From Opitutales bacterium (GTDB lineage: Bacteria > Verrucomicrobiota > Verrucomicrobiia > Opitutales > JABSRG01), in NCBI GenBank assembly GCA_028280845.1, contig JANQKZ010000038.1, forward strand, positions 186,001 through 250,000: 64,000 bases of DNA, in the 5' to 3' direction. Of the stretch, positions 1 through 64,000 are shown in pieces; within the stretch, counting starts at the first letter, position 1, and the number at the start of each line of letters is the position of its first letter. Below the pieces are notes generated by a model. The model was given only the letters and a program-made list of their open reading frames with translations, did no database searches and was not told the origin of the DNA. A program made the translations under genes and the position numbers.

Positions 1-546
1 AGGAGCCCGCAAAGCCAAACCCTGATAAAACAAGTCCAGCATAGCACCCTTCCCGCCGATGATGTTCGGGTTGGCTCCCTCCTTTTCATAGAGGCGATTC
101 AGAAAAGCCGTGAGACCGATTCCACCCGGAACAGAATCCAGTTCACTTAAGACAAACCCTTCTTCCGTCAGCAGAAGATCTGGCCGGATGACCATCGGCA
201 TGGCGCCCTGTAAACGTTTCGACACCGCATGCATGAGGAGGTTATCTGGCTTGCCACGATTCAGGTAGGTGGCGACCCAAGGCGCTTTCAACTCCTGGTT
301 CCTCAGCAAGTTCTTTCCCTGGACCGAACGCATGTAGAGCAGATCGAGCGCACGATAAAACTCCAGGCAAGCTTGACCGATTTCTTCGATCTCCGCCAAC
401 TGCTCTTCGGTGATCGGAAAGGCCCGGGGAGACAGACGCCAGGTTTTATTGTCAAATAGCGGCTGAACGTCCAACGCCTCCCGGATGTCTTTCTGGGCGA
501 CTGAACAGCTGTCCTCGGTGCCTGCCCCCTGCTCTGCTGTGTCCAT
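1..546 (-). CDS. Hypothetical protein, C-terminus cut by window edge (possible ATP-grasp-like)
   Basis: An open frame of 182 codons runs on the minus strand from ATG at 546-544 to the window edge without a stop. It starts 3 nt after the prfB stop, so it is probably co-transcribed with prfB. The visible part contains a run RPDLLLTEEGFVLSELDS followed by VPGGIG. An acidic strand followed by a PGG-type loop recalls circularly permuted ATP-grasp or glutathionylspermidine-synthase-like proteins, where a strand of this kind carries metal-binding acids. That resemblance is from memory only and the rest of the domain is outside the window. No signal peptide is seen, so a cytoplasmic protein is likely. 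The frame is well supported by codon use and operon position; the function is not. Confidence 0.75.
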   Translation of the reverse strand, partial: MDTAEQGAGTEDSCSVAQKDIREALDVQPLFDNKTWRLSPRAFPITEEQLAEIEEIGQACLEFYRALDLLYMRSVQGKNLLRNQELKAPWVATYLNRGKPDNLLMHAVSKRLQGAMPMVIRPDLLLTEEGFVLSELDSVPGGIGLTAFLNRLYEKEGANPNIIGGKGAMLDLFYQGLALRAP

Positions 547-549
547 GTC

Positions 550-1693
550 CTAAACTTCTACTTTTATGTCTTTATTTCGGTGTTTGGGCTGACCCGCGCG
601 TAACCACGCATGGACAAAAGTGTCCAGGTCACCATCCATCACTGCTTGGACATTGCCATTCTCTACGCCGGTTCGCAAATCCTTAACGAGCTGATAGGGC
701 TGGAAAACATAGCTGCGGATCTGGTTTCCCCAACCAATCTCTCCTTTCTCACCATAAAAGCGCTCCATTTCTGCCCGCTTCTCGTCCTCCATCTTTTCAT
801 AGAGCTTAGACTTGAGCATCTTCATCGCAGTAGCCTTGTTTTTATGCTGGGATCGCTCTGCCTGACAGGCGGCCACCACGCCGGTCGGTAAATGGGTCAA
901 GCGCACTGCCGAGTCCGTTTTGTTAACATGCTGGCCACCCTTCCCGCTGGAGCGATAGGTATCGATCCGCAGGTCGTCTTCCTTAATCTCAATGTCGATC
1001 TCATCCTCGATTTCGGCAATCACATCTACTGCGGAGAAACTGGTATGTCGCCGGGCATTGGAATCAAAGGGACTGATCCGCACCAGTCGGTGAACTCCGC
1101 GCTCCGCCTTGGCATAGCCATAGGCATTGGGTCCCTCCAGGCGAATAGTCGCGCTGCTGATCCCAGCCTCTTCCCCCATGGTGACATCCTGAACTTCAAC
1201 TTTAAACTCCGATCGTTCCCCCCAGCGGGTATACATGCGCAACAGCATATCGGCCCAATCGCAGGACTCCGTGCCGCCGGCCCCCGCGTTGATACTGAGG
1301 ATGGCGTTATTTCCATCCAGTTTCCCGCTGAGAAAGGACTGGATTTCCAACTCGTCCAAGGCTGCATACAGCTGCGGAACCGTTTGGGAGAGCTCAGTTT
1401 CATAATCGGCCGCCTCATCGGACCCAAGCTCCTCAATCAATTCCATCATGGCCTGGACATCTTCGACTTCAGGCCGGAATTTCAAGATCCCTGCAATGGA
1501 TCGCTTAAGCTGATTGGACTCGGATATCACTTGTTGCGCGGTTTCCTGGCTATTCCAAAACGCCGGGTCCGCCATCTGCTCTTCCAATTCCTTGATCTTC
1601 ACCTGCTTGTTATCGACGTCAAAGATACCTCCACAAATGGCCGGAGCGCTTTATGATTTCTTCAAACTGCGAACGAATTTCAGGTGTCAACAT
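550..1693 (-). CDS. prfB: Peptide chain release factor 2 (RF2), expressed by programmed +1 frameshift
   Basis: RF2 recognises UGA and UAA stop codons and triggers peptide release on the ribosome. The protein is read in two frames. Frame one starts at ATG 1693-1691 and gives 24 residues ([13 protein letters not shown]...LWRYL) before an in-frame TGA at 1621-1619. A +1 slip at CTT then continues with GAC GTC GAT to the TAG at 552-550, about 380 residues in all, normal for RF2. The stop-recognition motif SPF lies in [13 protein letters not shown], and the catalytic GGQ in [16 protein letters not shown] near residue 250. Annotating only the 350-residue ORF starting at 1602 would lose the N-terminus. 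Expression should be autoregulated by RF2 level through the frameshift, as known for this family. The next gene begins 3 nt downstream. Confidence 0.96.
1618..1632 (-). promoter_or_regulatory. prfB programmed +1 frameshift site
   Basis: On the minus strand the sequence reads GGAGG TAT CTT TGA C. This is a Shine-Dalgarno-like GGAGG, a 3-nt spacer, the slippery CTT codon and the UGA stop followed by C. It matches the layout of the classical RF2 recoding signal (AGGGGG-UAU-CUU-UGA-C in E. coli). Low RF2 lets the ribosome slip +1 and make full-length RF2. Confidence 0.95.
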
Positions 1694-1834
1694 AGCTTAC
1701 TTTTTTCAATAGATAATAGATAACCGAATCCATAGGGTGGCCCAGCCACAACCGCTCTTTCAAGCCGATTGTGCTGCATTCTATAAAACCTTTAGTCCGG
1801 CCAGAGCTTCCCCTGCGTGAGTGCCTTCGCCGGG

Positions 1835-2560
1835 TCAGATCTGATAGTCTACCTGGCCACTGGCCTCATGCAGGCCACACTCCCGTTTCAGCCCACTGAA
1901 ACGAGTCTCCTCAGCCTGCATGCCGGCCCCCAGCGGCGAGGTACTATGCCAGTCGCCCACGGAGACATATCCTTTTTCCCAAAGCGGGTGATACGGAAGA
2001 TCAAAACGAGTCAGGTACTCATATATGTCCCGGTCGGTCCAATCGATGATAGGATAAAATTTGATGGTCTTATTCTGCAGGTGAGCCATTGGCAACGCCT
2101 CACGCGTTGAGGATTGAGACCGACGCAATCCAGACATCCAGACTGAGGCTCCAAGATCCTGCAAAGCCCGGTTCATGGGCTCCACCTTGTTCATCAAGTT
2201 ATACTGCTCCAAGGCTTCTTTCCCCATTTCCCATCGCTTTCCATACAGGGCTTCCTGCCGACCCGCCGTCATCTCTGGCTGATACACATGGAGGTTCAGA
2301 TTCAGGCGCTGTTCCAGCGCATCGGCAAAATGATAGGTCTCTGGAAACAGATAGCCCGTATCAATAAAAATCACCGGCACATTGGGCCAAACCCGAGTTG
2401 CCATATGAAGCAATACTGCGCTTTGAACCCCAAAACTGGTCGACAATACAAGTTGGTCCCGATACCGCTCCACTATCAACCGCACCCGGTCCTCGGCTTC
2501 CAGGGAGCTGAACTCTCTCTCTATCTGCGTTATTTCTGTTGCCTCTTTTATCATAATCAT
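1835..2560 (-). CDS. cysH: Phosphoadenosine phosphosulfate (PAPS) reductase
   Basis: Reduces activated sulfate to sulfite in assimilatory sulfate reduction, in the cytoplasm, with thioredoxin as donor. The 241-residue length fits CysH. Visible motifs are [13 protein letters not shown] (PP-loop-like nucleotide site), [45 protein letters not shown] and the C-terminal catalytic cysteine motif KRECGLHE. The cysteine pairs that bind the 4Fe-4S cluster in APS reductases are absent, so the PAPS-type enzyme is preferred. Start ATG 2560 has AGAGGT about 7 nt upstream; a second in-frame ATG lies two codons later. The gene stands alone and is divergent from cca; no other cys gene is in the window. Confidence 0.94.
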
Positions 2561-2677
2561 CGGCTACCTCTTATAAAATGGTAAATTAGGTCGAATACTC
2601 AAGTTATTATTGGAGATTATTTTCCCTCCGTTATTCCCAAGGTTGACCCTTTTCTACAGAGGGCTTCATGCTCATCT

Positions 2678-4069
2678 ATGTCCACTCTCCCACAACCTGC
2701 CGAATTCATGGAGCCCAAGGTGGCTCATGCCGTTCACAGGATCGCCCATCAAGTCCAGGAAGCCGGAGGACGGGTGTGGCTGGTAGGTGGCTTCGTCCGG
2801 GACGCCCTTCGGGGTGAACCCTCAAAAGACATTGATATTGAGGTATTTGGTATCCCCCCGGAGAACCTGGAAAATATCTTGAATCGATGTTTTGAGGTCA
2901 TGACCGTAGGAAAAGCCTTCGGTGTATTCAAATTACGGGGGCTTGAGGTCGATGTCGCCCTTCCTCGAAGGGAACACAAGGCGGGAACCGGCCATAAAGG
3001 CTTTGAGATTGATTCGGACCCGTTCATGACGGAGAAATCCGCCAGTCAACGCAGAGATTTCACGATCAATGCCATCTACTGGGACCCCCTCTCCGGAAAA
3101 ATTTTAGATCCACTCAGAGGTGAAGAGGATTTAAAGCAGGGCCTTCTCCGCCATTGCAGTAATCAATTCAGTGAGGACCCGCTACGCGTCCTGCGGGCCA
3201 TGCAGTTTATTGCCCGGTTTAATCTCGAGGTGGACCCGTCGACCCTAGAGCTCTGTCGCTCCATACCGATGGAAGGCCTGCCTCCCGAGCGAATCATGGA
3301 AGAATGGAGAAAGCTCATCCTGAAAGGCATTCAGATCAAGCGGGGACTGGATTTCCTCGCCGACAGCCGGTGGATCCGTTTCTTTCCTGAGATCGACGCC
3401 CTGAGGGGTTGTCAGCAGGAGCCCGAGTGGCATCCGGAAGGGGATGTGTTTACTCACACGGGGCATTGCCTGGATGCCTTTGCGCGAAATCGACTGGGCA
3501 TCGCGGATGAGGATTGGATCGTCGGCCTGGCGGTCCTTTGCCATGATATGGGAAAGCCCGCTACCACCGAGTTTACCGACGGCCGGATACGCTCCAGGGG
3601 TCACCCTGAGTCCGGGGAAAAACCGACCCGCTCCTTCCTCGCCCGATTGACCCGGCAGGTAGATCTGGTCGAAGCGGTCGTCGTGCTGGTCCGGGAGCAC
3701 CACCGCCCCCTCGAACTCTATACCCAGAAGCCCTCCAATGCCGCTATCCGGCGACTTGCTCGGCGGGTAAAACGCATCGATCGCCTGGTCCGGGTTGCCC
3801 AGGCAGACCGCATGGGGCGCCCACCACTTCCGGCGGGGACTGTGTTCCCTGAGGGAGAATGGCTCCTGCAAAAGGCAGAAACCATGAAAATCGCTCAGTC
3901 CGCCCCCACTCCTATTGTGTTAGGGCGGCATTTAATAGACTTAGGCCTGTCTCCGGGACCAGCCTTTAAAGGCATACTCGATCAGTGTTTTGAGGCACAA
4001 TTGGATGGTCAGTTTCACGATTTGGAATCGGGAATCGCCTTTGCACAATCCCTTATAAAATCTTCCTGA
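2678..4069 (+). CDS. cca: tRNA CCA nucleotidyltransferase with HD domain
   Basis: Adds or repairs the 3'-CCA of tRNAs in the cytoplasm. At 463 residues it has the class II nucleotidyltransferase head with GGFVRD at about 37-42 and the catalytic DID at 51-53 (KDIDIEVFGI). The ERxxxE-type tRNA/poly(A) polymerase region (RRDFTINAIYWDP, EDPLRVLRAMQF) follows, then an HD phosphohydrolase domain (FTHTGHCLDA and VLCHDMGKP near 290, later REHHRP). The HD domain is typical of bacterial bifunctional CCA enzymes with phosphatase/phosphodiesterase activity. The gene ends 5 nt before the convergent DUF4174 gene. An alternative start MEPKV ten codons in is possible. Family assignment is secure; a pure A-adding variant cannot be excluded. 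Confidence 0.92.
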   Translation: MSTLPQPAEFMEPKVAHAVHRIAHQVQEAGGRVWLVGGFVRDALRGEPSKDIDIEVFGIPPENLENILNRCFEVMTVGKAFGVFKLRGLEVDVALPRREHKAGTGHKGFEIDSDPFMTEKSASQRRDFTINAIYWDPLSGKILDPLRGEEDLKQGLLRHCSNQFSEDPLRVLRAMQFIARFNLEVDPSTLELCRSIPMEGLPPERIMEEWRKLILKGIQIKRGLDFLADSRWIRFFPEIDALRGCQQEPEWHPEGDVFTHTGHCLDAFARNRLGIADEDWIVGLAVLCHDMGKPATTEFTDGRIRSRGHPESGEKPTRSFLARLTRQVDLVEAVVVLVREHHRPLELYTQKPSNAAIRRLARRVKRIDRLVRVAQADRMGRPPLPAGTVFPEGEWLLQKAETMKIAQSAPTPIVLGRHLIDLGLSPGPAFKGILDQCFEAQLDGQFHDLESGIAFAQSLIKSS

Positions 4070-4074
4070 TCTTG

Positions 4075-4539
4075 CTACCGCATTTCGCGCTGACGCAGGG
4101 GCATTCCATCGATGCGGGCAAAAATTAAGCCCAGCTCAACCGGGCAGGACTCCCGAAGCTTGATCCCTCCATCTTTTCCTATAAGGACGCACCCGGGGAG
4201 AGCTTGGGACTCATTCCGGGTTCGCTGCCAAAGTCGCTTCACCGAGCCCTCCGTTAAGCGTTCGCCGTCAATCCAACCAGTCCTTCCATCAACCAAGAGG
4301 ACGAAGCGTAAATCCCGCTCCTCAAAATATGGCTGATTCCGCTTCACCTGTTCGACCATTTCGACAACCTCCGGAGAGGTTTCCGATTCAGACAGAATAA
4401 GGAAGAGCCGGTGTTTCCACCGCAGTGAATTCCAATCGATATTTTTTGGAGCGTTGGTCATGGGATACATTGGAATCGTTAAAGCCGGGAAAGCTAAAAG
4501 GATAACCCAAAATCTGAAAAGTTCCGCGGAAGGGGGCAT
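4075..4539 (-). CDS. DUF4174 domain exported protein
   Basis: A 154-residue protein with a hydrophobic N-terminus (FWVILLAFPALTIPMYP, residues 10-26) that looks like a signal peptide, so an exported protein is likely. The body shows the DUF4174 pattern: LRWKHRLFLIL near the start, ERDLRFVLLVDG in the middle, VLIGKDGGIKLR, and the ending IDGMPLRQREMR, the family's strongly conserved C-terminal signature. The family has a thioredoxin-like layout without a CxxC pair and no established function. The start codon lies one base after the hemW stop (TAA-A-ATG), so it is almost certainly co-transcribed with hemW. Confidence 0.85.
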   Translation of the reverse strand: MPPSAELFRFWVILLAFPALTIPMYPMTNAPKNIDWNSLRWKHRLFLILSESETSPEVVEMVEQVKRNQPYFEERDLRFVLLVDGRTGWIDGERLTEGSVKRLWQRTRNESQALPGCVLIGKDGGIKLRESCPVELGLIFARIDGMPLRQREMR

Positions 4540-4540
4540 T

Positions 4541-5749
4541 TTAGGAAAACAGGCGGGTTTCCAAGGCGGGTTTCGGGCGATTCATCGACTCCTTATCGAA
4601 ATAATCGAGTAGCTCCCCTCCCAGGGCATCGGCTACTAGCCTGCCCTCACGGGTGAGTCGCAGACAGCCTCTCTCGCTCCAGGGGTCAATTAAGGCATTG
4701 GATTCCCACCGCGTCAGCAGAGGGTCCAAGAGGTATTTTGGCGTTCGGAATCGCGATTCCCAGCTTACCAGATTAATGCCGGCGTTCATCCGTAACCCAA
4801 AAACCAGCGAGTCCACCGCCAGAATATCAGGTGACAGGCCGACTTCCTCCACCCGGCAAGGTGACTCCTCATCGATGCCCTTTAACCATTTGTCCAGGTC
4901 GGGCACATTGCTCCACCGCTGTCCTGCATACTGGGAGGACGCCGCGGGCCCCAGGCCGATCCATTGCTCCATACACCACGTATTGATATTGTGAATACAT
5001 TCGAAACCGGGTTTAGAGAAATTGGACACCTCATACTGTTCAAATCCTGCCTCTGCCAATTGATCCCAGGCACGGAGATAGAGATCAGCTTCCAATTCAG
5101 TATCGATCGATAGCTTTCCCTCGGAGAGTTTCACAAACAAGGCTGTATCTTCCTCAAAAGTCAGACAGTAGGTGCTGACATGCTGGGGGGACACTCCGAC
5201 CACTTCATTCAAATCCTCCTGCAAGGCAGCTTGATCCTGCCCCGGAATAGCGAAGATCAGGTCCAGGTTGAAACTCTGGAATTCAGCACTTTGAACCATA
5301 TCGATAGCCTTAAACACCTGGGACCGGGTATGTTGCCTCCCTAATTTGTCGAGCAGCGTGTCGCGAAAACTCTGGACGCCTAGGGAGATGCGGCTCACCC
5401 CGATCTGCTTCAAAATTTCTAGCTTTCTTCTGGTGACAAAAGCAGGGGCCATTTCCACCGTCCACTCGGCTGGTGGAGCCTTCATTTTACCGAGCAGAGC
5501 CTGTCCAAGGCGCTCCATATCACGCGGTGTCAGCAGCCCGGGGGTGCCTCCCCCCCAAAATACGGTGTCCACCTCCAGCGACCCGGAATAGGTGTTCAAC
5601 TCCTTTTCAATACCGCTCACAAAGCGCTCGAAATCATCATTGTGGGGCTTCTTTTGATAGAATCCGCAGAAATCACAGGTGGAAGCACAGAAGGGCACAT
5701 GGACATAGAGCCCTAGCCGGGAGCGCTTTTCTTTTGCTTGCAGATTCAT
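4541..5749 (-). CDS. hemW: Radical SAM HemW-type protein (coproporphyrinogen III oxidase-like)
   Basis: The 402-residue protein carries the HemW-type radical SAM motif CASTCDFCGFY (CxxxCxxC) near its N-terminus after LGLYVHVPF. It is followed by FWGGGTPGLL (SAM-binding glycine motif), RISLGVQSF and NLDLIFAIPGQ, in the order seen in HemW/HemN. HemW proteins are believed to insert haem into respiratory proteins; many older annotations call them oxygen-independent coproporphyrinogen oxidase, which needs an extra N-terminal cysteine context not seen here. The C-terminal winged-helix part is present (LTREGRLVADALGGELLDYF). It is the first gene of a two-gene unit with the DUF4174 protein. Confidence 0.88.
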   Translation of the reverse strand: MNLQAKEKRSRLGLYVHVPFCASTCDFCGFYQKKPHNDDFERFVSGIEKELNTYSGSLEVDTVFWGGGTPGLLTPRDMERLGQALLGKMKAPPAEWTVEMAPAFVTRRKLEILKQIGVSRISLGVQSFRDTLLDKLGRQHTRSQVFKAIDMVQSAEFQSFNLDLIFAIPGQDQAALQEDLNEVVGVSPQHVSTYCLTFEEDTALFVKLSEGKLSIDTELEADLYLRAWDQLAEAGFEQYEVSNFSKPGFECIHNINTWCMEQWIGLGPAASSQYAGQRWSNVPDLDKWLKGIDEESPCRVEEVGLSPDILAVDSLVFGLRMNAGINLVSWESRFRTPKYLLDPLLTRWESNALIDPWSERGCLRLTREGRLVADALGGELLDYFDKESMNRPKPALETRLFS

Positions 5750-5784
5750 AACTGGTTCACATAGCGTAAGAAAAATAATAACGG

Positions 5785-6690
5785 ATGAAAGCTCCCAGAA
5801 CCTTTTTTACAGCATTTCTTTCTCTTTGGCTGATCGCTTTGACCGGATGCACGGTTAAGATGGTGAACCAAACGCCGGATATCATTCCTCAGAATCCGTC
5901 AAATATTTATACCATCACCATGTTGCTGGATTCCAGTAACCCCAACATGATTCGGGACTCCCTGCGGGTGAGCGTTGTCATTAACGGGGAGACGGTCCCC
6001 ATGACTCCCGCCGGACCCGAGTCCAACCTCTTCGCTGCTGACATTGAGCTGCCCCTCGAGCAGAGCCAAGCCGTCTACTACTTCGTTCTCGATTTTGACG
6101 TGAAAACCAGCCAGGGAGGCACCGGCACCCGTCAGAACAAGTCGAACCTCTTCCGCTTCAACCTGGCCAACCGGTATATTGTCAGCCTGGAGAGCGATCG
6201 GGCGCCTGTGGGTTCCACCGTTCCAGTCATGGGCCGTGGCTTTTCCCGGTCCGACACCATCATAGTAGGGTCGCAGCCCGCAGATACGCGATTCCTCTCC
6301 GAAAACCTCCTCGAGTTTGTCGTCCCCCCCCTGCAAGCTGGCACATCCTATCCGGTCACCTGGCAAAGTGGCTTGGGCGACCAGATTATCGGCAATTTCC
6401 GGATCGACCGATCCAACCTCATCGTCCGCCTCGAACGCCCTGTTATCAGGAGTGGTGAACGGGCTATCATAGTCTTCCAGATCGATTTCGACGCCCCTGC
6501 TGGTGGCTTATTGATCCAGGACACAACCGATATCCCGGCCAGTATCATTATGCCAGAAGTCGTTATCCCAGAAGGTTTTCGTTCTGTCAGTGTGCCCGTT
6601 GAAGGCGCTGAGCCCGGTTCCGGCAACCTCTACTTCACAGTGGGCGGCATGAATGAAGTGATTATCCCGATCACCGTCACCGCCATGTAA
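5785..6690 (+). CDS. IPT/TIG-like lipoprotein
   Basis: A 301-residue predicted lipoprotein: MKAPRTFFTAFLSLWLIAL followed by the lipobox LTGC with Cys near 22. After an N-terminal beta region (about 25-130) comes a segment beginning IVSLESDRAPVGSTVPVMGRGF and continuing SDTIIVGSQPADTRFLSENLL, typical of an IPT/TIG immunoglobulin-like fold (strand, G-x-GF, V-G, S-x-x-L). A third beta-rich domain ends in ITVTAM. Such proteins usually sit on the cell envelope, but no ligand can be proposed. The gene is divergent from hemW and convergent with the EEP-family gene. Membrane attachment is well supported by the lipobox; the domain call is moderate. Confidence 0.8.
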   Translation: MKAPRTFFTAFLSLWLIALTGCTVKMVNQTPDIIPQNPSNIYTITMLLDSSNPNMIRDSLRVSVVINGETVPMTPAGPESNLFAADIELPLEQSQAVYYFVLDFDVKTSQGGTGTRQNKSNLFRFNLANRYIVSLESDRAPVGSTVPVMGRGFSRSDTIIVGSQPADTRFLSENLLEFVVPPLQAGTSYPVTWQSGLGDQIIGNFRIDRSNLIVRLERPVIRSGERAIIVFQIDFDAPAGGLLIQDTTDIPASIIMPEVVIPEGFRSVSVPVEGAEPGSGNLYFTVGGMNEVIIPITVTAM

Positions 6691-6702
6691 GTCGAGCAGG
6701 GC

Positions 6703-7611
6703 CTATTCTGAAAAATCAAATTCCGCGATGACCAACCGGTGGTCGCTACCGGTGTAGTAATTGAGTGGATCGAGGATCTTCGCAGACCCTTTCACAAGGT
6801 GCTCAGCCATCTTTGGACTGGCCATCAGGTAATCTACTCGGGAATACACATCTTCCCGCTTATAGTAGTGAGTCCAGCGTTCGTTTCGGCTATCCACGGC
6901 TGGGAGCGCTTGGGTTAACTCCGTCCGGCCCGCCGTGAGGAAATGCCGAATGGGGCTGCTGGCCAGGGTGTCATTAAAGTCCCCCGCCACCAGGTAGAAC
7001 GGGGCCGACTCAGGGGGGAACTTCTTGCGAATATAATCTCGGATGATGCGGGCTTCGCCACGGCGGCGTATAGCCGATTCCGGATCATCGGGCCGATCCG
7101 TGTATCGGCTTTTCAGGTGCACCCCAAACAGGGTCCATGGCTGATCATTCAGCTCGAATTCAGCTTCCAGCCATCCTCGTTTGACGGGTAGCCTTTCATC
7201 AAAATATTTAAATGTGGAATCCCCCGGGTTCGGGACCAGAGTGAAAAGATGGCGGGACAAAAGCCCGATCTTTCGATTCTCATCCAACCCCTCTACCAGC
7301 GCCTGATAAGGGTAGTCCAACCCACTGGCTTTTAAATCTTCCCTCAACTCAAGCAAAAATGCTTCCCCACCTAATTCCTGGAGAATGAGAACATCTGCAT
7401 CTGCTTGCAGAATGATCTCCCGCACGACGGCCTTTTCAGACTCCGGCTTGGGATAAGCCTTTCTCCAAATTCCATCCACAATCCGATCCTGAATGAGGTA
7501 ATTCCGCAAATTGTAAGTCGCAATGGTGACATGCCCGGCACACCCGATCAGGGGCAGGAGCATGAAAAAGAGAATGACAGGATTGAGAAGAAGTCGGGAG
7601 GACAGCAGCAT
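6703..7611 (-). CDS. Endonuclease/exonuclease/phosphatase (EEP) family lipoprotein
   Basis: The EEP fold is shown by IATYNLRNY at the start, VLILQELGG (metal-binding Glu), LFGVHLKSR, LVAGDFND (catalytic Asp-x-Asn) and YTGSDHRLVIAEF (final Asp-His pair), all in the order expected for metal-dependent phosphodiesterases. The N-terminus has a hydrophobic segment ending in LPLIGCAG, a lipobox with Cys about 24, so the enzyme is probably anchored in the envelope and acts in the periplasm. The substrate (nucleic acid, sphingolipid-like or phosphoester) cannot be told from sequence. It starts 2 nt after the stop of the Ste24-like protease gene, implying one transcript. Confidence 0.87.
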   Translation of the reverse strand: MLLSSRLLLNPVILFFMLLPLIGCAGHVTIATYNLRNYLIQDRIVDGIWRKAYPKPESEKAVVREIILQADADVLILQELGGEAFLLELREDLKASGLDYPYQALVEGLDENRKIGLLSRHLFTLVPNPGDSTFKYFDERLPVKRGWLEAEFELNDQPWTLFGVHLKSRYTDRPDDPESAIRRRGEARIIRDYIRKKFPPESAPFYLVAGDFNDTLASSPIRHFLTAGRTELTQALPAVDSRNERWTHYYKREDVYSRVDYLMASPKMAEHLVKGSAKILDPLNYYTGSDHRLVIAEFDFSE

Positions 7612-7613
7612 GG

Positions 7614-8858
7614 TCAGAGTTGGGTCATCGCTTTCTCCCGCTCAATTAAGGTGGGGTGCGAATAATACCATGCACTATATAGGGGATGAGGAGTCAGGTT
7701 GGATAGATTTTTCTTCGATAACCTCCGAAGCGCACCCACCAGAGGCGAAGCCCTGTCAAGGGCATCCCGGGCAAAGGCGTCAGCCTCATACTCGTGCTTA
7801 CGCGACCACTTCGACATAAGGGGCGACACCCAGAAGGTAAGCACCCCGCTCACAAGCCCAAATAGCAGAAAAGCTGCGGCAATCCCTGTATCTGCGTTAA
7901 ACCCAAAGGCGGGTAAAAACCAATCACTGCTGGCAAGAAGGAATAAGACCCAGAATCCCAATAGCCCGGATATGGCTGACAAGCCTAGCATCTTCGGAAC
8001 ATGGCCCATGCGGTAGTGACCTATTTCGTGAGCCAGGACCGCTTCCAGTTCTTCTGATTCCAACTGATCAATCAGTGTATCAAATAACACGATACGCCGG
8101 AATTTCCCAAACCCAGTGAAATACGCGTTGGAGTGAGCCGAGCGTTTGCTTCCATCGATCACCTGGATGGTTTGCGCTTTAAACCCTGTTCGATCCGCCA
8201 GGTCCATGAGCCGTGTCTTCAATTCTCCTGCTTGCAGCGGCTCCAGCTTATTGAATAAGGGAACAATCCACATGGGATAGAGCACCATCATCAACAACGA
8301 AAACCCAAAAAAGACCAGGAATCCAAAGAACCACCAGGTCGCAGGCAACCACCGGACAAGAGCCAGCAATCCGGCCAACAGCGGGATAAACAATACCGCG
8401 CTCACCAACATCTCTTTTAACTTGTCCGAGATCCACAGCCCCTTGGAGCTTTTGTTAAACCCAAAGCGTTCCTCCAAACTAAACTGATTGTAATATTCAA
8501 AGGGGATTCCGGGGAGACTGAGAACAATGCCGATGACAAACAGGACCAGGCTTTGGCCCCATACGCCCTCGCCCAGGCGAGCGGTGAGGGTGTGATACAG
8601 CCAGGCCAACCACCCGGTAGCCAGAATTACTGCTAAGACCAGGCTATCGAACAGGGTCTCCCACTGACCGAATTTCAGTTTCGCCAAGGTATATTGTCCG
8701 GCTTTGTCATACTCCTCCTGGTCCATGATTCCCTGAAAGGTATCAGGAATTGGTCCCTGGTTGGCCATTACATGGCGGGCATTTAAGCGGTTCAATATGA
8801 TTTCAAAACCAGTTTTCGCCAGGAGGAGGAAAAGGAACAAAATGAGGATGGAATCCAT
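7614..8858 (-). CDS. M48 family (Ste24/CAAX protease-like) membrane metallopeptidase
   Basis: A 414-residue polytopic membrane zinc protease. The catalytic motif HEIGH lies in VLAHEIGHYRMGH and the third zinc ligand in KHEYEADAFA, both near the C-terminal third. Several hydrophobic helices surround them, and the N-terminal half has the Ste24 hallmarks (TLAKLKFGQWETLFDS, EERFGFNKSS). Bacterial Ste24-like proteins probably degrade or process membrane proteins; prenylated substrates are not expected in bacteria. It is the first gene of a unit with the EEP lipoprotein and is divergent from xseB. Confidence 0.92.
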   Translation of the reverse strand: MDSILILFLFLLLAKTGFEIILNRLNARHVMANQGPIPDTFQGIMDQEEYDKAGQYTLAKLKFGQWETLFDSLVLAVILATGWLAWLYHTLTARLGEGVWGQSLVLFVIGIVLSLPGIPFEYYNQFSLEERFGFNKSSKGLWISDKLKEMLVSAVLFIPLLAGLLALVRWLPATWWFFGFLVFFGFSLLMMVLYPMWIVPLFNKLEPLQAGELKTRLMDLADRTGFKAQTIQVIDGSKRSAHSNAYFTGFGKFRRIVLFDTLIDQLESEELEAVLAHEIGHYRMGHVPKMLGLSAISGLLGFWVLFLLASSDWFLPAFGFNADTGIAAAFLLFGLVSGVLTFWVSPLMSKWSRKHEYEADAFARDALDRASPLVGALRRLSKKNLSNLTPHPLYSAWYYSHPTLIEREKAMTQL

Positions 8859-8983
8859 GTCAGGATTAGCAGTGCTATGATCTTGTAAATCAGTGATCTT
8901 TGAATGATTCTAATTCTGTAAGCTGCCATGTGTAGGAAAACACTGTCAAGACCCATGCGGTCTGGCCTGATCTAACCCACCTC

Positions 8984-9259
8984 ATGTCCGACCCGTCTCA
9001 AGACCCACAAGATTCAGATCTTCAGGCCGAGTCGCCCGATTTCGAAGAGGCTGTCTCCCGCCTCGAAGCCCTCGTGGCCCACATGGAGTCCGGTGAGATA
9101 TCCCTCGAAGAATTGATTCACAAATTTGAAGAAGGCACAAAACTTGTTAAGGTGTGCCAGAATTACCTCAAGCATGCCGAGATTAAGATCGAAAACTTGA
9201 AATCATCGCTAAGCGGCCAAGATGTTGAGCCGATTGGTGATAATTTGCCTGAATCCTGA
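8984..9259 (+). CDS. xseB: Exodeoxyribonuclease VII small subunit
   Basis: The 91-residue protein has the XseB core FEEAVSRLEALVAHMESGEI followed by LEELIHKFEEGTKLVKVCQ, forming the two-helix coiled coil that binds the large subunit XseA. Exonuclease VII degrades single-stranded DNA from both ends. Family members are usually 70-85 residues; the acidic N-terminal tail (SDPSQDPQDSD) adds a little. dxs starts 18 nt downstream. The same xseB-dxs neighbourhood is common in bacteria, often with ispA in between; ispA is absent here. xseA is not in the window. Confidence 0.93.
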   Translation: MSDPSQDPQDSDLQAESPDFEEAVSRLEALVAHMESGEISLEELIHKFEEGTKLVKVCQNYLKHAEIKIENLKSSLSGQDVEPIGDNLPES

Positions 9260-9277
9260 CGCTTATTCCAACCATCC

Positions 9278-11209
9278 ATGTCTCTTTTGAACTCCATCCA
9301 AGGTCCCGAGGATCTGAAAATCCTATCTCCAGATCAACTGCCAGCATTGGCTGACGAGATTCGCCACGCCTTAATCGAAACGACCTCGGTAAATGGTGGG
9401 CACGTGGGTCCCAATCTTGGTGTGGTCGAGTTAAGCCTGGCTCTTCACCGGGTATTTGATTCTCCGAAGGACCGATTCGTCTTCGATGTCTCTCACCAGG
9501 GTTACGTGCACAAATTGCTTACGGGTCGGAATGATGCTCCTTTTTACAATATCCGTAAGTCAGATGGGTACAGTGGCTTCCTATGTCGGGCCGAAAGCGA
9601 GCACGACTGTTTTGGGGCCGGCCATGCGGGCACTGCTTTGTCAGCCGCCCTCGGCATGGCCTCAGCTCGAGACTTGAATGGTAGCGACGAACACGTTGTT
9701 GCCATTTGTGGGGATGCCGCCTTCACCTGCGGTATCACAATGGAAGCCCTCAATAATGTTGTCCATTCGACCAAGCGCCTCATCGTCATCCTCAACGACA
9801 ATGAGTGGTCAATCGATAAAAACGTGGGAGCCCTTTCCAAGTATTTTAACGAGCTGATTACCAATCCTGTCTACAAGAGACTCCACGAAGATGTGCAGTC
9901 GTTTCTTGACCGGGTCCCCGGTGGCGCCTCGCTTCGCAAATTTGCCCATAAAGCCAAAGAGGAAACTAAAGACTTTGTCCTCAACTCCTCCCTGTTCGAG
10001 AAATACGGGCTTCGCTACATTGGTCCCATTGATGGGCATAACCTGGACGACCTCCACCGCTACCTGGAATTTGCCAAGGCCTCCGAAGAACCAGTCTTCC
10101 TCCATGTCATCACGGAAAAGGGTCGCGGCCTTCCGGTTGCCTTGGAAAAACCGGAAAAATACCACGGCACCAGTCCCTTTGATCCCCAGACAGGCAAGAG
10201 CCTGCCCGGCAAAAAAGGGGCCCCCCCGAAATATCAGGACGTGTTCGGAAACCACCTGGTGGAAATGGCCAGGCAGGATAAGAAGATTGTCGGGATCACT
10301 GGGGCCATGCCGAGTGGAACGGGCCTCTCCAAGCTACGTGACACCCTCCCCGGCCAATATTTCGACGTCGGCATCGCGGAAGAACATGCGGTGTTGTTTG
10401 CTGCCGGGCTCGCGACCAGCGGAATCAAACCTGTGGTGGCGATTTACTCCACCTTCCTTCAGCGCGCGTATGACTGCATTATTCATGATGTCGCCCTCCA
10501 GCATTTAAACGTCCTCTTCTGTATGGACCGGGCCGGCCTGTCCCCGAACGACGGCCCGACTCACCACGGTCTTTTTGATATTTCTTATCTCCGGTGTGTC
10601 CCCGGTATCGTTGTCATGCAACCCAAGGATGAGAACGAGCTCATTGACATGATGGAAACTGGAATGGATATTGAAGGGCCTGCCTTCATCCGCTACCCCC
10701 GCGGAGAAGGAATCGGTTGCCTGCCCAAAGCAGAGGCGGAGCCTCTGCCTGTGGGAGAGGCGGAAGTGATTAAGCCCGGGCAGGACCTCGTCATCTGGGC
10801 TTTGGGCCCCATGGTCTATGAAGCCAGCCAAATCGCCCAGGAGATCGAGTCAGAAACCGGAATCGAAGTTGGGGTCGTCAATGCGCGCTTCGTTAAACCG
10901 CTCGATCACGCGCTGCTTCATCAACAGGCAAATAGAGCAAAGTTGATTGTCACGATGGAGGATCATGTCAGGACTGGTGGTTTTGGCTCCGCGGTGCAGG
11001 AATCCTTAGCCGAAGCCAATCTGCAGACTTCCATCCTCTCCCTCGGCTGGCCCGATCAATTTGTACCCCACGGTTCCAATGTTCAGATACTGCGCAAGGC
11101 AGCCGGACTCGATCCCGCTTCGATCAAGAGCAGTGTTCTAAAGCGTTTCTACCAAACTGCGAAAGACTGGATTCCCCACCTGGAAACCGGAACCGCCCAT
11201 AAAATTTAA
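9278..11209 (+). CDS. dxs: 1-deoxy-D-xylulose-5-phosphate synthase
   Basis: Condenses pyruvate and glyceraldehyde-3-phosphate to DXP, the first step of the MEP isoprenoid pathway, with thiamine diphosphate. At 643 residues it has the expected length. Motifs in order: DVSHQGYVHKLLTGR, GAGHAGTALSAALGMA, the TPP motif starting CGDAAFTCGITMEALN near 144, the C-terminal transketolase part with VGIAEEHAVLFAAGLA, and DRAGLSPNDGPTHHG. The C-terminal transketolase domain ends with RTGGFGSAV. It follows xseB by 18 nt and its last 4 nt overlap the end of the convergent antiporter gene. It links to isoprenoid supply for quinones (ubiE/menG at 33 kb). Confidence 0.96.
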   Translation: MSLLNSIQGPEDLKILSPDQLPALADEIRHALIETTSVNGGHVGPNLGVVELSLALHRVFDSPKDRFVFDVSHQGYVHKLLTGRNDAPFYNIRKSDGYSGFLCRAESEHDCFGAGHAGTALSAALGMASARDLNGSDEHVVAICGDAAFTCGITMEALNNVVHSTKRLIVILNDNEWSIDKNVGALSKYFNELITNPVYKRLHEDVQSFLDRVPGGASLRKFAHKAKEETKDFVLNSSLFEKYGLRYIGPIDGHNLDDLHRYLEFAKASEEPVFLHVITEKGRGLPVALEKPEKYHGTSPFDPQTGKSLPGKKGAPPKYQDVFGNHLVEMARQDKKIVGITGAMPSGTGLSKLRDTLPGQYFDVGIAEEHAVLFAAGLATSGIKPVVAIYSTFLQRAYDCIIHDVALQHLNVLFCMDRAGLSPNDGPTHHGLFDISYLRCVPGIVVMQPKDENELIDMMETGMDIEGPAFIRYPRGEGIGCLPKAEAEPLPVGEAEVIKPGQDLVIWALGPMVYEASQIAQEIESETGIEVGVVNARFVKPLDHALLHQQANRAKLIVTMEDHVRTGGFGSAVQESLAEANLQTSILSLGWPDQFVPHGSNVQILRKAAGLDPASIKSSVLKRFYQTAKDWIPHLETGTAHKI

Positions 11210-12828
11210 GGCCTAAATCTGCGTCCTGATCCGACGACGCCTCCGACAAGGATCAGCAAGCCCAAGGCGACTCCCGCCCAACCAGGCAGCCCCAAACCCG
11301 CTGGAATAAAGCCTGCGCCCACGGCAACACCGGCAGCGATTAAGGCAAACGGCAGTTGGGTTTTTACGTGGTCGGCAGGATCCACTTCACAGGCTATGGA
11401 ACTGATGATCGTTGTATCACTGAAAGGACTACAGTGGTCACCGAAGACGGCTCCACTGAAGACCGCACCAATACAAGCTGCTAGCATCGCCATCTGATCG
11501 GAATTATGGATCCCAAGGGAGTCCCCCATGACAAACACCGCGGGCAAAGCCAAAGGCATCAGGATTCCCATTGTTCCCCACGAGGTGCCTGTTGAAAAAC
11601 TAATCAAGGCTCCGGTCAGAAATACAACCGTCGGGAGCAATGCATAAGGCAGTTTCCCGCTCAGCGCATGGCTCAGGGTCTCGGCCGTTCCCAGGCTGCT
11701 CAAAGTGCTTCCCAAAATCCAGGCTACGATCAAAATGAAGATTGGCCTAAGCAAAGTTGCCATCCCACCCACAAAAACGGATAGCGGACCCTTCGCATCC
11801 GCAGGTTGACGAGGGTAACAGAGAATCGCTGCTGTAACCCCCACTAAACTTCCCACGACCAGAGCCTCCGCTCCATAACTTGTGCTGAAAGCCCGAGCCA
11901 GTGAGGTCCATCCAAATTGGAATGTTCCGGACTCCAGCCAATAAAACCCCATAAAGGCACCCATAATCGCCCCCACCAGCACGGCAAGGGGGATGGCTGC
12001 CGCCCTGAGATCCGTGGAAGGTGCTCCGGTCTGCGCGCCCAGGCTTTCGGGGGAATGGGAGGCCCTGGCTCTCCGCTCAAACTTCCTCATAGGCCCCGGG
12101 ACAAAATCAAAAGCAATACTGAGCCCAAGAAGAAAGAGGGTAAACAAGCAGTAGTAATTCAGGGGAATACTCTGAAAAAAAAGCACGTATGGACTGCCAC
12201 TCCGCCCCACATCGGCAAGCCCCTGCTCAATGAGGGACAGCTGAAAGGTGATCCAGGTAGAGATAAAGGCAAGGCAGGCTACAGCCGAACTGGTGCTATC
12301 CACAAGGTAGGCCATCCGCACTCGCGAAACCCCGACTTTCCCAGCCAGTTTCCGAGTTACGCTTCCAATCAACATACTATTTGCCAGGCCATCAAAGAAA
12401 CAGATGAAACCCAGCCCCATGGAAGAAAACTGAAACTGTTTCCTTACATCCCCCTTACTCCTGGCCAACCTCCGGCTTACAAACGCCTCAAGGCCACGCC
12501 CATGTTCCAACAAGGCCGCAAAGCCCCCCAGGAGTAAGGTAAAGGCAATCGCTCCGAGCCTCCATGAGCTCTGAAAGTTGGGAAACAGGTGGTCCACCAA
12601 CAAGACAGGAAGTACTGCCAGGGGATCCCCCCCTGTTAATAAAAGGACCCCCGCAATAGCGCCCAGAAATAAGCCGAACAGTACACGCTGGGTAAGCAAA
12701 ACAACCGATAGGGCGAGCAGGCTGGGCCACAGACTTATCCAGGAGCCTTCGCCGCCAGCCAGGGCAAAGGGAAAAGTGAGACTAAACAGACCTAGGGATA
12801 TCCAAATCTGCCAAGCTTTTGCGTCCAT
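11206..12828 (-). CDS. nhaC: Na+/H+ antiporter, NhaC family
   Basis: A 540-residue inner membrane protein with at least ten hydrophobic segments. NhaC-type features include the region GFICFFDGLANSMLIGSV, the serine/glycine-rich ISFSTGTSWGTMGILMPLA and AVFSGAVFGDHCSPFSDTTI, the latter two being the clearest signatures of this transporter family. It should exchange Na+ for H+ and help with pH or salt homeostasis; a related substrate such as an amino acid cannot be excluded. It lies 27 nt downstream of the GspE/PilB gene on the same strand and could be read through from it, though function gives no reason for linkage. Confidence 0.88.
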   Translation of the reverse strand: MDAKAWQIWISLGLFSLTFPFALAGGEGSWISLWPSLLALSVVLLTQRVLFGLFLGAIAGVLLLTGGDPLAVLPVLLVDHLFPNFQSSWRLGAIAFTLLLGGFAALLEHGRGLEAFVSRRLARSKGDVRKQFQFSSMGLGFICFFDGLANSMLIGSVTRKLAGKVGVSRVRMAYLVDSTSSAVACLAFISTWITFQLSLIEQGLADVGRSGSPYVLFFQSIPLNYYCLFTLFLLGLSIAFDFVPGPMRKFERRARASHSPESLGAQTGAPSTDLRAAAIPLAVLVGAIMGAFMGFYWLESGTFQFGWTSLARAFSTSYGAEALVVGSLVGVTAAILCYPRQPADAKGPLSVFVGGMATLLRPIFILIVAWILGSTLSSLGTAETLSHALSGKLPYALLPTVVFLTGALISFSTGTSWGTMGILMPLALPAVFVMGDSLGIHNSDQMAMLAACIGAVFSGAVFGDHCSPFSDTTIISSIACEVDPADHVKTQLPFALIAAGVAVGAGFIPAGLGLPGWAGVALGLLILVGGVVGSGRRFRP

Positions 12829-12855
12829 ACCCCTTATTAATCAAATCCAAGGATA

Positions 12856-14634
12856 TTAAGCATCCGCCAATGCCTGATTCGCCTGCTCCATGGCGGCTTC
12901 CTCTTCTTCCGTGAAATCTTCCCGGTCCGGGCTAACGGTTAAGAGAGCTTCCTCCAGGGTCGTGACTCCATCCTTCACTTTGTAGATGCTGTCTTGGTGC
13001 AGGGTTTTCATGCCGGTCTTAATCGCAATCCGCTTCAAGACAGAAGCTTCCTTTCCCCGATTGATTGCTGAGGTCAGTTCTTCGCTGTTCGACATGATCT
13101 CATGAATCCCGGTTCGTCCACGATAACCGGACTGTCCGCAGTTTGGACACCCCACCGGGTTGGCTTTGTAAATGGAACCATGCCAATCAATTGCATTTTT
13201 GATGATCTCCGCTTCGAGCCCCTCTGGTTTATATTCCTGGCGGCAGGTTTCACACACCCGGCGAATCAACCGTTGAGCCAGCGCACAGATCAGAGCCGAC
13301 GAAATCATGAAGGGTTCAATCCCTAAATCAAGCAGGCGTGAAACCGTATAGGGCGCGTCATTGGTGTGGACCGTACTGAAAAGTAAGTGTCCGGTCAGGG
13401 CGGCCTCCACCGCAATATGAGCAGTTTCCCGGTCACGAATCTCCCCCACTAGAATAATATCCGGGTCTTGCCGAAGAAAGGCCCTAAGCATCTCCGCAAA
13501 GGTCACTCCGATTTTCCGGTGCATTTGCACCTGAATAATTCCCGGCAGGGTATACTCGATCGGATCCTCGGCCGTCCGGATACAGACATCGGCCCGGTTG
13601 ATTTCACCGAGGGCTGAATACAAGGTCATCGACTTTCCGGAACCAGTCGGCCCACAATGCAACACCATCCCGTATGGCTGTTTAATCAGCTCTTTATAGG
13701 TGACGAGGTTGTCGTCAGTAAATCCAAGGTCGGCCAAGGGTAATGTAGATTTCGCCTTGTCCAATACCCGCATGACACAGCCCTCCCCATGGTTCATCGG
13801 GCAGGTAGATAGCCGAAGATCGACATCGATCCCCTTCCGGTTAAAGAATTTGAACACGATCCGTCCATCCTGCGGCCGCCGCTTTTCAGTGATGTCGAGG
13901 TTACACATCACCTTCAACCGAGACATGATTCCCCGACATACCGAGGCGGGTAGCGAGAGCCGCTCTTTCAACACACCGTCGATCCGAACCCGAACCCGGG
14001 TATTTTTTTCCAGAGGTTCAATATGAATATCACTGGCTCCGGAGAAATAGGCATCCTCAATAATGCGATTGGTCAGTAGGACAATGGGAGCACTCTCTTC
14101 GTCCTCAAGGTCATCCTCATCGATGTTTTCTGCATCAATTTCAAATTCAAGACCCAGAGACTGGACAACTTCTCCAAATTGAATGCCAGCCCCGGCGCCC
14201 CCGCGTTTCCCCTCATCATAGGCATCCGCAATCGCTTCCCCTTCAGCCAGAACAAAGTAAAATGGCTTTTTAATTTCCTCTTCCAGTTTACCTCTCAAAG
14301 AGGGATTCAGGGGGTCGGCTGTCGCGATACAGATGTAACTCCCGACCATTCCTAAGGGAAGAATATGATTCTTTTTACAGAACTCGACTTCCAGGTGTTC
14401 AAAGCAATTGTCTCCAATTTTGAAATTGGCCAGGTTGAAGGCACTGAGGTTGTAGGCCTTCGATCGAGCCAGCAGGAGCGGTGAGGATTTTACTTTGTAC
14501 TCTTCAACCAGAATCTTCTCCATGTCCTTACCCGATATCCCCTCGGAGGCCATCAGTTTCTTTAACTGCACCTCGTCCAGGCTCCCCAGGGCATGGAGCT
14601 CTTCCACTAAAACACGTTGTGATCTTGCTAACAT
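12856..14634 (-). CDS. Type II secretion / type IV pilus assembly ATPase (GspE/PilB family)
   Basis: A cytoplasmic hexameric motor that powers pilin or pseudopilin assembly. The 592-residue protein has an N-terminal MshEN/T2SSE-N domain (about 1-150, with a repeat of helices and ILPLGMVGSYICIATADPL), Walker A GPTGSGKSMTLYSALGEI, the Asp box around TAEDPIEY, Walker B region DPDIILVGEIRDRETA, a His box (GHLLFSTVHTNDA) and the zinc-binding cysteines CETC...CPNC of GspE/PilB. Absence of a large extra N-domain and presence of both CxxC pairs fit either GspE or PilB; the minor-pilin neighbours do not settle which. It is the last pilus gene of a five-gene minus-strand cluster. Confidence 0.94.
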   Translation of the reverse strand: MLARSQRVLVEELHALGSLDEVQLKKLMASEGISGKDMEKILVEEYKVKSSPLLLARSKAYNLSAFNLANFKIGDNCFEHLEVEFCKKNHILPLGMVGSYICIATADPLNPSLRGKLEEEIKKPFYFVLAEGEAIADAYDEGKRGGAGAGIQFGEVVQSLGLEFEIDAENIDEDDLEDEESAPIVLLTNRIIEDAYFSGASDIHIEPLEKNTRVRVRIDGVLKERLSLPASVCRGIMSRLKVMCNLDITEKRRPQDGRIVFKFFNRKGIDVDLRLSTCPMNHGEGCVMRVLDKAKSTLPLADLGFTDDNLVTYKELIKQPYGMVLHCGPTGSGKSMTLYSALGEINRADVCIRTAEDPIEYTLPGIIQVQMHRKIGVTFAEMLRAFLRQDPDIILVGEIRDRETAHIAVEAALTGHLLFSTVHTNDAPYTVSRLLDLGIEPFMISSALICALAQRLIRRVCETCRQEYKPEGLEAEIIKNAIDWHGSIYKANPVGCPNCGQSGYRGRTGIHEIMSNSEELTSAINRGKEASVLKRIAIKTGMKTLHQDSIYKVKDGVTTLEEALLTVSPDREDFTEEEEAAMEQANQALADA

Positions 14635-14655
14635 GGGCTTCCTGCGCTCCTCCGC

Positions 14656-15297
14656 TTATCCTTCGCTTTCCACGGCTTTTGAAGGTATGGCACCGGCTGC
14701 CTCCGGCTCTTCCGATTCATTCGGTTCAACCGGGGTCAAGGCGCCGAAGGGAGATCGAGTTTTCCGCAACTTTCTACGCTCTTCCTGATCGGCCAACTCC
14801 TTCGTCTCTATTTTTTCGATTTTTTCCAGGGTCATGGTCATGGAGGACAGGTCGCTGATCAACCAGATGATTTCCCGATCGAGCCGCTTTTCCCAATGCT
14901 CCCTGGCCGCCACACTCAGATAGTGGCACGTGGCGACAAAAAAGACCCCTTCGAGGAAATCGACCGGAATCGACATACTGGCCCAACACTCATTGGTTCG
15001 AAAGGTGGGTAAGCTCTCTCGACGGACCGTGTAGTTGACTAAGTTACAGTAGCCCAGGTTATATTCCTCGATCTGATGATCCAGGATGACCTTCTCTTCG
15101 AACACCTTCATGTCCCAACTCAGGATTTTAAGAAGCGAGGCCCGCTTGATCTCACCTTTCACCAGTTGCTCCTTGAGAAAGGGAACGGCTTTTTCCTTGG
15201 TCTCCAGGTCAATAATCTTCGCTTTGACCAGCTCATCCCCAAGGGATTGATTTACGCGATTTGCAAGGGCAACAGCGGGGTCGACTTTATCTGACAT
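14656..15297 (-). CDS. Free-standing MshEN-like (GspE N-terminal-domain-like) protein
   Basis: A 213-residue soluble protein without signal peptide. Its middle part (about 90-155), with SIPVDFLEGVFFVATCHYLS and then a WEKRLDREIIWLISD segment, follows the same strand-helix order as the N-terminal domain of the adjacent ATPase (LPLGMVGSYICIATADPL then LEEEIKKPFYFVLAE). The N-terminal helices (DELVKAKIIDLETKEKAV, EIKRASLLKIL) resemble the helical repeats of MshEN domains that bind c-di-GMP. There is no ATPase core. A charged, Pro/Glu-rich tail (160-213) is probably disordered. It starts with a 1-nt overlap (TGATG) with the upstream prepilin gene and ends 21 nt before the ATPase gene, so co-expression is clear. 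The homology is my reading by eye. Confidence 0.7.
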   Translation of the reverse strand: MSDKVDPAVALANRVNQSLGDELVKAKIIDLETKEKAVPFLKEQLVKGEIKRASLLKILSWDMKVFEEKVILDHQIEEYNLGYCNLVNYTVRRESLPTFRTNECWASMSIPVDFLEGVFFVATCHYLSVAAREHWEKRLDREIIWLISDLSSMTMTLEKIEKIETKELADQEERRKLRKTRSPFGALTPVEPNESEEPEAAGAIPSKAVESEG

Positions 15298-16829
15298 CAG
15301 GGATTGGGATCTCCGGCAAGGTAGCTCGATGAATTCGTTTCAGTCCACGAGACGGGATTGAAGCTATAAGTATGATCCAGTCCTCTGACATCGGAAAGAA
15401 TATTTTCGAAGATATCCTCATCGTAGTACATCTCCATTTCACCGTAGGTTCTTCCAAATCGACCTATAGCTGCGCCATAAAATTTGCCTGAAGACTTCCA
15501 ATAATCGCTTCCGTAAAATCGTATATAGGCATTTTCCCCCGCATACAGCCCGGCATGGACATCCGTGTCGGAGTAGATCGTCCATGTTTCCGATTCCGTC
15601 ACACCGGGTTGGTCGACATCCACAATCAACAACTTGGATGGGTCGGCCGTCTGGTTGTCCAGCTCTCCGCGGTAGACATACATGTCATCCCCTACGTAGA
15701 GCACGAGGGAGGCTCCACTCTGAACAATCATTTTGGCATTCGAATAAATCCGGAAATCGTCAGTCACCTCCAGAACCACATCATTCTGAATATAGAGAGT
15801 CTCCCCACTGTAGATATTTAAATCACCTTCAATTTTGTAGTGGTAAACCCCGGTTGTTGCGTCATAGCCCGAGTCGACTACATCTCCAAGCGTTTCCTGG
15901 TTACCAGGAAAATCGAGAGTCACCACATTGCTATCGGTCAGGCTGGGAGCCTCGAATTCGGGAAATTCATAGGTAAAGCCCTCGTGGAACAGTCCATAAT
16001 CGATGAGATTCGAACCCGGATTCAAGGTATATTGATCCTGGATCTTGGTCCCAGTTCCTAAGTCCATTCCGGAGCCCGTTATATCCTCCACAATGGCTTT
16101 ACCATAGAGGTCAAGATAAGCCGTACTTGCATTATCGAAGATAGTGGCGCCGACGGTAACATTATCATCGTAGGTGTAATCATAATCGCCTCCGACTTTC
16201 ACGCCATAACCGCCTGGTGTATTTGGCCGGAAGCTCCTGATTTTCAGCCAATCGTTTCTATACTCCAGCTCTTGAGTGAAAACAAAGCCATAGGGAAAGA
16301 TCGATCGGGGCTCCATATCGGCCACAATTCGGCGCCGGGTGATAAGATCGTTTTCCCCGTCCTTGATGACCGTCTCAGCCGAAATAGCCGTATTCGCATA
16401 ATTCGTGATATCTCGGTCGAAGTTATCGATGACAATGGTGGTGTAAGCGGTTCGATTACTACCAAGATTTTTCGTGATTGTCGTGGTAGCTGTTTTTGCC
16501 GTCCAGTTCAACGCCCACGTGTTTCCGGCCTCGTCCACAAAGGTGGAGGGAGTCGATGACAAGTCTGCATCCCTGAACTCATAATTCAGGAGGAATAACC
16601 CCAGCTCCATCCCATTTTCTACCAGGCGTTGAGTGGTATTCTCATACTTTTCCTGGTTGGCCAGCTTGAGTTGACTCAAAGCCAGGTCCAGGTAGCTCGC
16701 CAGAATCGTAGACAGGATGATAGCCATCATCAGGGCAACCACCAGGGTGGATCCCCTGCGTCTGTCCGGTTCTGTTCCTGGGCAATGCATAGTGAATTGG
16801 AAGGCAAGAGCCGTTTCCTTGTTACCCAA
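15297..16829 (-). CDS. Large PilX/GspK-like minor pilin or pilus-associated protein
   Basis: A 510-residue protein with one N-terminal hydrophobic helix (GSTLVVALMMAIILSTILAS, about 26-45) after a basic stretch DRRRGS, followed by a long hydrophilic beta-rich body. The helix position and the sequence RRRGSTLVVALMMAI resemble PilX/GspK-type prepilin-like proteins, which lack the strict Glu at +5 seen in major pilins. The body repeats Tyr/Asp-rich segments (GGDYDYTYDDNVTVG, DDMYVYRGELDNQ) and would be exposed outside. It overlaps the next gene by one base (TGATG) and lies 4 nt after the PilW-like gene. Its exact role (priming complex, adhesin or tip protein) is unknown. Confidence 0.75.
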   Translation of the reverse strand: MGNKETALAFQFTMHCPGTEPDRRRGSTLVVALMMAIILSTILASYLDLALSQLKLANQEKYENTTQRLVENGMELGLFLLNYEFRDADLSSTPSTFVDEAGNTWALNWTAKTATTTITKNLGSNRTAYTTIVIDNFDRDITNYANTAISAETVIKDGENDLITRRRIVADMEPRSIFPYGFVFTQELEYRNDWLKIRSFRPNTPGGYGVKVGGDYDYTYDDNVTVGATIFDNASTAYLDLYGKAIVEDITGSGMDLGTGTKIQDQYTLNPGSNLIDYGLFHEGFTYEFPEFEAPSLTDSNVVTLDFPGNQETLGDVVDSGYDATTGVYHYKIEGDLNIYSGETLYIQNDVVLEVTDDFRIYSNAKMIVQSGASLVLYVGDDMYVYRGELDNQTADPSKLLIVDVDQPGVTESETWTIYSDTDVHAGLYAGENAYIRFYGSDYWKSSGKFYGAAIGRFGRTYGEMEMYYDEDIFENILSDVRGLDHTYSFNPVSWTETNSSSYLAGDPNP

Positions 16830-16833
16830 ACGA

Positions 16834-17484
16834 TTAATTAATCGTCCGGATACTAAGGATTTCGTGCGTTAAAGGATAATCGACATCACTCCCCCTTTGC
16901 ATAATACCCGTTACCATAATTTTTGAGGCTCCATCCTCAATTTTTCGCTGACCATTGGCGCTTGTATGGTCGTAGTAATCATTTCTCTTGTTTGAAAAAA
17001 AGAAGAAGGAGGAAACCGAGGATCCCTCTGCCGTTTTAGTTGGGGGAGCCCGCAATCCGTCCACGATTTTATACCGCCCCCCTCCATTGGGCTGACGATA
17101 CATGACATACCAGGTGGACGTCGAAGGAAGGTGCTCGGGAGGACTTGAATCCACTCCGTAGGAATACCCAGCTACCCAGGTATTATCGGTGTATAAATCG
17201 AAGGCCATCAGCTCGTCCGATTGAGGGGTGATGAAGTCTATCCGGTTTGCGTCGGCGAGATCTGCCTCGAAGTAATTTAAAAAGCGCTCCCCCTGCAGCT
17301 TCATGGTCGCATAATGAGATAATCCACTGCTCCCTTTCATCACTCGAAGGGTCGTGGACAGGATAGCCGCCATGATAATGGATCCAGCGATCAGTACGAA
17401 CAAAAACTCCACGAGGGAGAATCCGGCGATACGCGAAGTTAACTTATACTTAGAGGATCGGGACAAAGCTGTCGTGAACTCCAC
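16834..17484 (-). CDS. Prepilin-type N-terminal cleavage/methylation protein (PilW-like)
   Basis: Prepilin leader with cleavage site IAGFSLVEFLFVLIAG near residue 20-26: G before F, Glu at +5, then a hydrophobic helix continuing IIMAAILSTTLRV. The remaining 170 residues form the globular head. The size and lack of conserved head motifs fit a minor pilin such as PilW or GspJ. It would be cleaved by the prepilin peptidase PilD/GspO, which is not in this window. The gene overlaps the preceding prepilin gene by 35 nt and is followed 4 nt later by the PilX-like gene. Confidence 0.85.
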   Translation of the reverse strand: MEFTTALSRSSKYKLTSRIAGFSLVEFLFVLIAGSIIMAAILSTTLRVMKGSSGLSHYATMKLQGERFLNYFEADLADANRIDFITPQSDELMAFDLYTDNTWVAGYSYGVDSSPPEHLPSTSTWYVMYRQPNGGGRYKIVDGLRAPPTKTAEGSSVSSFFFFSNKRNDYYDHTSANGQRKIEDGASKIMVTGIMQRGSDVDYPLTHEILSIRTIN

Positions 17485-18058
17485 TCTTACAGAATAAGAA
17501 CTCAGCTTCCTTCGTCATCACTCGACCATCTACTTCTTTCCAGGATAGAGTGTAAGTGACAACACGCTGAATGTCATCGTAGGTCCCGGAATTGTATGGG
17601 TCAGTCAAGGTAACATCCAGGGTAGCGTCACGCAGGGGGAATTCTCCATTGAACCAGTCACGAGCTCGGATCGATCGACTGCTATTGGAATCTTTGTTGA
17701 AATTGACCCCTGTAAATAGGTTCCTCGTCTCCGTGGCGGTGTAGGACCCTTCGATGATGTAGTGCAGAGAAGAATTGTCGGCATCCACCAGGATCTCATC
17801 CGGCATACTATCATCGTAAATGTTTTCCCAAGGCAGTGTCTTCAGGAATTCCATCTCACTCGTTAGCAACTGCTCAGCAAATTGTTCGCTCCGAGCTGTT
17901 CCGGCCATCTGGATTCCTTGAGATAGGGCACTGAAGCTACCGGCTAGCACCATCACCATGACAACACTTCCCATCATGGTTTCAACTAATGAAAAACCGT
18001 GTTTTCGGTTCCCTCGGGAGTCGGTCGTTTCCTTGGCGATATGACCTCTATTCAACAT
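17450..18058 (-). CDS. Prepilin-type protein (PilV/GspI-like)
   Basis: The prepilin peptidase site is KHGFSLVETMMGSVVMVMVL: Gly-Phe junction, Glu at +5 and a hydrophobic helix. The head is about 160 residues, minor-pilin sized. I prefer ATG 18058, giving a 21-residue leader ending in RGNRKHG; an in-frame ATG at 18124 would add 22 residues to an already long leader. No convincing Shine-Dalgarno supports either. This is the first gene of the five-gene minus-strand pilus/secretion cluster, so the cluster promoter should lie in the AT-rich gap upstream (18125-18604). Confidence 0.83.
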   Translation of the reverse strand: MLNRGHIAKETTDSRGNRKHGFSLVETMMGSVVMVMVLAGSFSALSQGIQMAGTARSEQFAEQLLTSEMEFLKTLPWENIYDDSMPDEILVDADNSSLHYIIEGSYTATETRNLFTGVNFNKDSNSSRSIRARDWFNGEFPLRDATLDVTLTDPYNSGTYDDIQRVVTYTLSWKEVDGRVMTKEAEFLFCKSGVHDSFVPIL

Positions 18059-18124
18059 AGATTTAAGCGAGAAAGTTGTTATGCAGAGGAGAGGAGAGAG
18101 TCTACTTTGCTTTGATGGTGCCAT

Positions 18125-18604
18125 TGTAGGGATTTTCTGTTTGGCTTGTCGAGGTAATCCTATGCATAGGAAAGCTTTTTAAAAAGTTTTTACAAGTTCC
18201 GTTAAAACTTTATTTGACCCTATAGAGAGAAGTCGCAAACCCTTGATCTTGTTTTGGTTACCCATTTTTTTAAAAGGACTAGATAAGATTATGAATAGAA
18301 TAACGGCAGCTTATCTATTTCCTTAATAGGGAAAGTTTAATCTTTTTCATAGGGCCCTTACCCTGCCCGATTTTAGCGTTTTTTTTACACGCTTTAGCGA
18401 CAGATAATCCTATTGATTGAAACGTTATTGATTGGCTGATCTCAGCTGCTTTTTTGGATTTAGCGCCCTATGATTTTATTTCACCGATTTTTGATCCTAT
18501 TTCACCAGTATTCACTCTTTTGAGGGATATAATTTTGAATTTTTCGTCATGGATCCAATTTTTGCCTTTCCAAAAAACAAATATCATCATATCCGGATAT
18601 ATTG
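18125..18604. other. AT-rich 480-nt gap between the pilin cluster and metF
   Basis: No gene is seen here. The gap is visibly richer in A+T than its surroundings and separates two divergent units, so it must hold their promoters. It contains a 12-bp palindrome CCTATGCATAGG near 18159-18170, the run TTTTTTAAAAAG at about 18175-18187, and two near-identical copies of ATTTCACC about 21 nt apart (18472-18506: GATTTTATTTCACC and GATCCTATTTCACC). Another 12-bp palindrome lies next to the metF start (listed separately). No tRNA-like or riboswitch-like fold was recognised by eye. Confidence 0.6.
18589..18600. promoter_or_regulatory. Palindrome ATATCCGGATAT just upstream of metF
   Basis: A perfect 12-bp inverted repeat ends 4 nt before the metF ATG. 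A site here would overlap the ribosome-binding region and could be an operator for methionine regulation or form a small hairpin. It does not match the E. coli MetJ box. Function is inferred from position only. Confidence 0.35.
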
Positions 18605-19471
18605 ATGAATAAAGTTACAGAAATGCCCCGATCCCACCGCTCGGTAGAGTTTTTTCCCCCCAAGGACGAGGCCGCGGAAAACCTATTTCGGCAAACAGCA
18701 GAAGCGGTCGCGGCATGGGGCCCGGACTGGGTTTCAATAACATATGGGGCGGGAGGCAAAACCCGGGAAAACACCTTTCGATGGAGTCGGTACCTGCAAA
18801 ATGAGTTGAATTTGCGTGTAATTCCGCATTTGACCTGCGTGGCCCAAACGCGGGAGGAGTTGGAAACCATGATAAAGCAGATCGCCGATGAAGGCTTTGC
18901 CGGCATCATGGCTCTACGTGGAGATGCCCCCCAAGGACATGAAGGGCCCTTTCCATGCGCCCCTGGGCTGAAATACGCGGGAGATCTCGTAGAGTTCATC
19001 AAGATGATTGCGCCCGAGCTGGAAATCGGCGTGGCAGGATATCCGGAGCGGCATCCGGAGGCGCCTTCTCTGGATCAGGATATAGAACACTTGAAAAATA
19101 AGGTGAATCGCGGCGCAGACCACATCGTAACCCAGCTCTTTTTTGACAATGCTGACTTCTTTAATTTCGAAACACGTATCCGGGAAGCGGGTATTGCCCA
19201 CCCTTTGGTCCCAGGGTTGATGCCTCCGACATCCCTCGCTCGCATCGAAAAGTTTTGCAACTTTTGTGGATCTCGGATTCCACCTGGCCTGCGCCATGCA
19301 TTATCCCAGGCAGGCGGTAGCGGTGAGGCGGCCCGTCGGGCTGGAATCGATTGGACCCTGTCTCAACTCAGAGGCTTAGCTGCAGCAGGTCATCATAGTT
19401 TCCACCTCTACATTCTCAACAATCCTACGGTTTTTAGAATTTTGGCAAAAGAGCTGGATTCAACTTCTTGA
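18605..19471 (+). CDS. metF: Methylenetetrahydrofolate reductase
   Basis: Reduces 5,10-methylene-THF to 5-methyl-THF for methionine synthesis, using NADH/FAD. The 288-residue TIM barrel opens with SVEFFPPKDEAAE (the catalytic Glu segment of MetF, usually SFEFFPPK) and continues with VSITYGAGG, IPHLTCVAQTREEL, GIMALRGDAP (usually ALRGDPP) and an HIVTQLFFDN flavin-region motif. ATG 18605 is preferred over the TTG at 18602; MPRSHRS at 18623 is another in-frame start. No Shine-Dalgarno is evident. A small Dabb-domain gene follows 19 nt later and is likely co-transcribed. Confidence 0.94.
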   Translation: MNKVTEMPRSHRSVEFFPPKDEAAENLFRQTAEAVAAWGPDWVSITYGAGGKTRENTFRWSRYLQNELNLRVIPHLTCVAQTREELETMIKQIADEGFAGIMALRGDAPQGHEGPFPCAPGLKYAGDLVEFIKMIAPELEIGVAGYPERHPEAPSLDQDIEHLKNKVNRGADHIVTQLFFDNADFFNFETRIREAGIAHPLVPGLMPPTSLARIEKFCNFCGSRIPPGLRHALSQAGGSGEAARRAGIDWTLSQLRGLAAAGHHSFHLYILNNPTVFRILAKELDSTS

Positions 19472-19490
19472 GTCCTTCACCTTCAAAACT

Positions 19491-19790
19491 ATGTTGAATC
19501 ATACAGTGCTTTTTTGGTTGGATTCCTCGCTCACGGACGACCAATTTTCAGAGTTTCTGGCCGATTTAAAAGGCTTGGGTAACATTTCAGTCGTCAACCA
19601 ATGCCAGGTCGGTCAGCCGGCCTCTACTCCTCAACGACCGGTTATCGATACCAGCTACAGCGCCGCCCTGACCGTTTTGGTAGATGACGTAGATGCCCAT
19701 AACATGTACCAGGTGGACCCGATCCACACCGCCTTCGTCAATAAATGGAAGGCCTACTTCCAGAGGGTGCAAATATACGACTTCCAGTAG
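19491..19790 (+). CDS. Dabb (stress-responsive alpha/beta-barrel) domain protein
   Basis: A 99-residue protein with the Dabb pattern: MLNHTVLFWLD at the N-terminus (strand with conserved HxVxF), a central SYSAALTVLVDD strand, and YQVDPIHTAFVNKW ending in a VQIYDFQ strand. Dabb proteins form dimeric ferredoxin-like barrels; functions vary from stress response to small-molecule enzymes, so none is assigned. It follows metF by 19 nt and converges with the rluA-like gene with a 4-nt gap. Confidence 0.85.
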   Translation: MLNHTVLFWLDSSLTDDQFSEFLADLKGLGNISVVNQCQVGQPASTPQRPVIDTSYSAALTVLVDDVDAHNMYQVDPIHTAFVNKWKAYFQRVQIYDFQ

Positions 19791-19794
19791 GGAA

Positions 19795-20538
19795 CTACTT
19801 TGCTGGTTTCCCCAGGAGAAACGCCTCCGGGAGCTCTGATTCCGCGGTAAAATCAATCGCCTCGGATCCATCAGTCTCTACCCGAAGTCGATTGGAACTG
19901 CAGTGCAACATCAGGCGTCTCACCCCCGTTTTTTGCTGAAAAACACGATTGTAGGTAAAATCTCCATAAGATCGGTCGCCTATGATAGGAAGCCTTCTCG
20001 CCATGGATTGCACCCGTAACTGATGGGTTCGACCCGTTAACGGTCGCATTTTCAACAGACTACAGGTGACCCCCGCAACCACCACCGATGATTTTAACTC
20101 TACCCTCGTCACCGCTTCCACCCCCCCCACTCCCCTACCCGTTCGGACATAGGTTTTCCCTTTTTTGATTACCAGCTGGTCCTTCCAGATCTCCTTTGAG
20201 TGCCGCAACCGGCCCTTCACCCAGGCATCGTATCCTTTTTCCACCTCGTGATTCCGGAAACAGGCTCGGACGGACTCCGCAACTTTGAGCGTTTCGGCTA
20301 GCAAAACCAGACCCGAGGTTGGGGCATCAAGGCGGTTGCAGAGAAACAACTTCACACCTGATTCCCCAAGGTAAGCCTCCAGGCCATAGTCATAGGGCAG
20401 CTGGAGCAGGGCCCGTCTATCCACCCGACGATCGTTGGGATGAACTGGCATATTGACCGGCTTCTCCACGGCCATCAACCCTATCGAATGGTAATGGACA
20501 ACCTTTACCCCATCTCCCCATGGCCACGGCCGCATCAT
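19795..20538 (-). CDS. RluA-family RNA pseudouridine synthase
   Basis: Isomerises uridine to pseudouridine in rRNA or tRNA. The catalytic motif region is NRLDAPTSGLVLLA (usually HRLDxxTSG; the initial His is Asn here, while the catalytic Asp is kept), preceded by AVEKPVNMPVHPNDR and followed by TGRTHQLRVQSM, all in RluA order. I chose ATG 20538 (MMRPWPWGD), which overlaps the TGA stop of the tonB-like gene as ATGATG; the frame is open up to 20625 but would then overlap that gene by 90 nt. There is no S4 domain at the N-terminus. The RNA target cannot be told. Last gene of the tolC-maf-tonB-rluA operon. Confidence 0.88.
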   Translation of the reverse strand: MMRPWPWGDGVKVVHYHSIGLMAVEKPVNMPVHPNDRRVDRRALLQLPYDYGLEAYLGESGVKLFLCNRLDAPTSGLVLLAETLKVAESVRACFRNHEVEKGYDAWVKGRLRHSKEIWKDQLVIKKGKTYVRTGRGVGGVEAVTRVELKSSVVVAGVTCSLLKMRPLTGRTHQLRVQSMARRLPIIGDRSYGDFTYNRVFQQKTGVRRLMLHCSSNRLRVETDGSEAIDFTAESELPEAFLLGKPAK

Positions 20539-21866
20539 CGGTAGTAGAATGTAAAGGTCAATTCCTGCTGAAGTCCCAGGATGGCCATCATGTCGCTCGT
20601 CCATACATCGTAGGGCGATCGCCACTGAATCGCGTCCATGCAGAGCGTCGTTGCCAGGATCCGGGCATTCGGGGTTTTATCCACCACACGCATATTACTG
20701 ACTTGACCCTGATAATCTAGGGTAAACCTGACTTTCACCCGCGATGGTCGCTCAGATAGAAGGGTGACCCCGGCCACATTCTCATTCCACTGCGCTGAGA
20801 CGGCTTCAATCATCCGCTGGAGGTAATCGCCAAACTCGCTCATCTTGGCGTCAACCGCAACGGACCCCACCCGGGAGGCCGCACCGGTCGATTGCATAAG
20901 CGGAGCGGGAACCACGTTAGGACGCAATCGAGGGCGCGGGCGTGGCATAGGCGGTGATTCTGGCGTGGGCTCTCGAGCTTGCTGCGTCTGCTCTTGTTCC
21001 TGTTGCTCCTGCTGTTGTTGCTCGACCGAAGGGGGGATTTCAGGTTGAAGAAAGCCTTCTACCGGGTCGGGTTGAACCTCGATAGGAGCTGTTATCGGAA
21101 TGACTTTCTCAAGGTCTTCTTCAGGAAGTTCTTTGGCTTCGCCAACCGGCCCACTGGTACTGCCGGGACCGTCCTCACTCACTGGTTCCTGTTCAATAAA
21201 GTCAGGGGCCGGTGGGGTCGGTCGCTCCTGAGGAATACCACGAATTTCGGGCCGGATAGCTTCAATCTGTGCTTCGACCGGCGGTTGCTGTGGGCTGGGC
21301 GGCGTTTCCTGAGCCTGTTGAGCAGGGTTCTGTTGCTGGGGTTGAGCCGGGCTGGGAGGCGGCGCCTGTGGAACAGGATCCTCCAGGTCGCCTTCCACGA
21401 TCTGGGTCGATTCCTGGTTGTCTCCGTCCACAGTGGGAAACGCATCCTCACTCGCTTCGATAGGGTCTTCCTGGGCTGCCTGCTGGTTTCTTTGTGCGAA
21501 GTTCAGGGTTTCGTCCGGCTCGTTCTGGGCTACTTCAGGATTGGTTTGCACAAACTGCATTTCTTCCGGCTCGGGCTCAATTAACTGAACCTCATAGACC
21601 GGCTGCTGCCGCGGACTCCTTTCCTGATTAAACAAAAAGGCGTCTTCGGGGGTTCCCAACAAGATGGCAAGGTGGAACAGGACCGTCGCCAGCAGGCTGA
21701 TCGAAACTGCCAATTGCTGGCGTTTCCGCGTCTTGACGTCCTTCTCATATTCAGGCCAAACCCCTATTCCCCGATTCCGCTGACGACGGCTATCTCCTCC
21801 TCTCGACGAGAATCGTGAGGGTGAACGCGGATCCCGTTCACTGTAATATAGATAAGGGTCTGCCAT
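20535..21866 (-). CDS. TonB-like energy transducer with Pro/Gln/Glu-rich linker
   Basis: Layout: cytoplasmic basic N-terminus (1-50), one transmembrane helix LAVSISLLATVLFHLAILLG (52-71), a very long linker (about 75-340) rich in P, Q and E, and a C-terminal globular domain of about 100 residues (SEFGDYLQRMIEAVSAQWNE... VKVRFTLDYQGQVSNMRVV). The C-domain has the TonB/TolA-like order of helix, W, strand with GxV, as in energy-coupling proteins spanning the periplasm. A TolA-like role is equally possible. At 443 residues it is longer than typical TonB, due to the linker. No exbB/exbD is in the window. The unit lies between maf and rluA and follows tolC. Confidence 0.78.
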   Translation of the reverse strand: MADPYLYYSERDPRSPSRFSSRGGDSRRQRNRGIGVWPEYEKDVKTRKRQQLAVSISLLATVLFHLAILLGTPEDAFLFNQERSPRQQPVYEVQLIEPEPEEMQFVQTNPEVAQNEPDETLNFAQRNQQAAQEDPIEASEDAFPTVDGDNQESTQIVEGDLEDPVPQAPPPSPAQPQQQNPAQQAQETPPSPQQPPVEAQIEAIRPEIRGIPQERPTPPAPDFIEQEPVSEDGPGSTSGPVGEAKELPEEDLEKVIPITAPIEVQPDPVEGFLQPEIPPSVEQQQQEQQEQEQTQQAREPTPESPPMPRPRPRLRPNVVPAPLMQSTGAASRVGSVAVDAKMSEFGDYLQRMIEAVSAQWNENVAGVTLLSERPSRVKVRFTLDYQGQVSNMRVVDKTPNARILATTLCMDAIQWRSPYDVWTSDMMAILGLQQELTFTFYYR

Positions 21867-21891
21867 GAAAATTACCGACTCAACGCAAGCT

Positions 21892-22506
21892 TCAGACCGT
21901 AGTAGCCCGAAAAAGGTTCAACAAGCCCAACTTTTCCAGGGAGGCCTCGAGGGCTTCCATGGGGAGCCCCATGATGTTGGTCAACGAGCCCTCGAAGTGA
22001 TCGATGATCATGTCCTTCCCTTCCTGGATGCCATAAGCCCCCGCCTTGTCCAAAGGATTAACCACGGTAAAATAGCGATCAATGTCCACACGCGACAGGG
22101 ATTTAAACACGACACGGCTGGCTACGGTCTCTTCCACGTGCAGCCCACCTTCGATCCATTGCAGACAGAAGGCGGTAAACACCGTGTGAGAGCGACCGGC
22201 CAGTTCTCCAATCATCCGAGCGGCATCTTCCAGATCTCCCGGTTTATTCAGGATACGATCCTCGAGAGAAACGGTGGTATCCGATCCCAATACCAGGGCG
22301 CGGGGAACCTGCTTGGCGACATAGCTTGCCTTCAGCTCGGCATTGGCGAGTACGAACCGTTCAGGACTCCCATCGATCAAATCCTCATGCTCTTCCACCT
22401 GGGCCGGCTTGATTTCAAATTGGAAGCCTGCCGTTTCCAACAAATGCCGCCGACGGGGAGAGCCCGAAGCCAGGACAAAGGCGCTGGGTTGCTGGGCGGC
22501 CACCAT
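21892..22506 (-). CDS. maf: Maf-like nucleoside triphosphate pyrophosphatase
   Basis: A house-cleaning nucleotide pyrophosphatase that hydrolyses non-canonical NTPs (dTTP/UTP or m7GTP, depending on subtype). The Maf signature LASGSPRRRHLLE opens the protein, followed by VLGSDTTVSLEDRIL (catalytic Asp), a GRSHTVFTAFCL segment and DKAGAYGIQEGKD near the end. Length 204 residues is typical. The subtype-determining residues were not resolved. Its ATG overlaps the tolC stop by one base (TAATG), and the tonB-like gene follows 25 nt later. Confidence 0.93.
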   Translation of the reverse strand: MVAAQQPSAFVLASGSPRRRHLLETAGFQFEIKPAQVEEHEDLIDGSPERFVLANAELKASYVAKQVPRALVLGSDTTVSLEDRILNKPGDLEDAARMIGELAGRSHTVFTAFCLQWIEGGLHVEETVASRVVFKSLSRVDIDRYFTVVNPLDKAGAYGIQEGKDMIIDHFEGSLTNIMGLPMEALEASLEKLGLLNLFRATTV

Positions 22507-23867
22507 TAATAATTTTCTACCGAAGCAACATCCCCCATCGCACGGGCCAGCGCAATCCGAGCCAAGGCATACTGATAAAACGCCTCCAACAAATTGTCCT
22601 CAGATGCGGCCAGGCTGTTTTGCGCATTGACCACTTCCAGGTTGTTGGCGACGCCCTGCCGGAACCGGGTCTCGGCTAAATCCAACTCCTGAAAGCCGAG
22701 ATCCCGCGTTTTTCTCGCCACCCCGATTTGCTCATAACGGGAAATGACATCCTTTACCTGCAGCCTATAAGCCGAGCCAATCTCCTTGGCCAGGTTCTGC
22801 AGGACATAGGATTGCGAACGGATCCGGCTCTCCGCCTGACGCTTGTCAGCTCCAATGCGAAAACCTTCAAAGATGGGGATCGACATGCTGATCCCCACCC
22901 CCCAGGTCTGCTCCCCGTCCCCATCCAGGACAACATTAGTGGCGTACCCCCACTGCCCAAAGATATCGATCTGCGGTATGCGTTGCAGCCCGGCGGCGCG
23001 GCGAGCCAGCTCATTTTGCTCCTGAACCTTTAACTCCGCCTGATAGTCTGAGCGGTTCTCCAGGAGTGCATCTTCAGTCACCATCATGGGAGGAGGTGCC
23101 GCCGACATTTGTTCATCGGAAACTTCGACCTCAATGGGCTGATCCAAAGGCAGATTTAACAGTTGTTTCAGTTGCAGCTCTGAGCTCAGAATAATGGTTT
23201 CCTGTTGGAGCCGTGCCTGCTCAGAATCCGCCAGGGCAACTTCAGCTCGAGTGACGTCAATTTGAGTCGCCACACCCGCTTCAAAGCGATCAGCGGCTAA
23301 GTCCAGGAGCGATTGGTTCCGTTCGATATCCGCCTCGATCAAATCCATCCTCACCAGATTACGGCGATGCGTAATAAAGGATCCGATAGAGACCTCCAGG
23401 ATGTCCTGCAGAATGTCTTGGAACGCCAGCTCGGAGACTTCGACCCCCAGCTTGGCTAACTTCCAGTTCGCGATCCGCTCCGTACTCAATACGCTCATGT
23501 TGCCCACCAGGAGCCCATCAAAGCGGTTTGCCGGAGGTTGCACGGGGTCTATTCCCGGGATATCGAATCCCCGCCCGGTATTGACAAACTGGTTGCGCGT
23601 TTGCTGGAAATCCAGATTGATCTGGGGATACAGGTCCGCCTTACGCTGGCGAAAAATCTGCACCGCCTCTTCAATCGCTTCGCGATTGACTAACACCTGC
23701 AGGTTTTCCTCCTGCACCATGCGTATAACATCCCCTACCTCGAGGAAAAGAGGTTTATTGGTAACAGTTTCTTCTTCCTCTGCGGAGCTGAGAGAAACTA
23801 TAGCCAGGGAAGCCAGAATGGATGTCCAAATAAGCTTTCGGTGGAGGTTCTTGATAAGAGTCATCAT
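22506..23867 (-). CDS. TolC-family outer membrane efflux protein
   Basis: A 453-residue outer membrane channel protein. A signal peptide (LIWTSILASLAIVSLSSA) is followed by the alternating coiled-coil helices of two OEP repeats: LFLEVGDVIRMVQEENLQVL near the start, AADRFEAGVATQIDVTRAEV in repeat one and AETRFRQGVANNLEVVNAQN in repeat two. The RFxxGVAxxxxVxxA repeat is the family hallmark. It should work with an inner-membrane pump and adaptor protein, neither of which lies in the window. First gene of the minus-strand operon with maf, tonB-like and rluA-like; divergent from nadE. Confidence 0.92.
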   Translation of the reverse strand: MMTLIKNLHRKLIWTSILASLAIVSLSSAEEEETVTNKPLFLEVGDVIRMVQEENLQVLVNREAIEEAVQIFRQRKADLYPQINLDFQQTRNQFVNTGRGFDIPGIDPVQPPANRFDGLLVGNMSVLSTERIANWKLAKLGVEVSELAFQDILQDILEVSIGSFITHRRNLVRMDLIEADIERNQSLLDLAADRFEAGVATQIDVTRAEVALADSEQARLQQETIILSSELQLKQLLNLPLDQPIEVEVSDEQMSAAPPPMMVTEDALLENRSDYQAELKVQEQNELARRAAGLQRIPQIDIFGQWGYATNVVLDGDGEQTWGVGISMSIPIFEGFRIGADKRQAESRIRSQSYVLQNLAKEIGSAYRLQVKDVISRYEQIGVARKTRDLGFQELDLAETRFRQGVANNLEVVNAQNSLAASEDNLLEAFYQYALARIALARAMGDVASVENY

Positions 23868-23953
23868 TGCTTGTACGATATCTCCTTACTAAAAAGAGCA
23901 AAAGTATCAGCCTTGACAAACTAACCTAAAGGTCAAGAACGGCCCCTTTCTTT

Positions 23954-25594
23954 ATGAAAATTGGTTTAGCCCAGATTAATACGACGGTGGGGGATCTTGC
24001 CGGAAATATGGACCTCATTCTGAAGGCCTACCACTCCCTCGTCGACCAGGGTGCAGATCTGGTTCTCTACCCGGAACTGGTGGTGTGTGGTTATCCTCCG
24101 CGCGACTTGCTATTCAAAACCCGGTTTGTCTCCGACACCATCGATACCCTGAAGGCGATCGCAGGAGAGATCGGTTCGATTCCCGCAGTCCTGGGATATG
24201 TAGCGCACAATCCATCCGAAACAGGGCGGCCCTTCCTCAATACCGCCGCGCTTTGCCAGGAAGGTCTCATCCGGAACACCGCTCACAAAACACTTCTGCC
24301 AACTTACGATGTGTTCGATGAGGACCGGTATTTTGAACCCGCCAAAGCTCCCTCCGTGTTCGAAATCAATGGAAAACGCGTCGGTATTACCATTTGCGAA
24401 GATATTTGGATTCACCCAGAGGTAGACACGAGCCGCTTTTATGGGAAGGACCCGGTTTCCATCCTGGCTGGAGAACGCCTCGACCTGCTCCTTAACCTGT
24501 CCGCCAGCCCTTGGCATCATGATAAGGGAAGCGTTCGCGCCGATTTAATCCGCCGGGCAGCCACGGCCTGCCAATGCCCCGTGGTTTACTGCAACGCCGT
24601 AGGTGGGAATGACGAACTGGTGTTTGACGGGCATAGCATCGTGGTCAGTGCGCGCGGCGAGCTCCTGGCCGGCCTCCCCGGCTTTCAATCTGCCCTGCAC
24701 CTTGTCGATCTAGTTGATCCTACCCCCTCCCTCGCTCCCAATTTTCGTCAGGATGACCTCGCTGATATTTTTGAAGCCCTTACCCTTGGCCTTCGGGACT
24801 ATGCCCATAAAAGCGGGTTTAGACAGGTCCTGCTCGGCCTCAGCGGAGGGATCGATTCCTCTGTTACCGCCTGTATCGCGGTGGCTGCTCTCGGGGCAGA
24901 AAATGTCCTCGGCATCAGTAATCCTTCTGCCATTTCCTCCCAGCACAGCAAGGACGACGCCATCGATCTCGCAAACAAGCTAGGTATAGAAATACGGTCA
25001 ATCCCCATCAGCGGATTGGTCGATGCGGCCGAAGCTGCCCTGGAAGAAATTTTCACCGGCACCCAACCAGGAGTGGCCGAAGAAAATATCCAGGCACGCA
25101 GCCGCGGCCTCCTCTGGATGGCAATTTCAAATAAATTTGGTCGGCTCCTGCTCACCTGTGGCAATAAAAGCGAGCTGGCTGTCGGTTACTGCACCCTTTA
25201 CGGGGATATGTGTGGGGGCCTGGCCGTCATCTCGGACCTACCAAAAACCAAGGTCTATGAGCTGGCCAAATGGATCAATCGTGAGCAGGAAATCATCCCG
25301 AATCACGTCTTGGTCAAACCCCCCTCGGCCGAACTCCGACCTGATCAGGTCGACCAGGATTCCCTCCCGCCCTATGATGTTCTGGATGGCATTCTTCACC
25401 TTTACGTCGAAGAAGGAAAATCCAGTCGGGAGATTATTGACGCCGGCTATGAACCGGAGACGGTCAGCGATGTCATAAGAAAGGTGGATCTCAATGAGTA
25501 CAAACGAAAACAGGCCGCTCCCGGACTCAAAATCACCCCCCTCGCGTTTGGCGTCGGCCGCCGGATCCCCATTGTTCAGCGTTATGTCAGTTAA
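23954..25594 (+). CDS. nadE: Glutamine-dependent NAD+ synthetase
   Basis: Final step of NAD synthesis: amidates deamido-NAD with ammonia from glutamine. The 546-residue protein joins an N-terminal nitrilase-fold glutaminase ([13 protein letters not shown] with the Glu, [13 protein letters not shown] with the Lys, [13 protein letters not shown] with the Cys) to a C-terminal synthetase (PP-loop [19 protein letters not shown] at about 296, later [18 protein letters not shown]). Length and domain order are those of the long NadE form. The 3' end overlaps the start of the next gene by 11 nt. Confidence 0.96.
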
Positions 25595-26393
25595 ATCTTG
25601 GTTTCTTCTCTTTTGGCTGCTTCCCCTCACTTCCCTGCTTCAGGCACAAACATGGGAACAGCTAGTGAATTCAGTTCCCTATCCCGGTACCGAATTTTCG
25701 GATACAAATTTAACCACCGCCCTCACCCTGATTTCGGACCATGTCACGCAGGAGATCGAGCCGGCCACCCTCCCCAACCTGGAAATCAGAAAGGAGCCCG
25801 GGGTAGACCTGGAAAACCTGGTATCCGTGACTATTCCCGAGACTTTTGCCGGCCCCGCCATCACTTACATTTTAAGGCAGCAAAACTACACGGGCCGGTT
25901 TTCCGGGAATACCCTCATCATCACCCACACGCAGGACCGGGCAGACAGCCTGAGAGCCCTCGGGCAGGAACTGCTCTCCCGTGAATTGTTGTTCCTCAGT
26001 CTAGATCAGGATCCTGCCGATTGGGACCCCGCCCTGGCCGAAGTAGCCAGCGAAGTCTTGAAACGGTCCACCGTCTTTCGCCTGGGTCCCAGCGCGATGG
26101 GAACGATTCCTTCCGAGATGGTGGCTATTTATGTCCTCCTGAACCTCCCAGACCCCAAATCCCGGTTTCAACAACTCCTCAACGACACCCAGTTGGCCGG
26201 TCAATTCTATGCGACTGCCGCCCTGTATCACCTTGGGGAAACTCCTGGGATGCCCCAGACCCCTGTCCCCGTCCCAACTCAAACAAGGGGAGGCAACCTC
26301 ATTATTCTGGTAAAGCCAGAGGTTTTATTTGAAGAGGACATCCTCACCGGCTCATTTATTGGAGACGTCCTCGAACTCTCAACCGGACTCTGA
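25584..26393 (+). CDS. Exported protein with secretin/TonB short N-terminal (STN)-like region
   Basis: The frame is open from 25494, but ATG 25584 ([20 protein letters not shown]) gives a clean signal peptide ending near LQAQ, leaving about 249 mature residues. Residues 50-120 show a pattern like a secretin/TonB short N-terminal domain: [18 protein letters not shown] followed by [14 protein letters not shown]. The rest ([18 protein letters not shown] and further) is alpha-helical and unrecognised; no secretin barrel is attached. It overlaps nadE by 11 nt and its stop TGA is followed at once by hemL (TGAATG), so the three are co-transcribed. Function unknown. Confidence 0.78.
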
Positions 26394-27674
26394 ATGCAAG
26401 CCTCATCCAACGATCTGTTTCAACGCGCCCTTCAAGCCATACCCGGGGGGGTGAACTCCCCCGTCCGCGCCTTTCGCAGTGTAGGAGGCAGTCCGTTTTT
26501 TACCCGGAGTGCTCAAGGAGCCTACCTGACGACTGCCGACGAGCAAGAGCTGATAGATTATGTGTGCACCTGGGGGCCGGCCATTAATGGTCACAATAAT
26601 CCAGCCATTCGGTCTGCCATCGCAGAAGCCTTGGAGAAGGGAACGAGCTTTGGCACGCCCAATCCCTACGAGGTCAGCATGGCCGAGAAGATTATCGAAA
26701 TGGTGCCCTCGGTCGAAAAAGTCCGCATGGTCAACAGCGGAACGGAGGCGACCATGAGCGCCCTCCGCCTGGCTCGTGGCTACACTGGCAGAGACCGGAT
26801 CATCAAGTTTTCCGGATGCTACCATGGCCACGTCGACGCCCTGCTCGTGCAGGCAGGGTCCGGCGCACTCACTTTGGGCAACCCGGATAGTGCAGGAGTC
26901 CCTGCGTCCTTTGCTCAAGAGACCATTGTCCTCCCCTATAATGACCAGTCGGCCCTTGAGGCGATCTTTCGAGAACAGGGAGACTCGATAGCCTGCATCA
27001 TTGTCGAACCTATCCCAGCTAATTGTGGATTGATCCTTCCTCAGCCCGGTTACCTCGAGTTTTTGCGTGAGATCACAATACAGCATGGTAGCCTTCTCAT
27101 TTTCGATGAGGTCATGACAGGATTTCGGGTCAGCCCCGGTGGCGTCCAGGAACACTACCAGGTCACCCCCGATCTCACCGCCCTCGGCAAAATCATTGGT
27201 GGCGGGCTTCCGGTCGGGGCTTTTGGCGGAAGAGCCGAGATTATGGACCGGCTCGCTCCGGACGGACCCGTCTACCAGGCCGGGACCCTTTCGGGGAATC
27301 CCCTGGCCATGGCGGCTGGCTTGGCCGCCCTGAACATGCTCACTACCCAGAATCCATACCCGGCCCTGCAGGAGGCGGGGGCCTTTATCGCCCAAGCCCT
27401 TTTATCCGCCTCCAAAGAAAAAGGCCTCCCCTTGCAAGTTCCCCAAATCGGGTCGATGTTTGCCCTCTTTTTTACCGAATCTCCCGTTCATACCTTCGAT
27501 GCCGTGATGGCCAGTCAGCGGGATCACTTTGCGCCCCTGTTCCACAAAGCCTTGGAATTAGGGGTCTATCTGCCACCTTCAGCGTTTGAAACTTGCTTCA
27601 TCAGCACGGCCCATGATCAATCGATATTAGACAGGACCGCAGAAATTTTGACCCAAGCCATCTACAGCCTCTAA
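26394..27674 (+). CDS. hemL: Glutamate-1-semialdehyde 2,1-aminomutase
   Basis: PLP enzyme converting glutamate-1-semialdehyde to 5-aminolevulinate in the C5 haem/tetrapyrrole pathway. The 426-residue class III aminotransferase fold shows [12 protein letters not shown] at the N-terminus (HemL-specific), [42 protein letters not shown] and the PLP lysine in [16 protein letters not shown] near 267. Start ATG immediately follows the TGA of the preceding gene. An exported protein gene follows at 27693. With hemW at 4.5 kb it is one of two haem genes here. Confidence 0.97.
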
Positions 27675-27692
27675 TTGCAATTTCCCTTTCCC

Positions 27693-28217
27693 ATGAAAAT
27701 CTGGACCCTATTGAGTATTGCCTGTTTGCTTTTCGTAGGTGGTTCCGCCTACGCCGTGGAAGAGCGGGACTATGAGGCGGAGGCGCAGACCGAAGCAAAA
27801 CGCATGGCCGAATTGGTCAAACAAGGCAGCTATCAGGCGATGGCCGAAGCCACGCACCCCAAGATTTTACGGGCCGCTGGCGGAGTGGATGCCTATCTTC
27901 AACTCATCGAAGAAAAAATGGCCAGCAGTCGACAGAATGGCCTGCAGATTCGGGATATCCAAGTGGGGAAACCCTACCAAATGCACCGTGTCCTCGAAGT
28001 GATCTATGTGGTCATGCCTAAAATCACGCTCATGGATGAGCAGGAAGAGCTTATCAGCTCCCGCTCCATTTTAATCTTTTACCTATCCCCTTTAGAGGAA
28101 AGCTGGCGCTTTGCCGAACTGACCCAGGAAAACTCGGAACTCTATGAAACCCTTTTTCCCATCCTGGCCGAAAATATTTCCTTCCAGCATATTGGAACCG
28201 GGCTGCGTTTTGATTGA
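27693..28217 (+). CDS. Hypothetical exported protein
   Basis: ATG 27693 gives MKIWTLLSIACLLFVGGSAY as an N-terminal signal peptide with cleavage probably after AYA, leaving about 152 residues. The mature part begins with acidic and helical YEAEAQTEAKRMAELVKQGS, then ATHPKILRAAGGVDAYLQL and a strand-rich C-terminus (SRSILIFYLSPLEESWRFAE). The fold looks like a small NTF2- or periplasmic-type domain, but no family is recognised. The hemL stop lies 18 nt upstream, so it may be on the same transcript. It shares a general layout with the next minus-strand gene at 28306, with which it converges. Confidence 0.7.
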   Translation: MKIWTLLSIACLLFVGGSAYAVEERDYEAEAQTEAKRMAELVKQGSYQAMAEATHPKILRAAGGVDAYLQLIEEKMASSRQNGLQIRDIQVGKPYQMHRVLEVIYVVMPKITLMDEQEELISSRSILIFYLSPLEESWRFAELTQENSELYETLFPILAENISFQHIGTGLRFD

Positions 28218-28231
28218 AGCCTCACTCCATG

Positions 28232-28263
28232 AAAAACACCCGCAAGCTTTCACCTGCGGGTGT
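28232..28263 (-). terminator. Rho-independent terminator for the gene at 28306-28749
   Basis: A perfect 9-bp stem ACACCCGCA/TGCGGGTGT (28236-28244 and 28255-28263) with a 10-nt loop. On the minus strand it is followed by TTTTT (28232-28236), the classic layout. The plus-strand side lacks a T run, so it mainly serves the minus-strand gene. Confidence 0.85.
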
Positions 28264-28305
28264 CCGGTGCTCAGGAGCTTCAGTCCAGTCTGAGGATGTC
28301 TGCTG

Positions 28306-28749
28306 CTAAGTCTGGGTGTAGGGACCCTGGAAACTCGATATTCTCCACAGGCTACGTTCTTTCTTCAGGATAACTCGGTGGATTTCCTCAATAGATCGGG
28401 AACCCAATAACGTGTTTTTTCCTCCCTTCGGGTCTAAGCGGGTCACCTGGCGAACTTTCAGGACTACCGTTTCCCGATCAGGTGAGTACTCATGGTTCAG
28501 GACCTGGTGATAGGTAAATTTGATATGGCCGTTATAATGCGACTCCCGGGCGCGCGAGGCTTGAAAAACTTCGAGCACCTCGGCGTTGGTCACCAGGCGC
28601 TCGGCGGCTTGCTGGTCACCTCGCATCAGGGCGCGTGTAAAGGATTTATATGCGAGGACATCGCTGCTGGTATGGGTCGTCACCAAACCATACCCGAAAT
28701 ACCCTGCGGTCCCAAAGACCAGCAGGGCCAGAGCTGTTTGTAATTTCAT
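28306..28749 (-). CDS. Hypothetical exported or membrane-anchored protein
   Basis: The ORF is open from 28809, but ATG 28749 (MKLQTALALLVFGTAGYFGYG) gives a natural N-terminal hydrophobic segment, a signal peptide or anchor, about 20 residues; total 147 residues. The rest has DVLAYKSFTRALMRGDQQAA (helical), then a beta-rich part with HIKFTYHQVLNHEYSPDRE and RSIEEIHRVILKKERSLWRI. The order helix, strand, strand with a WRI end is like NTF2/SnoaL-type small domains, also seen in the exported protein just upstream at 27693; the two may be distant relatives. No function is proposed. A strong terminator follows at 28232-28263. Confidence 0.65.
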   Translation of the reverse strand: MKLQTALALLVFGTAGYFGYGLVTTHTSSDVLAYKSFTRALMRGDQQAAERLVTNAEVLEVFQASRARESHYNGHIKFTYHQVLNHEYSPDRETVVLKVRQVTRLDPKGGKNTLLGSRSIEEIHRVILKKERSLWRISSFQGPYTQT

Positions 28750-29002
28750 GAGTCTTCTTATATTGAGGGGAACAGGAGATTGAGAGATCTCCTGGGAGCT
28801 AAGCTCCATGGCTTTGAATAAAACAACTCGGGCATCACTCCGAATTGCGCGCCGATCCTAACCCATAAAGCGATCATTGGCCATGAGGTGATCGCCCCGT
28901 TTCTGACCCTTTATAGCCCCAAAAATAACCCTTTTACAGATTTATAACGAAGCGATTACCAATGCTTTACAAATTCAGTCCAGGCATGTGTTGCCACGCC
29001 GA

Positions 29003-30319
29003 CTAAAGCCCTCCCAGGTATCGGATGGCCCCGCCTGTCAAGGCTTCCATCCCCACTCGTCGCTCGCTACCGTCGTTCATGTTTTTAAGGAGAAGTTCAC
29101 CTTGGGCAATTTCCCGTTCGCCAATGGTGACCACAAAGCGGGCCCCTTTCTGGTTAGCTTCCTTAAACTGCTTGCCGAATCCGCTGGGCCTCAGGCTGTA
29201 TTCGACAGAAAAACCCAAGCGACGGATCGATGTAGCCAATTTCAATACCGCATCCCGTTCCACCTCGGATCCCCCGCTCACAATGTAGAGGTCAATTAAG
29301 GGTTGATAAGTGGGAAACAGGCCATGCTGCTCAAGGGTATCAGCCAAGGTCACATCTCCAAATCCAAACCCGACGGCTGGGGTGTCCGGGCCGCCCAGCT
29401 TTTTCACCAGGTGATCATACCGGCCTCCTCCTGCGAGTGCGCGCCCGGCTCCAGTCGCTTCGAAGGCCTCAAAGACAAACCCTGTATAGTAGGCCAATCC
29501 GCGGACAATTCCCAAGTCAACCCGTATGTAGTTCGAATACCCCATCACTGTCAGGCGATCCAGCAAGACCTGCCAGGAGGCCAGGCGCTCCTCCAGATCG
29601 CTCCCCGCCTTGACACCCTCGAAAAAAGACCGCAAGTGATCCAGATCCCTTATCCGGGACAGCTCCCCAATCCGCGCAAACAAGTGCTCCGCACGGTCAC
29701 CGACCATCCTCTCGAGCTGTTCCAGGGATTTTTCCCGTGGAGTGCGTTCCATTTTGTCCACCACCCCCATCACGGGCAAATGCAGCGGCTCCTCGAGCCC
29801 TTCCTGTTTGAGGAAGGCCAACCAGAGATTGCGGTCGCTCAATCGAATTTTTACTTTTTCCGAATCAAGCCCAAAGGCCTCGAATACCGATATCAGCAAT
29901 GCGAGTAACTCCGCGTCACCGGCTGGTCCAGCTTCCCCGTAAATGTCTGCGTTGAGCTGGAAGTGAGACCGCAGCCGACCTTTTTGCGGGCGCTCATAGC
30001 GAAAGTTTTCGGCAATTGCATACCACTTGACCGGCTTCTTGAGGCTGTTGGCCCGGGCTCCCACCAAGCGGGCCAGAGTCGGTGTCATTTCCGGGCGCAT
30101 AGCCACTGCTCGCCCGCCTTTGTCCTGAAAGTTGAATAACTGGCCAACGATCTCTTCGCCGGATTTCTCCGTATACAGTTCCAACGGCTCAAGAACCGGG
30201 CCGCTATACCCGTGGAATCCAAATCGCTCACAGACAGACGACCAGGTCTCAAAAATAAACGACTGCCGGGCAAACGCCTCGGGGAGGAATTCCCGAAAAC
30301 CGGGAAGCGTTTCAAACAT
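29003..30319 (-). CDS. hisS: Histidyl-tRNA synthetase
   Basis: Class II aminoacyl-tRNA synthetase charging tRNA-His. At 438 residues it has motif 1 (PGFREFLPEAFARQ), RPEMTPTLARL, motif 2 FRYERPQKGRLRSHFQ, the histidine-binding motif IVRGLAYYTGFVFEAF and motif 3 GGRYDHLVKKLGG...AVGFGFG. RGLAYYTG has Ala where the common bacterial form has Asp (RGLDYYTG); the Ala version is, as I recall, used in plant organelle-type and some bacterial HisRS. A C-terminal anticodon domain follows (LYIVSGGSEVERDAV). A HisZ paralogue is unlikely because all catalytic motifs are intact. The IHF/HU-like gene lies 19 nt upstream on the same strand. Confidence 0.93.
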   Translation of the reverse strand: MFETLPGFREFLPEAFARQSFIFETWSSVCERFGFHGYSGPVLEPLELYTEKSGEEIVGQLFNFQDKGGRAVAMRPEMTPTLARLVGARANSLKKPVKWYAIAENFRYERPQKGRLRSHFQLNADIYGEAGPAGDAELLALLISVFEAFGLDSEKVKIRLSDRNLWLAFLKQEGLEEPLHLPVMGVVDKMERTPREKSLEQLERMVGDRAEHLFARIGELSRIRDLDHLRSFFEGVKAGSDLEERLASWQVLLDRLTVMGYSNYIRVDLGIVRGLAYYTGFVFEAFEATGAGRALAGGGRYDHLVKKLGGPDTPAVGFGFGDVTLADTLEQHGLFPTYQPLIDLYIVSGGSEVERDAVLKLATSIRRLGFSVEYSLRPSGFGKQFKEANQKGARFVVTIGEREIAQGELLLKNMNDGSERRVGMEALTGGAIRYLGGL

Positions 30320-30338
30320 CGATCAGGACCTCCGCCGC

Positions 30339-30707
30339 TTAAAACCCAAATGACGGGGACCCATTGCTTAATTCTTCATCGTTAGCTACCGCATCGGGAC
30401 CCAACTTTCCTAGATCGATTGCTTTGAGGTGGGCCTTCAGCTCTTTGCCGGCCTTAAACTTGATGACTGCACGCGTTGGGATAACGACGTCCTTTTCAGG
30501 TTTATTTGGGTTGCGACCGATTCGTGATTTACGAATTTGTACCTCGAATACGCCGAAATTACGCAATTCCACGTTGCGTCCTTCTGCCAATGCTTTTGCT
30601 ATGGCATCTAAAGTCAATTGGACCGTTTCGCGAACCTCTTTTTGTGGAAACCCCGTCTTTTCATAGATGTCGAGGACAATGTCGCGTTTTGTTAAGTTTT
30701 GACCCAT
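30339..30707 (-). CDS. IHF/HU-family DNA-binding protein with C-terminal tail
   Basis: A 122-residue histone-like protein. The N-terminal 95 residues have the HU/IHF fold: LTKRDIVLDIYEKTGFPQKE, VELRNFGVFEVQ (usually GFGTF), the DNA-intercalating arm RIGRNPNKPEKDVVIPTRAV and KFKAGKELKAHLK. RNFGVFEVQIRKSRIGRNP is closer to IHF than HU. Residues 96-122 (LGPDAVANDEELSNGS...) are an acidic extension absent in standard IHF. It bends DNA and probably affects transcription and replication. It lies upstream of hisS (19-nt gap) and divergent from the ClpX-like gene. A TTGACA at 30787-30792 (minus) is a candidate -35 element but the -10 is poor. Confidence 0.9.
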   Translation of the reverse strand: MGQNLTKRDIVLDIYEKTGFPQKEVRETVQLTLDAIAKALAEGRNVELRNFGVFEVQIRKSRIGRNPNKPEKDVVIPTRAVIKFKAGKELKAHLKAIDLGKLGPDAVANDEELSNGSPSFGF

Positions 30708-30802
30708 CGAAAAAAGAATAGAAGTAGAAACTACAAAAGAAAGCTAAAAGTTGCTAATAGTGAGATATTTCCAGACCTCTATTGGCTGTCAACTTTATTC
30801 AC

Positions 30803-32476
30803 ATGAGCGAAAAAGACACAAATAATCCTTTCGAAGAAATTCAGAAACAGCTTCAGGAAATCCTGAAGAATCCGAATTCAAATATCAGCTTTGCCGGGAT
30901 GCCCCCGCCCCCTCCACCCGCATCTGGAATTCAGGCAGAAAATCAGCCCCCATCTTCCCCGGAAGAGGATCCCATGCGGGGTGTCAAAGAATTCAATCTC
31001 AAACCCAGGGAAATACGAGATTACCTCGACCGCTTTGTGGTCAAACAGCAGGAGGCCAAAAAGGTCCTCTCCGTTGCCATTTGCGATCATTATAACCACG
31101 TTCGTCGATGCCTCGAAGATGCCGATTACGCTAAAAAAGAGTATCTGAAACAAAATATTCTCCTCCTGGGACCCACCGGCGTTGGTAAGACCTTTCTCAT
31201 TAAGAATATAGCAAAGCTTATTGGGGTCCCTTTTGTGAAGGCGGACGCCACGAAGTTTTCCGAGACAGGGTATGTCGGAGGCGACGTAGAAGATCTGGTG
31301 CGCGACTTGGTCAAGTTGACCGATGGGGATGCCGATCGGGCCCAGTACGGAATCATCTACATCGACGAAATTGACAAGATTGCGGGTGCCTCTGGAGAGG
31401 GTCAGGTTCGCGATGTATCCGGTCGTGGGGTACAAATTAACCTGCTGAAGTTGATGGAAGATACGGAAGTAAACCTCTTCTCCCCCACCGATATGATGGC
31501 TCAGATGCAAGCGATGATGAGCATGGGCAGGGGTGGCAAGGAACAAAAGAAGACAATCAGCACTCGACATATCCTCTTCATCGTGAGTGGTGCCTTCGAT
31601 AAGTTGGCTGATATGGTGCAGAAACGGGTTGGACAGGGAGCCTTGGGCTTCAAGGCCTTGAACACCTCCAATACCGGCTCCTCCTCCACCGACACTCTGG
31701 ATGATGCCTTTCCCTGGCTCACCCAGGCAAATACCTCGGACTTCATTGAATACGGGTTTGAACCTGAGTTTATTGGTCGCGTCCCCGTCCGTGTCGCCTG
31801 TGAATCGTTGAAACCACCCGATCTTGCTGAAATCCTGCTGACAAGCGAAGGCAATATCCTCAATCAATACCGGGAGGATTTCCAGGGGTATGGCGTGGAA
31901 TTTAACGTGACCCCGGAGGCCATTGCACAGATCTCTGAACAGGCTTATCAGGAGAAAACCGGCGCCCGCGGACTTATGACGGTACTCGAGCGCATCTTTC
32001 GCGAATACAAATTCGAGCTACCATCGACCGCCATCAAGACCTTCGAAGTCAGCACGGATACGGTGGACCACCCTGATCAGACCCTCGTCGAGCTGCTCAA
32101 GGAAAATGCCCACCTAATGAAAGCCGTGCTCAAAGAAGACATCCTGCGCTTCGGTGAAGCATTTCACAACGACTACAGTCTGACTCTCGATTTCAGCGAA
32201 GAGGCCTGCGAAGTCTTGATCAATGAAGCTACCGAGAAAGACATGACCATCCGCGCGCTCTGTGAAAAGAAATTTAAAGACTTCCAGCATGGATTAAAGA
32301 TCATCTCTCGGAATACAGGCACCGAAACCTTTACCATCGATAAACAGACCGCCATTGATCCGGACAAGGAACTGTCCACCTGGGTCGTAGCCAGCTTCCG
32401 GGAAAAGGAAGAACGGGAAACCGAGGCCGCTGAGCAGCCCTCAACAACGGAAGACCCGCCTGACAAAGAAACCTAG
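30803..32476 (+). CDS. ClpX-like AAA+ ATPase without zinc-binding domain
   Basis: A Clp/HslU-clade unfoldase of about 557 residues (ATG 30803 preferred; an upstream start at 30782 has no Shine-Dalgarno). Motifs: Walker [20 protein letters not shown] near 123, pore loop and sensor segment [15 protein letters not shown], Walker [13 protein letters not shown], then an ALGFKALN loop equivalent to the ClpP-docking IGF loop of Clp[13 protein letters not shown] (sensor/arginine region) and a long C-terminal domain. The N-terminal C4 zinc finger of true ClpX is missing, replaced by a proline-rich segment ([13 protein letters not shown]). GYVGGDVE sits between ClpX (GYVGEDVE) and HslU (GYVGRDVE). No clpP or hslV is in the window. 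Probably a distinct Clp unfoldase subgroup. Confidence 0.85.
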
Positions 32477-32485
32477 GTCTCGCGC

Positions 32486-32986
32486 TTGCTTGGACCCCCT
32501 GCACAACCCATACTGTCTGCTAGTTTGAAAGAGAACTCCAAGATCTTCATCAAATCTGAAGCAGGACCCGTCTGGGATTGGATAGGATTTCCTTCCCGCT
32601 GGTCTGAGTTCCATGATAAGATTCAGTCCATCGTATGCGAACGCCCGGCTGAAGGAGCGCCCGTTTTGGTAGATTTGGAGTTCAGTAACAAATTACTCCA
32701 TTTTTCAGGAGCCATCACCCGCTACGATGTGGGGCGGGAAATCCACATCAAGTTGGTGGAAGAACCGGCCGAGGAGGGAAAACCCGCCCCCGGCATGACC
32801 GTGGCCTACCTGGTTAAACGCCATCCGGGGAAACTCGGCGTCCGTGTGTTCGAGACCGTAAATTACGACATGAAGCTCCCTCCTTGGGCCGCTGTGATCG
32901 TGGGCATCCTCTCCAAAATAGGAAAAGCCCAAAGCCCCTCTACCCTCCAGAACCTCAAACGCATCCTGGAAACGGGCCAGCGCTAA
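32486..32986 (+). CDS. Hypothetical protein, possible SRPBCC/START-like fold
   Basis: A frame of up to 166 residues, 9 nt after the ClpX-like gene. The only upstream start is TTG at 32486; TTG 32525 (LKENSKIFIKSEAG) is equally possible and seems a natural N-terminus. There is no signal peptide. The pattern IFIKSEAGPVWDWIGFPSRW, then LVDLEFSNKLLHFSGAITRY and later VFETVNYDMKLPPWAA, with a C-terminal helix, suggests a START/SRPBCC-type ligand-binding fold, though the eye-level match is weak. Downstream at 33080-33135 lies a period-7 tract. Function unknown. Confidence 0.6.
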   Translation: MLGPPAQPILSASLKENSKIFIKSEAGPVWDWIGFPSRWSEFHDKIQSIVCERPAEGAPVLVDLEFSNKLLHFSGAITRYDVGREIHIKLVEEPAEEGKPAPGMTVAYLVKRHPGKLGVRVFETVNYDMKLPPWAAVIVGILSKIGKAQSPSTLQNLKRILETGQR

Positions 32987-33079
32987 AAACCGGCTGCACG
33001 CCTCGGAACACTACAAGCGAAGCAGGGATACAACATACGAATAGCCACACCCAGATTTTGATTTGGACATAAATTGCCT

Positions 33080-33135
33080 CATCCCCTCACCTCCATCCGC
33101 TCACCTCTACTTGTAACTTGAAACTTGCTCACCCG
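33080..33135. repeat. Period-7 tract (CATCCCC/TCACCTC/AACTTGA type)
   Basis: Eight consecutive 7-nt units fit without a gap: CATCCCC TCACCTC CATCCGC TCACCTC TACTTGT AACTTGA AACTTGC TCACCCG. The middle part is three near-copies of ACTTGNN. It lies between a hypothetical gene and ubiE/menG. One of the heptamer tracts described under findings. Confidence 0.75.
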
Positions 33136-33153
33136 TGAACAACGTTCACGGCT

Positions 33154-33861
33154 ATGCCCGAAGGCTCCAAAGTCCAATCCATGTTTGCCGGTATCGCGGG
33201 CAGATACGACTTAGCTAACCATGCCTTGTCCATGGGGGTCGATCACCTATGGCGACATAAGCTGGTTCGTCTGGTCCGCGCTTGCCAACCCATACATGTG
33301 GCCGACCTTGCCACGGGAAGCGGCGATGTGGCTCTCGCCCTGCAAAAAGCGTTGGGGCCATCCGCCATAGTCCAGGGATACGATTTCTGCCAACCGATGT
33401 TGGACGAGGCCGATAAAAAGAAAACTCAACATGCCTCTACCCGGGACATGACTTTTGCCTTTGGCGATTGCCTGAACCTCCCACTCGCTGACGAATCCAT
33501 GGATGTCCTCACCATCGCCTTCGGCTTGAGGAACCTGGAAGATCGACTCACCGGCCTGCAGGATATGCACCGGGTTCTCCGCCCGGGTGGAAGCCTCTTT
33601 GTCCTCGAATTTTCCCAACCCTACGCCCTCCTAAAGCCCGTCTATTACCTCTACTTGAAGTTTATCCTGCCCGTTCTGGCCAAGACCTTGACCCATGACA
33701 AGGCCGCCTACGATTACCTGGCCGGTTCGATCGAGGCCTTTCCAAGCGCTATCGCCCTCGATGGAGAACTGCTCGAGGCCGGCTACCGATCCGTTAAGCA
33801 CTACCGCCTCTCCGGCGGCATTGTCGCTATCCATCAAGGGGTTAAGAAAAAAGTTGAGTAA
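33154..33861 (+). CDS. ubiE: Demethylmenaquinone/ubiquinone methyltransferase (UbiE/MenG family)
   Basis: C-methylates the quinone ring with S-adenosylmethionine, final steps of menaquinone or ubiquinone synthesis. The 235-residue protein has the family's VQSMFAGIAGRYDLANHALS start, SAM motif ADLATGSGDVALAL and family signature AFGLRNLEDRLTGLQDMHRV followed by LRPGGSLFVLEFSQP. Since it is not possible to tell the quinone type here, both UbiE and MenG names fit; a Verrucomicrobiota host would suggest menaquinone. It converges with the cytidylate-kinase-like gene. Confidence 0.93.
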   Translation: MPEGSKVQSMFAGIAGRYDLANHALSMGVDHLWRHKLVRLVRACQPIHVADLATGSGDVALALQKALGPSAIVQGYDFCQPMLDEADKKKTQHASTRDMTFAFGDCLNLPLADESMDVLTIAFGLRNLEDRLTGLQDMHRVLRPGGSLFVLEFSQPYALLKPVYYLYLKFILPVLAKTLTHDKAAYDYLAGSIEAFPSAIALDGELLEAGYRSVKHYRLSGGIVAIHQGVKKKVE

Positions 33862-33872
33862 ATCCCACCCAG

Positions 33873-33903
33873 CCGACTGATCCCATCGACAGGCATCGGT
33901 CGG
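33873..33903. terminator. Hairpin between convergent ubiE and cytidylate-kinase-like genes
   Basis: A 9-bp stem CCGACTGAT/ATCGGTCGG (one G-T pair) with a 13-nt loop sits between two convergent stop codons. There is no U tract on either side, so it may be a weak bidirectional terminator or only a structure that protects 3' ends. Confidence 0.4.
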
Positions 33904-33927
33904 ACAGTACCCCAAACCAGCCCCAGA

Positions 33928-34674
33928 TCACCGATGGTGAATCACCGGGTTCCCCAGGTTCAAAAACTGCTCCCGGTGACGAACAGCCTCCAGGATAAAC
34001 TGGGCGGCTTCCTCGCTCGAGTAATGATCGGTATTCAGGATAAAGTCATACCCTAGGGGATCATCGATATCCCGGCTCAGGTGTTTGTGCACGTACGCGG
34101 CCCGGGCTTTATCCAATTGACGTACTTTGCTTTCAGCATCCGTTTGAGATAGTCCAAAAGCCCGCATCAAGTGCCGAACCCGTTTCGCAAGGGATCCAAC
34201 CAAACGGATCTGGATGACCTGTTTCATTTCCCGGGTCAGATAATTGCTTCCTCGCCCCATGATCAGAACATGCCCCATTCTGGCCAAACGGCGTATCGTG
34301 CTGTTTGTTTTCTGAATAAGCGCAGAAGTCGAAGGGTGAAGGCCTAGAATTTCTCCAAGTAGTCCCTCAATCTCACCCACCGGTTGTTCCTCATGCATAT
34401 AACTCGCCGATGAAAGTGGCAGGTGATGTTCTTTGATGACCTCTTCTACCAGGCCTTGATCAAACAACAACCACGGGTGCAACCCATCTGTGTTTTTTGC
34501 CTGTAACAACTTTGCTAAGCGTATTCCGATGCTGTGTCCCCGCGCTCCCGCCTGCCTCGAAAAGGTGACGCTGGCCCGGTGCGGACCCGGCTCCTGCGCC
34601 CACCCTGGATTCGTCTCCTTCCACTGGGAATTTAAGTACCCAATCATATGTTTTAATGACGCCCGACTGTCCAT
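33928..34674 (-). CDS. Cytidylate kinase-like family protein
   Basis: A 248-residue P-loop-type protein. The segment VTFSRQAGARGHSIGIRLAKLL has the layout of the cytidylate-kinase-like family (SRxxGaxGxxIaxxLA), followed by HVLIMGRGSNYLT (nucleoside-kinase core strand) and later RLVGSLAKRVRHLM and a DxxRAAYVHKHLS lid region. A canonical GxxGxGKS P-loop is not seen, so this is not the classic Cmk but the family often annotated cytidylate kinase-like. Substrate unknown. It stands alone, divergent from dinG. Confidence 0.82.
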   Translation of the reverse strand: MDSRASLKHMIGYLNSQWKETNPGWAQEPGPHRASVTFSRQAGARGHSIGIRLAKLLQAKNTDGLHPWLLFDQGLVEEVIKEHHLPLSSASYMHEEQPVGEIEGLLGEILGLHPSTSALIQKTNSTIRRLARMGHVLIMGRGSNYLTREMKQVIQIRLVGSLAKRVRHLMRAFGLSQTDAESKVRQLDKARAAYVHKHLSRDIDDPLGYDFILNTDHYSSEEAAQFILEAVRHREQFLNLGNPVIHHR

Positions 34675-34753
34675 AAGTTCGCTCCTTTTAATCCTCGATT
34701 AACTAATTATAAAACCGTTATCCCGGGGATTGCGATATTTTTCGTCATCCTTC

Positions 34754-34861
34754 ATGAGAAATCCTCAAGCTCGTAAAAAGGCTCTACCCAGTGCGCAGAA
34801 TGGAGTTAAGGTCCGGCTAATTACGATCCATGCCGGTTTGGATTTGGCAAAGTCAGCTTAA
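34754..34861 (+). CDS. Possible small basic peptide of 35 residues
   Basis: A short frame (ATG 34754 to TAA 34859-34861) in the gap before dinG: MRNPQARKKALPSAQNGV then KVRLITIHAGLDLAKSA. It is basic and lacks a clear Shine-Dalgarno. A random frame of this length is common, so it is listed only because the gap would otherwise be empty and it ends 17 nt before dinG. Confidence 0.2.
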   Translation: MRNPQARKKALPSAQNGVKVRLITIHAGLDLAKSA

Positions 34862-34878
34862 CCCCCAACCCTCACTCC

Positions 34879-36969
34879 GTGATCAGCCTGAAGACAGACG
34901 AGGGTCTCAATAATCCCCTGACATGGCTTCCCGACTGGGTAGAACACCAGTTTGGCCCCAAGGGAGGACTTTGCCAGAAGCTGGGCCTGGAGTATCGACC
35001 GGAGCAACAGCAAATGGCGGTACGTCACGCCCAATCCTTTTTGGGAGATGAATCCCTGTTGTTTGAGGCGGGAACCGGAGTAGGAAAGAGCCTGGCCTAC
35101 CTCATCCCGGGTATCATGTTTGCTGTCGAAACCGGCAGGCCACTGGTCATATCCACACACACCATTGCCCTGCAGGAGCAGCTACAGCAGAAAGACTTGC
35201 CTCTGGCTCGCACCTTTTTCCAGACCATCGAAGCGGGAAAAAAGTATAGACAGTTTCAGACCGCTCTTCTTGTCGGAAAGGGGAACTATCTATGCGAGAC
35301 TCGATTGGCCCGCGCCTTGCAATCTCAGCAGGAACTGTTTGAGGACGAAGTTGCACACGACCTCAAGCGTGTCGCTGAATGGGCGCAAACTACGCAAACC
35401 GGCCTCCGTCACGAACTGGTCCCCCCTCCGCGGCCTGAAGTTTGGGATGAAGTCAATGCGGATTCTTCTTTGTGCTCACGCCGGTCCTGTGGTGAAACCG
35501 GCTGCTGCTACCGGCGCGCCAGAAAGCTCCTCGACGCAGCTCAGGTTCGTATCGTCAACCATAGCCTGCTCTTCGCGCTCATCAACGCTGGAGCCAGCCC
35601 GGCCGGTGAACGGCGTGGGATACTCTTCCCCGACGACGTCGCCGTGCTGGATGAAGCTCACACCATTCCCGGCATTGCTACCGAGCATTTCGGACTGGGG
35701 GTCAGTAGTTATGCCTTAAGCTTTGCCCTGAAACGTCTATTCAATCCGAAGACAGGAAAAGGGATACTGAGCCGCCTGGGTTCTCATCGAGATTGTCTGG
35801 CGGTTGCCGACGCTATGGATGCCGTGGGCGTCTTCTTCAACACGGTACAGTCTGAATGGCTCAAAAACCGGGACGTGGTCCGCCTCCGCCGTCCGGGCTG
35901 GGCCGAACCGTTGGCACAGATTCCCCTCAAGAAAGTGGTCGATAATCTCGCCTATCTCGAATCTCGGACCGAAGACGAATCAAAGGTGACTGAGCTCAAG
36001 GACCACCGGATGCGCATCTCCTCCATGGCCCAGGCCATTCGCGAGACCCTCGACCTGGCCGATGAGCACGCTGTCTATTGGCTGGAACGAGCGGGTAAAC
36101 AGGGACGCCTCACCCATTTGCGGAGTGCCCCCATCGATGTAGCTCCGCTGCTGAATCAGCGTCTCTTTCAACGCCATACCTCGATCAACCTAACCAGCGC
36201 CACCTTAGCTTTGAATGGCACACTGGAGCATTATCGAGAGAAGTCAGGATCCTGGGGAGCCGCCGGAGAAATCGTCTCCTCCCCCTTCGACTTCCCCAAC
36301 CGCATGCGGATTCTCGTCAACAACCGGGATGATATCATCACCGCCGGGGTTAAGGCGGGCAGGGAACCGCTCCACCTCGACCACGACGCCTTGGCCAATC
36401 TCCTGAAAACAAGCCTTGCTCACATCGGGGGTGGCGCCCTGGTCCTCTTTACCAGTTATGCGGACCTCAACGCGACCCGGCATGCCCTGGAGCCAATCCT
36501 CAACAAACTGAATCGCCCCCTCCTCTTCCAGGGGAGCGAGATGTCCAGAACTGCCCTGACCAACCGCATGAAAGAAGTGAAAAACGGAGTCCTTTTGGGC
36601 ACTGACAGTTTCTGGACCGGAGTAGATCTCCCAGGCATTGCCCTCACCCAGGTATACATCACCCGACTGCCCTTTGAAAATCCATCCCATCCCGTCGCTG
36701 AGGCCCGCAGCGAACATGTCCGTTCCTCTGGGGGTAACCCCTTCCTGGAGCTCACCCTCCCGGAAGCCCTGCTCAAATTCCGGCAAGGTATCGGTCGCCT
36801 CATTCGTAACCAGAACGACGCCGGTTATGTCTTTGTCCTTGATTCCCGCATTGTGCAAAAGGAATACGGCGCCGCCTTCCTCAACATGCTCCCTCACAAT
36901 CACTACCTGCGCTTCCAGCCCGACTGCCTGGAATCCCTCCTCGCCGCCCAACCTCCCTTTTCCCTTTAA
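34879..36969 (+). CDS. dinG: DinG-family ATP-dependent helicase with iron-sulfur cluster
   Basis: An XPD-like superfamily 2 helicase of 696 residues. Walker A FEAGTGVGKSLAYLIPG (about 61-77), Q-like region STHTIALQEQL, DEAH box (VLDEAHTIP near 258), a four-cysteine cluster region (CETRLARAL near 138 and CSRRSCGETGCC near 199) expected to hold a 4Fe-4S cluster, and helicase motif VI QGIGRLIRNQND. It unwinds DNA, resolving R-loops or damage-related structures. The start is GTG 34879 (ISLKTDEGL), for lack of any upstream ATG in frame. A PP2C phosphatase gene follows on the same strand after 175 nt. Confidence 0.92.
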   Translation: MISLKTDEGLNNPLTWLPDWVEHQFGPKGGLCQKLGLEYRPEQQQMAVRHAQSFLGDESLLFEAGTGVGKSLAYLIPGIMFAVETGRPLVISTHTIALQEQLQQKDLPLARTFFQTIEAGKKYRQFQTALLVGKGNYLCETRLARALQSQQELFEDEVAHDLKRVAEWAQTTQTGLRHELVPPPRPEVWDEVNADSSLCSRRSCGETGCCYRRARKLLDAAQVRIVNHSLLFALINAGASPAGERRGILFPDDVAVLDEAHTIPGIATEHFGLGVSSYALSFALKRLFNPKTGKGILSRLGSHRDCLAVADAMDAVGVFFNTVQSEWLKNRDVVRLRRPGWAEPLAQIPLKKVVDNLAYLESRTEDESKVTELKDHRMRISSMAQAIRETLDLADEHAVYWLERAGKQGRLTHLRSAPIDVAPLLNQRLFQRHTSINLTSATLALNGTLEHYREKSGSWGAAGEIVSSPFDFPNRMRILVNNRDDIITAGVKAGREPLHLDHDALANLLKTSLAHIGGGALVLFTSYADLNATRHALEPILNKLNRPLLFQGSEMSRTALTNRMKEVKNGVLLGTDSFWTGVDLPGIALTQVYITRLPFENPSHPVAEARSEHVRSSGGNPFLELTLPEALLKFRQGIGRLIRNQNDAGYVFVLDSRIVQKEYGAAFLNMLPHNHYLRFQPDCLESLLAAQPPFSL

Positions 36970-37144
36970 TCGCCCTCGTCCTCTCCAGGTTTCAGATAAA
37001 CTCCCCATGGCATTTGAATGCCCATAGAGCAAACCGCGCATCCGCCCATTTTTCACCTCTTAAACAGTCCGATTTCCGACTTCCCACATTCGCCTCTTGA
37101 TCCGCAACGAGGGACCGGTTATCCCTACAGTTTAATCCTGTTTT

Positions 37145-37861
37145 ATGAATATTCGTGCTTATGGCCAAACGGACAGGGGCCTCGTCCGGGAAAAAAACGA
37201 AGACTCCTACTTTCTGGACCCAGCCATGGGCATCTACGCCGTAGCAGACGGCCTGGGGGGGCTTCCCCGGGGAGCCGAAGCGAGCGAATTGGCCATCCAA
37301 CTCCTGGAGGAAAAAGTCGGCTGCCGCTCCGGCGAAAATGGAAAACTCGATTTCATAAAGATTTTCAACGAAATTAACGAACGGGTCTTCAGGGAGGGCA
37401 AGTTGGCTTCCGGAGAAATTGGCATGGGGACCACGCTAACCTCTGCCCGCATCCATCACCAGATCATGGATATTGCCCATGTGGGCGACACTGCCATTTT
37501 CCGATTTCGTGGAGAAAACTGGGATCAGCTGACGATTGACCACACCATGGAGCAGGAAATTCGGGATCGTCTCCAACCCGGTGAGGACGCCTTCATCCCC
37601 GACTATTTTTCCCATACCCTGACCCGCTGCATCGGGCAGGGAGAGACCATTCAGCCCGATGTCTATCACGTCGAGCTGGAAGCCGGAGACCGCTACCTTA
37701 TCTGTAGTGACGGGGTTACCAAAACCATGAGCCCGAAAGAACTCTCCCGGCTGATCTGGGAGTGCGACTCCCCCGAACAATACGTCAGCGGCGTCATCAC
37801 CTTAGGGAATAACCGCGGCGGCCCCGACAATATCACCGCCATCGCCCTCTTTGTCGATTAA
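37145..37861 (+). CDS. PP2C-type serine/threonine protein phosphatase
   Basis: A 238-residue Stp1-like phosphatase. The PPM motifs appear in order: GLVREKNEDSYF (metal-binding Asp), GIYAVADGLGG (DGxGG), GEIGMGTTLTSARI (GTT), IAHVGDTAIFRF (GDS-like), LICSDGVTKTM (SDG) and the last Asp in GGPDNITAIALF. Length fits a soluble bacterial PP2C acting on Ser/Thr-phosphorylated proteins. No Hanks-type kinase is in the window. A TPR protein gene follows 40 nt later. Confidence 0.93.
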   Translation: MNIRAYGQTDRGLVREKNEDSYFLDPAMGIYAVADGLGGLPRGAEASELAIQLLEEKVGCRSGENGKLDFIKIFNEINERVFREGKLASGEIGMGTTLTSARIHHQIMDIAHVGDTAIFRFRGENWDQLTIDHTMEQEIRDRLQPGEDAFIPDYFSHTLTRCIGQGETIQPDVYHVELEAGDRYLICSDGVTKTMSPKELSRLIWECDSPEQYVSGVITLGNNRGGPDNITAIALFVD

Positions 37862-37901
37862 TCCTTGTTTCGCCGCCTTGTAGAAGGTAACTGAACTGAA
37901 A

Positions 37902-38207
37902 ATGTCCAAAATCCAACAGGCCCAGGAACGATTCGATTCCAACCCGGACAATATTCTGTTTCGCTTCAGTTTCGCGCAGGCCCTTTTTGACAACGGTCAG
38001 ATTGAAGCCGCCCTCCCTCATCTGGAACAGTGCGCGCTATCGCGGGATGACTGGATGATTCCCCGCATATTGCTGGGTAAGGGCCTCGTTCAACTCCACC
38101 AGATCGACCAGGCGAAAGACTGGCTCGAAGATGCTCACCGCCTGGCTGTGGAGCAAAACCACCTCGATCCGGCTCAGGAAATTCGAGAGATTTTACAAGA
38201 TTTATAA
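37902..38207 (+). CDS. Tetratricopeptide repeat (TPR) protein
   Basis: A 101-residue helical protein with about two TPR-like units: NILFRFSFAQALFDNGQIEA with ALPHLEQCA, and IPRILLGKGLVQLHQIDQAK with DWLEDAHRLA. It is a soluble protein-binding scaffold with no signal peptide. It lies 40 nt after the PP2C phosphatase gene and probably shares its transcript; a partner role is plausible but not shown. Confidence 0.82.
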   Translation: MSKIQQAQERFDSNPDNILFRFSFAQALFDNGQIEAALPHLEQCALSRDDWMIPRILLGKGLVQLHQIDQAKDWLEDAHRLAVEQNHLDPAQEIREILQDL

Positions 38208-38251
38208 GCGCTCTGAAACCTGACCCCGTAAACCGAAGTTAAACCGTATAC

Positions 38252-39526
38252 ATGGTCTTTCAATTGGTCTCATTTCTGCGTTGCGTTACCCGGTTTCCCC
38301 TTAACTCCATCCTTGCGTGGATCCCTCTTTGTGTATCCTACGGACACGAGTGGCATCATCATCAACCCAGTATTGAGGATCCCTTATCTGCATTTGCTAT
38401 CCCGGAGTCTGAAGGACAGGATCCCACGAATGCCACTCAAATAGGGTTTTATGCAGAGACCTTTTCTTTTTTTACTCCAGAGGTCCGCTACCGATGGGAC
38501 AGCCAGGGTTTTTATGTGGAGTCGAATGGTATCCCCTCCCACGACATGATGGTAGGAATTACAGCCTGGCAGCAACAGGTTCCCGTCCCGCAATTTTTCT
38601 ACGGAGACAACGCCTTTACCCTGCCCCTGAATCCTCAGCTCTCAGAGTCTCCAATTCTCTTCTCCCCCGACAACATTGATTCCATTTTGATGAATGCAAT
38701 CGGACTCGCTGCAAACGGGGTTCCCATCTTTCCTGCCCTTAATAATCGAGGGGAAGATACGGTGGCAATCGGAGAAACAGACATGTGGGGCGGACACTGC
38801 GGACGGGCGGATGACTATCACTATCATGGAGCCCCCATCCATCTCACGGACACAGTCGGAATGGAGAACCCGATTGGCTTTGTGCTAGATGGCTTCCCCC
38901 TATATGGCTTACTGGAGCCGGATGGTTCCGAACCGCAAGCCCTGGACGAATACCAGGGACATACCCATGATGACCTGGGGTACCATTATCATTCCTCCAC
39001 CACCTACCCCTATATAAACGGAGGGATACGTGGTGTCGTCGACGCAACCAGCGGCCAAATTCAACCTCAGCCCAGCACCTCCCCTGTTCGAGATTGGCTG
39101 CAACCCTTACAGGGGGCCGCCATTACCGCATTTCGTCGGACTTCGGATCTGGCTATGGAATTGGATTATGTCCTTTCGGATGAAACCTACACCGTTCGAT
39201 GGATAATGGATCCCGATACTGAATCGGTCACATTCATATTTACGGATCCCAATGGCGATTCAGTTCAGGAAACGTATACGAACTGGGAACCGTTCCTGAC
39301 CACGGAGGCCCCCACCTTATCCCTGGAGACAACCTCAGACGAATCGGTCACTTTTCGTGCTACCGGGGAGCCGGGTATCGGTATCCGGGTAATCCAAAGC
39401 AGGACCCTGGAGCAATGGACCCTGCTCGGCTACCGCTTGCTGAGTGCGCAAGGCGAATCCTCGTTTACATTGAGTCCAGAAGAGGGGGGTGGCTTTATCC
39501 AGATAAGCGGGGGACGCGTCCGTTAA
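38252..39526 (+). CDS. YHYH-domain exported protein
   Basis: A 424-residue protein with an N-terminal hydrophobic stretch (FPLNSILAWIPLCVSYGHEW) acting as a signal peptide. The centre contains the YHYH signature GHCGRADDYHYHGAP followed by GFVLDGFPLYGLLEPDGSEP and a second HTHDDLGYHYHSSTTYPY, which define the YHYH family. The many histidines suggest metal binding, but the role is unknown. The C-terminal 120 residues are beta-rich (ATGEPGIGIRVIQSRTLEQ). It lies 45 nt after the TPR gene on the same strand. Confidence 0.88.
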   Translation: MVFQLVSFLRCVTRFPLNSILAWIPLCVSYGHEWHHHQPSIEDPLSAFAIPESEGQDPTNATQIGFYAETFSFFTPEVRYRWDSQGFYVESNGIPSHDMMVGITAWQQQVPVPQFFYGDNAFTLPLNPQLSESPILFSPDNIDSILMNAIGLAANGVPIFPALNNRGEDTVAIGETDMWGGHCGRADDYHYHGAPIHLTDTVGMENPIGFVLDGFPLYGLLEPDGSEPQALDEYQGHTHDDLGYHYHSSTTYPYINGGIRGVVDATSGQIQPQPSTSPVRDWLQPLQGAAITAFRRTSDLAMELDYVLSDETYTVRWIMDPDTESVTFIFTDPNGDSVQETYTNWEPFLTTEAPTLSLETTSDESVTFRATGEPGIGIRVIQSRTLEQWTLLGYRLLSAQGESSFTLSPEEGGGFIQISGGRVR

Positions 39527-39598
39527 GACCGTGTAAATTCTGCCAGACCTCGATACCTTTGGCCTTGCCCCATAAAGGCTATTAAAAATGGTGAAGGG

Positions 39599-40504
39599 AT
39601 GCAACCTGCACTCGTTATTATGGCAGCTGGCATGGGCAGTCGATATGGAGGACTCAAGCAAGTCGAAGGATTTGGCCCCGCTGGTGAGACCCTCTTGGAA
39701 TATTCTGTTTACGATGCGCTGAAAGCCGGGTTTACCCAGGCCACATTCATCATACGCAAGGAAATGGAAGACATCTTTCGGCAATCCATCGTCAGCCGGT
39801 TTCAGGGCAAAATCGACGTTAAGCTCGTGTTCCAGGAAAACGAATTATCCGCAGATGACGCCGCCTTGGCCGGGGGCCAGCCCAATCGCAAAAAGCCTTG
39901 GGGCACTGGCCACGCTATGATGACCGGACTCGCCGTCCAGGAAGGCCCCTTCCTCGTCATGAACGCAGATGATTTCTATGGAGCCTCTGCCTTTGCCTCC
40001 GCAGCTGCGTTTTTTCAATCTATCCAGGGCGTCTCTGGCGAATATGGAATTGTTGGATATGAAATCATCCGAACCCTCTCACCCAACGGCGCAGTCTCGC
40101 GCGGCGTGCTTGCCTGTGATGCCAATGGTTTCCTCGAGGGCATAAAAGAACATCATGGAGTCGAACGAAAAACAGAAGGCGTTCAGTTTCTGGATTCTGA
40201 GACTGAAATGAAATACATCCTGGGGAAACGCACCTTGGTCTCGATGAACCTGCTCGCCCTTACCCCAGAGATATCGGCCGTGGCCAAGGCGGCGTGGAGG
40301 CAGTTCCTGCAGAAAGATGGACTCAGGGAAGGGTCCGAGTTTGGGGTCCCGGACATTCTGGAAGCCGTGATCAAAATGGGCATGGGAAAAATCCACGTCG
40401 TCCCGACCGAAGCCGATTGGATGGGCGTCACCCATCCCGACGATGCCCCCTCCGTCCGTCAAGGCCTGCTGAACCTCGATTACCCCTCCCCCCTTTGGTC
40501 CTGA
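39599..40504 (+). CDS. Sugar-nucleotidyltransferase-like protein (NTP transferase fold)
   Basis: A GT-A-fold nucleotidyltransferase of 301 residues with the motif VIMAAGMGSRYGGLKQVEGF at the N-terminus (LAxGxGxR of NTP transferases), FLVMNADDFYGASAF (metal-binding Asp) and GGQPNRKKPWGTGHAMM. It probably activates a sugar-1-phosphate, but the specific sugar is not evident and the family is usually annotated only as nucleotidyltransferase. It is followed by a UGT-like glycosyltransferase 122 nt later. A heptamer tract follows its stop codon. Confidence 0.87.
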   Translation: MQPALVIMAAGMGSRYGGLKQVEGFGPAGETLLEYSVYDALKAGFTQATFIIRKEMEDIFRQSIVSRFQGKIDVKLVFQENELSADDAALAGGQPNRKKPWGTGHAMMTGLAVQEGPFLVMNADDFYGASAFASAAAFFQSIQGVSGEYGIVGYEIIRTLSPNGAVSRGVLACDANGFLEGIKEHHGVERKTEGVQFLDSETEMKYILGKRTLVSMNLLALTPEISAVAKAAWRQFLQKDGLREGSEFGVPDILEAVIKMGMGKIHVVPTEADWMGVTHPDDAPSVRQGLLNLDYPSPLWS

Positions 40505-40518
40505 TGCATTCCTCTCCT

Positions 40519-40560
40519 CACCTGACATCTTGCATCTAGAATCCCGCTCTCATCTCCCTC
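40519..40560. repeat. Period-7 tract after the nucleotidyltransferase gene
   Basis: Units CACCTGA CATCTTG CATCTAG AATCCCG CTCTCAT CTCCCTC run with exact 7-nt phase, starting 14 nt after the TGA stop. Four of six carry ATCT, ATCC or a close variant, like the tract at 43063. Confidence 0.65.
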
Positions 40561-40626
40561 CTTCGCACTTCTTATTAGATTGCCACATTTAGCAGGGTCG
40601 GTTCCATTACGTCCATAATTGGTTGA

Positions 40627-41889
40627 ATGAGGGTTCTACTCACATCACATGGATCCACTGGAGATATTTATCCTAAGATCCGGCTTGGCAAAGCCCTGGT
40701 TGACGCAGGGCATGAGGTCCGCTACGCCACCTCGCCTTTTTTTCGTGAAGATATCGAACGGGCCGGGATCCACTTTGTGAACCTCCCCCCGGACTGGGAT
40801 CTCCAGGGGTTTGCCGAGGCTATGCGGGACCTCACCCATGCCAAAAACAATGTAGAACTCCTCAAAATTATATACGAGGAATCCTGCCCCTACCTGGATG
40901 ACATTCTCGCCATCCTCTCAGAGGAGGTGGAAGCTTGTGATGTATTCGTTTCCAGTTATCTCTTTGCGCATCTCGGTTGCCTCGCCGAAAAGTACAATAA
41001 GCCATTCTGCATTGTTACTTTCGCGCATCATGCAATTCCTTCGCCCTACTATCCACCGGAACCGTTTCCCCGTCTGCGATTTCTCCCCCCCCCCTTACAC
41101 TCCCTCTATGCTATGGGACTTTGGGGCATCGCTGATCGCGTGGTCGTCTACATGATTAATTCTGTCGTCGGCCCCATCCTTGAACGAAACGGACTCCCCA
41201 GGGCAACCAGCTTCTTTTTCAATCCGAATTTTCTCTCGCTCATAGCCGTGTCTCCGGGGGTCATGCGACCCAAGAAAATATCCGATTCGCACAATCTCCA
41301 ATTCTGCGGATACCTCCGCTGGCAGGCTCCGGAAGATCCTGATTTGCAGATTGAACTGGAGTCCTTTACCCGCGGAGAGAGCGTTCCGGTTCTTACCTTT
41401 GGCTCCGTTACCTTCGAAGAAACGCGCAAAATCATGCACCGCTTTTTGACCAACTGGCCGATTGGCAAAAAGATCATCGTCCAATCCGGATGGGCCGGAT
41501 TAGGTGTGGAAAAACCCAGGCCGGAAATCAAAGTCATCGGCCGCGTCTCTCACGATCAACTCTTTAAAATGGCCTCGGTAGTCATCCACCACGGTGGGGC
41601 CGGAACCACAGCCTCGGTACTCCATGCCGGCGTGCCCCAAATCGTGATTCCTCACATCGCTGACCAGTTCTTCTTCGCCAGTGAGGTCGAACGCCTAGGC
41701 GTAGGTGTTGAACTTAAGCGCAAAAAATGGCCGGAAAACCTACCGTCGGTTCTCCGAAAAGTTGAAAAAAATCTTAGGATTGGTAAGCGCGCCCAGGAGG
41801 TTGGCGAAATCCTCGAATCTGAGGACGGACCGGCAAATGCCATCCGGGCACTGGAAAACCTGGCAAACGGCATTACCGTTCCTGTATGA
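40627..41889 (+). CDS. UGT-like glycosyltransferase (GT1/GT28 type)
   Basis: A 420-residue GT-B glycosyltransferase. It opens with LLTSHGSTGDIYPKIRLGKA (as in MGT/sterol glucosyltransferase-like enzymes: SxGTxGDxxPxxxLA), and near the C-terminus has the donor-binding signature VVIHHGGAGTTASVLHAGVP followed by QIVIPHIADQFFFASEVERLG. No signal peptide, so a cytoplasmic enzyme acting on a lipophilic acceptor such as a lipid, sterol or carotenoid is likely; the acceptor is unknown. It overlaps the next gene by 4 nt (ATGA), so the two products are probably made together. Confidence 0.9.
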   Translation: MRVLLTSHGSTGDIYPKIRLGKALVDAGHEVRYATSPFFREDIERAGIHFVNLPPDWDLQGFAEAMRDLTHAKNNVELLKIIYEESCPYLDDILAILSEEVEACDVFVSSYLFAHLGCLAEKYNKPFCIVTFAHHAIPSPYYPPEPFPRLRFLPPPLHSLYAMGLWGIADRVVVYMINSVVGPILERNGLPRATSFFFNPNFLSLIAVSPGVMRPKKISDSHNLQFCGYLRWQAPEDPDLQIELESFTRGESVPVLTFGSVTFEETRKIMHRFLTNWPIGKKIIVQSGWAGLGVEKPRPEIKVIGRVSHDQLFKMASVVIHHGGAGTTASVLHAGVPQIVIPHIADQFFFASEVERLGVGVELKRKKWPENLPSVLRKVEKNLRIGKRAQEVGEILESEDGPANAIRALENLANGITVPV

Positions 41890-43062
41890 ACCGCGCCGCA
41901 TCGCCGAATTCGATTATTCAACACTCCAGGTCTAGATGCTTCCGATTCGGAAGCCATGTGGTCCTGCTATGGTTCATTTGCTATCCCTCATTTTCCCTTT
42001 CAGCCGAACCTCAGCCCGCCTTTAGGCATCCGGAAAACCCTGCTCAACTCAAGTTTCCTCGAGCCCACGCAAGTCACCCGGAATTCCGGATCGAGTGGTG
42101 GTACATCACAGGTCACCTCTATTCCGAAACCGGTCGGCGCTTCGGATTGCAAATCACCTTTTTCCGGAATGCAGGAAAACCCCAGGCGGAAGACTCCGAT
42201 TTTGGCTCCACCCAGATCTTCCTCGCCCACATGGCGGTCACAGATTTGGAGACGGGAGCGTTTTACCATCAGGAGCGCCTAAATCGTGAAGGGTGGAATG
42301 CCGGGGCCTCCACAGAAAGCATGGACCTTTACAATGGCAACTGGACCCTCCGGGCTACCGAATTCAATGACCGGGGAGATCCTACTTCTATCCGGGTCAA
42401 CGGGTCAATCCACACCGACGTCTCCTTTGAACTTGCTTTCCAGCCCACCAAGGGGCGTGTCCTTTTTGGAAACAACGGGTATTCCCAAAAGGGGCCCAAC
42501 CCTAATGCGGCGAGCTATTACATCACCTTCCCTCGGCTGCAGGTAGAGGGCAAGCTCTCCTTACCTGGCGGGTCCTTTGCCGTGACCGGCCAGGCCTGGA
42601 TGGACCATGAAATCAGCAGCAATCAGCTGAGTGATGAACAGGTCGGCTGGGACTGGGTCCAGATGCAGCTCTTTGATGGGACCGAAGTCATGGCCTACCG
42701 GCTTCGCCGAAAGGACGGGTCCACCGATCCCTACTCCTTTTTCAATTGGATCGATAAAACGGGAGGCATAACCACCGTTAGCCCAGACGCCTTTGAGTGG
42801 ATCCCGAACGGATACTGGCAAAGTCCCAATACCGGGGGGAGCTATCCCATCCGCCCTATCCTGAAGGCCAAGCACCCCGTAACCGGGAAAACTCACACCT
42901 ACTATGTAATCCCACGCCAGGAAGAGCAGGAACTCGAGGGCAACCTGGGGGGAATCAGCTACTGGGAAGGCGCTCTCGATATCCAAAATGAGGTCGGAGA
43001 AGTTATCGGCGTCGGGTACCTCGAACTCACTGGATACGCCCAGGACCTCTCCACCCGCCTCT

Positions 43063-43064
<2 letters not shown>
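41886..43064 (+). CDS. AttH/CrtC-like exported lipocalin-type hydrolase
   Basis: A 392-residue protein with a signal peptide (GSHVVLLWFICYPSFSLSAE). The mature part begins EFRIEWWYITGHLYSE and continues RFGLQITFFRN, DGTEVMAYRLRRKDGSTDP and a second half ending in GVGYLELTGY, matching the AttH/CrtC lipocalin-like family (predicted secreted hydrolases). Some relatives are carotenoid 1,2-hydratases, but most have no proven function; the fold, not the activity, is supported. It overlaps the upstream glycosyltransferase as ATGA. Its stop TAA is the start of a heptamer tract (43063-43139). Confidence 0.83.
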
Positions 43065-43139
<75 letters not shown>

Positions 43140-43174
43140 TCTGGACAAAGCCACAATCCTATGTATGGTGGACC

Positions 43175-43930
43175 ATGACGACAGACAGAAAAGTACTTTG
43201 GCTTCCAGGGGCAACCGGCGGCATTGGCCGCGCCCTCATCGAACACCTCCACCCCAACGATTGGACCATAGCCGCCTCTTCCCGTGACCAGGGACGGTGT
43301 GCAGATCTGGAAGCAGCTTATCCCCATGTAGTCGGATTCACCATGGATGCCCGAAACCCGGAGCAGGTCGGCATGACCGCAGCAGCCATCCTCGATAAAC
43401 TCGGCAAGATCGACGCCTTAGCCCACCTCGTGGGGTCGTTTATGCTCAAGGGAGCTCACCAGTTAAAGGACGACGATTGGGCAGATACGATCGATATTAA
43501 CCTGAACAGTGCCTTTTACACCCTCCGCGCTGTCATTCCATCCATGCAACGCAACAAGGCGGGTTCGGTCGTTTTGATGAGTTCCGTGGCCGCGCAAACC
43601 GGCCTCCCCTCCCATGAGGCCATCGCAGCAGCCAAAGGAGGAATTTCTTCCCTGGTCAGGTCAGCCGCGGCCACCTACGCCACCCGCAATATCCGGATCA
43701 ACGCCATCGCCCCCGGGCTCACCGAAACTCCGCTCAGTGCCCCGCTCTTAGCCAACCAAACCTCCCGTCAGATCTCAGAAAAGATGCACCCCCTCAACCG
43801 CGTTGGTCAACCCGAGCAAGTTGCCTCTGCTATCGCCTGGCTCCTGTCAGACCACGCCGATTGGACCACCGGTCAAATCCTCGCTTTAGATGGCGGTCTC
43901 TCCACCCTCCACCAGCGACCGAAGGCATAG
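43175..43930 (+). CDS. SDR-family oxidoreductase lacking the catalytic tyrosine
   Basis: A Rossmann-fold SDR of 251 residues with the nucleotide-binding PGATGGIGRALIEHL at the N-terminus (TGxxxGIG type), NNAG-equivalent ALAHLVGSFM, and Ser137 in LMSSVAAQTG. The YxxxK motif, expected at 150-154, reads IAAAK: Lys154 is kept but the tyrosine is Ile150. Related SDRs with HEAIAAAKG exist and may be oxidoreductases with an altered mechanism or non-catalytic. The end GQILALDGGLSTL is typical of 3-oxoacyl reductase-like SDRs. It starts 35 nt after a heptamer tract. Stem-loop at 44053-44084 follows. Confidence 0.85.
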   Translation: MTTDRKVLWLPGATGGIGRALIEHLHPNDWTIAASSRDQGRCADLEAAYPHVVGFTMDARNPEQVGMTAAAILDKLGKIDALAHLVGSFMLKGAHQLKDDDWADTIDINLNSAFYTLRAVIPSMQRNKAGSVVLMSSVAAQTGLPSHEAIAAAKGGISSLVRSAAATYATRNIRINAIAPGLTETPLSAPLLANQTSRQISEKMHPLNRVGQPEQVASAIAWLLSDHADWTTGQILALDGGLSTLHQRPKA

Positions 43931-44278
43931 TGAATTTGAGCAGATAACCGGAGGATTCAGAAAACAGCATCCTCCTCCCCTTCGCCTCCATCCCCCATTC
44001 CTTCCCACAGACTCGGGTAGGACAACTTGGACCACCGGCCCCCCATAAAGAAGGGCCCGGCGAAAACCCCTTAACGCCGGGCCCTACTTGAGTGTATCAT
44101 CTCAAAAAAAAAGAGATTATACTTAACCCCACTAAACTGTGGTAAATCGCTAAGCGAAATACAGGTCTACAAAAAGCAACAGACATGCCAATCGGCGCGA
44201 CCCTTTAAATTATTTTGGGATAATCTCCAGATTTGCCTTCTTCGGGGTTCTCGTCCTTACTCCGGATACAGGACTGCA
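43931..44278. other. 348-nt gap between SDR and GH20 genes
   Basis: No gene. The gap holds a GC-rich hairpin (44053-44084), and an A-run flanked by an imperfect inverted repeat GTATCATCTC / GAGATTATAC around 44094-44123 that could fold as a second stem-loop. The last 100 nt are AT-richer and presumably carry the GH20 promoter. No riboswitch or tRNA was recognised. Confidence 0.5.
44053..44084. terminator. Strong 10-bp hairpin after the SDR gene
   Basis: Perfect stem GGGCCCGGCG/CGCCGGGCCC (44053-44062, 44075-44084) with a 12-nt A/C-rich loop. Plus-strand sequence after it (TACTTGAG) lacks a U run, so it may act as a rho-assisted terminator or 3'-end stabiliser for the SDR transcript. It lies about 120 nt after that stop codon. 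Confidence 0.5.
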
Positions 44279-46045
44279 ATGATCCTACCACTTCCCAAAC
44301 AAATTGATATTCAATCTCTTGGAGATCGATCTATCCCTGAAATAAGATGGGGAGAGGATCTCATTCGCAGCCTCCCAAGCGCAGCCCTTCAGTTTCTGGA
44401 TCAACAGAGACTCCCTCCCGGATCTGGTAAAAAATGGACAGAATGGGTGGTAAAATTCCAGCCGGCCTCCCCGATCGCGCCCATTCCCAACCAGGGCTAC
44501 GAGTTACAGTGGGGAGAGGGAGAGATCATCCTCACGGCGAAAAACGAGCAGCCGGGAATCTTTTATGGCTGCATCAGTATCCTGCAATGGGCAACCGGGC
44601 CCGGCAACACGGTCATGCTCCAGCAGGTACGCGACTTTCCCAGCTTGGAGAGCCGGGGTCTCATGATCGATATCAGCCGGTGCAAAGTTCCGACCATGAA
44701 ATCTCTCAAGGCTCTAATCGACGAGATGGCCTGGTTGAAGATGAATCAGCTTCAACTCTACACCGAGCACACCTTCGCTTTTAAAAAGCACGAAACGGTC
44801 TGGAAAGGCGCATCACCCCTGACTCGAGAGGACATTCAGGAACTCGATGCCTATTGTCGTGCCCGATACATTGAACTGGTCCCCAATTTCAATTCCTTTG
44901 GGCATTTGGAGCGATGGTTGAAACACCCGGCTTATCAGCACTTGGCCGAACATCCCGAGCCCTTCACCAATCAGTACGGTACCTATTACCCGAATGGAGC
45001 AACCTTGAAACCCAATCAGGACAGCTTGGATTTCCTCGATGAACTCTACGCGGAAATGTTACCCAATTTTTCCAGTCCCCAACTTAACATTGGTGGCGAC
45101 GAGACCTGGGAACTGGGCAGGGGCTGGAGTAAACCCATGGCCGACAAAATCGGAAAGCATCAGGTTTACCTTAACTTCCTCAACCAGATATGCGACCTCG
45201 CTCGCTCGCACGGCAAACACCCTCAATTCTGGGGTGACATCCTCCTGGAAAAACCCGAGTTAACCTCCAGCCTTTCACCTGAAACCTCGTGCCTGGTCTG
45301 GGGTTACGAAGCAGAGCATCCCTTCGAAATCCAGGCAGGGGTCTTCGCCAACCTGGACCGCTCCTTCACCTTGGTCCCCGGGACATCTTCCTGGCGTAGC
45401 CTCGGCGGACGCTTCACCAACATGAAGACCAATATTGAGAGCGCCGTAGACGTAGCGGTAGCATGCAAAGCCCGGGGCGTTCTGCTGACGGATTGGGGGG
45501 ATTGCGGACACCACCAACCGTGGACCTTTTCCTGGATTCCGCTCATTTGGTCCGCCTGCCTGTCCTGGAACCATCACACCGATGGTTTCTTCCACATGGA
45601 AAATGTCTTTTCATTTGCCAATCAACGCATCTTTAACGACTCCTCCAACACCGTTGCCCAAACCCTGAAAGCCTTGGGAGAAATTCCCGACACTTTTTCC
45701 ACCAAACCCCATAATGCCTCGCCCATCTTCCAGCTTTGTTTTGGAGGTCAGGATCAGATTCTCACAATTCGGACCCAGGGTTCCAGAAATGAACTACTCG
45801 CCGCTTGGGAACGCCTCGGAGCCGCCACACGCAATCTTGCTTGCAACGACCAACTCTTGCTCCAGGAAATACAGTTCATCGAGAATTTGATGAAGGTCGG
45901 ACTCCTGCGCGGCCTCAAACAACCTTACCAGGATGCATGGGAAGCCGCTCACGCAGCCTACCCGAATATTTGGCTTGCTCGGAATCGACCCGGTGGACTT
46001 GAAGAATCCATGGGCTACCTCATGGCAATCCAACCGGACGGATAG
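44279..46045 (+). CDS. Glycoside hydrolase family 20 (beta-N-acetylhexosaminidase-like)
   Basis: A 588-residue GH20 enzyme. The N-terminal GH20b-like domain (1-115) is followed by a TIM barrel beginning ESRGLMIDISRCKVPTMKSL (usually RGxxxDxxR) with the catalytic pair in LNIGGDETWELG, D274-E275, the family signature. No signal peptide is seen (MILPLPKQIDIQ), so it is probably cytoplasmic, unlike most GH20 enzymes. The substrate is presumably a terminal N-acetyl-hexosamine, or a glucoside in broader members. It converges with galK with a 41-nt gap, which may hint at a sugar utilisation context but is not proof. Confidence 0.9.
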   Translation: MILPLPKQIDIQSLGDRSIPEIRWGEDLIRSLPSAALQFLDQQRLPPGSGKKWTEWVVKFQPASPIAPIPNQGYELQWGEGEIILTAKNEQPGIFYGCISILQWATGPGNTVMLQQVRDFPSLESRGLMIDISRCKVPTMKSLKALIDEMAWLKMNQLQLYTEHTFAFKKHETVWKGASPLTREDIQELDAYCRARYIELVPNFNSFGHLERWLKHPAYQHLAEHPEPFTNQYGTYYPNGATLKPNQDSLDFLDELYAEMLPNFSSPQLNIGGDETWELGRGWSKPMADKIGKHQVYLNFLNQICDLARSHGKHPQFWGDILLEKPELTSSLSPETSCLVWGYEAEHPFEIQAGVFANLDRSFTLVPGTSSWRSLGGRFTNMKTNIESAVDVAVACKARGVLLTDWGDCGHHQPWTFSWIPLIWSACLSWNHHTDGFFHMENVFSFANQRIFNDSSNTVAQTLKALGEIPDTFSTKPHNASPIFQLCFGGQDQILTIRTQGSRNELLAAWERLGAATRNLACNDQLLLQEIQFIENLMKVGLLRGLKQPYQDAWEAAHAAYPNIWLARNRPGGLEESMGYLMAIQPDG

Positions 46046-46086
46046 TCCCACCCCTACCAGCCTTGTCCCCCAGACAAATTCCTGAG

Positions 46087-47268
46087 TTACAATAGCTTTG
46101 CGCCGGGACCCGCCTTCACCATCAGGGGCTCTATCTGCCGTCCGGAAAACGCAGCATAGGCCGATCGGATCTTGGCAGCACCGGCCTCCCCGAATTCAGG
46201 AGTCGTCATAGCGAGAACAGCCCCGCCAAAGCCTCCACCTGTGAGCCGAGCCCCGTAGACCCCCTCTGCCCGTTCCAGGGTGTCTACCAGGAAATCCAGA
46301 TCTTCTGTCGAATTCTCGAAAAGATGCTGGGAACTTCGATGCGATTGAAACAACAAGGACCCAATTGCCTCTTGCTGGACTGCTCCCTTTTCCAACAGCC
46401 TGATAGTTTCACGCACCCGAGCATTTTCTTCAATTATATGAGTGGCTCGTTTTAAAGCCACCGGCTCGAGGAGACCTTTGTGAGGTTCAAAGGCAGCCGG
46501 GCTTAAATCGCAAAGACCGGCGATACCGGGCTCCACCGTTCTTAACACATCCCGGGCGCCCATGCACTCGGCGTTGCGATCTGCATAAAACGAATCAATC
46601 AAAGCGTGCTTATGGGCCGTATTGAAGACCCAGAATTGGTAATCTCCCTGAAACCGAACCCCTTTGGCCAGCTCCGCCTTACAATCAATGGATACCAGGT
46701 GATCCGCATCCCCAAAGATCACCACCGTCTGATCCAGAATCCCGCAGGGCATCCCGACAAACTCTCGCTCGGCCCGCCACCCCGTTCGCATCAAGGCGTA
46801 CTTGTCCTCAAAGACAAACCCATACAACTTACCAAGCGCCAGAGCAGAAGCTGTTTCCAGTGCCGCCGAACTACTCAGCCCGGAGCCTTCAGGTAAGTCG
46901 CTCCAGATCCCGATGTTAAATCCCTTTTGGGGGCGCATCCCATTTTGTATCATTATTTTTAATACACCCAGGGGATAATTCACCCAGCTCACCGGCGAAT
47001 CCCCCGGCAGCGGCTCCAGACCATCCAGCTCAACTTCGACAATGGGATGGTCCTTTCCCGTGCTCGCTAACCCGATCATTTGATCTTTCCGTGGGGTCAT
47101 CATAACAATGATTCCCCGGTCAATCGTCGACCCCAGCACCATCCCCAAATTATAATCTGTATGGTTTCCCAAAAATTCGACCCGTCCGGGAGCCCAAGCC
47201 ATCACACTCGGTGCCGCTTGGAAAGTGGTTTCATACCAGGACTTCAATTCCTCAAGTTTAGCATTCAT
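46087..47268 (-). CDS. galK: Galactokinase
   Basis: Phosphorylates galactose to galactose-1-phosphate (Leloir pathway); a GHMP kinase of 393 residues. Signature GRVEFLGNHTDYN (canonical galactokinase signature is GRVNxIGEHTDYN; Glu is Asn here), ATP motif LPEGSGLSSSAALE, catalytic-region GMPCGILDQTVVIFG and C-terminal RLTGGGFGGAVLAM. The EFLGNH variant is common in some non-proteobacterial homologues, which might act on other sugars, so specificity is not certain. No galT/galE is in the window. It is transcribed separately from HU, with a terminator between. Confidence 0.9.
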   Translation of the reverse strand: MNAKLEELKSWYETTFQAAPSVMAWAPGRVEFLGNHTDYNLGMVLGSTIDRGIIVMMTPRKDQMIGLASTGKDHPIVEVELDGLEPLPGDSPVSWVNYPLGVLKIMIQNGMRPQKGFNIGIWSDLPEGSGLSSSAALETASALALGKLYGFVFEDKYALMRTGWRAEREFVGMPCGILDQTVVIFGDADHLVSIDCKAELAKGVRFQGDYQFWVFNTAHKHALIDSFYADRNAECMGARDVLRTVEPGIAGLCDLSPAAFEPHKGLLEPVALKRATHIIEENARVRETIRLLEKGAVQQEAIGSLLFQSHRSSQHLFENSTEDLDFLVDTLERAEGVYGARLTGGGFGGAVLAMTTPEFGEAGAAKIRSAYAAFSGRQIEPLMVKAGPGAKLL

Positions 47269-47360
47269 CTCCTCAATGATGTAGGAGACGGTTTCCCAAT
47301 CGACAAGGTTTGTTTACCTCCTTTCCTCCACCTCACTCAAACGGAAGTCAAAACCAACCA

Positions 47361-47389
47361 AAAAAACCCGCGGCTCACACCGCGGGTTT
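47361..47389 (-). terminator. Terminator between HU and galK
   Basis: Perfect 10-bp stem AAACCCGCGG/CCGCGGGTTT (47364-47373, 47380-47389), loop CTCACA. On the minus strand it is followed by a run of Ts (47361-47366), ending the HU transcript 27 nt after its stop and leaving galK to its own promoter. Confidence 0.9.
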
Positions 47390-47415
47390 TAATATTAAAT
47401 CGCTAACTGGTAAAA

Positions 47416-47691
47416 TTAGACGATCGCCTTCAAGCCGGCACCGGCTTTGAACTTCACAGCCTTGGAAGCTTTGATTTTCATCTTTTCCTTGGTCTGCGGG
47501 TTGATGCCCGTCCGAGCGGAACGCTTCACAACGGAGAAGGTGCCAAATCCGATCAATTGAACGGCTTTGTCCTTCTTGATTCCGGCTTTAATACCATCGA
47601 TGACGGCATCAACAGCACGTTCAGCGGCGGCTTTGGAGGTTTCTTTGCCCAGGCTCTTCTGGACAGCCAATACCAATTCAGCTTTGTTCAT
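47416..47691 (-). CDS. HU-family histone-like DNA-binding protein
   Basis: A 91-residue HU protein with all standard parts: MNKAELVLAVQKSLGKETSK (dimer helices), QLIGFGTFSVVKRSARTGIN (core strands), the arm motif NPQTKEKMKIKASKA and VKFKAGAGLKAIV. The frame is open upstream to 47868, but that section is AT-rich, lacks conservation, and ATG 47691 gives the exact HU length. Basic dimers compact and bend DNA. The 5' region carries an inverted repeat (47720-47739) and T/A-rich tract. The terminator at 47361-47389 ends the message. Confidence 0.96.
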   Translation of the reverse strand: MNKAELVLAVQKSLGKETSKAAAERAVDAVIDGIKAGIKKDKAVQLIGFGTFSVVKRSARTGINPQTKEKMKIKASKAVKFKAGAGLKAIV

Positions 47692-47719
47692 AAGGTTACT
47701 CTTTTTTTGAGGGTTTATA

Positions 47720-47739
47720 CGATCAAGATTGATTGATCG
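47720..47739. promoter_or_regulatory. Inverted repeat in the HU 5' region
   Basis: CGATCAA-GATTGA-TTGATCG is a 7-bp perfect inverted repeat with a 6-nt loop, about 30 nt before the HU start. It could be an operator site or a 5'-UTR hairpin. A TTGACC -35-like hexamer lies further upstream on the minus strand but no good -10 was seen. Confidence 0.4.
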
Positions 47740-47939
47740 TGTGTTTATCTTTGATGAATCTTTACCTAACGGGTCAATCCTTAAGAACGCTATTTTCCTT
47801 TTTTTTTGTTTTTTTAACAACGCTCCAGCCCCTTCATAGGGCGATTTACAGCGAATTGCACAGCTCAACGCCTCTTTTCATAGGAAATCCAGCCGATCAC
47901 CCGGATCAACCCCCCTCTATTAGACGGATTCGGAATACC

Positions 47940-48878
47940 TCAAGATCCAGTTTCCGGAACCAATCGGAAATCTGTTCCACCCACGATCAAGGCTTGGAAT
48001 TCCTCGGAGTATCTCAACTTCATCTGAGCCAATACCCGGATCTTTCCATCCCGTTCAACCACCGACCTTACCTCTCCGGCCCTAGCTCCATTTCCAAGTA
48101 GAACCGACTCTTTGTGCAGGGAATCGGCGACCTCCTGATTGAAACCACTAGACACCGATTCCAAGCCAAACAACCCCTTTAAACTACGTCCTCCTGCATG
48201 CAGCTTGGCCATAACTTCTTGCCCGAGAAAACACCCTTTATCAAAGCTCACGGCGTCTGCTTCCAATCCTAAATCAAACGGCGTATCCCGGTCGCTTACA
48301 TCTTGAGGAATCAAAGGAATACCCGCACCAATCCGTTCCCATTCCAAAAAGCCCGCATCCATTTCCACCAAAGGAATGGCGCGCGCACGCGTGTGGCCGA
48401 TCAAGGATTCAATACAGGCTTCTACTGCCGTCTCCTCTCCAAGCCAGTCGTAAGCGTGCCTTCCTCTACGGCCTTCCGATATCCCGTATCCTGGATCCCG
48501 GATCCCGGATTCCACATCCCGCATCACAGTTCCAACTCCCCCCAACACGGTCACACCCGCCAGATTGTTAATCGGATCCACCTCCACCTCATCCGCAATA
48601 ATATGCCGCTCGATGAGATGCTGCAGCAGCTCTGCAGGGGTAGAGTAGGAAAAAACCAAATAAGCATCCACACCTGTTCGGAGAATAAAACTGTCCCCCT
48701 CGACTTTCCCTCGTTCATTCAGCCAGAGCGTATATACACCTGCCTCATCCGAACCATGGCGAAGCGGGGATAAGTCCCGGCTCACCTGGCTCTGCAAATA
48801 GGTGAACGCATCCTCGCCCCATACGCGAAAGCATCCCGCCGGTTTCCAGATCACATAAACTGATTGCCCGTTTATCAC
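47940..48878 (-). CDS. ygfZ: Folate-binding YgfZ/GcvT-like protein
   Basis: A YgfZ-type protein implicated in tetrahydrofolate-dependent iron-sulfur cluster work. The signature DKGCFLGQEVMAKLHAGG (canonical KGCYxGQE) carries the conserved Cys. The N-terminus shows KPAGCFRVWGEDAFTYLQSQ, as in GcvT-related folds. GTG 48878 gives about 312 residues. The longer TTG start at 48914 is less likely because residues 1-11 would be encoded by a period-7 tract (48880-48907). A second heptamer tract, 48480-48528, lies within the coding frame and encodes RDVESGIRDPGYGISE, between the two halves of the protein. Confidence 0.85.
   Translation of the reverse strand: MINGQSVYVIWKPAGCFRVWGEDAFTYLQSQVSRDLSPLRHGSDEAGVYTLWLNERGKVEGDSFILRTGVDAYLVFSYSTPAELLQHLIERHIIADEVEVDPINNLAGVTVLGGVGTVMRDVESGIRDPGYGISEGRRGRHAYDWLGEETAVEACIESLIGHTRARAIPLVEMDAGFLEWERIGAGIPLIPQDVSDRDTPFDLGLEADAVSFDKGCFLGQEVMAKLHAGGRSLKGLFGLESVSSGFNQEVADSLHKESVLLGNGARAGEVRSVVERDGKIRVLAQMKLRYSEEFQALIVGGTDFRLVPETGS
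48480..48528. repeat. Period-7 tract inside the ygfZ coding region
   Basis: Seven phased units TATCCCG TATCCTG GATCCCG GATCCCG GATTCCA CATCCCG CATCACA, the same family as 43063-43139. It is translated in the minus strand as part of ygfZ and keeps the frame open. Confidence 0.9.
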
Positions 48879-48879
48879 T

Positions 48880-48907
48880 CGAACAGAAGGACGCGAAGAG
48901 CGCAAAG
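48880..48907. repeat. Period-7 tract at the ygfZ start
   Basis: Units CGAACAG AAGGACG CGAAGAG CGCAAAG have 7-nt phase and a shared GAA/GAC-rich core. The tract lies directly before the likely GTG start of ygfZ. Confidence 0.55.
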
Positions 48908-49090
48908 AAGTCAAATGATGACTTTACTCTCCCAACGCAGAATCAAAAAAAGGGAGATTCCACGCCCTCTGCGATCCTCTGTATGATGAAGAAAATTACA
49001 ATTTCACTCGCACTTCGTTTTCTCCGTTTCCTCTTGTAAAATCCAATCTCCCTCCCCTAAATCCACACTTTTGTCTAACCCCCCTCCCAA

Positions 49091-50149
49091 GTGCGCCAAG
49101 TATCCGACATCAATGTAACGGCCACCGTCGAGCTGCCCTCGCCGGTCCAGCTCAGAGCGAAAATCCAGAAAGACTCTAAGCAACGCGAGTTCATCGCATC
49201 CCAACGCGAGGCCATCCATAAGATTATTTTTGGAGATGACAAACGCCTGCTTCTGGTCGTCGGCCCCTGCTCCATTCATGATGTAGCAGCCGGTTACGAG
49301 TATGCCCAGCGACTCAAAGCGCTCTCGGACAAAGTGTCCGACCGACTCCTCCTCGTCATGCGGGTATATTTTGAAAAACCCCGCACCACCACGGGATGGA
49401 AGGGACTTATCATGGACCCCGAGCTCGATGGCACGGCCAACATTCCCGGGGGCCTGGAAATCGGACGGAAATTTTTAAGCGACATCATCGATCTGGGCCT
49501 GCCCACGGCAACCGAGCTGCTGGACCCCATCACTCCACAGTATATTGCGGATCTCATCTGTTGGTCAGCAATCGGGGCGCGCACTGCCGAATCCCAAACC
49601 CACCGGCAGATGGCCTCCGGCCTTTCCATGCCCCTTGGGTTCAAAAACGGAACCGGGGGTAATCTGCAGATCGCGATTAACGGGGTGAAAGCAGCCAGTC
49701 AGCCACAAACCTTCCTGGGCATTACCCAGGATGGGAAAGCCGCCTCCATCTCCACCCGAGGTAACCCGAACTGCCATATTATTCTGCGTGGAGGTTCAGA
49801 TGGCCCCAACTATTCGCCCGATCACATCGCCAAAGCCAAAGCCCTTCTGGATAAAGAGGGATTGATCCCTGCCTTAATGATGGACTGCAGCCACGCCAAT
49901 AGTAGCAAGGACCCCTCCCGCCAGCCTGCCGTATGGGGGGAAATCATGGACCAGGTCCTTGCCGGCGAAGAAACGATCATCGGAGGCATGCTCGAGAGTA
50001 ACCTCGAGGCTGGTAAGCAGATCTTTCCTCAGCCCCTCCACAATCTCAAATACGGACAATCCATTACGGACGGCTGTATCGATTGGGCCGCTACGGAAGA
50101 GCTCATCCTCAAGACCTATGACGCTCTGGAACCACGCCTGAAGGCATAA
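49091..50149 (+). CDS. 3-deoxy-7-phosphoheptulonate synthase (DAHP synthase, AroF/G/H type)
   Basis: First enzyme of the shikimate pathway: condenses phosphoenolpyruvate and erythrose-4-phosphate. At 352 residues it fits the class I (AroFGH) family: SQREAIHKIIFGDDKRLLLV, VVGPCSIHDVAAG (metal/PEP site), MRVYFEKPRTTTGWKGLIMD, and DCSHANSSKDPSRQPAVWG (metal site). Start is GTG 49091 (RQVSDINVTATVEL); upstream ATGs are out of frame. Such enzymes are often feedback-inhibited by aromatic amino acids, but the allosteric type cannot be told by eye. The gene stands alone. Confidence 0.95.
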   Translation: MRQVSDINVTATVELPSPVQLRAKIQKDSKQREFIASQREAIHKIIFGDDKRLLLVVGPCSIHDVAAGYEYAQRLKALSDKVSDRLLLVMRVYFEKPRTTTGWKGLIMDPELDGTANIPGGLEIGRKFLSDIIDLGLPTATELLDPITPQYIADLICWSAIGARTAESQTHRQMASGLSMPLGFKNGTGGNLQIAINGVKAASQPQTFLGITQDGKAASISTRGNPNCHIILRGGSDGPNYSPDHIAKAKALLDKEGLIPALMMDCSHANSSKDPSRQPAVWGEIMDQVLAGEETIIGGMLESNLEAGKQIFPQPLHNLKYGQSITDGCIDWAATEELILKTYDALEPRLKA

Positions 50150-50501
50150 GACAGGAAATCTCTCTACCCGAAATCCTAAGCACCCAAGGAAATCCTGAAC
50201 CCTTGTATAAACCTCATCATTGTGATGAACCGGAGGCAGCGGGGAAAGATACTTCCTCAATCTTATTCTGCAGTTTTCAGAACCAAGTGTTCAGTTTTCA
50301 GACCACCCATACCTGCATCGCTCTGTGCCTTTGTGACTCCGGAACAAATTCTCTACTTTTCAATCGATTTCAGCGCCCGTTAGTGGTTAGTTAAAAATAC
50401 CTCTCCCACCCCTCACATTTCCTTGACCACGATTGTTATTTCTTAATTAGTGGCATTCGAAATACTTAACTGACCACCACCTTTTATAAGGATATCTAAA
50501 A
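50150..50501. other. 352-nt gap between DAHP synthase and mdh
   Basis: No gene seen. The gap holds period-7 tracts (50271-50305 with CAGTTTT twice; 50321-50341; 50380-50393). Near its end, TTGACC (about 50424) and the AT-rich TTATTTCTTAATTAG following it may be the mdh promoter, and AAGGATAT about 10 nt before the mdh ATG is its Shine-Dalgarno. Confidence 0.5.
50271..50305. repeat. Period-7 tract CAGTTTT/CAGAACC type
   Basis: Units CAGTTTT CAGAACC AAGTGTT CAGTTTT CAGACCA. The phase is exact and CAGTTTT occurs twice. Two further short tracts follow in the same gap: TCTGTGC CTTTGTG (50323-50336) and TTAGTGG TTAGTTA (50380-50393). Confidence 0.7.
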
Positions 50502-51488
50502 ATGAAAGACCCTATTCGTGTTGCTGTAACGGGGGCTGCCGGCCAGATCGGTTATGCTCTATTATTCCGGATCGCCAGTGGCGCTCTTTTTGGCAAGGAC
50601 CAACCGGTCGCTTTAAATTTAATTGAAATAGAGCCCGCCCTGGATGCCCTCAAGGGCGTGGTCATGGAGTTAGACGATTGCGCCTTTCCCCTGCTGACTG
50701 ATATCGTGGCAACGGCTGATCTCAACGAAGGCTTTAAGGACGTCAACTGGGCGCTCCTCGTCGGATCCGTACCCCGTAAAGCCGGGATGGAACGCGGTGA
50801 CCTGATCGGTATCAATGGGAAAATTTTCACCGGCCAGGGAGAAGCGATCGCTAAAAATGCAGCCGCCGACGTGCGCGTCCTCGTCGTAGGGAACCCCTGC
50901 AATACCAATGCCCTGATCGCCATGAAGAATGCGTCCGGTGTTCCCGAGAACCGCTTCTTCGCTATGACTCGCCTGGACGAAAACCGCGCCAAATCCCAGC
51001 TCGCTGCCAAAGCAGGCGTCCATGTTTCCCAGGTGTCCAATGTGGCGATCTTCGGGAACCACAGCGCAACCCAATTCCCCGACTTTTATAATGCCAAGAT
51101 CGATGGCAAAGCAGCTACAGAGGTCATCACCGACGAGGACTGGCTGAAGGACACCTTTGTCCCCACCGTTGCCAAGCGCGGTGCAGCCATCATCCAGGCT
51201 CGGGGAGCCTCCTCCGCCGCCTCTGCCGCCAACGCGGCCATCGATACCGTGGTCAGTCTGACTACCCCCACCCCTGAAGGGGACTGGACCAGTGTCGGCG
51301 TGGTCTCCGATGGCTCCTACGGCACCGAAGCCGGGTTGATCTATTCCTTCCCCGTCCGTTCCGACGGAGAAAATTGGGAAATCGTTCAAGGCCTCGAGCA
51401 AAACGAATATGGCACCGAGATGATCGCCAAAAACCTGGCTGAACTTCAGGAAGAACGTGACTTCGTCAAGGATCTCATGCCCGGCTAG
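50502..51488 (+). CDS. mdh: Malate dehydrogenase
   Basis: NAD-dependent malate/oxaloacetate interconversion in the TCA cycle. The 328-residue protein has the cytosolic-type (MDH group II) sequence: [19 protein letters not shown] (8-26), [50 protein letters not shown] and the catalytic His in [12 protein letters not shown] near 187. The Shine-Dalgarno AAGGA lies about 10 nt before ATG 50502. A strong terminator follows at 51521. The gene is likely highly expressed as a single unit. Confidence 0.97.
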
Positions 51489-51520
51489 GGAGAGCTTTCC
51501 TCAAACATCTTTTCTAGACC

Positions 51521-51553
51521 TAAAGGGGGACCCGAACGGGTGCCCCTTTTTTT
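51521..51553 (+). terminator. Rho-independent terminator of mdh
   Basis: AAAGGGGGACCCGAACGGGTGCCCCTTTTTTT: nested stems AGGGG/CCCCT and ACCC/GGGT around GAAC, with a 7-T run. Located 33 nt after the mdh stop. Confidence 0.92.
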
Positions 51554-51571
51554 ATGAGGGGATACTTCCGG

Positions 51572-51599
51572 TATCCAACATCTCATACCCGGTTTCCCG
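51572..51599. repeat. Period-7 tract after mdh
   Basis: Units TATCCAA CATCTCA TACCCGG TTTCCCG, a degenerate member of the ATCCCG family, placed between the mdh terminator and the stop codon of the DUF3299 gene on the minus strand. Confidence 0.55.
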
Positions 51600-51600
51600 T

Positions 51601-52272
51601 CTACGGCGCTGTATAATCGTCCACCTCAAAACCCTGCATCGTATACTGCACTGGTATATCCGCCCGGCCATCAACCAGGAACAGATCCACCTTCGCATTT
51701 TCGACCGCGAGCTTCCCTTCCACCAAAACGGGCTGAAATCGCGTGCGGACTTTTACGGGCCGATCCATTTTCACATAAACGATCTGGTTCGGAGGAGGCG
51801 GTGGCGTATGGATACAGGCCCCCACCCAGGGAACCAGCAGGAATTCACTCGTATCCCCCTCGAGAATGTCCAGGGGCAGCAGATATCCGGGCATCTTGAG
51901 CTGCATTCCATCCAGCTGTTCATTCACCAAGTAGGCCGCCCGACGACGCTTTTCACGGATCTCGTCCCGCAGCGATAAAATCCAGTCAATATCCACACCT
52001 TCGGCTTCGAGTAAATCCACTGCGGCGATGTACTCCTTCATCATCTCCTCGCTAAAATCAGTCTTACCCAAGTCCCGAAGCCCGCGGATACGGGCTACAA
52101 TCCCGAGATAATAAAGCTGATCTTCAGTCAGGTCCGCGTAGGGATCGTCAAACTCCATTCCCGGAGCCAGATCGTCCCACCCAATTTCCATGACCGGCAT
52201 ATCGGACGGCATCCCGTCAATCGCATAGGCCACAGAGACAAGGAGTAACAGGAAACTGAATACAAACTTCAT
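51601..52272 (-). CDS. DUF3299 exported protein, probable partner of a metal ABC transporter
   Basis: A 223-residue protein with a signal peptide (MKFVFSFLLLLVSVAYA) when starting at ATG 52272; GTG 52296 is a less likely start. The C-terminal third has the DUF3299 hallmark MPGYLLPLDILEGDTSEFLL then VPWVGACIHTPPPPPN. The middle is helical and charged (RIRGLRDLGKTDFSEEMM). DUF3299 proteins are found beside FtsX-type ABC transporters in putative zinc-acquisition loci, which fits the divergent ABC genes here. The exact role is unknown. The 5' region shares a repeat with the ABC promoter (findings). Confidence 0.82.
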   Translation of the reverse strand: MKFVFSFLLLLVSVAYAIDGMPSDMPVMEIGWDDLAPGMEFDDPYADLTEDQLYYLGIVARIRGLRDLGKTDFSEEMMKEYIAAVDLLEAEGVDIDWILSLRDEIREKRRRAAYLVNEQLDGMQLKMPGYLLPLDILEGDTSEFLLVPWVGACIHTPPPPPNQIVYVKMDRPVKVRTRFQPVLVEGKLAVENAKVDLFLVDGRADIPVQYTMQGFEVDDYTAP

Positions 52273-52389
52273 ACAAGACTGACCACTAATCTTCACTCAT
52301 GGATGTAACCATAAAAAATATCTCAGTATGCTTGGACACCAAACCTATTTGAATGTTTTTTGAACTTTAGTGAAGTTTTAGTGTAGTTA

Positions 52390-53142
52390 GTGGTTAAGAA
52401 TCCTCGTGCCCCCAAGGTGAACCCAATTATTTCCATTTCCGACCTCCAGTTCCGCTACCACCCCGACAGCGAGCTAATCCTGAACATCGATTCCCTCGTC
52501 GTACAGCCCGGTCAATCCCTCTTCATCCAAGGCCCCAGCGGCAGTGGCAAAACCACCCTCCTCAACCTCCTCGCCGGTGTCCTTGTCCCCGTTCAAGGGG
52601 AAATTTCCCTCCTCAGCACCCAGCTCTCAACGCTTTCCGCCTCTGAGCGCGATGCCTTCCGCTCAAACCACATCGGCTTCATCTTTCAACTCTTCAACCT
52701 CATTCCCTACCTTTCGGTCATCGAAAACGTCACCCTCCCCTGCCAGTTTTCCCAAAGGCGAGCAGGTCGAACCCAATCCAGAACAGAATCTCAATCGAAA
52801 TCCAAAGCCCTCCCCCAGCGCGAGGCTATCCGTATCCTCACCCACCTGGAGATGGAGCCCTTCATCCACAGATCCGTCACCGAGCTCTCCGTCGGCCAGC
52901 AGCAGCGCGTCGCCGCCGCCCGAGCCCTTATCGGAAGCCCGGAACTGATCATTGCGGATGAACCCACCTCCAGCCTCGACGCCCACCAGCGCGACCGCTT
53001 TATCGAGCTGCTCTTTGGAGAAATCCGTCAAACCGGCAGCACCCTCATCTTTGTGAGCCATGATGCAGCCCTCGCCAAGCACTTCGACCAGGTTGTGAAC
53101 ATCAACGAACTCAACCGAGATTCTGCCCTTAAATCCCAATGA
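52390..53142 (+). CDS. ABC transporter ATP-binding protein (LolD/MacB type)
   Basis: A 250-residue ABC ATPase: Walker [17 protein letters not shown] (48-63), Q-loop Gln100 in [18 protein letters not shown], signature [15 protein letters not shown] (166-180), Walker [16 protein letters not shown]-loop [12 protein letters not shown]. It is MacB/LolD type, as expected for an FtsX-type permease. An unusual insert of about 25 charged residues ([20 protein letters not shown], 123-142) precedes the signature. Start GTG 52390 lies inside a TTAGTGG repeat; GTG 52417 would drop nine residues. It is divergent from the DUF3299 gene and lies 124 nt before the permease gene. Confidence 0.93.
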
Positions 53143-53164
53143 CCACGAATAAAAATACCCAAAG

Positions 53165-53192
53165 AAATCCGAAGTCCGAAGGTCCAAGACAC
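53165..53192. repeat. Period-7 tract between ABC ATPase and permease
   Basis: Units AAATCCG AAGTCCG AAGGTCC AAGACAC keep exact 7-nt phase, 20 nt after the ATPase stop. Confidence 0.55.
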
Positions 53193-53266
53193 TTAAGGCC
53201 CACTGAGGGTTTGTCACTAGGGCTTCCTTGGGCATTAGGGAATTTGGGTGTTTCGTCATTTTAAGA

Positions 53267-54571
53267 ATGCGCACTCTCCTCCAGCTCGCCCTTAAAAGCC
53301 TCCTCAACCGAAAGTTCACCCTCGGGTTGACCTGGCTATCCATTGGACTGTCGGTCATGCTCCTCCTCGGGGTCGAACGCCTGCGGTCGGAAGCACGGGA
53401 AAGCTTTGCCTCCACCGCCTCTGGAACTGATCTCATCGTGGGCGCCCGCGGGAGCCCTACACAGATCCTCCTCTTTTCAGTGTTTAACCTGGGATTCCCC
53501 ACCAAAAATATCGATTTCAATACCTACGTCGAATTGGCCCAACTCGACGCCACAGACTGGGTCATTCCCCTTGCGATGGGTGATTCTCATCGCGGATATC
53601 GAGTGGTGGGTACCGCGACCCATTATTTTGAGCATTTCCGAATCCGGAATCGTGAGCCGTTAATCTTTAATCAAGGCTCCGCCTTTGGCCTCGACCAAAC
53701 TTTCGACGCCGTCATTGGAGCCGAAGTCGCTCGAAAGCTAAACTATTCGATCGGTTCCGAAATTATAGTGGCCCATGGCACCGGAGATATCAGTTTTATC
53801 GAGCACGATGAACACCCATTCACCGTTACCGGAATCCTGGAACCCACGGGTACTCCGGTCGATCAGCTCATTCTCGTCCCGCTGGACGGTATCGCTGAAA
53901 TGCATCACGGCTTCTATGGCGAAGACGATCACGGGCACCACCACCATCATCACGGGCATGACCACGCCCACGATCCTTTGACAGGTGTTTTAGATGGACA
54001 TAACGGGAATACGGGAGAGGTCTCGTTGTCCGCCCTGTTGATCGGACTGGAAAACCGGGCGGCCGCTCTCTCTGTGCAGCGCTACATCAACGAGTTCCCG
54101 GATGAAGCCCTCACCGCCGTCCTTCCGGGCTTAGCGCTTCAGGACCTCTGGTCCATTCTCGGTGTCATCGAAAATACGCTCCTGCTCATTACCGGCTTCG
54201 TCGTGATCGTTGGCCTATTCGGCATGCTTACCACGCTCCTCACCAGCCTCAATGAGCGGCGCCGGGAGATGGCCATCCTCCGCTCGGTCGGCGCACGCCC
54301 GTCCACCATCTTTTCCCTGCTGGTCGGTGAAGCATGCATCATCACGGTAGCGGGCAATGCGCTCGGCTTGGCCCTTCTCTACCTCGGCCTGATGATGGGT
54401 CAGCCTATCTTACAAAGCCACATGGGCATCTATCTCCACCTCGGTCTACCGTCGGCGCATGAATGGGGGCTCATCGGGTTGATCACACTCCTCGGGCTGG
54501 GTATCGGCATTATACCCGCCTGGCGGATCTACCGCCTATCCCTCGCCGACGGAGTCACGCCGAAACTCTAA
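53267..54571 (+). CDS. FtsX/MacB-type ABC permease with polyhistidine loop
   Basis: A 434-residue permease with one N-terminal TM helix (LTWLSIGLSVMLLLG), a large periplasmic domain, then three C-terminal TM helices (starting NTLLLITGFVVIVGLFGML) as in FtsX/MacB. ATG 53267 (MRTLLQLALKSLLNRK) is preferred over the start 13 codons upstream. The periplasmic domain carries a loop MHHGFYGEDDHGHHHHHHG followed by HDHAHDP, 12 His in about 23 residues (213-235), suggesting metal binding (zinc). Together with the ATPase and the divergent DUF3299 gene this is a probable metal-import or envelope zinc system. Confidence 0.9.
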   Translation: MRTLLQLALKSLLNRKFTLGLTWLSIGLSVMLLLGVERLRSEARESFASTASGTDLIVGARGSPTQILLFSVFNLGFPTKNIDFNTYVELAQLDATDWVIPLAMGDSHRGYRVVGTATHYFEHFRIRNREPLIFNQGSAFGLDQTFDAVIGAEVARKLNYSIGSEIIVAHGTGDISFIEHDEHPFTVTGILEPTGTPVDQLILVPLDGIAEMHHGFYGEDDHGHHHHHHGHDHAHDPLTGVLDGHNGNTGEVSLSALLIGLENRAAALSVQRYINEFPDEALTAVLPGLALQDLWSILGVIENTLLLITGFVVIVGLFGMLTTLLTSLNERRREMAILRSVGARPSTIFSLLVGEACIITVAGNALGLALLYLGLMMGQPILQSHMGIYLHLGLPSAHEWGLIGLITLLGLGIGIIPAWRIYRLSLADGVTPKL

Positions 54572-54784
54572 GGCACAGTGAGATAGCGAACCACTGAAAC
54601 ACACGAAAGGCGGCTGACCTCTGAGAGAAATTATTGAGCACCCCTTGAGTGCCCTTGAGGGGTTATCAATATCCTCCTTCATTTTATATTCTCCCGCTTG
54701 AAACGGTTCCGCTGATAACTGGCCTAATTTGCTATTTTTTATTCTTAGTGGCATGGTTGTGGTTTGCTTTCCCAGAAATCTGCC

Positions 54785-55915
54785 ATGAAAACCTTCACGC
54801 GATTCCTCATTCTTACATACACATTCACCCTCGGTCCGATGTTAGTCGGCCAGTGGTCGCCTCCCGCCCCGGAACCCGATGAGTTCGACTGGATTCAGCT
54901 CAACTCCGGCGAGTGGCTCAAAGGTGAAATCCGCACGATGTACGATGAAACCATGGACTTCGATAGCGATGAACTGGGTGACCTTTCCCTTGACTTCGGA
55001 GACATCAAAGTCATTCGGACCGGAGGGGTCCAAATGGTCAATGTCGATGCAAAGGAGAAATCCTCCAGACGTGCCTTTGGCAGATTGGTTCCCCAGGGCA
55101 GTGGTGAGGTGGTCACAGGTTACGTCCGCATGGACGGGGATGAGTTTAAGATAATTCCGGAAGCAGGAGGCGGCGAAACCGTGGTCGATCGGGCCGATAT
55201 CATTTCCCTCGCAGCTGGAGAACCCCGAGAGATCAACTTCTGGGATGCCAAGGCGACTTTGGGAGCAAATTATCGATCCGGGAACACCGAACAACGCGAC
55301 ATCAACACTCAAATACGGATCAGGCGTCGCACTTCCAGCTCTCAATTTTACTTTCAATACCTGGGCAATTTCTCGGAGGCCCAGGGGATTGAAACTGCCA
55401 ATAACCACCGGGTCACTACCTACTATGACTGGTTCCTCAATCAAACCTTTTTCTGGCGCGTCGCCCAGTTGGAAGCCTTCCAGGATCCCTTCCAGAATAT
55501 TGCTCAACGTTACACGATTGGCACCGGCTTTGGTTGGCATATCATGGATACCAGCAAATTCACCTGGGATGCAACGGGGGGCCCTGCCTACCAATACCTC
55601 GAATTCGATAGTGTCACTCCTCCCAATGAACAGACCCAGTCCAACCCAGCTGCCAGTCTATCGACCAACTTCGATTACGAAGTCTCCGGTAAGGTGGACC
55701 TCATCGGAGTTTATTCCCTGATCTATGCGGGAGACGACGCGGGTGGATATAATTTCATCGCCCAGACTACTCTGGAAACGGAGCTTCTCAGCTGGTTGGA
55801 TTTTGATATCTCCTATATCTGGGATTACCGGAGCGACCCTATTCCCGACAGCAGCGGAGCCGTTCCGGAAAAGAGTGACAGCCAGCTGATTTTCAGCCTC
55901 GGCATGGATTTGTAG
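54785..55915 (+). CDS. DUF481-type outer membrane protein, copy 1
   Basis: ATG 54785 gives a 376-residue exported protein (signal MKTFTRFLILTYTFTLGPML). The N-terminal domain (about 30-150) opens with FDWIQLNSGEWLKGEIRTMY and closes with IISLAAGEPREINFW. The C-terminal half is a beta-barrel-like region: ATLGANYRSGNTEQRDINTQ (the DUF481 SGNT motif), SQFYFQYLG, YDWFLNQTFFWRVAQLEAF, and a final FSLGMDL ending in Leu, a common outer-membrane ending. DUF481 includes YdiY, a salt-induced outer membrane protein. It is followed by a paralogue, with a heptamer tract between. Confidence 0.85.
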   Translation: MKTFTRFLILTYTFTLGPMLVGQWSPPAPEPDEFDWIQLNSGEWLKGEIRTMYDETMDFDSDELGDLSLDFGDIKVIRTGGVQMVNVDAKEKSSRRAFGRLVPQGSGEVVTGYVRMDGDEFKIIPEAGGGETVVDRADIISLAAGEPREINFWDAKATLGANYRSGNTEQRDINTQIRIRRRTSSSQFYFQYLGNFSEAQGIETANNHRVTTYYDWFLNQTFFWRVAQLEAFQDPFQNIAQRYTIGTGFGWHIMDTSKFTWDATGGPAYQYLEFDSVTPPNEQTQSNPAASLSTNFDYEVSGKVDLIGVYSLIYAGDDAGGYNFIAQTTLETELLSWLDFDISYIWDYRSDPIPDSSGAVPEKSDSQLIFSLGMDL

Positions 55916-55929
55916 CGAGCGGAGCTTGC

Positions 55930-56038
55930 GGTTCAGGATGTAAGATTCGGGATTCGAGGTGCAGGGGGCGCGCGCGGCGCGTCCGTCATGGCTTCGGCGA
56001 AGGCGGATCCCGCAACTTGCACCTGCAACCTGCGTACT
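55930..56038. repeat. Two period-7 tracts between the DUF481 copies
   Basis: Tract one: GGTTCAG GATGTAA GATTCGG GATTCGA GGTGCAG (55930-55964). Tract two: CGCAACT TGCACCT GCAACCT GCGTACT (56011-56038). Both keep 7-nt phase; each has its own unit sequence. Confidence 0.65.
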
Positions 56039-56066
56039 CTACTTTGTCTCTAAACTCAAAGCTCCT

Positions 56067-57269
56067 ATGACCCTGCCTACCTTCCTGCAATCTGTCACAT
56101 TCCTGTCCGCCGTAGCCTTGCGCGTAGGCGCGATCACTTTCACCTTCACGTTCACTTCCGCCACACGAGCCCAAATCCCCGACGACGGCAAAGCTGGGTG
56201 GACTCCTCCAATCCCTGAGGTGGACGAATGGGATTGGATTCAAATGGATTCCGGGGAATGGCTCAAAGGCGAGATCCGGACGATGTACAACAACCAACTG
56301 GATTTCGAAAGTGATGAGTTCGACGAGATGATTTTGGATTTCCGGGATATTGCCTTTATTCGGAGCGGTGATGTTCAGATGGTCAATATGACCAATCGAA
56401 ACCGGAGGGACGCGTCGGGCCCTTTCCGGTTACTGAGTAGCCTCCGAGCCGTGACAGACGAAGAAGTAGTCACCGGCTTCCTGCGCATTGAAGATGGGCA
56501 GGCTCGTGTTATCCCGGAAGACGGAAGTGAGGAACGTGTCTTTCCCAAAGATGATATAATCTCCTTTGCCGCTGGAGAACCCCGAGAGATCAATTTCTGG
56601 TCGGCGAAAGTCACCTTGGGATCCAATGCTCGCCAGGGGAATGTGAACCAGGGGGATCTCAGCACGCGGGCCACGATCCGACGACGAACACCCAACTCCC
56701 AATTCTATTTTCAATATATCGGAACCTTTTCTCAAACAGAGGATGTCCAAACGGCCAACAACCACCGGGTCACCACCTACTACGACTGGTTTCTGTCCCG
56801 GGATTTCTTCTGGCGGATCGCCAACGCGGAGTACTATAAGGATCCATTTCAGAATATTGAAGCTCGGGGAACAATGGGGACGAGTTTCGGTTGGCACATC
56901 AAGGACACGGATCGCTTCGAGTGGGATGTGGCCGGGGGTCCCGCCATTCAATACCTGGTTTCCGAAAACGTGGAGCCTGGACAGGAAAAGGAGCAAACCA
57001 ATCCAGCTATCACCCTGAGCACAAACTTTGATTGGGAGTTAACCCGCCGTATCGACCTCGTGGGCAATTACTCGGTCCTTTACGCAGGGGAAACCGCGGG
57101 GGGGTATATCTTTCACTCTGATACCACCTTTGAAACCGAACTCTCCAGCTGGCTCGACCTGGATGTGTCGTTCATCCTCGACTATACCACCAACCCGGTT
57201 GCTACCAATGCCGGCACGCCGGAAAATGCGGATTTCCAAGTGATTACGAGCCTGGGAATTGATTTGTAA
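56067..57269 (+). CDS. DUF481-type outer membrane protein, copy 2 (paralogue)
   Basis: ATG 56067 (MTLPTFLQSVTFLSAVALRV) gives a 400-residue exported protein. The frame is open further upstream but that part is arginine-rich and lies over a heptamer tract. The sequence parallels copy 1 through its whole length: WDWIQMDSGEWLKGEIRTMY, DIISFAAGEPREINFWSAKV, SQFYFQYIGTFSQTEDV, TANNHRVTTYYDWFLSRDFF, TNFDWELTRRID and the end ITSLGIDL. A short acidic insertion (VIPEDGSEERVFPKDD) differs. The 3' flank after both stops is also alike (CGGAGCT), implying a tandem duplication. It probably forms an outer membrane barrel; its ligand is unknown. Confidence 0.85.
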   Translation: MTLPTFLQSVTFLSAVALRVGAITFTFTFTSATRAQIPDDGKAGWTPPIPEVDEWDWIQMDSGEWLKGEIRTMYNNQLDFESDEFDEMILDFRDIAFIRSGDVQMVNMTNRNRRDASGPFRLLSSLRAVTDEEVVTGFLRIEDGQARVIPEDGSEERVFPKDDIISFAAGEPREINFWSAKVTLGSNARQGNVNQGDLSTRATIRRRTPNSQFYFQYIGTFSQTEDVQTANNHRVTTYYDWFLSRDFFWRIANAEYYKDPFQNIEARGTMGTSFGWHIKDTDRFEWDVAGGPAIQYLVSENVEPGQEKEQTNPAITLSTNFDWELTRRIDLVGNYSVLYAGETAGGYIFHSDTTFETELSSWLDLDVSFILDYTTNPVATNAGTPENADFQVITSLGIDL

Positions 57270-57499
57270 GGAACGGAGCTCGTGAACCGGGATTTCAGGG
57301 ATTGGAAATACAGGAAAGACGCCGTTGAGGGGCTCTCCACTGCAATGGGGAGGAGCGCCTTCACGTCACTGCCAAAATCAGGATCAATCACTTGCAAGGG
57401 ACTCATATTGTCGCGGACCAGGTCATCTTCCGAAACTCAAGATGATTACATGCCGCAAGCTGTCCCCTGTATCAGCTTAGGCATCGTTACCAATGGCAC
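57270..57499. other. 230-nt gap between DUF481 copy 2 and the barrel gene
   Basis: Convergent 3' region. A degenerate period-7 stretch GAACCGG GATTTCA GGGATTG GAAATAC begins 14 nt after the stop (57284-57311). No gene or clear terminator was seen. Confidence 0.4.
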
Positions 57500-58744
57500 C
57501 TAAAACGCTTCCCCCACACTCAGGTAGTAGATGCCCTCATCCTTTCCCCACGCATAATCCAGGCGGAGACTCACTTTATACCTCTCAGACAACACGTAGC
57601 GGAGCCCCAAACCGCCCGCAGGGAGCAGGTTATCTCCCGGACGGGTTGAAATGCCATCGCGGATCTGGCGGTCACCATTGACAATTTCCCGAAATCCGGA
57701 AATCGGGCCATAGACCTCTCCCACTCCAACAAAGCCGGCCAGGTAAACCTTCTTCATCAATTTAAAGCGATACTCTGTCTGGATGGCATACATCGACCTA
57801 TCGATGTAGCGCCCCGGAGTATACCCCCGCAAGTCGGCTCCTGTCCCAAAAATACTCAAGAGATAAAAAGGAGGACTGCCATTTACGGTTTTGTAGTAAG
57901 CCCGGGAAGCCAGGACATCCGCTTCCCGGAAGGGATGATAGTAGTTCGCGAATAACTCGTAGATTTCGGTATCAAAATCACTCCCTATTGCCTCGTTATA
58001 ACTCGTGTAAGTTAATTCAGCGTTCCAGCCCTGACGTGGAAAATTTTGATCATCCCGGGTATCATAGGTAAGGGGAATTTTTATCCCTGACGCCCAATTA
58101 TCTGTATTCAAAATATAGTTACGGTCCAGATCCTGAATGCCGGAGTCATTATCGCCGAAACGGGCAAAGGTATTAGCCCGAAACCCGATCCACCTCGCCC
58201 CCAAAAACACATTATCCCAAACCGCATACTTGGCGCCCACCAAAGCGAGACCTCCACGCTGTTTCACGTCTATGAATTCGCCTTGCTCCGGATTCGAGTA
58301 AATCCGGTAGTTCACATCCATATACCCGCCTGCTGCCGTAATGCGTATTTTGTCCTCCTTAAGATACAATTGAGAACCCGCAGCTAGGGCTTTACTTCCA
58401 TTTTCAGAGACAAAAACCCCTCCTCCCACAATGGAGGGAGGTGATTTTGCATCATCTTTATTCGGCTGAAAAAAATAACCGGTTCCCAACAGGACACTCC
58501 ACCCCAACACCGGGCTTCGGCTGGGTATCGGTACCACCAGTAGACCATCCGGCCACCAGGAAAGCACCTGGGTCTTGAGTTTCGTGTTAGGGTCAACCTC
58601 TCCCGCGGAGATGACTCCAAACGGACTGTCAATATCTACTTCCGGCAGGGCCTCCCTCCTCTCCTCCGCCCTCAAATCATTCTCCTGCGCGGCAGCTACA
58701 GGAACCAGGAGCCCAAAGAGCAGGAGATTTAAGAATGCCTTCAT
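57500..58744 (-). CDS. BamA/TamA-like surface antigen (Omp85-type) barrel protein
   Basis: ATG 58744 (MKAFLNLLLFGLLVPVAAAQ) yields a 414-residue exported protein. The body is rich in alternating beta strands with typical motifs of an Omp85 C-terminal barrel: IKIPLTYDTRDDQNFPRQGW (the barrel start TRDxxxxPxxG of BamA/TamA), GADLRGYTPGRYIDRSMYA (RGY-type L6 loop) and LLPAGGLGLRYVLSERYKVS. The C-terminus ends AF as in barrels. No POTRA domain is visible before the barrel, and only about 110 residues precede it, so it is a short barrel-only relative rather than BamA. The ORF starts further upstream but without a signal peptide there. Confidence 0.85.
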   Translation of the reverse strand: MKAFLNLLLFGLLVPVAAAQENDLRAEERREALPEVDIDSPFGVISAGEVDPNTKLKTQVLSWWPDGLLVVPIPSRSPVLGWSVLLGTGYFFQPNKDDAKSPPSIVGGGVFVSENGSKALAAGSQLYLKEDKIRITAAGGYMDVNYRIYSNPEQGEFIDVKQRGGLALVGAKYAVWDNVFLGARWIGFRANTFARFGDNDSGIQDLDRNYILNTDNWASGIKIPLTYDTRDDQNFPRQGWNAELTYTSYNEAIGSDFDTEIYELFANYYHPFREADVLASRAYYKTVNGSPPFYLLSIFGTGADLRGYTPGRYIDRSMYAIQTEYRFKLMKKVYLAGFVGVGEVYGPISGFREIVNGDRQIRDGISTRPGDNLLPAGGLGLRYVLSERYKVSLRLDYAWGKDEGIYYLSVGEAF

Positions 58745-58958
58745 CGTTATAACCCAACCACGGAACACGCAAATCTGCTCGGAAAGATCAAATCGCAAAT
58801 TCCAGGATCTATCGACCCATCCCTGGCAAAAGAAGAAATCATCAACTCCCGAGTCATCGGAAAACAAACCGCCAGGTATTTAAATTCAGGCAAATTGACC
58901 AGCCAAGAGGAATTTTAGAGAGACTGGATTATCTTATCAAGACACCCCTCAGCTCAAC

Positions 58959-59660
58959 ATGACAAACTACAATGTAAAACCCCATATCTCCCTTGGCATA
59001 GTTGCCCTCCTCGCGGCAAACCCGCTTTCCGCCGCTATCATTATCAACGAAGTATCCCCAACCAGCGATCGCATTGAACTCCACAACAATGGAAGCACGG
59101 CGGTGGATATCTCCAACTGGCAATTCTGCTCAGAGTTCCGTTACGCCCGGGTAGGCGACCAGACCGTCGTCAGCGGCGAATTGAATATTCCCGCCGGTGG
59201 ATATCTGGTCTTGGAATGGCCAATCGATGACACCGCGGCGGACCTGGGTCTCTATTCCTCCAACGCCTTCAACTCCACCTCAGCTATGCAGGATTTTGTC
59301 CAGTGGGGATCAGGAAGCAACGGTCGGATTTCCGTAGCAGCCTCCAAGGGCATCTGGACCTCTGGGACCTTTGTCCCCGCCCCCACCACCGATCAATCCA
59401 TCATCTTTTCAGGAGGCGGAACCGGTTCCGACTCCTGGTCCGTCACCGCAGCCCCGTCCTTCGGGGAGGCCAACGGCGGAGGTGTTTCCGAACCCTCTAC
59501 CACCGGTTGGATGTTCTTTGGTTCCTACCCCTACGTCTGGTCCGATGATGAACAAAACTGGCTCTTCCTCTCTCCTATCGACGAAGGACTTTGGGTCTAC
59601 AGCTTTCAGTTTCAGCAATGGACCTTTATTGACCAACCCACAGTTGCACCCAGCCAGTAA
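58959..59660 (+). CDS. Lamin-tail-domain (LTD) exported protein with aromatic C-terminal module
   Basis: A 233-residue protein with a signal peptide (ISLGIVALLAANPLSAAI). An LTD domain follows at once: IIINEVSPTSDRIELHNNGS then TAVDISNWQF and GGYLVLEWP, the classic IxINEVxxxxxDxxELxN start. The C-terminal 50 residues (TGWMFFGSYPYVWSDDEQNW and then LFLSPIDEGLWVYSFQFQ) are a tryptophan/tyrosine-rich module that resembles surface-associated repeats I have seen in Verrucomicrobiota. LTDs are often on the cell surface or in secreted nucleases. The function is unknown. A heptamer tract follows its stop. Confidence 0.8.
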   Translation: MTNYNVKPHISLGIVALLAANPLSAAIIINEVSPTSDRIELHNNGSTAVDISNWQFCSEFRYARVGDQTVVSGELNIPAGGYLVLEWPIDDTAADLGLYSSNAFNSTSAMQDFVQWGSGSNGRISVAASKGIWTSGTFVPAPTTDQSIIFSGGGTGSDSWSVTAAPSFGEANGGGVSEPSTTGWMFFGSYPYVWSDDEQNWLFLSPIDEGLWVYSFQFQQWTFIDQPTVAPSQ

Positions 59661-59695
59661 GCCACCCTCCCCATTGCACAAATTCCACGCCACCT

Positions 59696-59730
59696 CACCC
59701 CGCATCCCGAATCTCGCATCCCGTATCCCA
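59696..59730. repeat. Period-7 tract CACCCCG/CATCCCG type
   Basis: Units CACCCCG CATCCCG AATCTCG CATCCCG TATCCCA, the same family as 43063-43139, 35 nt after the LTD gene stop. The final TATCCCA unit is shared by both tracts. Confidence 0.85.
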
Positions 59731-59760
59731 CAAAAAAAAGCCCGCGCCCCTCACGGGACA
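59731..59760 (-). terminator. Hairpin with T run, likely terminator for the gene at 59869-60441
   Basis: On the minus strand CCCGTG-AGGGG-CGCGGG (one G-T pair) is followed by C and eight Ts. It is about 110 nt after that gene's stop codon, so a long 3' end is implied. A second hairpin TCCCGGG-AATGA-CCCGGGA at about 59813-59831 lies between, without a T run. Confidence 0.65.
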
Positions 59761-59868
59761 CGGACCTCAACAGAATAACTCAGATTGATCTCTCGAAGTT
59801 AATTCCTGAAACGTCCCGGGAATGACCCGGGAGAAAAGCTGATTGTTTTGACCGGTCAGGCCATGCGC

Positions 59869-60441
59869 TTATCCTGCGCCGTAAGGCAGCGAGGAATCCT
59901 GCAGGAAGATCAAAACGCGGCCATCACGCATCTTCACGTAGCCCTTGGTATATTCAACCTTGGTTTCGGTATTATCCGGGCCGGTAAAGTAGTAGTGGCC
60001 CATTGCGATGGCAATATTGCCCTGGTACTTAATGGTGTGGTTATCAAAGCGAACCTTAGACCAGGGCTTTAGGGCAAAGCCCGTGTCTTCCGCATACTTT
60101 GAGTTACCAGACACAAAATAGGACAAAGCCCCTTCAAGGTCTGGACGGAATGGGGTTTCTGCCGCCAAGGTAGGCTTGAATTGAATCGCACCCAACTCAA
60201 AGGCATATGCTGACTTGGCTGCTTTTTCCGCGACTTTCGCTGCGTTGTCACCTGCTTTTCCGATGGCAACAACAGCTTCGCCCCAGCCCTTTTGTGCCGC
60301 CGCAACATCTTTGGCATTAATCTGCGGTCCAGTGGGCAGCTCGCCGCTATATTTGGCAAGGCCGTAGCCTTTTTGGCTTCCTGCGAAGGCGAATTGGGAG
60401 GCCAAAGCGGCCACCAGAATCATGGAGATTAGATATTTCAT
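59869..60441 (-). CDS. Exported SnoaL-like hypothetical protein
   Basis: A 190-residue protein with signal peptide MKYLISMILVAALASQFAFA. The mature part: SQKGYGLAKYSGELPTGPQI, a helical region (KAGDNAAKVAEKAAKSAYAF), then EGALSYFVSGN and WSKVRFDNHTIKYQGNIAIA continuing MGHYYFTGPDNTETKVEYTK, like an NTF2/SnoaL-type fold with a helix and curved sheet. Similar small exported proteins have been annotated by error as phosphoribosyl-AMP cyclohydrolase; no such motifs are seen here. Paired palindromes lie just upstream. The gene is isolated on the minus strand. Confidence 0.75.
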   Translation of the reverse strand: MKYLISMILVAALASQFAFAGSQKGYGLAKYSGELPTGPQINAKDVAAAQKGWGEAVVAIGKAGDNAAKVAEKAAKSAYAFELGAIQFKPTLAAETPFRPDLEGALSYFVSGNSKYAEDTGFALKPWSKVRFDNHTIKYQGNIAIAMGHYYFTGPDNTETKVEYTKGYVKMRDGRVLIFLQDSSLPYGAG

Positions 60442-60454
60442 GGTTTTTGTAAGA

Positions 60455-60488
60455 TAACGTTAAGATTTACCCTTTTTCTGTAACGTTA
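60455..60488. promoter_or_regulatory. Paired TAACGTTA palindromes upstream of the SnoaL-like gene
   Basis: Two perfect 8-bp palindromes TAACGTTA (60455-60462 and 60481-60488), centres 26 nt apart, about 2.5 helical turns. They start 14 nt before the ATG. A pair of identical palindromes close to a start suggests an operator for a dimeric regulator. Confidence 0.4.
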
Positions 60489-60540
60489 TTTTCTGATTCC
60501 GCAAGTACCTACGATAGATTTTTCGCGAAAATTTTAGCGC

Positions 60541-60630
60541 ATGAACCGGGGCGCGCCACGATCGGGTGAATTTGTGAACTTCCAGCTCCCGGAAGATGAT
60601 CCGCTCTTCAAGGATTGGGGTGCTCAATGA
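60541..60630 (+). CDS. Possible 29-residue ORF or gene remnant
   Basis: A short frame MNRGAPRSGEFVNFQLPEDD continuing PLFKDWGAQ and TGA. No family is recognised and no Shine-Dalgarno is apparent. The acidic sequence could be the leftover tail of a lost gene, or chance. Confidence 0.2.
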   Translation: MNRGAPRSGEFVNFQLPEDDPLFKDWGAQ

Positions 60631-60682
60631 ATTGGCAGAGCCCCGACTGTCTCCCCACTCTTCGTATTCTCATGGAAGAGAA

Positions 60683-62173
60683 TTACTTCCGCTTCGGCGG
60701 CCCATCCGTGGCTGATTTTTTGGCATAATCCGGCCAATCGATGGGTTTGCTGGGGTCAAAATCAGGGTTGGGAATTGCCATTTGGGCGTCCACCTCTTCC
60801 CGCCAGGCATGGAGCTTCTCTACCAGCAGTGCTACCATATCCGGTCTGGTGGCCGCCAGGTTTTGGGTCTCCCCTATGTCTTCGGCCAAATTGTAAAGTT
60901 CAACAGCCCCATCCAGATGGTATTCGATAAGGCGCCAGTCCCCACTCCGGATCGCGCTGTAAGGCCGTGCTCCTTGCGTATGGTAATGGGGATAATGCCA
61001 GAATAAATCCCGCGCCGGTAAGGCCCCATCGCCTTTGGACAGGAGCCCTGTGAGGTTGAGCCCATCCGTATCAGCCGGTTCAACTCCATTCCCTAAGGAG
61101 ACGGCGGTAGAGAAGAAATCCATCGTAATGATAGGGGTATCCAGCACTATGCCGGGTTGGGTGATTCCCGGCACTCGCGCAAATCCCGGAACGCGCACCC
61201 CGCCTTCATACACGCCTCCTTTTCCATGGCGGAGCGGATGGTTATTGGTGATGCTCCCCTCGTCATGAGGGTCCAGGCCTCCGTTATCCCCTGTCAGGAA
61301 AATGGCTGTGCTGTCGGCGATTCCCAGATCTTCCAGCGCATCCAGGATTCGGCCGATATTTTCATCCAGATGATCCACCATAGCCGCGTACGTCGGGTTC
61401 GTATGGAGCATGCCCGCTTTTACTTTTCCTTCGTAGTAGGCAATCGTCTCCTTTTTCGCCTGGATGGGTGTATGGACCGTGTAATAGGGAAGATAAATGA
61501 AAAAGGGAGCTCCCTTATCCTTCCAGACCTGCATGATTTCGATCACTTCATCGGTTAACCGGTCGGTCAGATAGTCTCCCTCCACACTCGGAGGCATATT
61601 CCAGTGAACGCGGCGACCCCATTGGAAGGGGGCGAAGAAGCTCCCGGGCTGCCCCCATTGGTTGGCTCCGATATTGATATCGAATCCGTGGTGTTCAGGC
61701 CACCATTCACGGTTTTCCACCACGCTTAACTTCGGTGTCAGGTGCCACTTCCCCACACTGGCGGTTCGATAGCCCTGGGCCTTTAACAGCTCCGCCACCG
61801 TTTCTTCCTCATGGTCGAGGTATTGGGTCCAGTCAGGTTGGTTCATGGGGCGGTTTTTAAACCTCAAGGTATGTCCCGCGATCCAATCGGTTACCCGGAG
61901 ACGCGCGGGATACTTCCCCGTCATCATGGCCGCCCGTGTCGGAGAACACACCGTACAAGCTGCATACGCCTGGGTAAACCGAGCCCCGGTCGCCGCCAAC
62001 CGATCGATATTGGGCGTTTCATACAGGTCGCTCCCTTGAACCGCCGCATCGGCATAGCCCCAGTCATCAACCAGGATTAAAATGATGTTCATCGGTGGGG
62101 TTTCCCTCCCGAGTCCCAGGCCGGGCAGCAGGCTAATCCAAAGGCAGGTGAGGAAAAGAATCCGAAATGACAT
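60683..62173 (-). CDS. Sulfatase (arylsulfatase-like, Cys-type formylglycine site)
   Basis: A 496-residue exported sulfatase (signal FRILFLTCLWISLLPGLG). The family opens with NIILILVDDWGYADAAVQG (metal Asp pair) and has the CSPTRAAMMTGKYPARL motif, Cys76 for formylglycine, with P/R in place. Then GKWHLTPKLSV and TGDNGGLDPH, matching arylsulfatases. Sulfatases of this type release sulfate from sulfated polysaccharides or steroids and need a formylglycine-generating or anaerobic maturase enzyme, not seen in this window. It lies 71 nt downstream of the AraC-family gene, probably under its control. Confidence 0.93.
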   Translation of the reverse strand: MSFRILFLTCLWISLLPGLGLGRETPPMNIILILVDDWGYADAAVQGSDLYETPNIDRLAATGARFTQAYAACTVCSPTRAAMMTGKYPARLRVTDWIAGHTLRFKNRPMNQPDWTQYLDHEEETVAELLKAQGYRTASVGKWHLTPKLSVVENREWWPEHHGFDINIGANQWGQPGSFFAPFQWGRRVHWNMPPSVEGDYLTDRLTDEVIEIMQVWKDKGAPFFIYLPYYTVHTPIQAKKETIAYYEGKVKAGMLHTNPTYAAMVDHLDENIGRILDALEDLGIADSTAIFLTGDNGGLDPHDEGSITNNHPLRHGKGGVYEGGVRVPGFARVPGITQPGIVLDTPIITMDFFSTAVSLGNGVEPADTDGLNLTGLLSKGDGALPARDLFWHYPHYHTQGARPYSAIRSGDWRLIEYHLDGAVELYNLAEDIGETQNLAATRPDMVALLVEKLHAWREEVDAQMAIPNPDFDPSKPIDWPDYAKKSATDGPPKRK

Positions 62174-62244
62174 AGCTCCTACTCTGGAGAAAACTGCGGG
62201 AAAGCGCTACCGGAAAATACGGTGACGGGGAGAATGGATCGGCA

Positions 62245-63192
62245 TCAGGCCGAAGCCCTCAGGGCAGGCCTACGGGCGCTTACCTGCTCGCTCCGCCATT
62301 GCCGCGGTGACATGCCCTTCAGTTTACGGAAGACCCGGTTGAACTGGGACAGGGATTGAAATCCCACCGCAAAGGCCGCCTCTGTGATACTGATTTTGGG
62401 ATCCATGAGCAAATCGCAGACATGCTCGATCCGCACCGCATGAATATACTCCACATAGCGAAGTCCGGTAAATCCATGAAAAGCCCGACAGAAATACCCT
62501 TCACTCAAGCCACAGATCTCCGCAGCTTCCACCAGGCTGGGAGGATGTTCATATTCGCGCTGGATAAGGGAGCATATCTTCACGATAAACGTGGGTAGCG
62601 GGCGCTCGGTGTCATCCCCCTTCAATTCCAGACTGCGAATCAAAGATTCCGCGGCTAGTTTCAGCCACCGTTGAAGCGCGATGTCTTTGGCCTCCGTCAT
62701 CGATACGGTATGGTGCTCAAATTCATAGAGGGCCTCGTCGACATCATCGACATGAAGCCGGTCCAACAGGTGACGAAGACGATTCCGCGAAAAGGCGTCG
62801 ATCTCTCCCACCCGGTACCCTCCGGCCATTAAATAGCCCAGGGTCTCCCCGGCAAACCGCAGCGGGACACAAAATCCTGCCAGGCCCGCATCACAGGGAT
62901 TGGCCGAAAAGTCATCCGCCTGGGCATCCTTAACCAATCCCTCCAGGTAACGCTGACAGTGGGTACCCCCTTGCGCATTGCTCCGCACCCGCTGACACAG
63001 GGCTGAATCACTGCAGGGAATCGACATTTCACTCGATTTGCAGCTCGGCCCGACCAATCGGAGCGGGATCCCCGCTATCGCTTCCAAGTCACTTTTTAAC
63101 TCGGTAAGCACCGGGGAAGTCTGCAGTTTGTGAAGGAGGGTTTGTCGGATTGTGTCAGCCAATAAATGAAGAATTGAGGTCAATTTATGCAC
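62245..63192 (-). CDS. AraC-family transcriptional regulator with PocR-like sensor domain
   Basis: Start GTG 63192 gives 315 residues; the frame stays open to 63981 but that upstream part is antisense to the divergent gene and has no family features. The N-terminal half (about 20-130) shows a PocR-like sensor: Cys-containing SEMSIPCSDSALCQRVRSNA, then THCQRYLEGL, CDAGLAGFCVPLRFAGETLG, as in PocR domains that bind small ligands. The C-terminal 100 residues hold two helix-turn-helix motifs of AraC: LVEAAEICGLSEGYFCRAFH, then ISITEAAFAVGFQSLSQFNR and FRKLKGMSPRQWR. It probably activates the sulfatase and perhaps the divergent gene. Confidence 0.9.
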   Translation of the reverse strand: MHKLTSILHLLADTIRQTLLHKLQTSPVLTELKSDLEAIAGIPLRLVGPSCKSSEMSIPCSDSALCQRVRSNAQGGTHCQRYLEGLVKDAQADDFSANPCDAGLAGFCVPLRFAGETLGYLMAGGYRVGEIDAFSRNRLRHLLDRLHVDDVDEALYEFEHHTVSMTEAKDIALQRWLKLAAESLIRSLELKGDDTERPLPTFIVKICSLIQREYEHPPSLVEAAEICGLSEGYFCRAFHGFTGLRYVEYIHAVRIEHVCDLLMDPKISITEAAFAVGFQSLSQFNRVFRKLKGMSPRQWRSEQVSARRPALRASA

Positions 63193-63249
63193 AGTCAATG
63201 AAAATAGGCGCAGTCTGAAGCCGCCATTTCCTGTAAGTTGCTCTCCGCC

Positions 63250-64000
63250 ATGGATACTCAATCGACTCCAAAAACACTCAATCTCCCCTTCAAACCCGAG
63301 GGTCTCGCCAAAGAGATCCTTGAAGCTGCCCCATCTGTGCAAGTAGCTGGAACGGTCGAAGAGCTGACTGCGCTCGCCGTCGCCAACGCTGGCCCTGATG
63401 GATGGCATGAGGTCGCCTACGACGTTCCCGGAAAAGGAAAGATCGTCGAAGCAAAGGCCTGCCGCGTTAAAAACGGAATCGCCGCCAATTATATGGAGCC
63501 TTACATGCGCCGGCGCGACCCGGACTGTATGGTGATCGGCGACAATCGGGCCACGGATAAACCCACCTTCGAAGGCCGTTTCGGAGAATCTTTCGACAGC
63601 CTGCGCCAGGAAACCATCGAATGGCTCAAGCAACAGGATTTGGCCGTATTCGGTTTTGTGGCCGGTATGCCGGACAAAGGCACCTACGCCCTGGCGATCT
63701 GCCCGGCCAACGCAGGCTTCTTCGCCATGGGATTGGCCATGCTGCAAGCCATCCTTCCCATCGAAGAACTCGGGGATGACTTTAAGCCGACGGCGATCAT
63801 TTACGTCGCGCCCCCCTTCCGGCACAGCTATTTTGAAGGGAAGCAGGTGGTCGTGCACAACCGCCTGGACGGCATGCACGAGCTGTTCAGCTACAACCTC
63901 TATCCGGGACCCAGTGCCAAGAAAGGAATCTACGGCGTCCTCCTCACGATTGGTGAAGCCCAGGAGTGGGTGACCATGCACTGCTCCACCGTGGAGGTCG
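63250..64000 (+). CDS. Truncated gene, likely DUF4914 family protein
   Basis: An open frame from ATG 63250 runs to the window edge without a stop (250 residues seen). It begins MDTQSTPKTLNLPFKPEGLA and includes KNGIAANYMEPYMRRRDPDC, MVIGDNRATDKPTFEGRFGE, LRQETIEWLKQQDLAVFGFV and YNLYPGPSAKKGIYGVLLTI. I recall these as DUF4914-like, a family of about 600 residues without known function; treat the family as tentative. It lacks a signal peptide. Divergent from the PocR-AraC gene with a 57-nt gap, it is a natural target for it. The stop codon is outside the window. Confidence 0.7.
   Translation, partial: MDTQSTPKTLNLPFKPEGLAKEILEAAPSVQVAGTVEELTALAVANAGPDGWHEVAYDVPGKGKIVEAKACRVKNGIAANYMEPYMRRRDPDCMVIGDNRATDKPTFEGRFGESFDSLRQETIEWLKQQDLAVFGFVAGMPDKGTYALAICPANAGFFAMGLAMLQAILPIEELGDDFKPTAIIYVAPPFRHSYFEGKQVVVHNRLDGMHELFSYNLYPGPSAKKGIYGVLLTIGEAQEWVTMHCSTVEV

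Follow-up and report, generated by a model that had tools for sequence, protein, structure and literature searches.

The window, by which the whole analysed stretch of 64,000 nucleotides is meant, contains a three-gene set at positions 51601-54571, in which a DUF3299 gene on the minus strand lies divergent from an ABC ATPase gene and an FtsX-type permease gene on the plus strand. These three genes had been proposed in an earlier note on this DNA, and Pfam matches and reading frames confirm all of them. The features are as follows.

51601-52272, minus strand: zrgE-like gene for a DUF3299 protein of 223 residues with a signal peptide, long form (PF11736, E 1.6e-32)
51931-52152, minus strand: N-terminal helical extension of the DUF3299 protein, approximately residues 41-114 (alignment, extension profile, helices in the model)
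52273-52389, no strand: divergent promoter region, with no Zur-box-like site above chance
52390-53142, plus strand: zrgC-like ABC ATPase gene, LolD/MacB type, 250 residues, GTG start (ABC_tran, E 4.4e-30)
53267-54571, plus strand: zrgB-like FtsX/MacB-type permease gene, 434 residues (FtsX and MacB_PCD matches, identity to ZrgB, fold)
53903-53971, plus strand: histidine-rich permease loop spanning residues 213-235, 12 of these 23 being histidine (histidine count; mostly predicted disordered)

The DUF3299 reading frame likely begins at the ATG at 52272, which gives the signal peptide, and not at the GTG at 52296; the permease likely begins at the ATG at 53267 and not at the TTG at 53228. Upstream lies a gene (50502-51488) that we take, from its translation, to encode malate dehydrogenase, and two DUF481 genes and an Omp85-type gene lie downstream of the set. 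None of these neighbours hints at a metal.

The ATPase has intact Walker A, signature, Walker B and H-loop motifs. It scores below every NCBIfam cut-off, and it is 44-55% identical to the ATPases of Zrg loci, its gene likewise adjoining that of the permease. Its earlier assignment to the MacB/LolD type is upheld by the ABC_tran match, the motifs and these relatives, and judging by sequence the protein is an orthologue of ZrgC. The permease matches FtsX (E 2.4e-17) and MacB_PCD (E 2.5e-9), and scores 44 bits against the LolC/LolE model TIGR02212, whose cut-off is 362. Four membrane helices are predicted, with residues 51-286 as a periplasmic core domain, and the predicted model (mean pLDDT 80) gives the order of a membrane helix, the periplasmic core domain and three further helices. 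A Foldseek search with this model retrieved MacB (5gko, E 6.5e-16, TM-score by query 0.62) as well as LolCDE and HrtB. The protein is 46-50% identical to ZrgB-type permeases whose genes adjoin DUF2796 genes in Aeromonas, in Phaeobacter and on a P. aeruginosa plasmid, and 57% identical to a Burkholderiales relative; in the tree discussed below it stands among ZrgB, the closest row being a Burkholderiales loop-type permease. On this identity to proteobacterial ZrgB (46-57%) and tree position it is an orthologue of ZrgB.

The DUF3299 protein is 48% identical over 106 residues to ZrgE of the P. aeruginosa plasmid and 39-42% identical across some 200 residues to the long forms from loci that lack ZrgA. 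By sequence it matches the PA4066 structure 4hsp, and its predicted model (mean pLDDT 93) has an OB-like fold that superposes on 4hsp with Z 16.2 over 117 residues at an rmsd of 2.1. Solved structures were also considered as a source of clues to its function, and only PA4066 itself and OB-fold proteins matched. On these matches of sequence and fold the protein is an orthologue of ZrgE, and the ZrgB-, ZrgC- and ZrgE-like matches together identify the set as ZrgB, ZrgC and ZrgE. The link that the earlier note had drawn from DUF3299 to the Zrg zinc loci was therefore right, and it extends beyond a similar set of domains, since all three genes are Zrg orthologues.

Published work describes ZrgA (DUF2796) as the zinc-binding partner of this Zur-regulated system, which is needed for growth of V. 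cholerae in low zinc and carries a flexible histidine-rich loop that is itself non-essential there (PMC9820375). All five Zrg genes are reported to be induced by zinc depletion in V. parahaemolyticus, and ZrgD, a small DUF2607 membrane protein, to be missing in V. fischeri and P. profundum (PMC9817125). A DUF2796 partner had been thought to be missing from the present locus, and this is borne out genome-wide. A first search of the window's genome with PF10986, run without a positive control, gave no match; a second search was positive in 10 of 18 genomes and records, including 4/4 positive controls, and again negative in the window's genome. Among 288 genomes of the window's phylum none had a match above the family cut-off, with six weak matches below it. 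Because ZrgA is absent from the genome, the locus is classed as a ZrgA-less variant and not as ZrgABCDE. Neighbouring frames at 16 loop-type loci were compared all against all for a hidden replacement of ZrgA, and no gene family proved common to most of these loci. The genome was also searched for znu genes, as had been suggested, and znuA was found on other contigs than the three-gene set, beside a Fur-family gene, so that zinc supply need not run mainly via the three-gene locus.

The permease holds 22 histidines in its 434 residues, 12 of them within residues 213-235; the cluster of 12 in about 23 residues that had been noticed at first reading is thus confirmed, and it lies in the periplasmic core domain. 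When the protein was shuffled 20,000 times, no 30-residue stretch held more than 10 histidines, a count reached once, against the 12 observed, and the next-highest count among the 173 stop-to-stop frames of at least 100 residues in the window was 8. Model confidence falls below pLDDT 50 at residues 223-249, a stretch that covers most of the loop (about 45 for the loop), and the loop is mostly predicted disordered. Such disorder, together with a very variable length, would fit a functionless histidine run that grew as neutral low-complexity sequence at a tolerant loop; we consider this very improbable, because the same residue type recurs at the same site in separate lineages and is linked to loss of the zinc-binding partner. 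Outside the run, His170, His180 and His213 are present in 159/159 Zrg-type permeases and His108 in 152/159, while 23 more distant rows from the window's phylum have His180 in 23/23, His170 in 22/23, His213 in 5/23 and His108 in 0/23. The invariant histidines suggest that the periplasmic core contains a path for metal and that the loop begins at His213.

The earlier note had also supposed that the loop may substitute for the DUF2796 protein, and the distribution of loops and ZrgA bears on this directly. A first set of 85 loci combined five plasmid loci with the 80 relatives, out of 579, that are most similar to the window. ZrgB was found in 84 of the 85, with ZrgA at the locus in 72 and not at the locus in 12. 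All 72 loci with ZrgA have at most four loop histidines. Six of the 12 without it have more (L085 16, L089 11, L094 10, L142 9, L097 6 and L099 5) and the other six have 1-3; ZrgA is encoded elsewhere in the genome for five of these low-histidine loci (all but L090) and also for L089, the search for L085 having covered the plasmid only. A second set of 398 Pseudomonadota genomes was drawn evenly and with the loop disregarded. ZrgB occurs in 73 of them (75 places) and ZrgA in 63 of these 73, and the ten ZrgA-less genomes have 45, 35, 14, 13, 10, 9, 9, 7, 4 and 2 loop histidines. At least five are thus present in 8/10 ZrgA-less genomes and in 1/63 with ZrgA (Fisher p 2.9e-8, or 3.8e-9 without the search centre, values that ignore kinship). 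The single genome with both is the search centre, which was chosen as loop-type and has two ZrgB copies, one with an 11-histidine loop and no ZrgA at its locus and a loop-free one beside ZrgA. Two of the ten ZrgA-less permeases have a frame broken in or near the loop, one of them with unread loop letters, and were counted unmended; leaving them out, 6/8 have the loop.

A third set comprised 395 genomes of the phylum to which a Desulfosediminicola locus belongs, and ZrgB was found in 13: each of the 12 newly drawn genomes carries ZrgA and 1-2 loop histidines, and the thirteenth, the centre of the search, has no ZrgA and six loop histidines. In the 288 genomes of the window's own phylum a permease match (E up to 1e-20) is present in 23, DUF3299 in 24 and both in 22. 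The more distant type (23 rows), with at most three loop histidines and no ZrgA, accounts for 21 of the 23 permease genomes. A relative in this phylum, G190, has 76 histidines in a loop segment of 254 residues, and its genes are arranged divergently as they are in the window. Duplicates between the similarity-ranked and the drawn sets were kept; L089 and L278 denote one locus, which enters once wherever distinct loci are counted. Across these genomes, loops of 5 to 76 histidines at this permease site appear almost only where ZrgA is missing. Loop-free or low-histidine cases with no ZrgA of their own also exist, namely the Pseudomonadota genomes with two and four loop histidines and the loci L090 and L268. 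The proposed substitution is accordingly backed as a correlation, seen in several lineages; the loop-free ZrgA-less permeases and the lack of a recognised Zur site at the window's locus count against it.

The DUF3299 protein varies along with ZrgA. In the alignment, the DUF3299 proteins at ZrgA-less loci of the main type are longer by a small insertion and by some 75 residues at the N-terminus, an extension that the short ZrgE of loci with ZrgA does not have. Five loop loci and the window served to build a profile of this extension, with L085, L294, L299, L090 and L268 left out of the building, and the DUF3299 proteins of 151 loci were searched with it. The profile matched 12 loci, or 11 distinct ones, ten of which are without ZrgA at the locus (eight with the loop; L090 and L268 loop-free) and one of which has it. 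The short form is found in 128/129 loci with ZrgA, and also in three loop loci. By these alignments and profile matches, ZrgA-less loci mostly carry the long form, as the window does. This pattern bears on the possibility that the loop tunes the transporter by sensing or buffering zinc, as has been proposed for the loops of ZnuA and ZrgA, and that another protein, such as the long DUF3299, replaces ZrgA. The long form at L090 and L268, which have neither a ZrgA of their own nor a loop, would agree with that, as would the non-essential nature of the V. cholerae ZrgA loop (PMC9820375). Against it, a loop that only tuned the transporter would be expected beside ZrgA too, and at least five loop histidines are seen in 0/72 ZrgA-containing loci of the first set and in none of the ZrgA-paired copies of the second, while three loop loci have the short DUF3299. 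We regard a sensor or buffer as a fairly unlikely explanation of the loop.

The history of the loop was followed in a tree of 82 permeases from which the loop columns were left out. Rows with the loop are scattered over several places in it, and parsimony counts eight loop changes among the inner rows and nine overall. A single origin was rejected, in that placing the 14 inner rows in one clade costs 328 units of lnL (AU p 0.000278). A smaller main loop clade of the quick tree was not kept in the careful tree, and the idea that the loop types form an older grade, which came from the first FastTree rooting, was dropped because the base of the careful tree is unresolved. The exchange of ZrgA for a loop therefore seems, on this tree, to have arisen several times. 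An independent-pairs test on the quick tree had four usable pairs, three for and one against (p 0.625), and lacked power; with so few pairs, the association of the loop with ZrgA loss, though strong as a count, is not proven to be independent of kinship.

The regulatory and genomic context was examined for signs of the metal concerned. A Zur site of V. cholerae is given as TGTTATGTTATAACA (PMC8248653). At the window's locus the best match to the proteobacterial palindrome is 9/14 (p about 0.70), although this may not be the motif of the window's phylum, and a comparison of its promoter with the sequence preceding the genome's own fur-znuA genes, together with a search for repeats, gave nothing above shuffled controls. 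Zur-box-like palindromes precede the loop-type loci L294 (13/14), L287 (12), L299 (12) and L301 (11), each at p up to 0.02 against shuffles; the remaining 12 of 16 regions, among them that of the window, do not stand out. For ZrgA-type loci, 36/72 reach at least 11 matches. As for neighbours, L301 adjoins a CobW gene, L289 a cation-efflux gene and a metal repressor, L267 MerC and L299 an RND gene, and L169 lies near an HMA protein. Some of this could be read as handling of another metal, such as nickel, cobalt or copper: efflux, RND and repressor genes stand beside loop-type loci, a fusion of DUF3299 with NicO, a nickel/cobalt family, exists in the window's phylum, and histidine loops bind many divalent metals. 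The Zur-box-like sites and CobW at loop-type loci, and the response of the best-studied homologues to zinc, point the other way, and a metal of this kind seems to us quite improbable.

A further alternative is a MacB-like exporter that clears the periplasm or the cell of excess metal or of metal bound to a chelator, with the histidine loop sensing or gripping the metal. The permease has the MacB fold, and deletion of the P. aeruginosa ZrgB homologue is reported not to lower zinc content, export of a pyochelin-cobalt complex being proposed (PMC11481552). Efflux genes adjoin some loop-type loci, and in two roseobacter loop-type loci a biotin/lipoyl-binding, adaptor-like gene precedes the ATPase gene, because of which this alternative stays the more alive. 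It has to be set against the induction of Zrg genes by zinc starvation and the need for zrgA in low zinc (PMC9817125, PMC9820375), against the Zur-box-like sites before four loop-type loci, and against the window itself, where neither a MacA-type adaptor nor a TolC gene adjoins the three genes. On balance export is unlikely here. The objection that ABC proteins of the FtsX type usually do not import metals is fair in general, but the characterised Zrg system is itself of FtsX/MacB type and has been read both as an importer and as an exporter.

The locus is thus probably a form of the Zrg zinc-starvation ABC system that does without ZrgA and whose permease loop would collect metal. The loop would gather periplasmic zinc, or a similar divalent metal, in the role that histidine-rich ZrgA has elsewhere; the metal would then pass to the core histidines His170, His180, His213 and His108; and ATP hydrolysis would move the periplasmic domain, by mechanotransmission as in MacB and LolCDE, and transfer the metal onward, a putative docking partner being the long DUF3299 protein. 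MacB-type permeases, as known for MacB and LolCDE, transmit motion and form no channel, so hand-over of metal within the periplasm is as likely as its passage through the membrane; NosDFY may offer a parallel for mechanotransmission of a metal. Since the ZrgA loop is dispensable in V. cholerae, histidine loops may also be of minor importance.

Compared with ZrgABCDE of Vibrio, the window has orthologues of ZrgB, ZrgC and ZrgE, but no ZrgA in the genome, a histidine loop in the permease, a long DUF3299, a divergent gene order and no recognised Zur site. With PA4063-PA4066 of P. aeruginosa it shares a permease and an ATPase about 50% identical to those of the plasmid copy and a DUF3299 protein with the fold of 4hsp, whereas the PA4063 (ZrgA) partner is missing and it is the permease that carries the histidines. 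The permease folds like those of MacAB-TolC and LolCDE (type VII ABC systems), its four membrane helices being combined with a periplasmic core that resembles MacB; the window differs in having no adjoining adaptor, in its histidine-rich loop and in the metal context of its relatives, and, unlike in MacB, the ATPase and permease are separate genes and not one chain. The cluster A-I zinc importer ZnuABC likewise has a flexible histidine-rich segment that is thought to gather zinc, there in ZnuA and here in the permease, but the permease families are unrelated (FtsX/MacB_PCD, not ABC-3) and there is no binding protein in the window's operon. In a full-text search that includes few subscription journals, the titles and abstract beginnings of the matches listed hold no mention of a ZrgA-less or histidine-loop form.

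Tentatively, and at somewhat less than an even chance, these loci may represent a second type of Zrg system, in which metal is captured not by a separate binding protein but by a disordered run of histidines within the permease, matched by a long DUF3299 partner, the swap having occurred several times, and zinc is handled by MacB-type mechanotransmission with no free binding protein. The role of a MacB-type ABC system in zinc supply is disputed, Zrg being read as an importer in the Vibrio papers (PMC9820375, PMC9817125) and as an exporter in the Pseudomonas paper (PMC11481552), and a natural variant in which the binding protein is replaced by a permease loop would be a direct test of that dispute: should the loop take the place of ZrgA, the permease's own periplasmic domain has to handle metal. 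For the uncharacterised DUF3299 family it also yields a prediction, namely that the long form follows the loss of ZrgA.

A distant permease type, about 29–35% identical, occurs in other loci of the same phylum (L025–L046), where it is accompanied by a divergent DUF3299 gene. These loci are without ZrgA, the zinc-binding DUF2796 partner, and their permeases are without a histidine loop; of the histidines conserved in the Zrg-type core, His108 is missing and His213 mostly missing, and this type possibly has a different substrate.

In the window, the neighbouring region (54764-57269) holds two tandem DUF481 proteins, duplicate-like in appearance, followed by:
57500-58867, opposite strand to the DUF481 pair, Omp85-type gene

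Two further regions of the same genome carry metal-related genes (L195:4243-5676 and L196:4813-9512). A znuA gene, which encodes an HHHHHH stretch, adjoins a Fur-family gene at a contig end (ZnuA and FUR matches), and there is presumably also an ABC metal importer adjoined by an MntR-like gene, some gene names being assigned from the translations.

A Sulfitobacter Zrg locus has two consecutive DUF3299 genes (L304:4797-5797) after DUF2796, ATPase and permease. In two roseobacter loop-type loci, in contrast to the other loop-type loci seen, a biotin/lipoyl-binding (adaptor-like) gene lies 5′ of the ATPase:
L085:1875-3089, adaptor-like gene
L303:673-1782, adaptor-like gene

DUF3299 genes without an adjacent ABC permease, or permease-adjacent second copies, are recurrently paired with an amidohydrolase gene, sometimes joined by a porin:
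L097:8050-10307, DUF3299–amidohydrolase pair
L087:2503-4624, DUF3299–amidohydrolase pair
L303:7137-8567, DUF3299–amidohydrolase pair
L170:6372-9340, DUF3299–amidohydrolase pair

In the last of these, the amidohydrolase gene adjoins one for a 516-residue protein (L170:6372-7922, minus strand), in which a metal transporter of the NicO family (E 4.9e-18) is fused with a long-type DUF3299 domain (E 8.6e-35) and which has a His-rich stretch of its own. This natural gene fusion links DUF3299 with metal transport.
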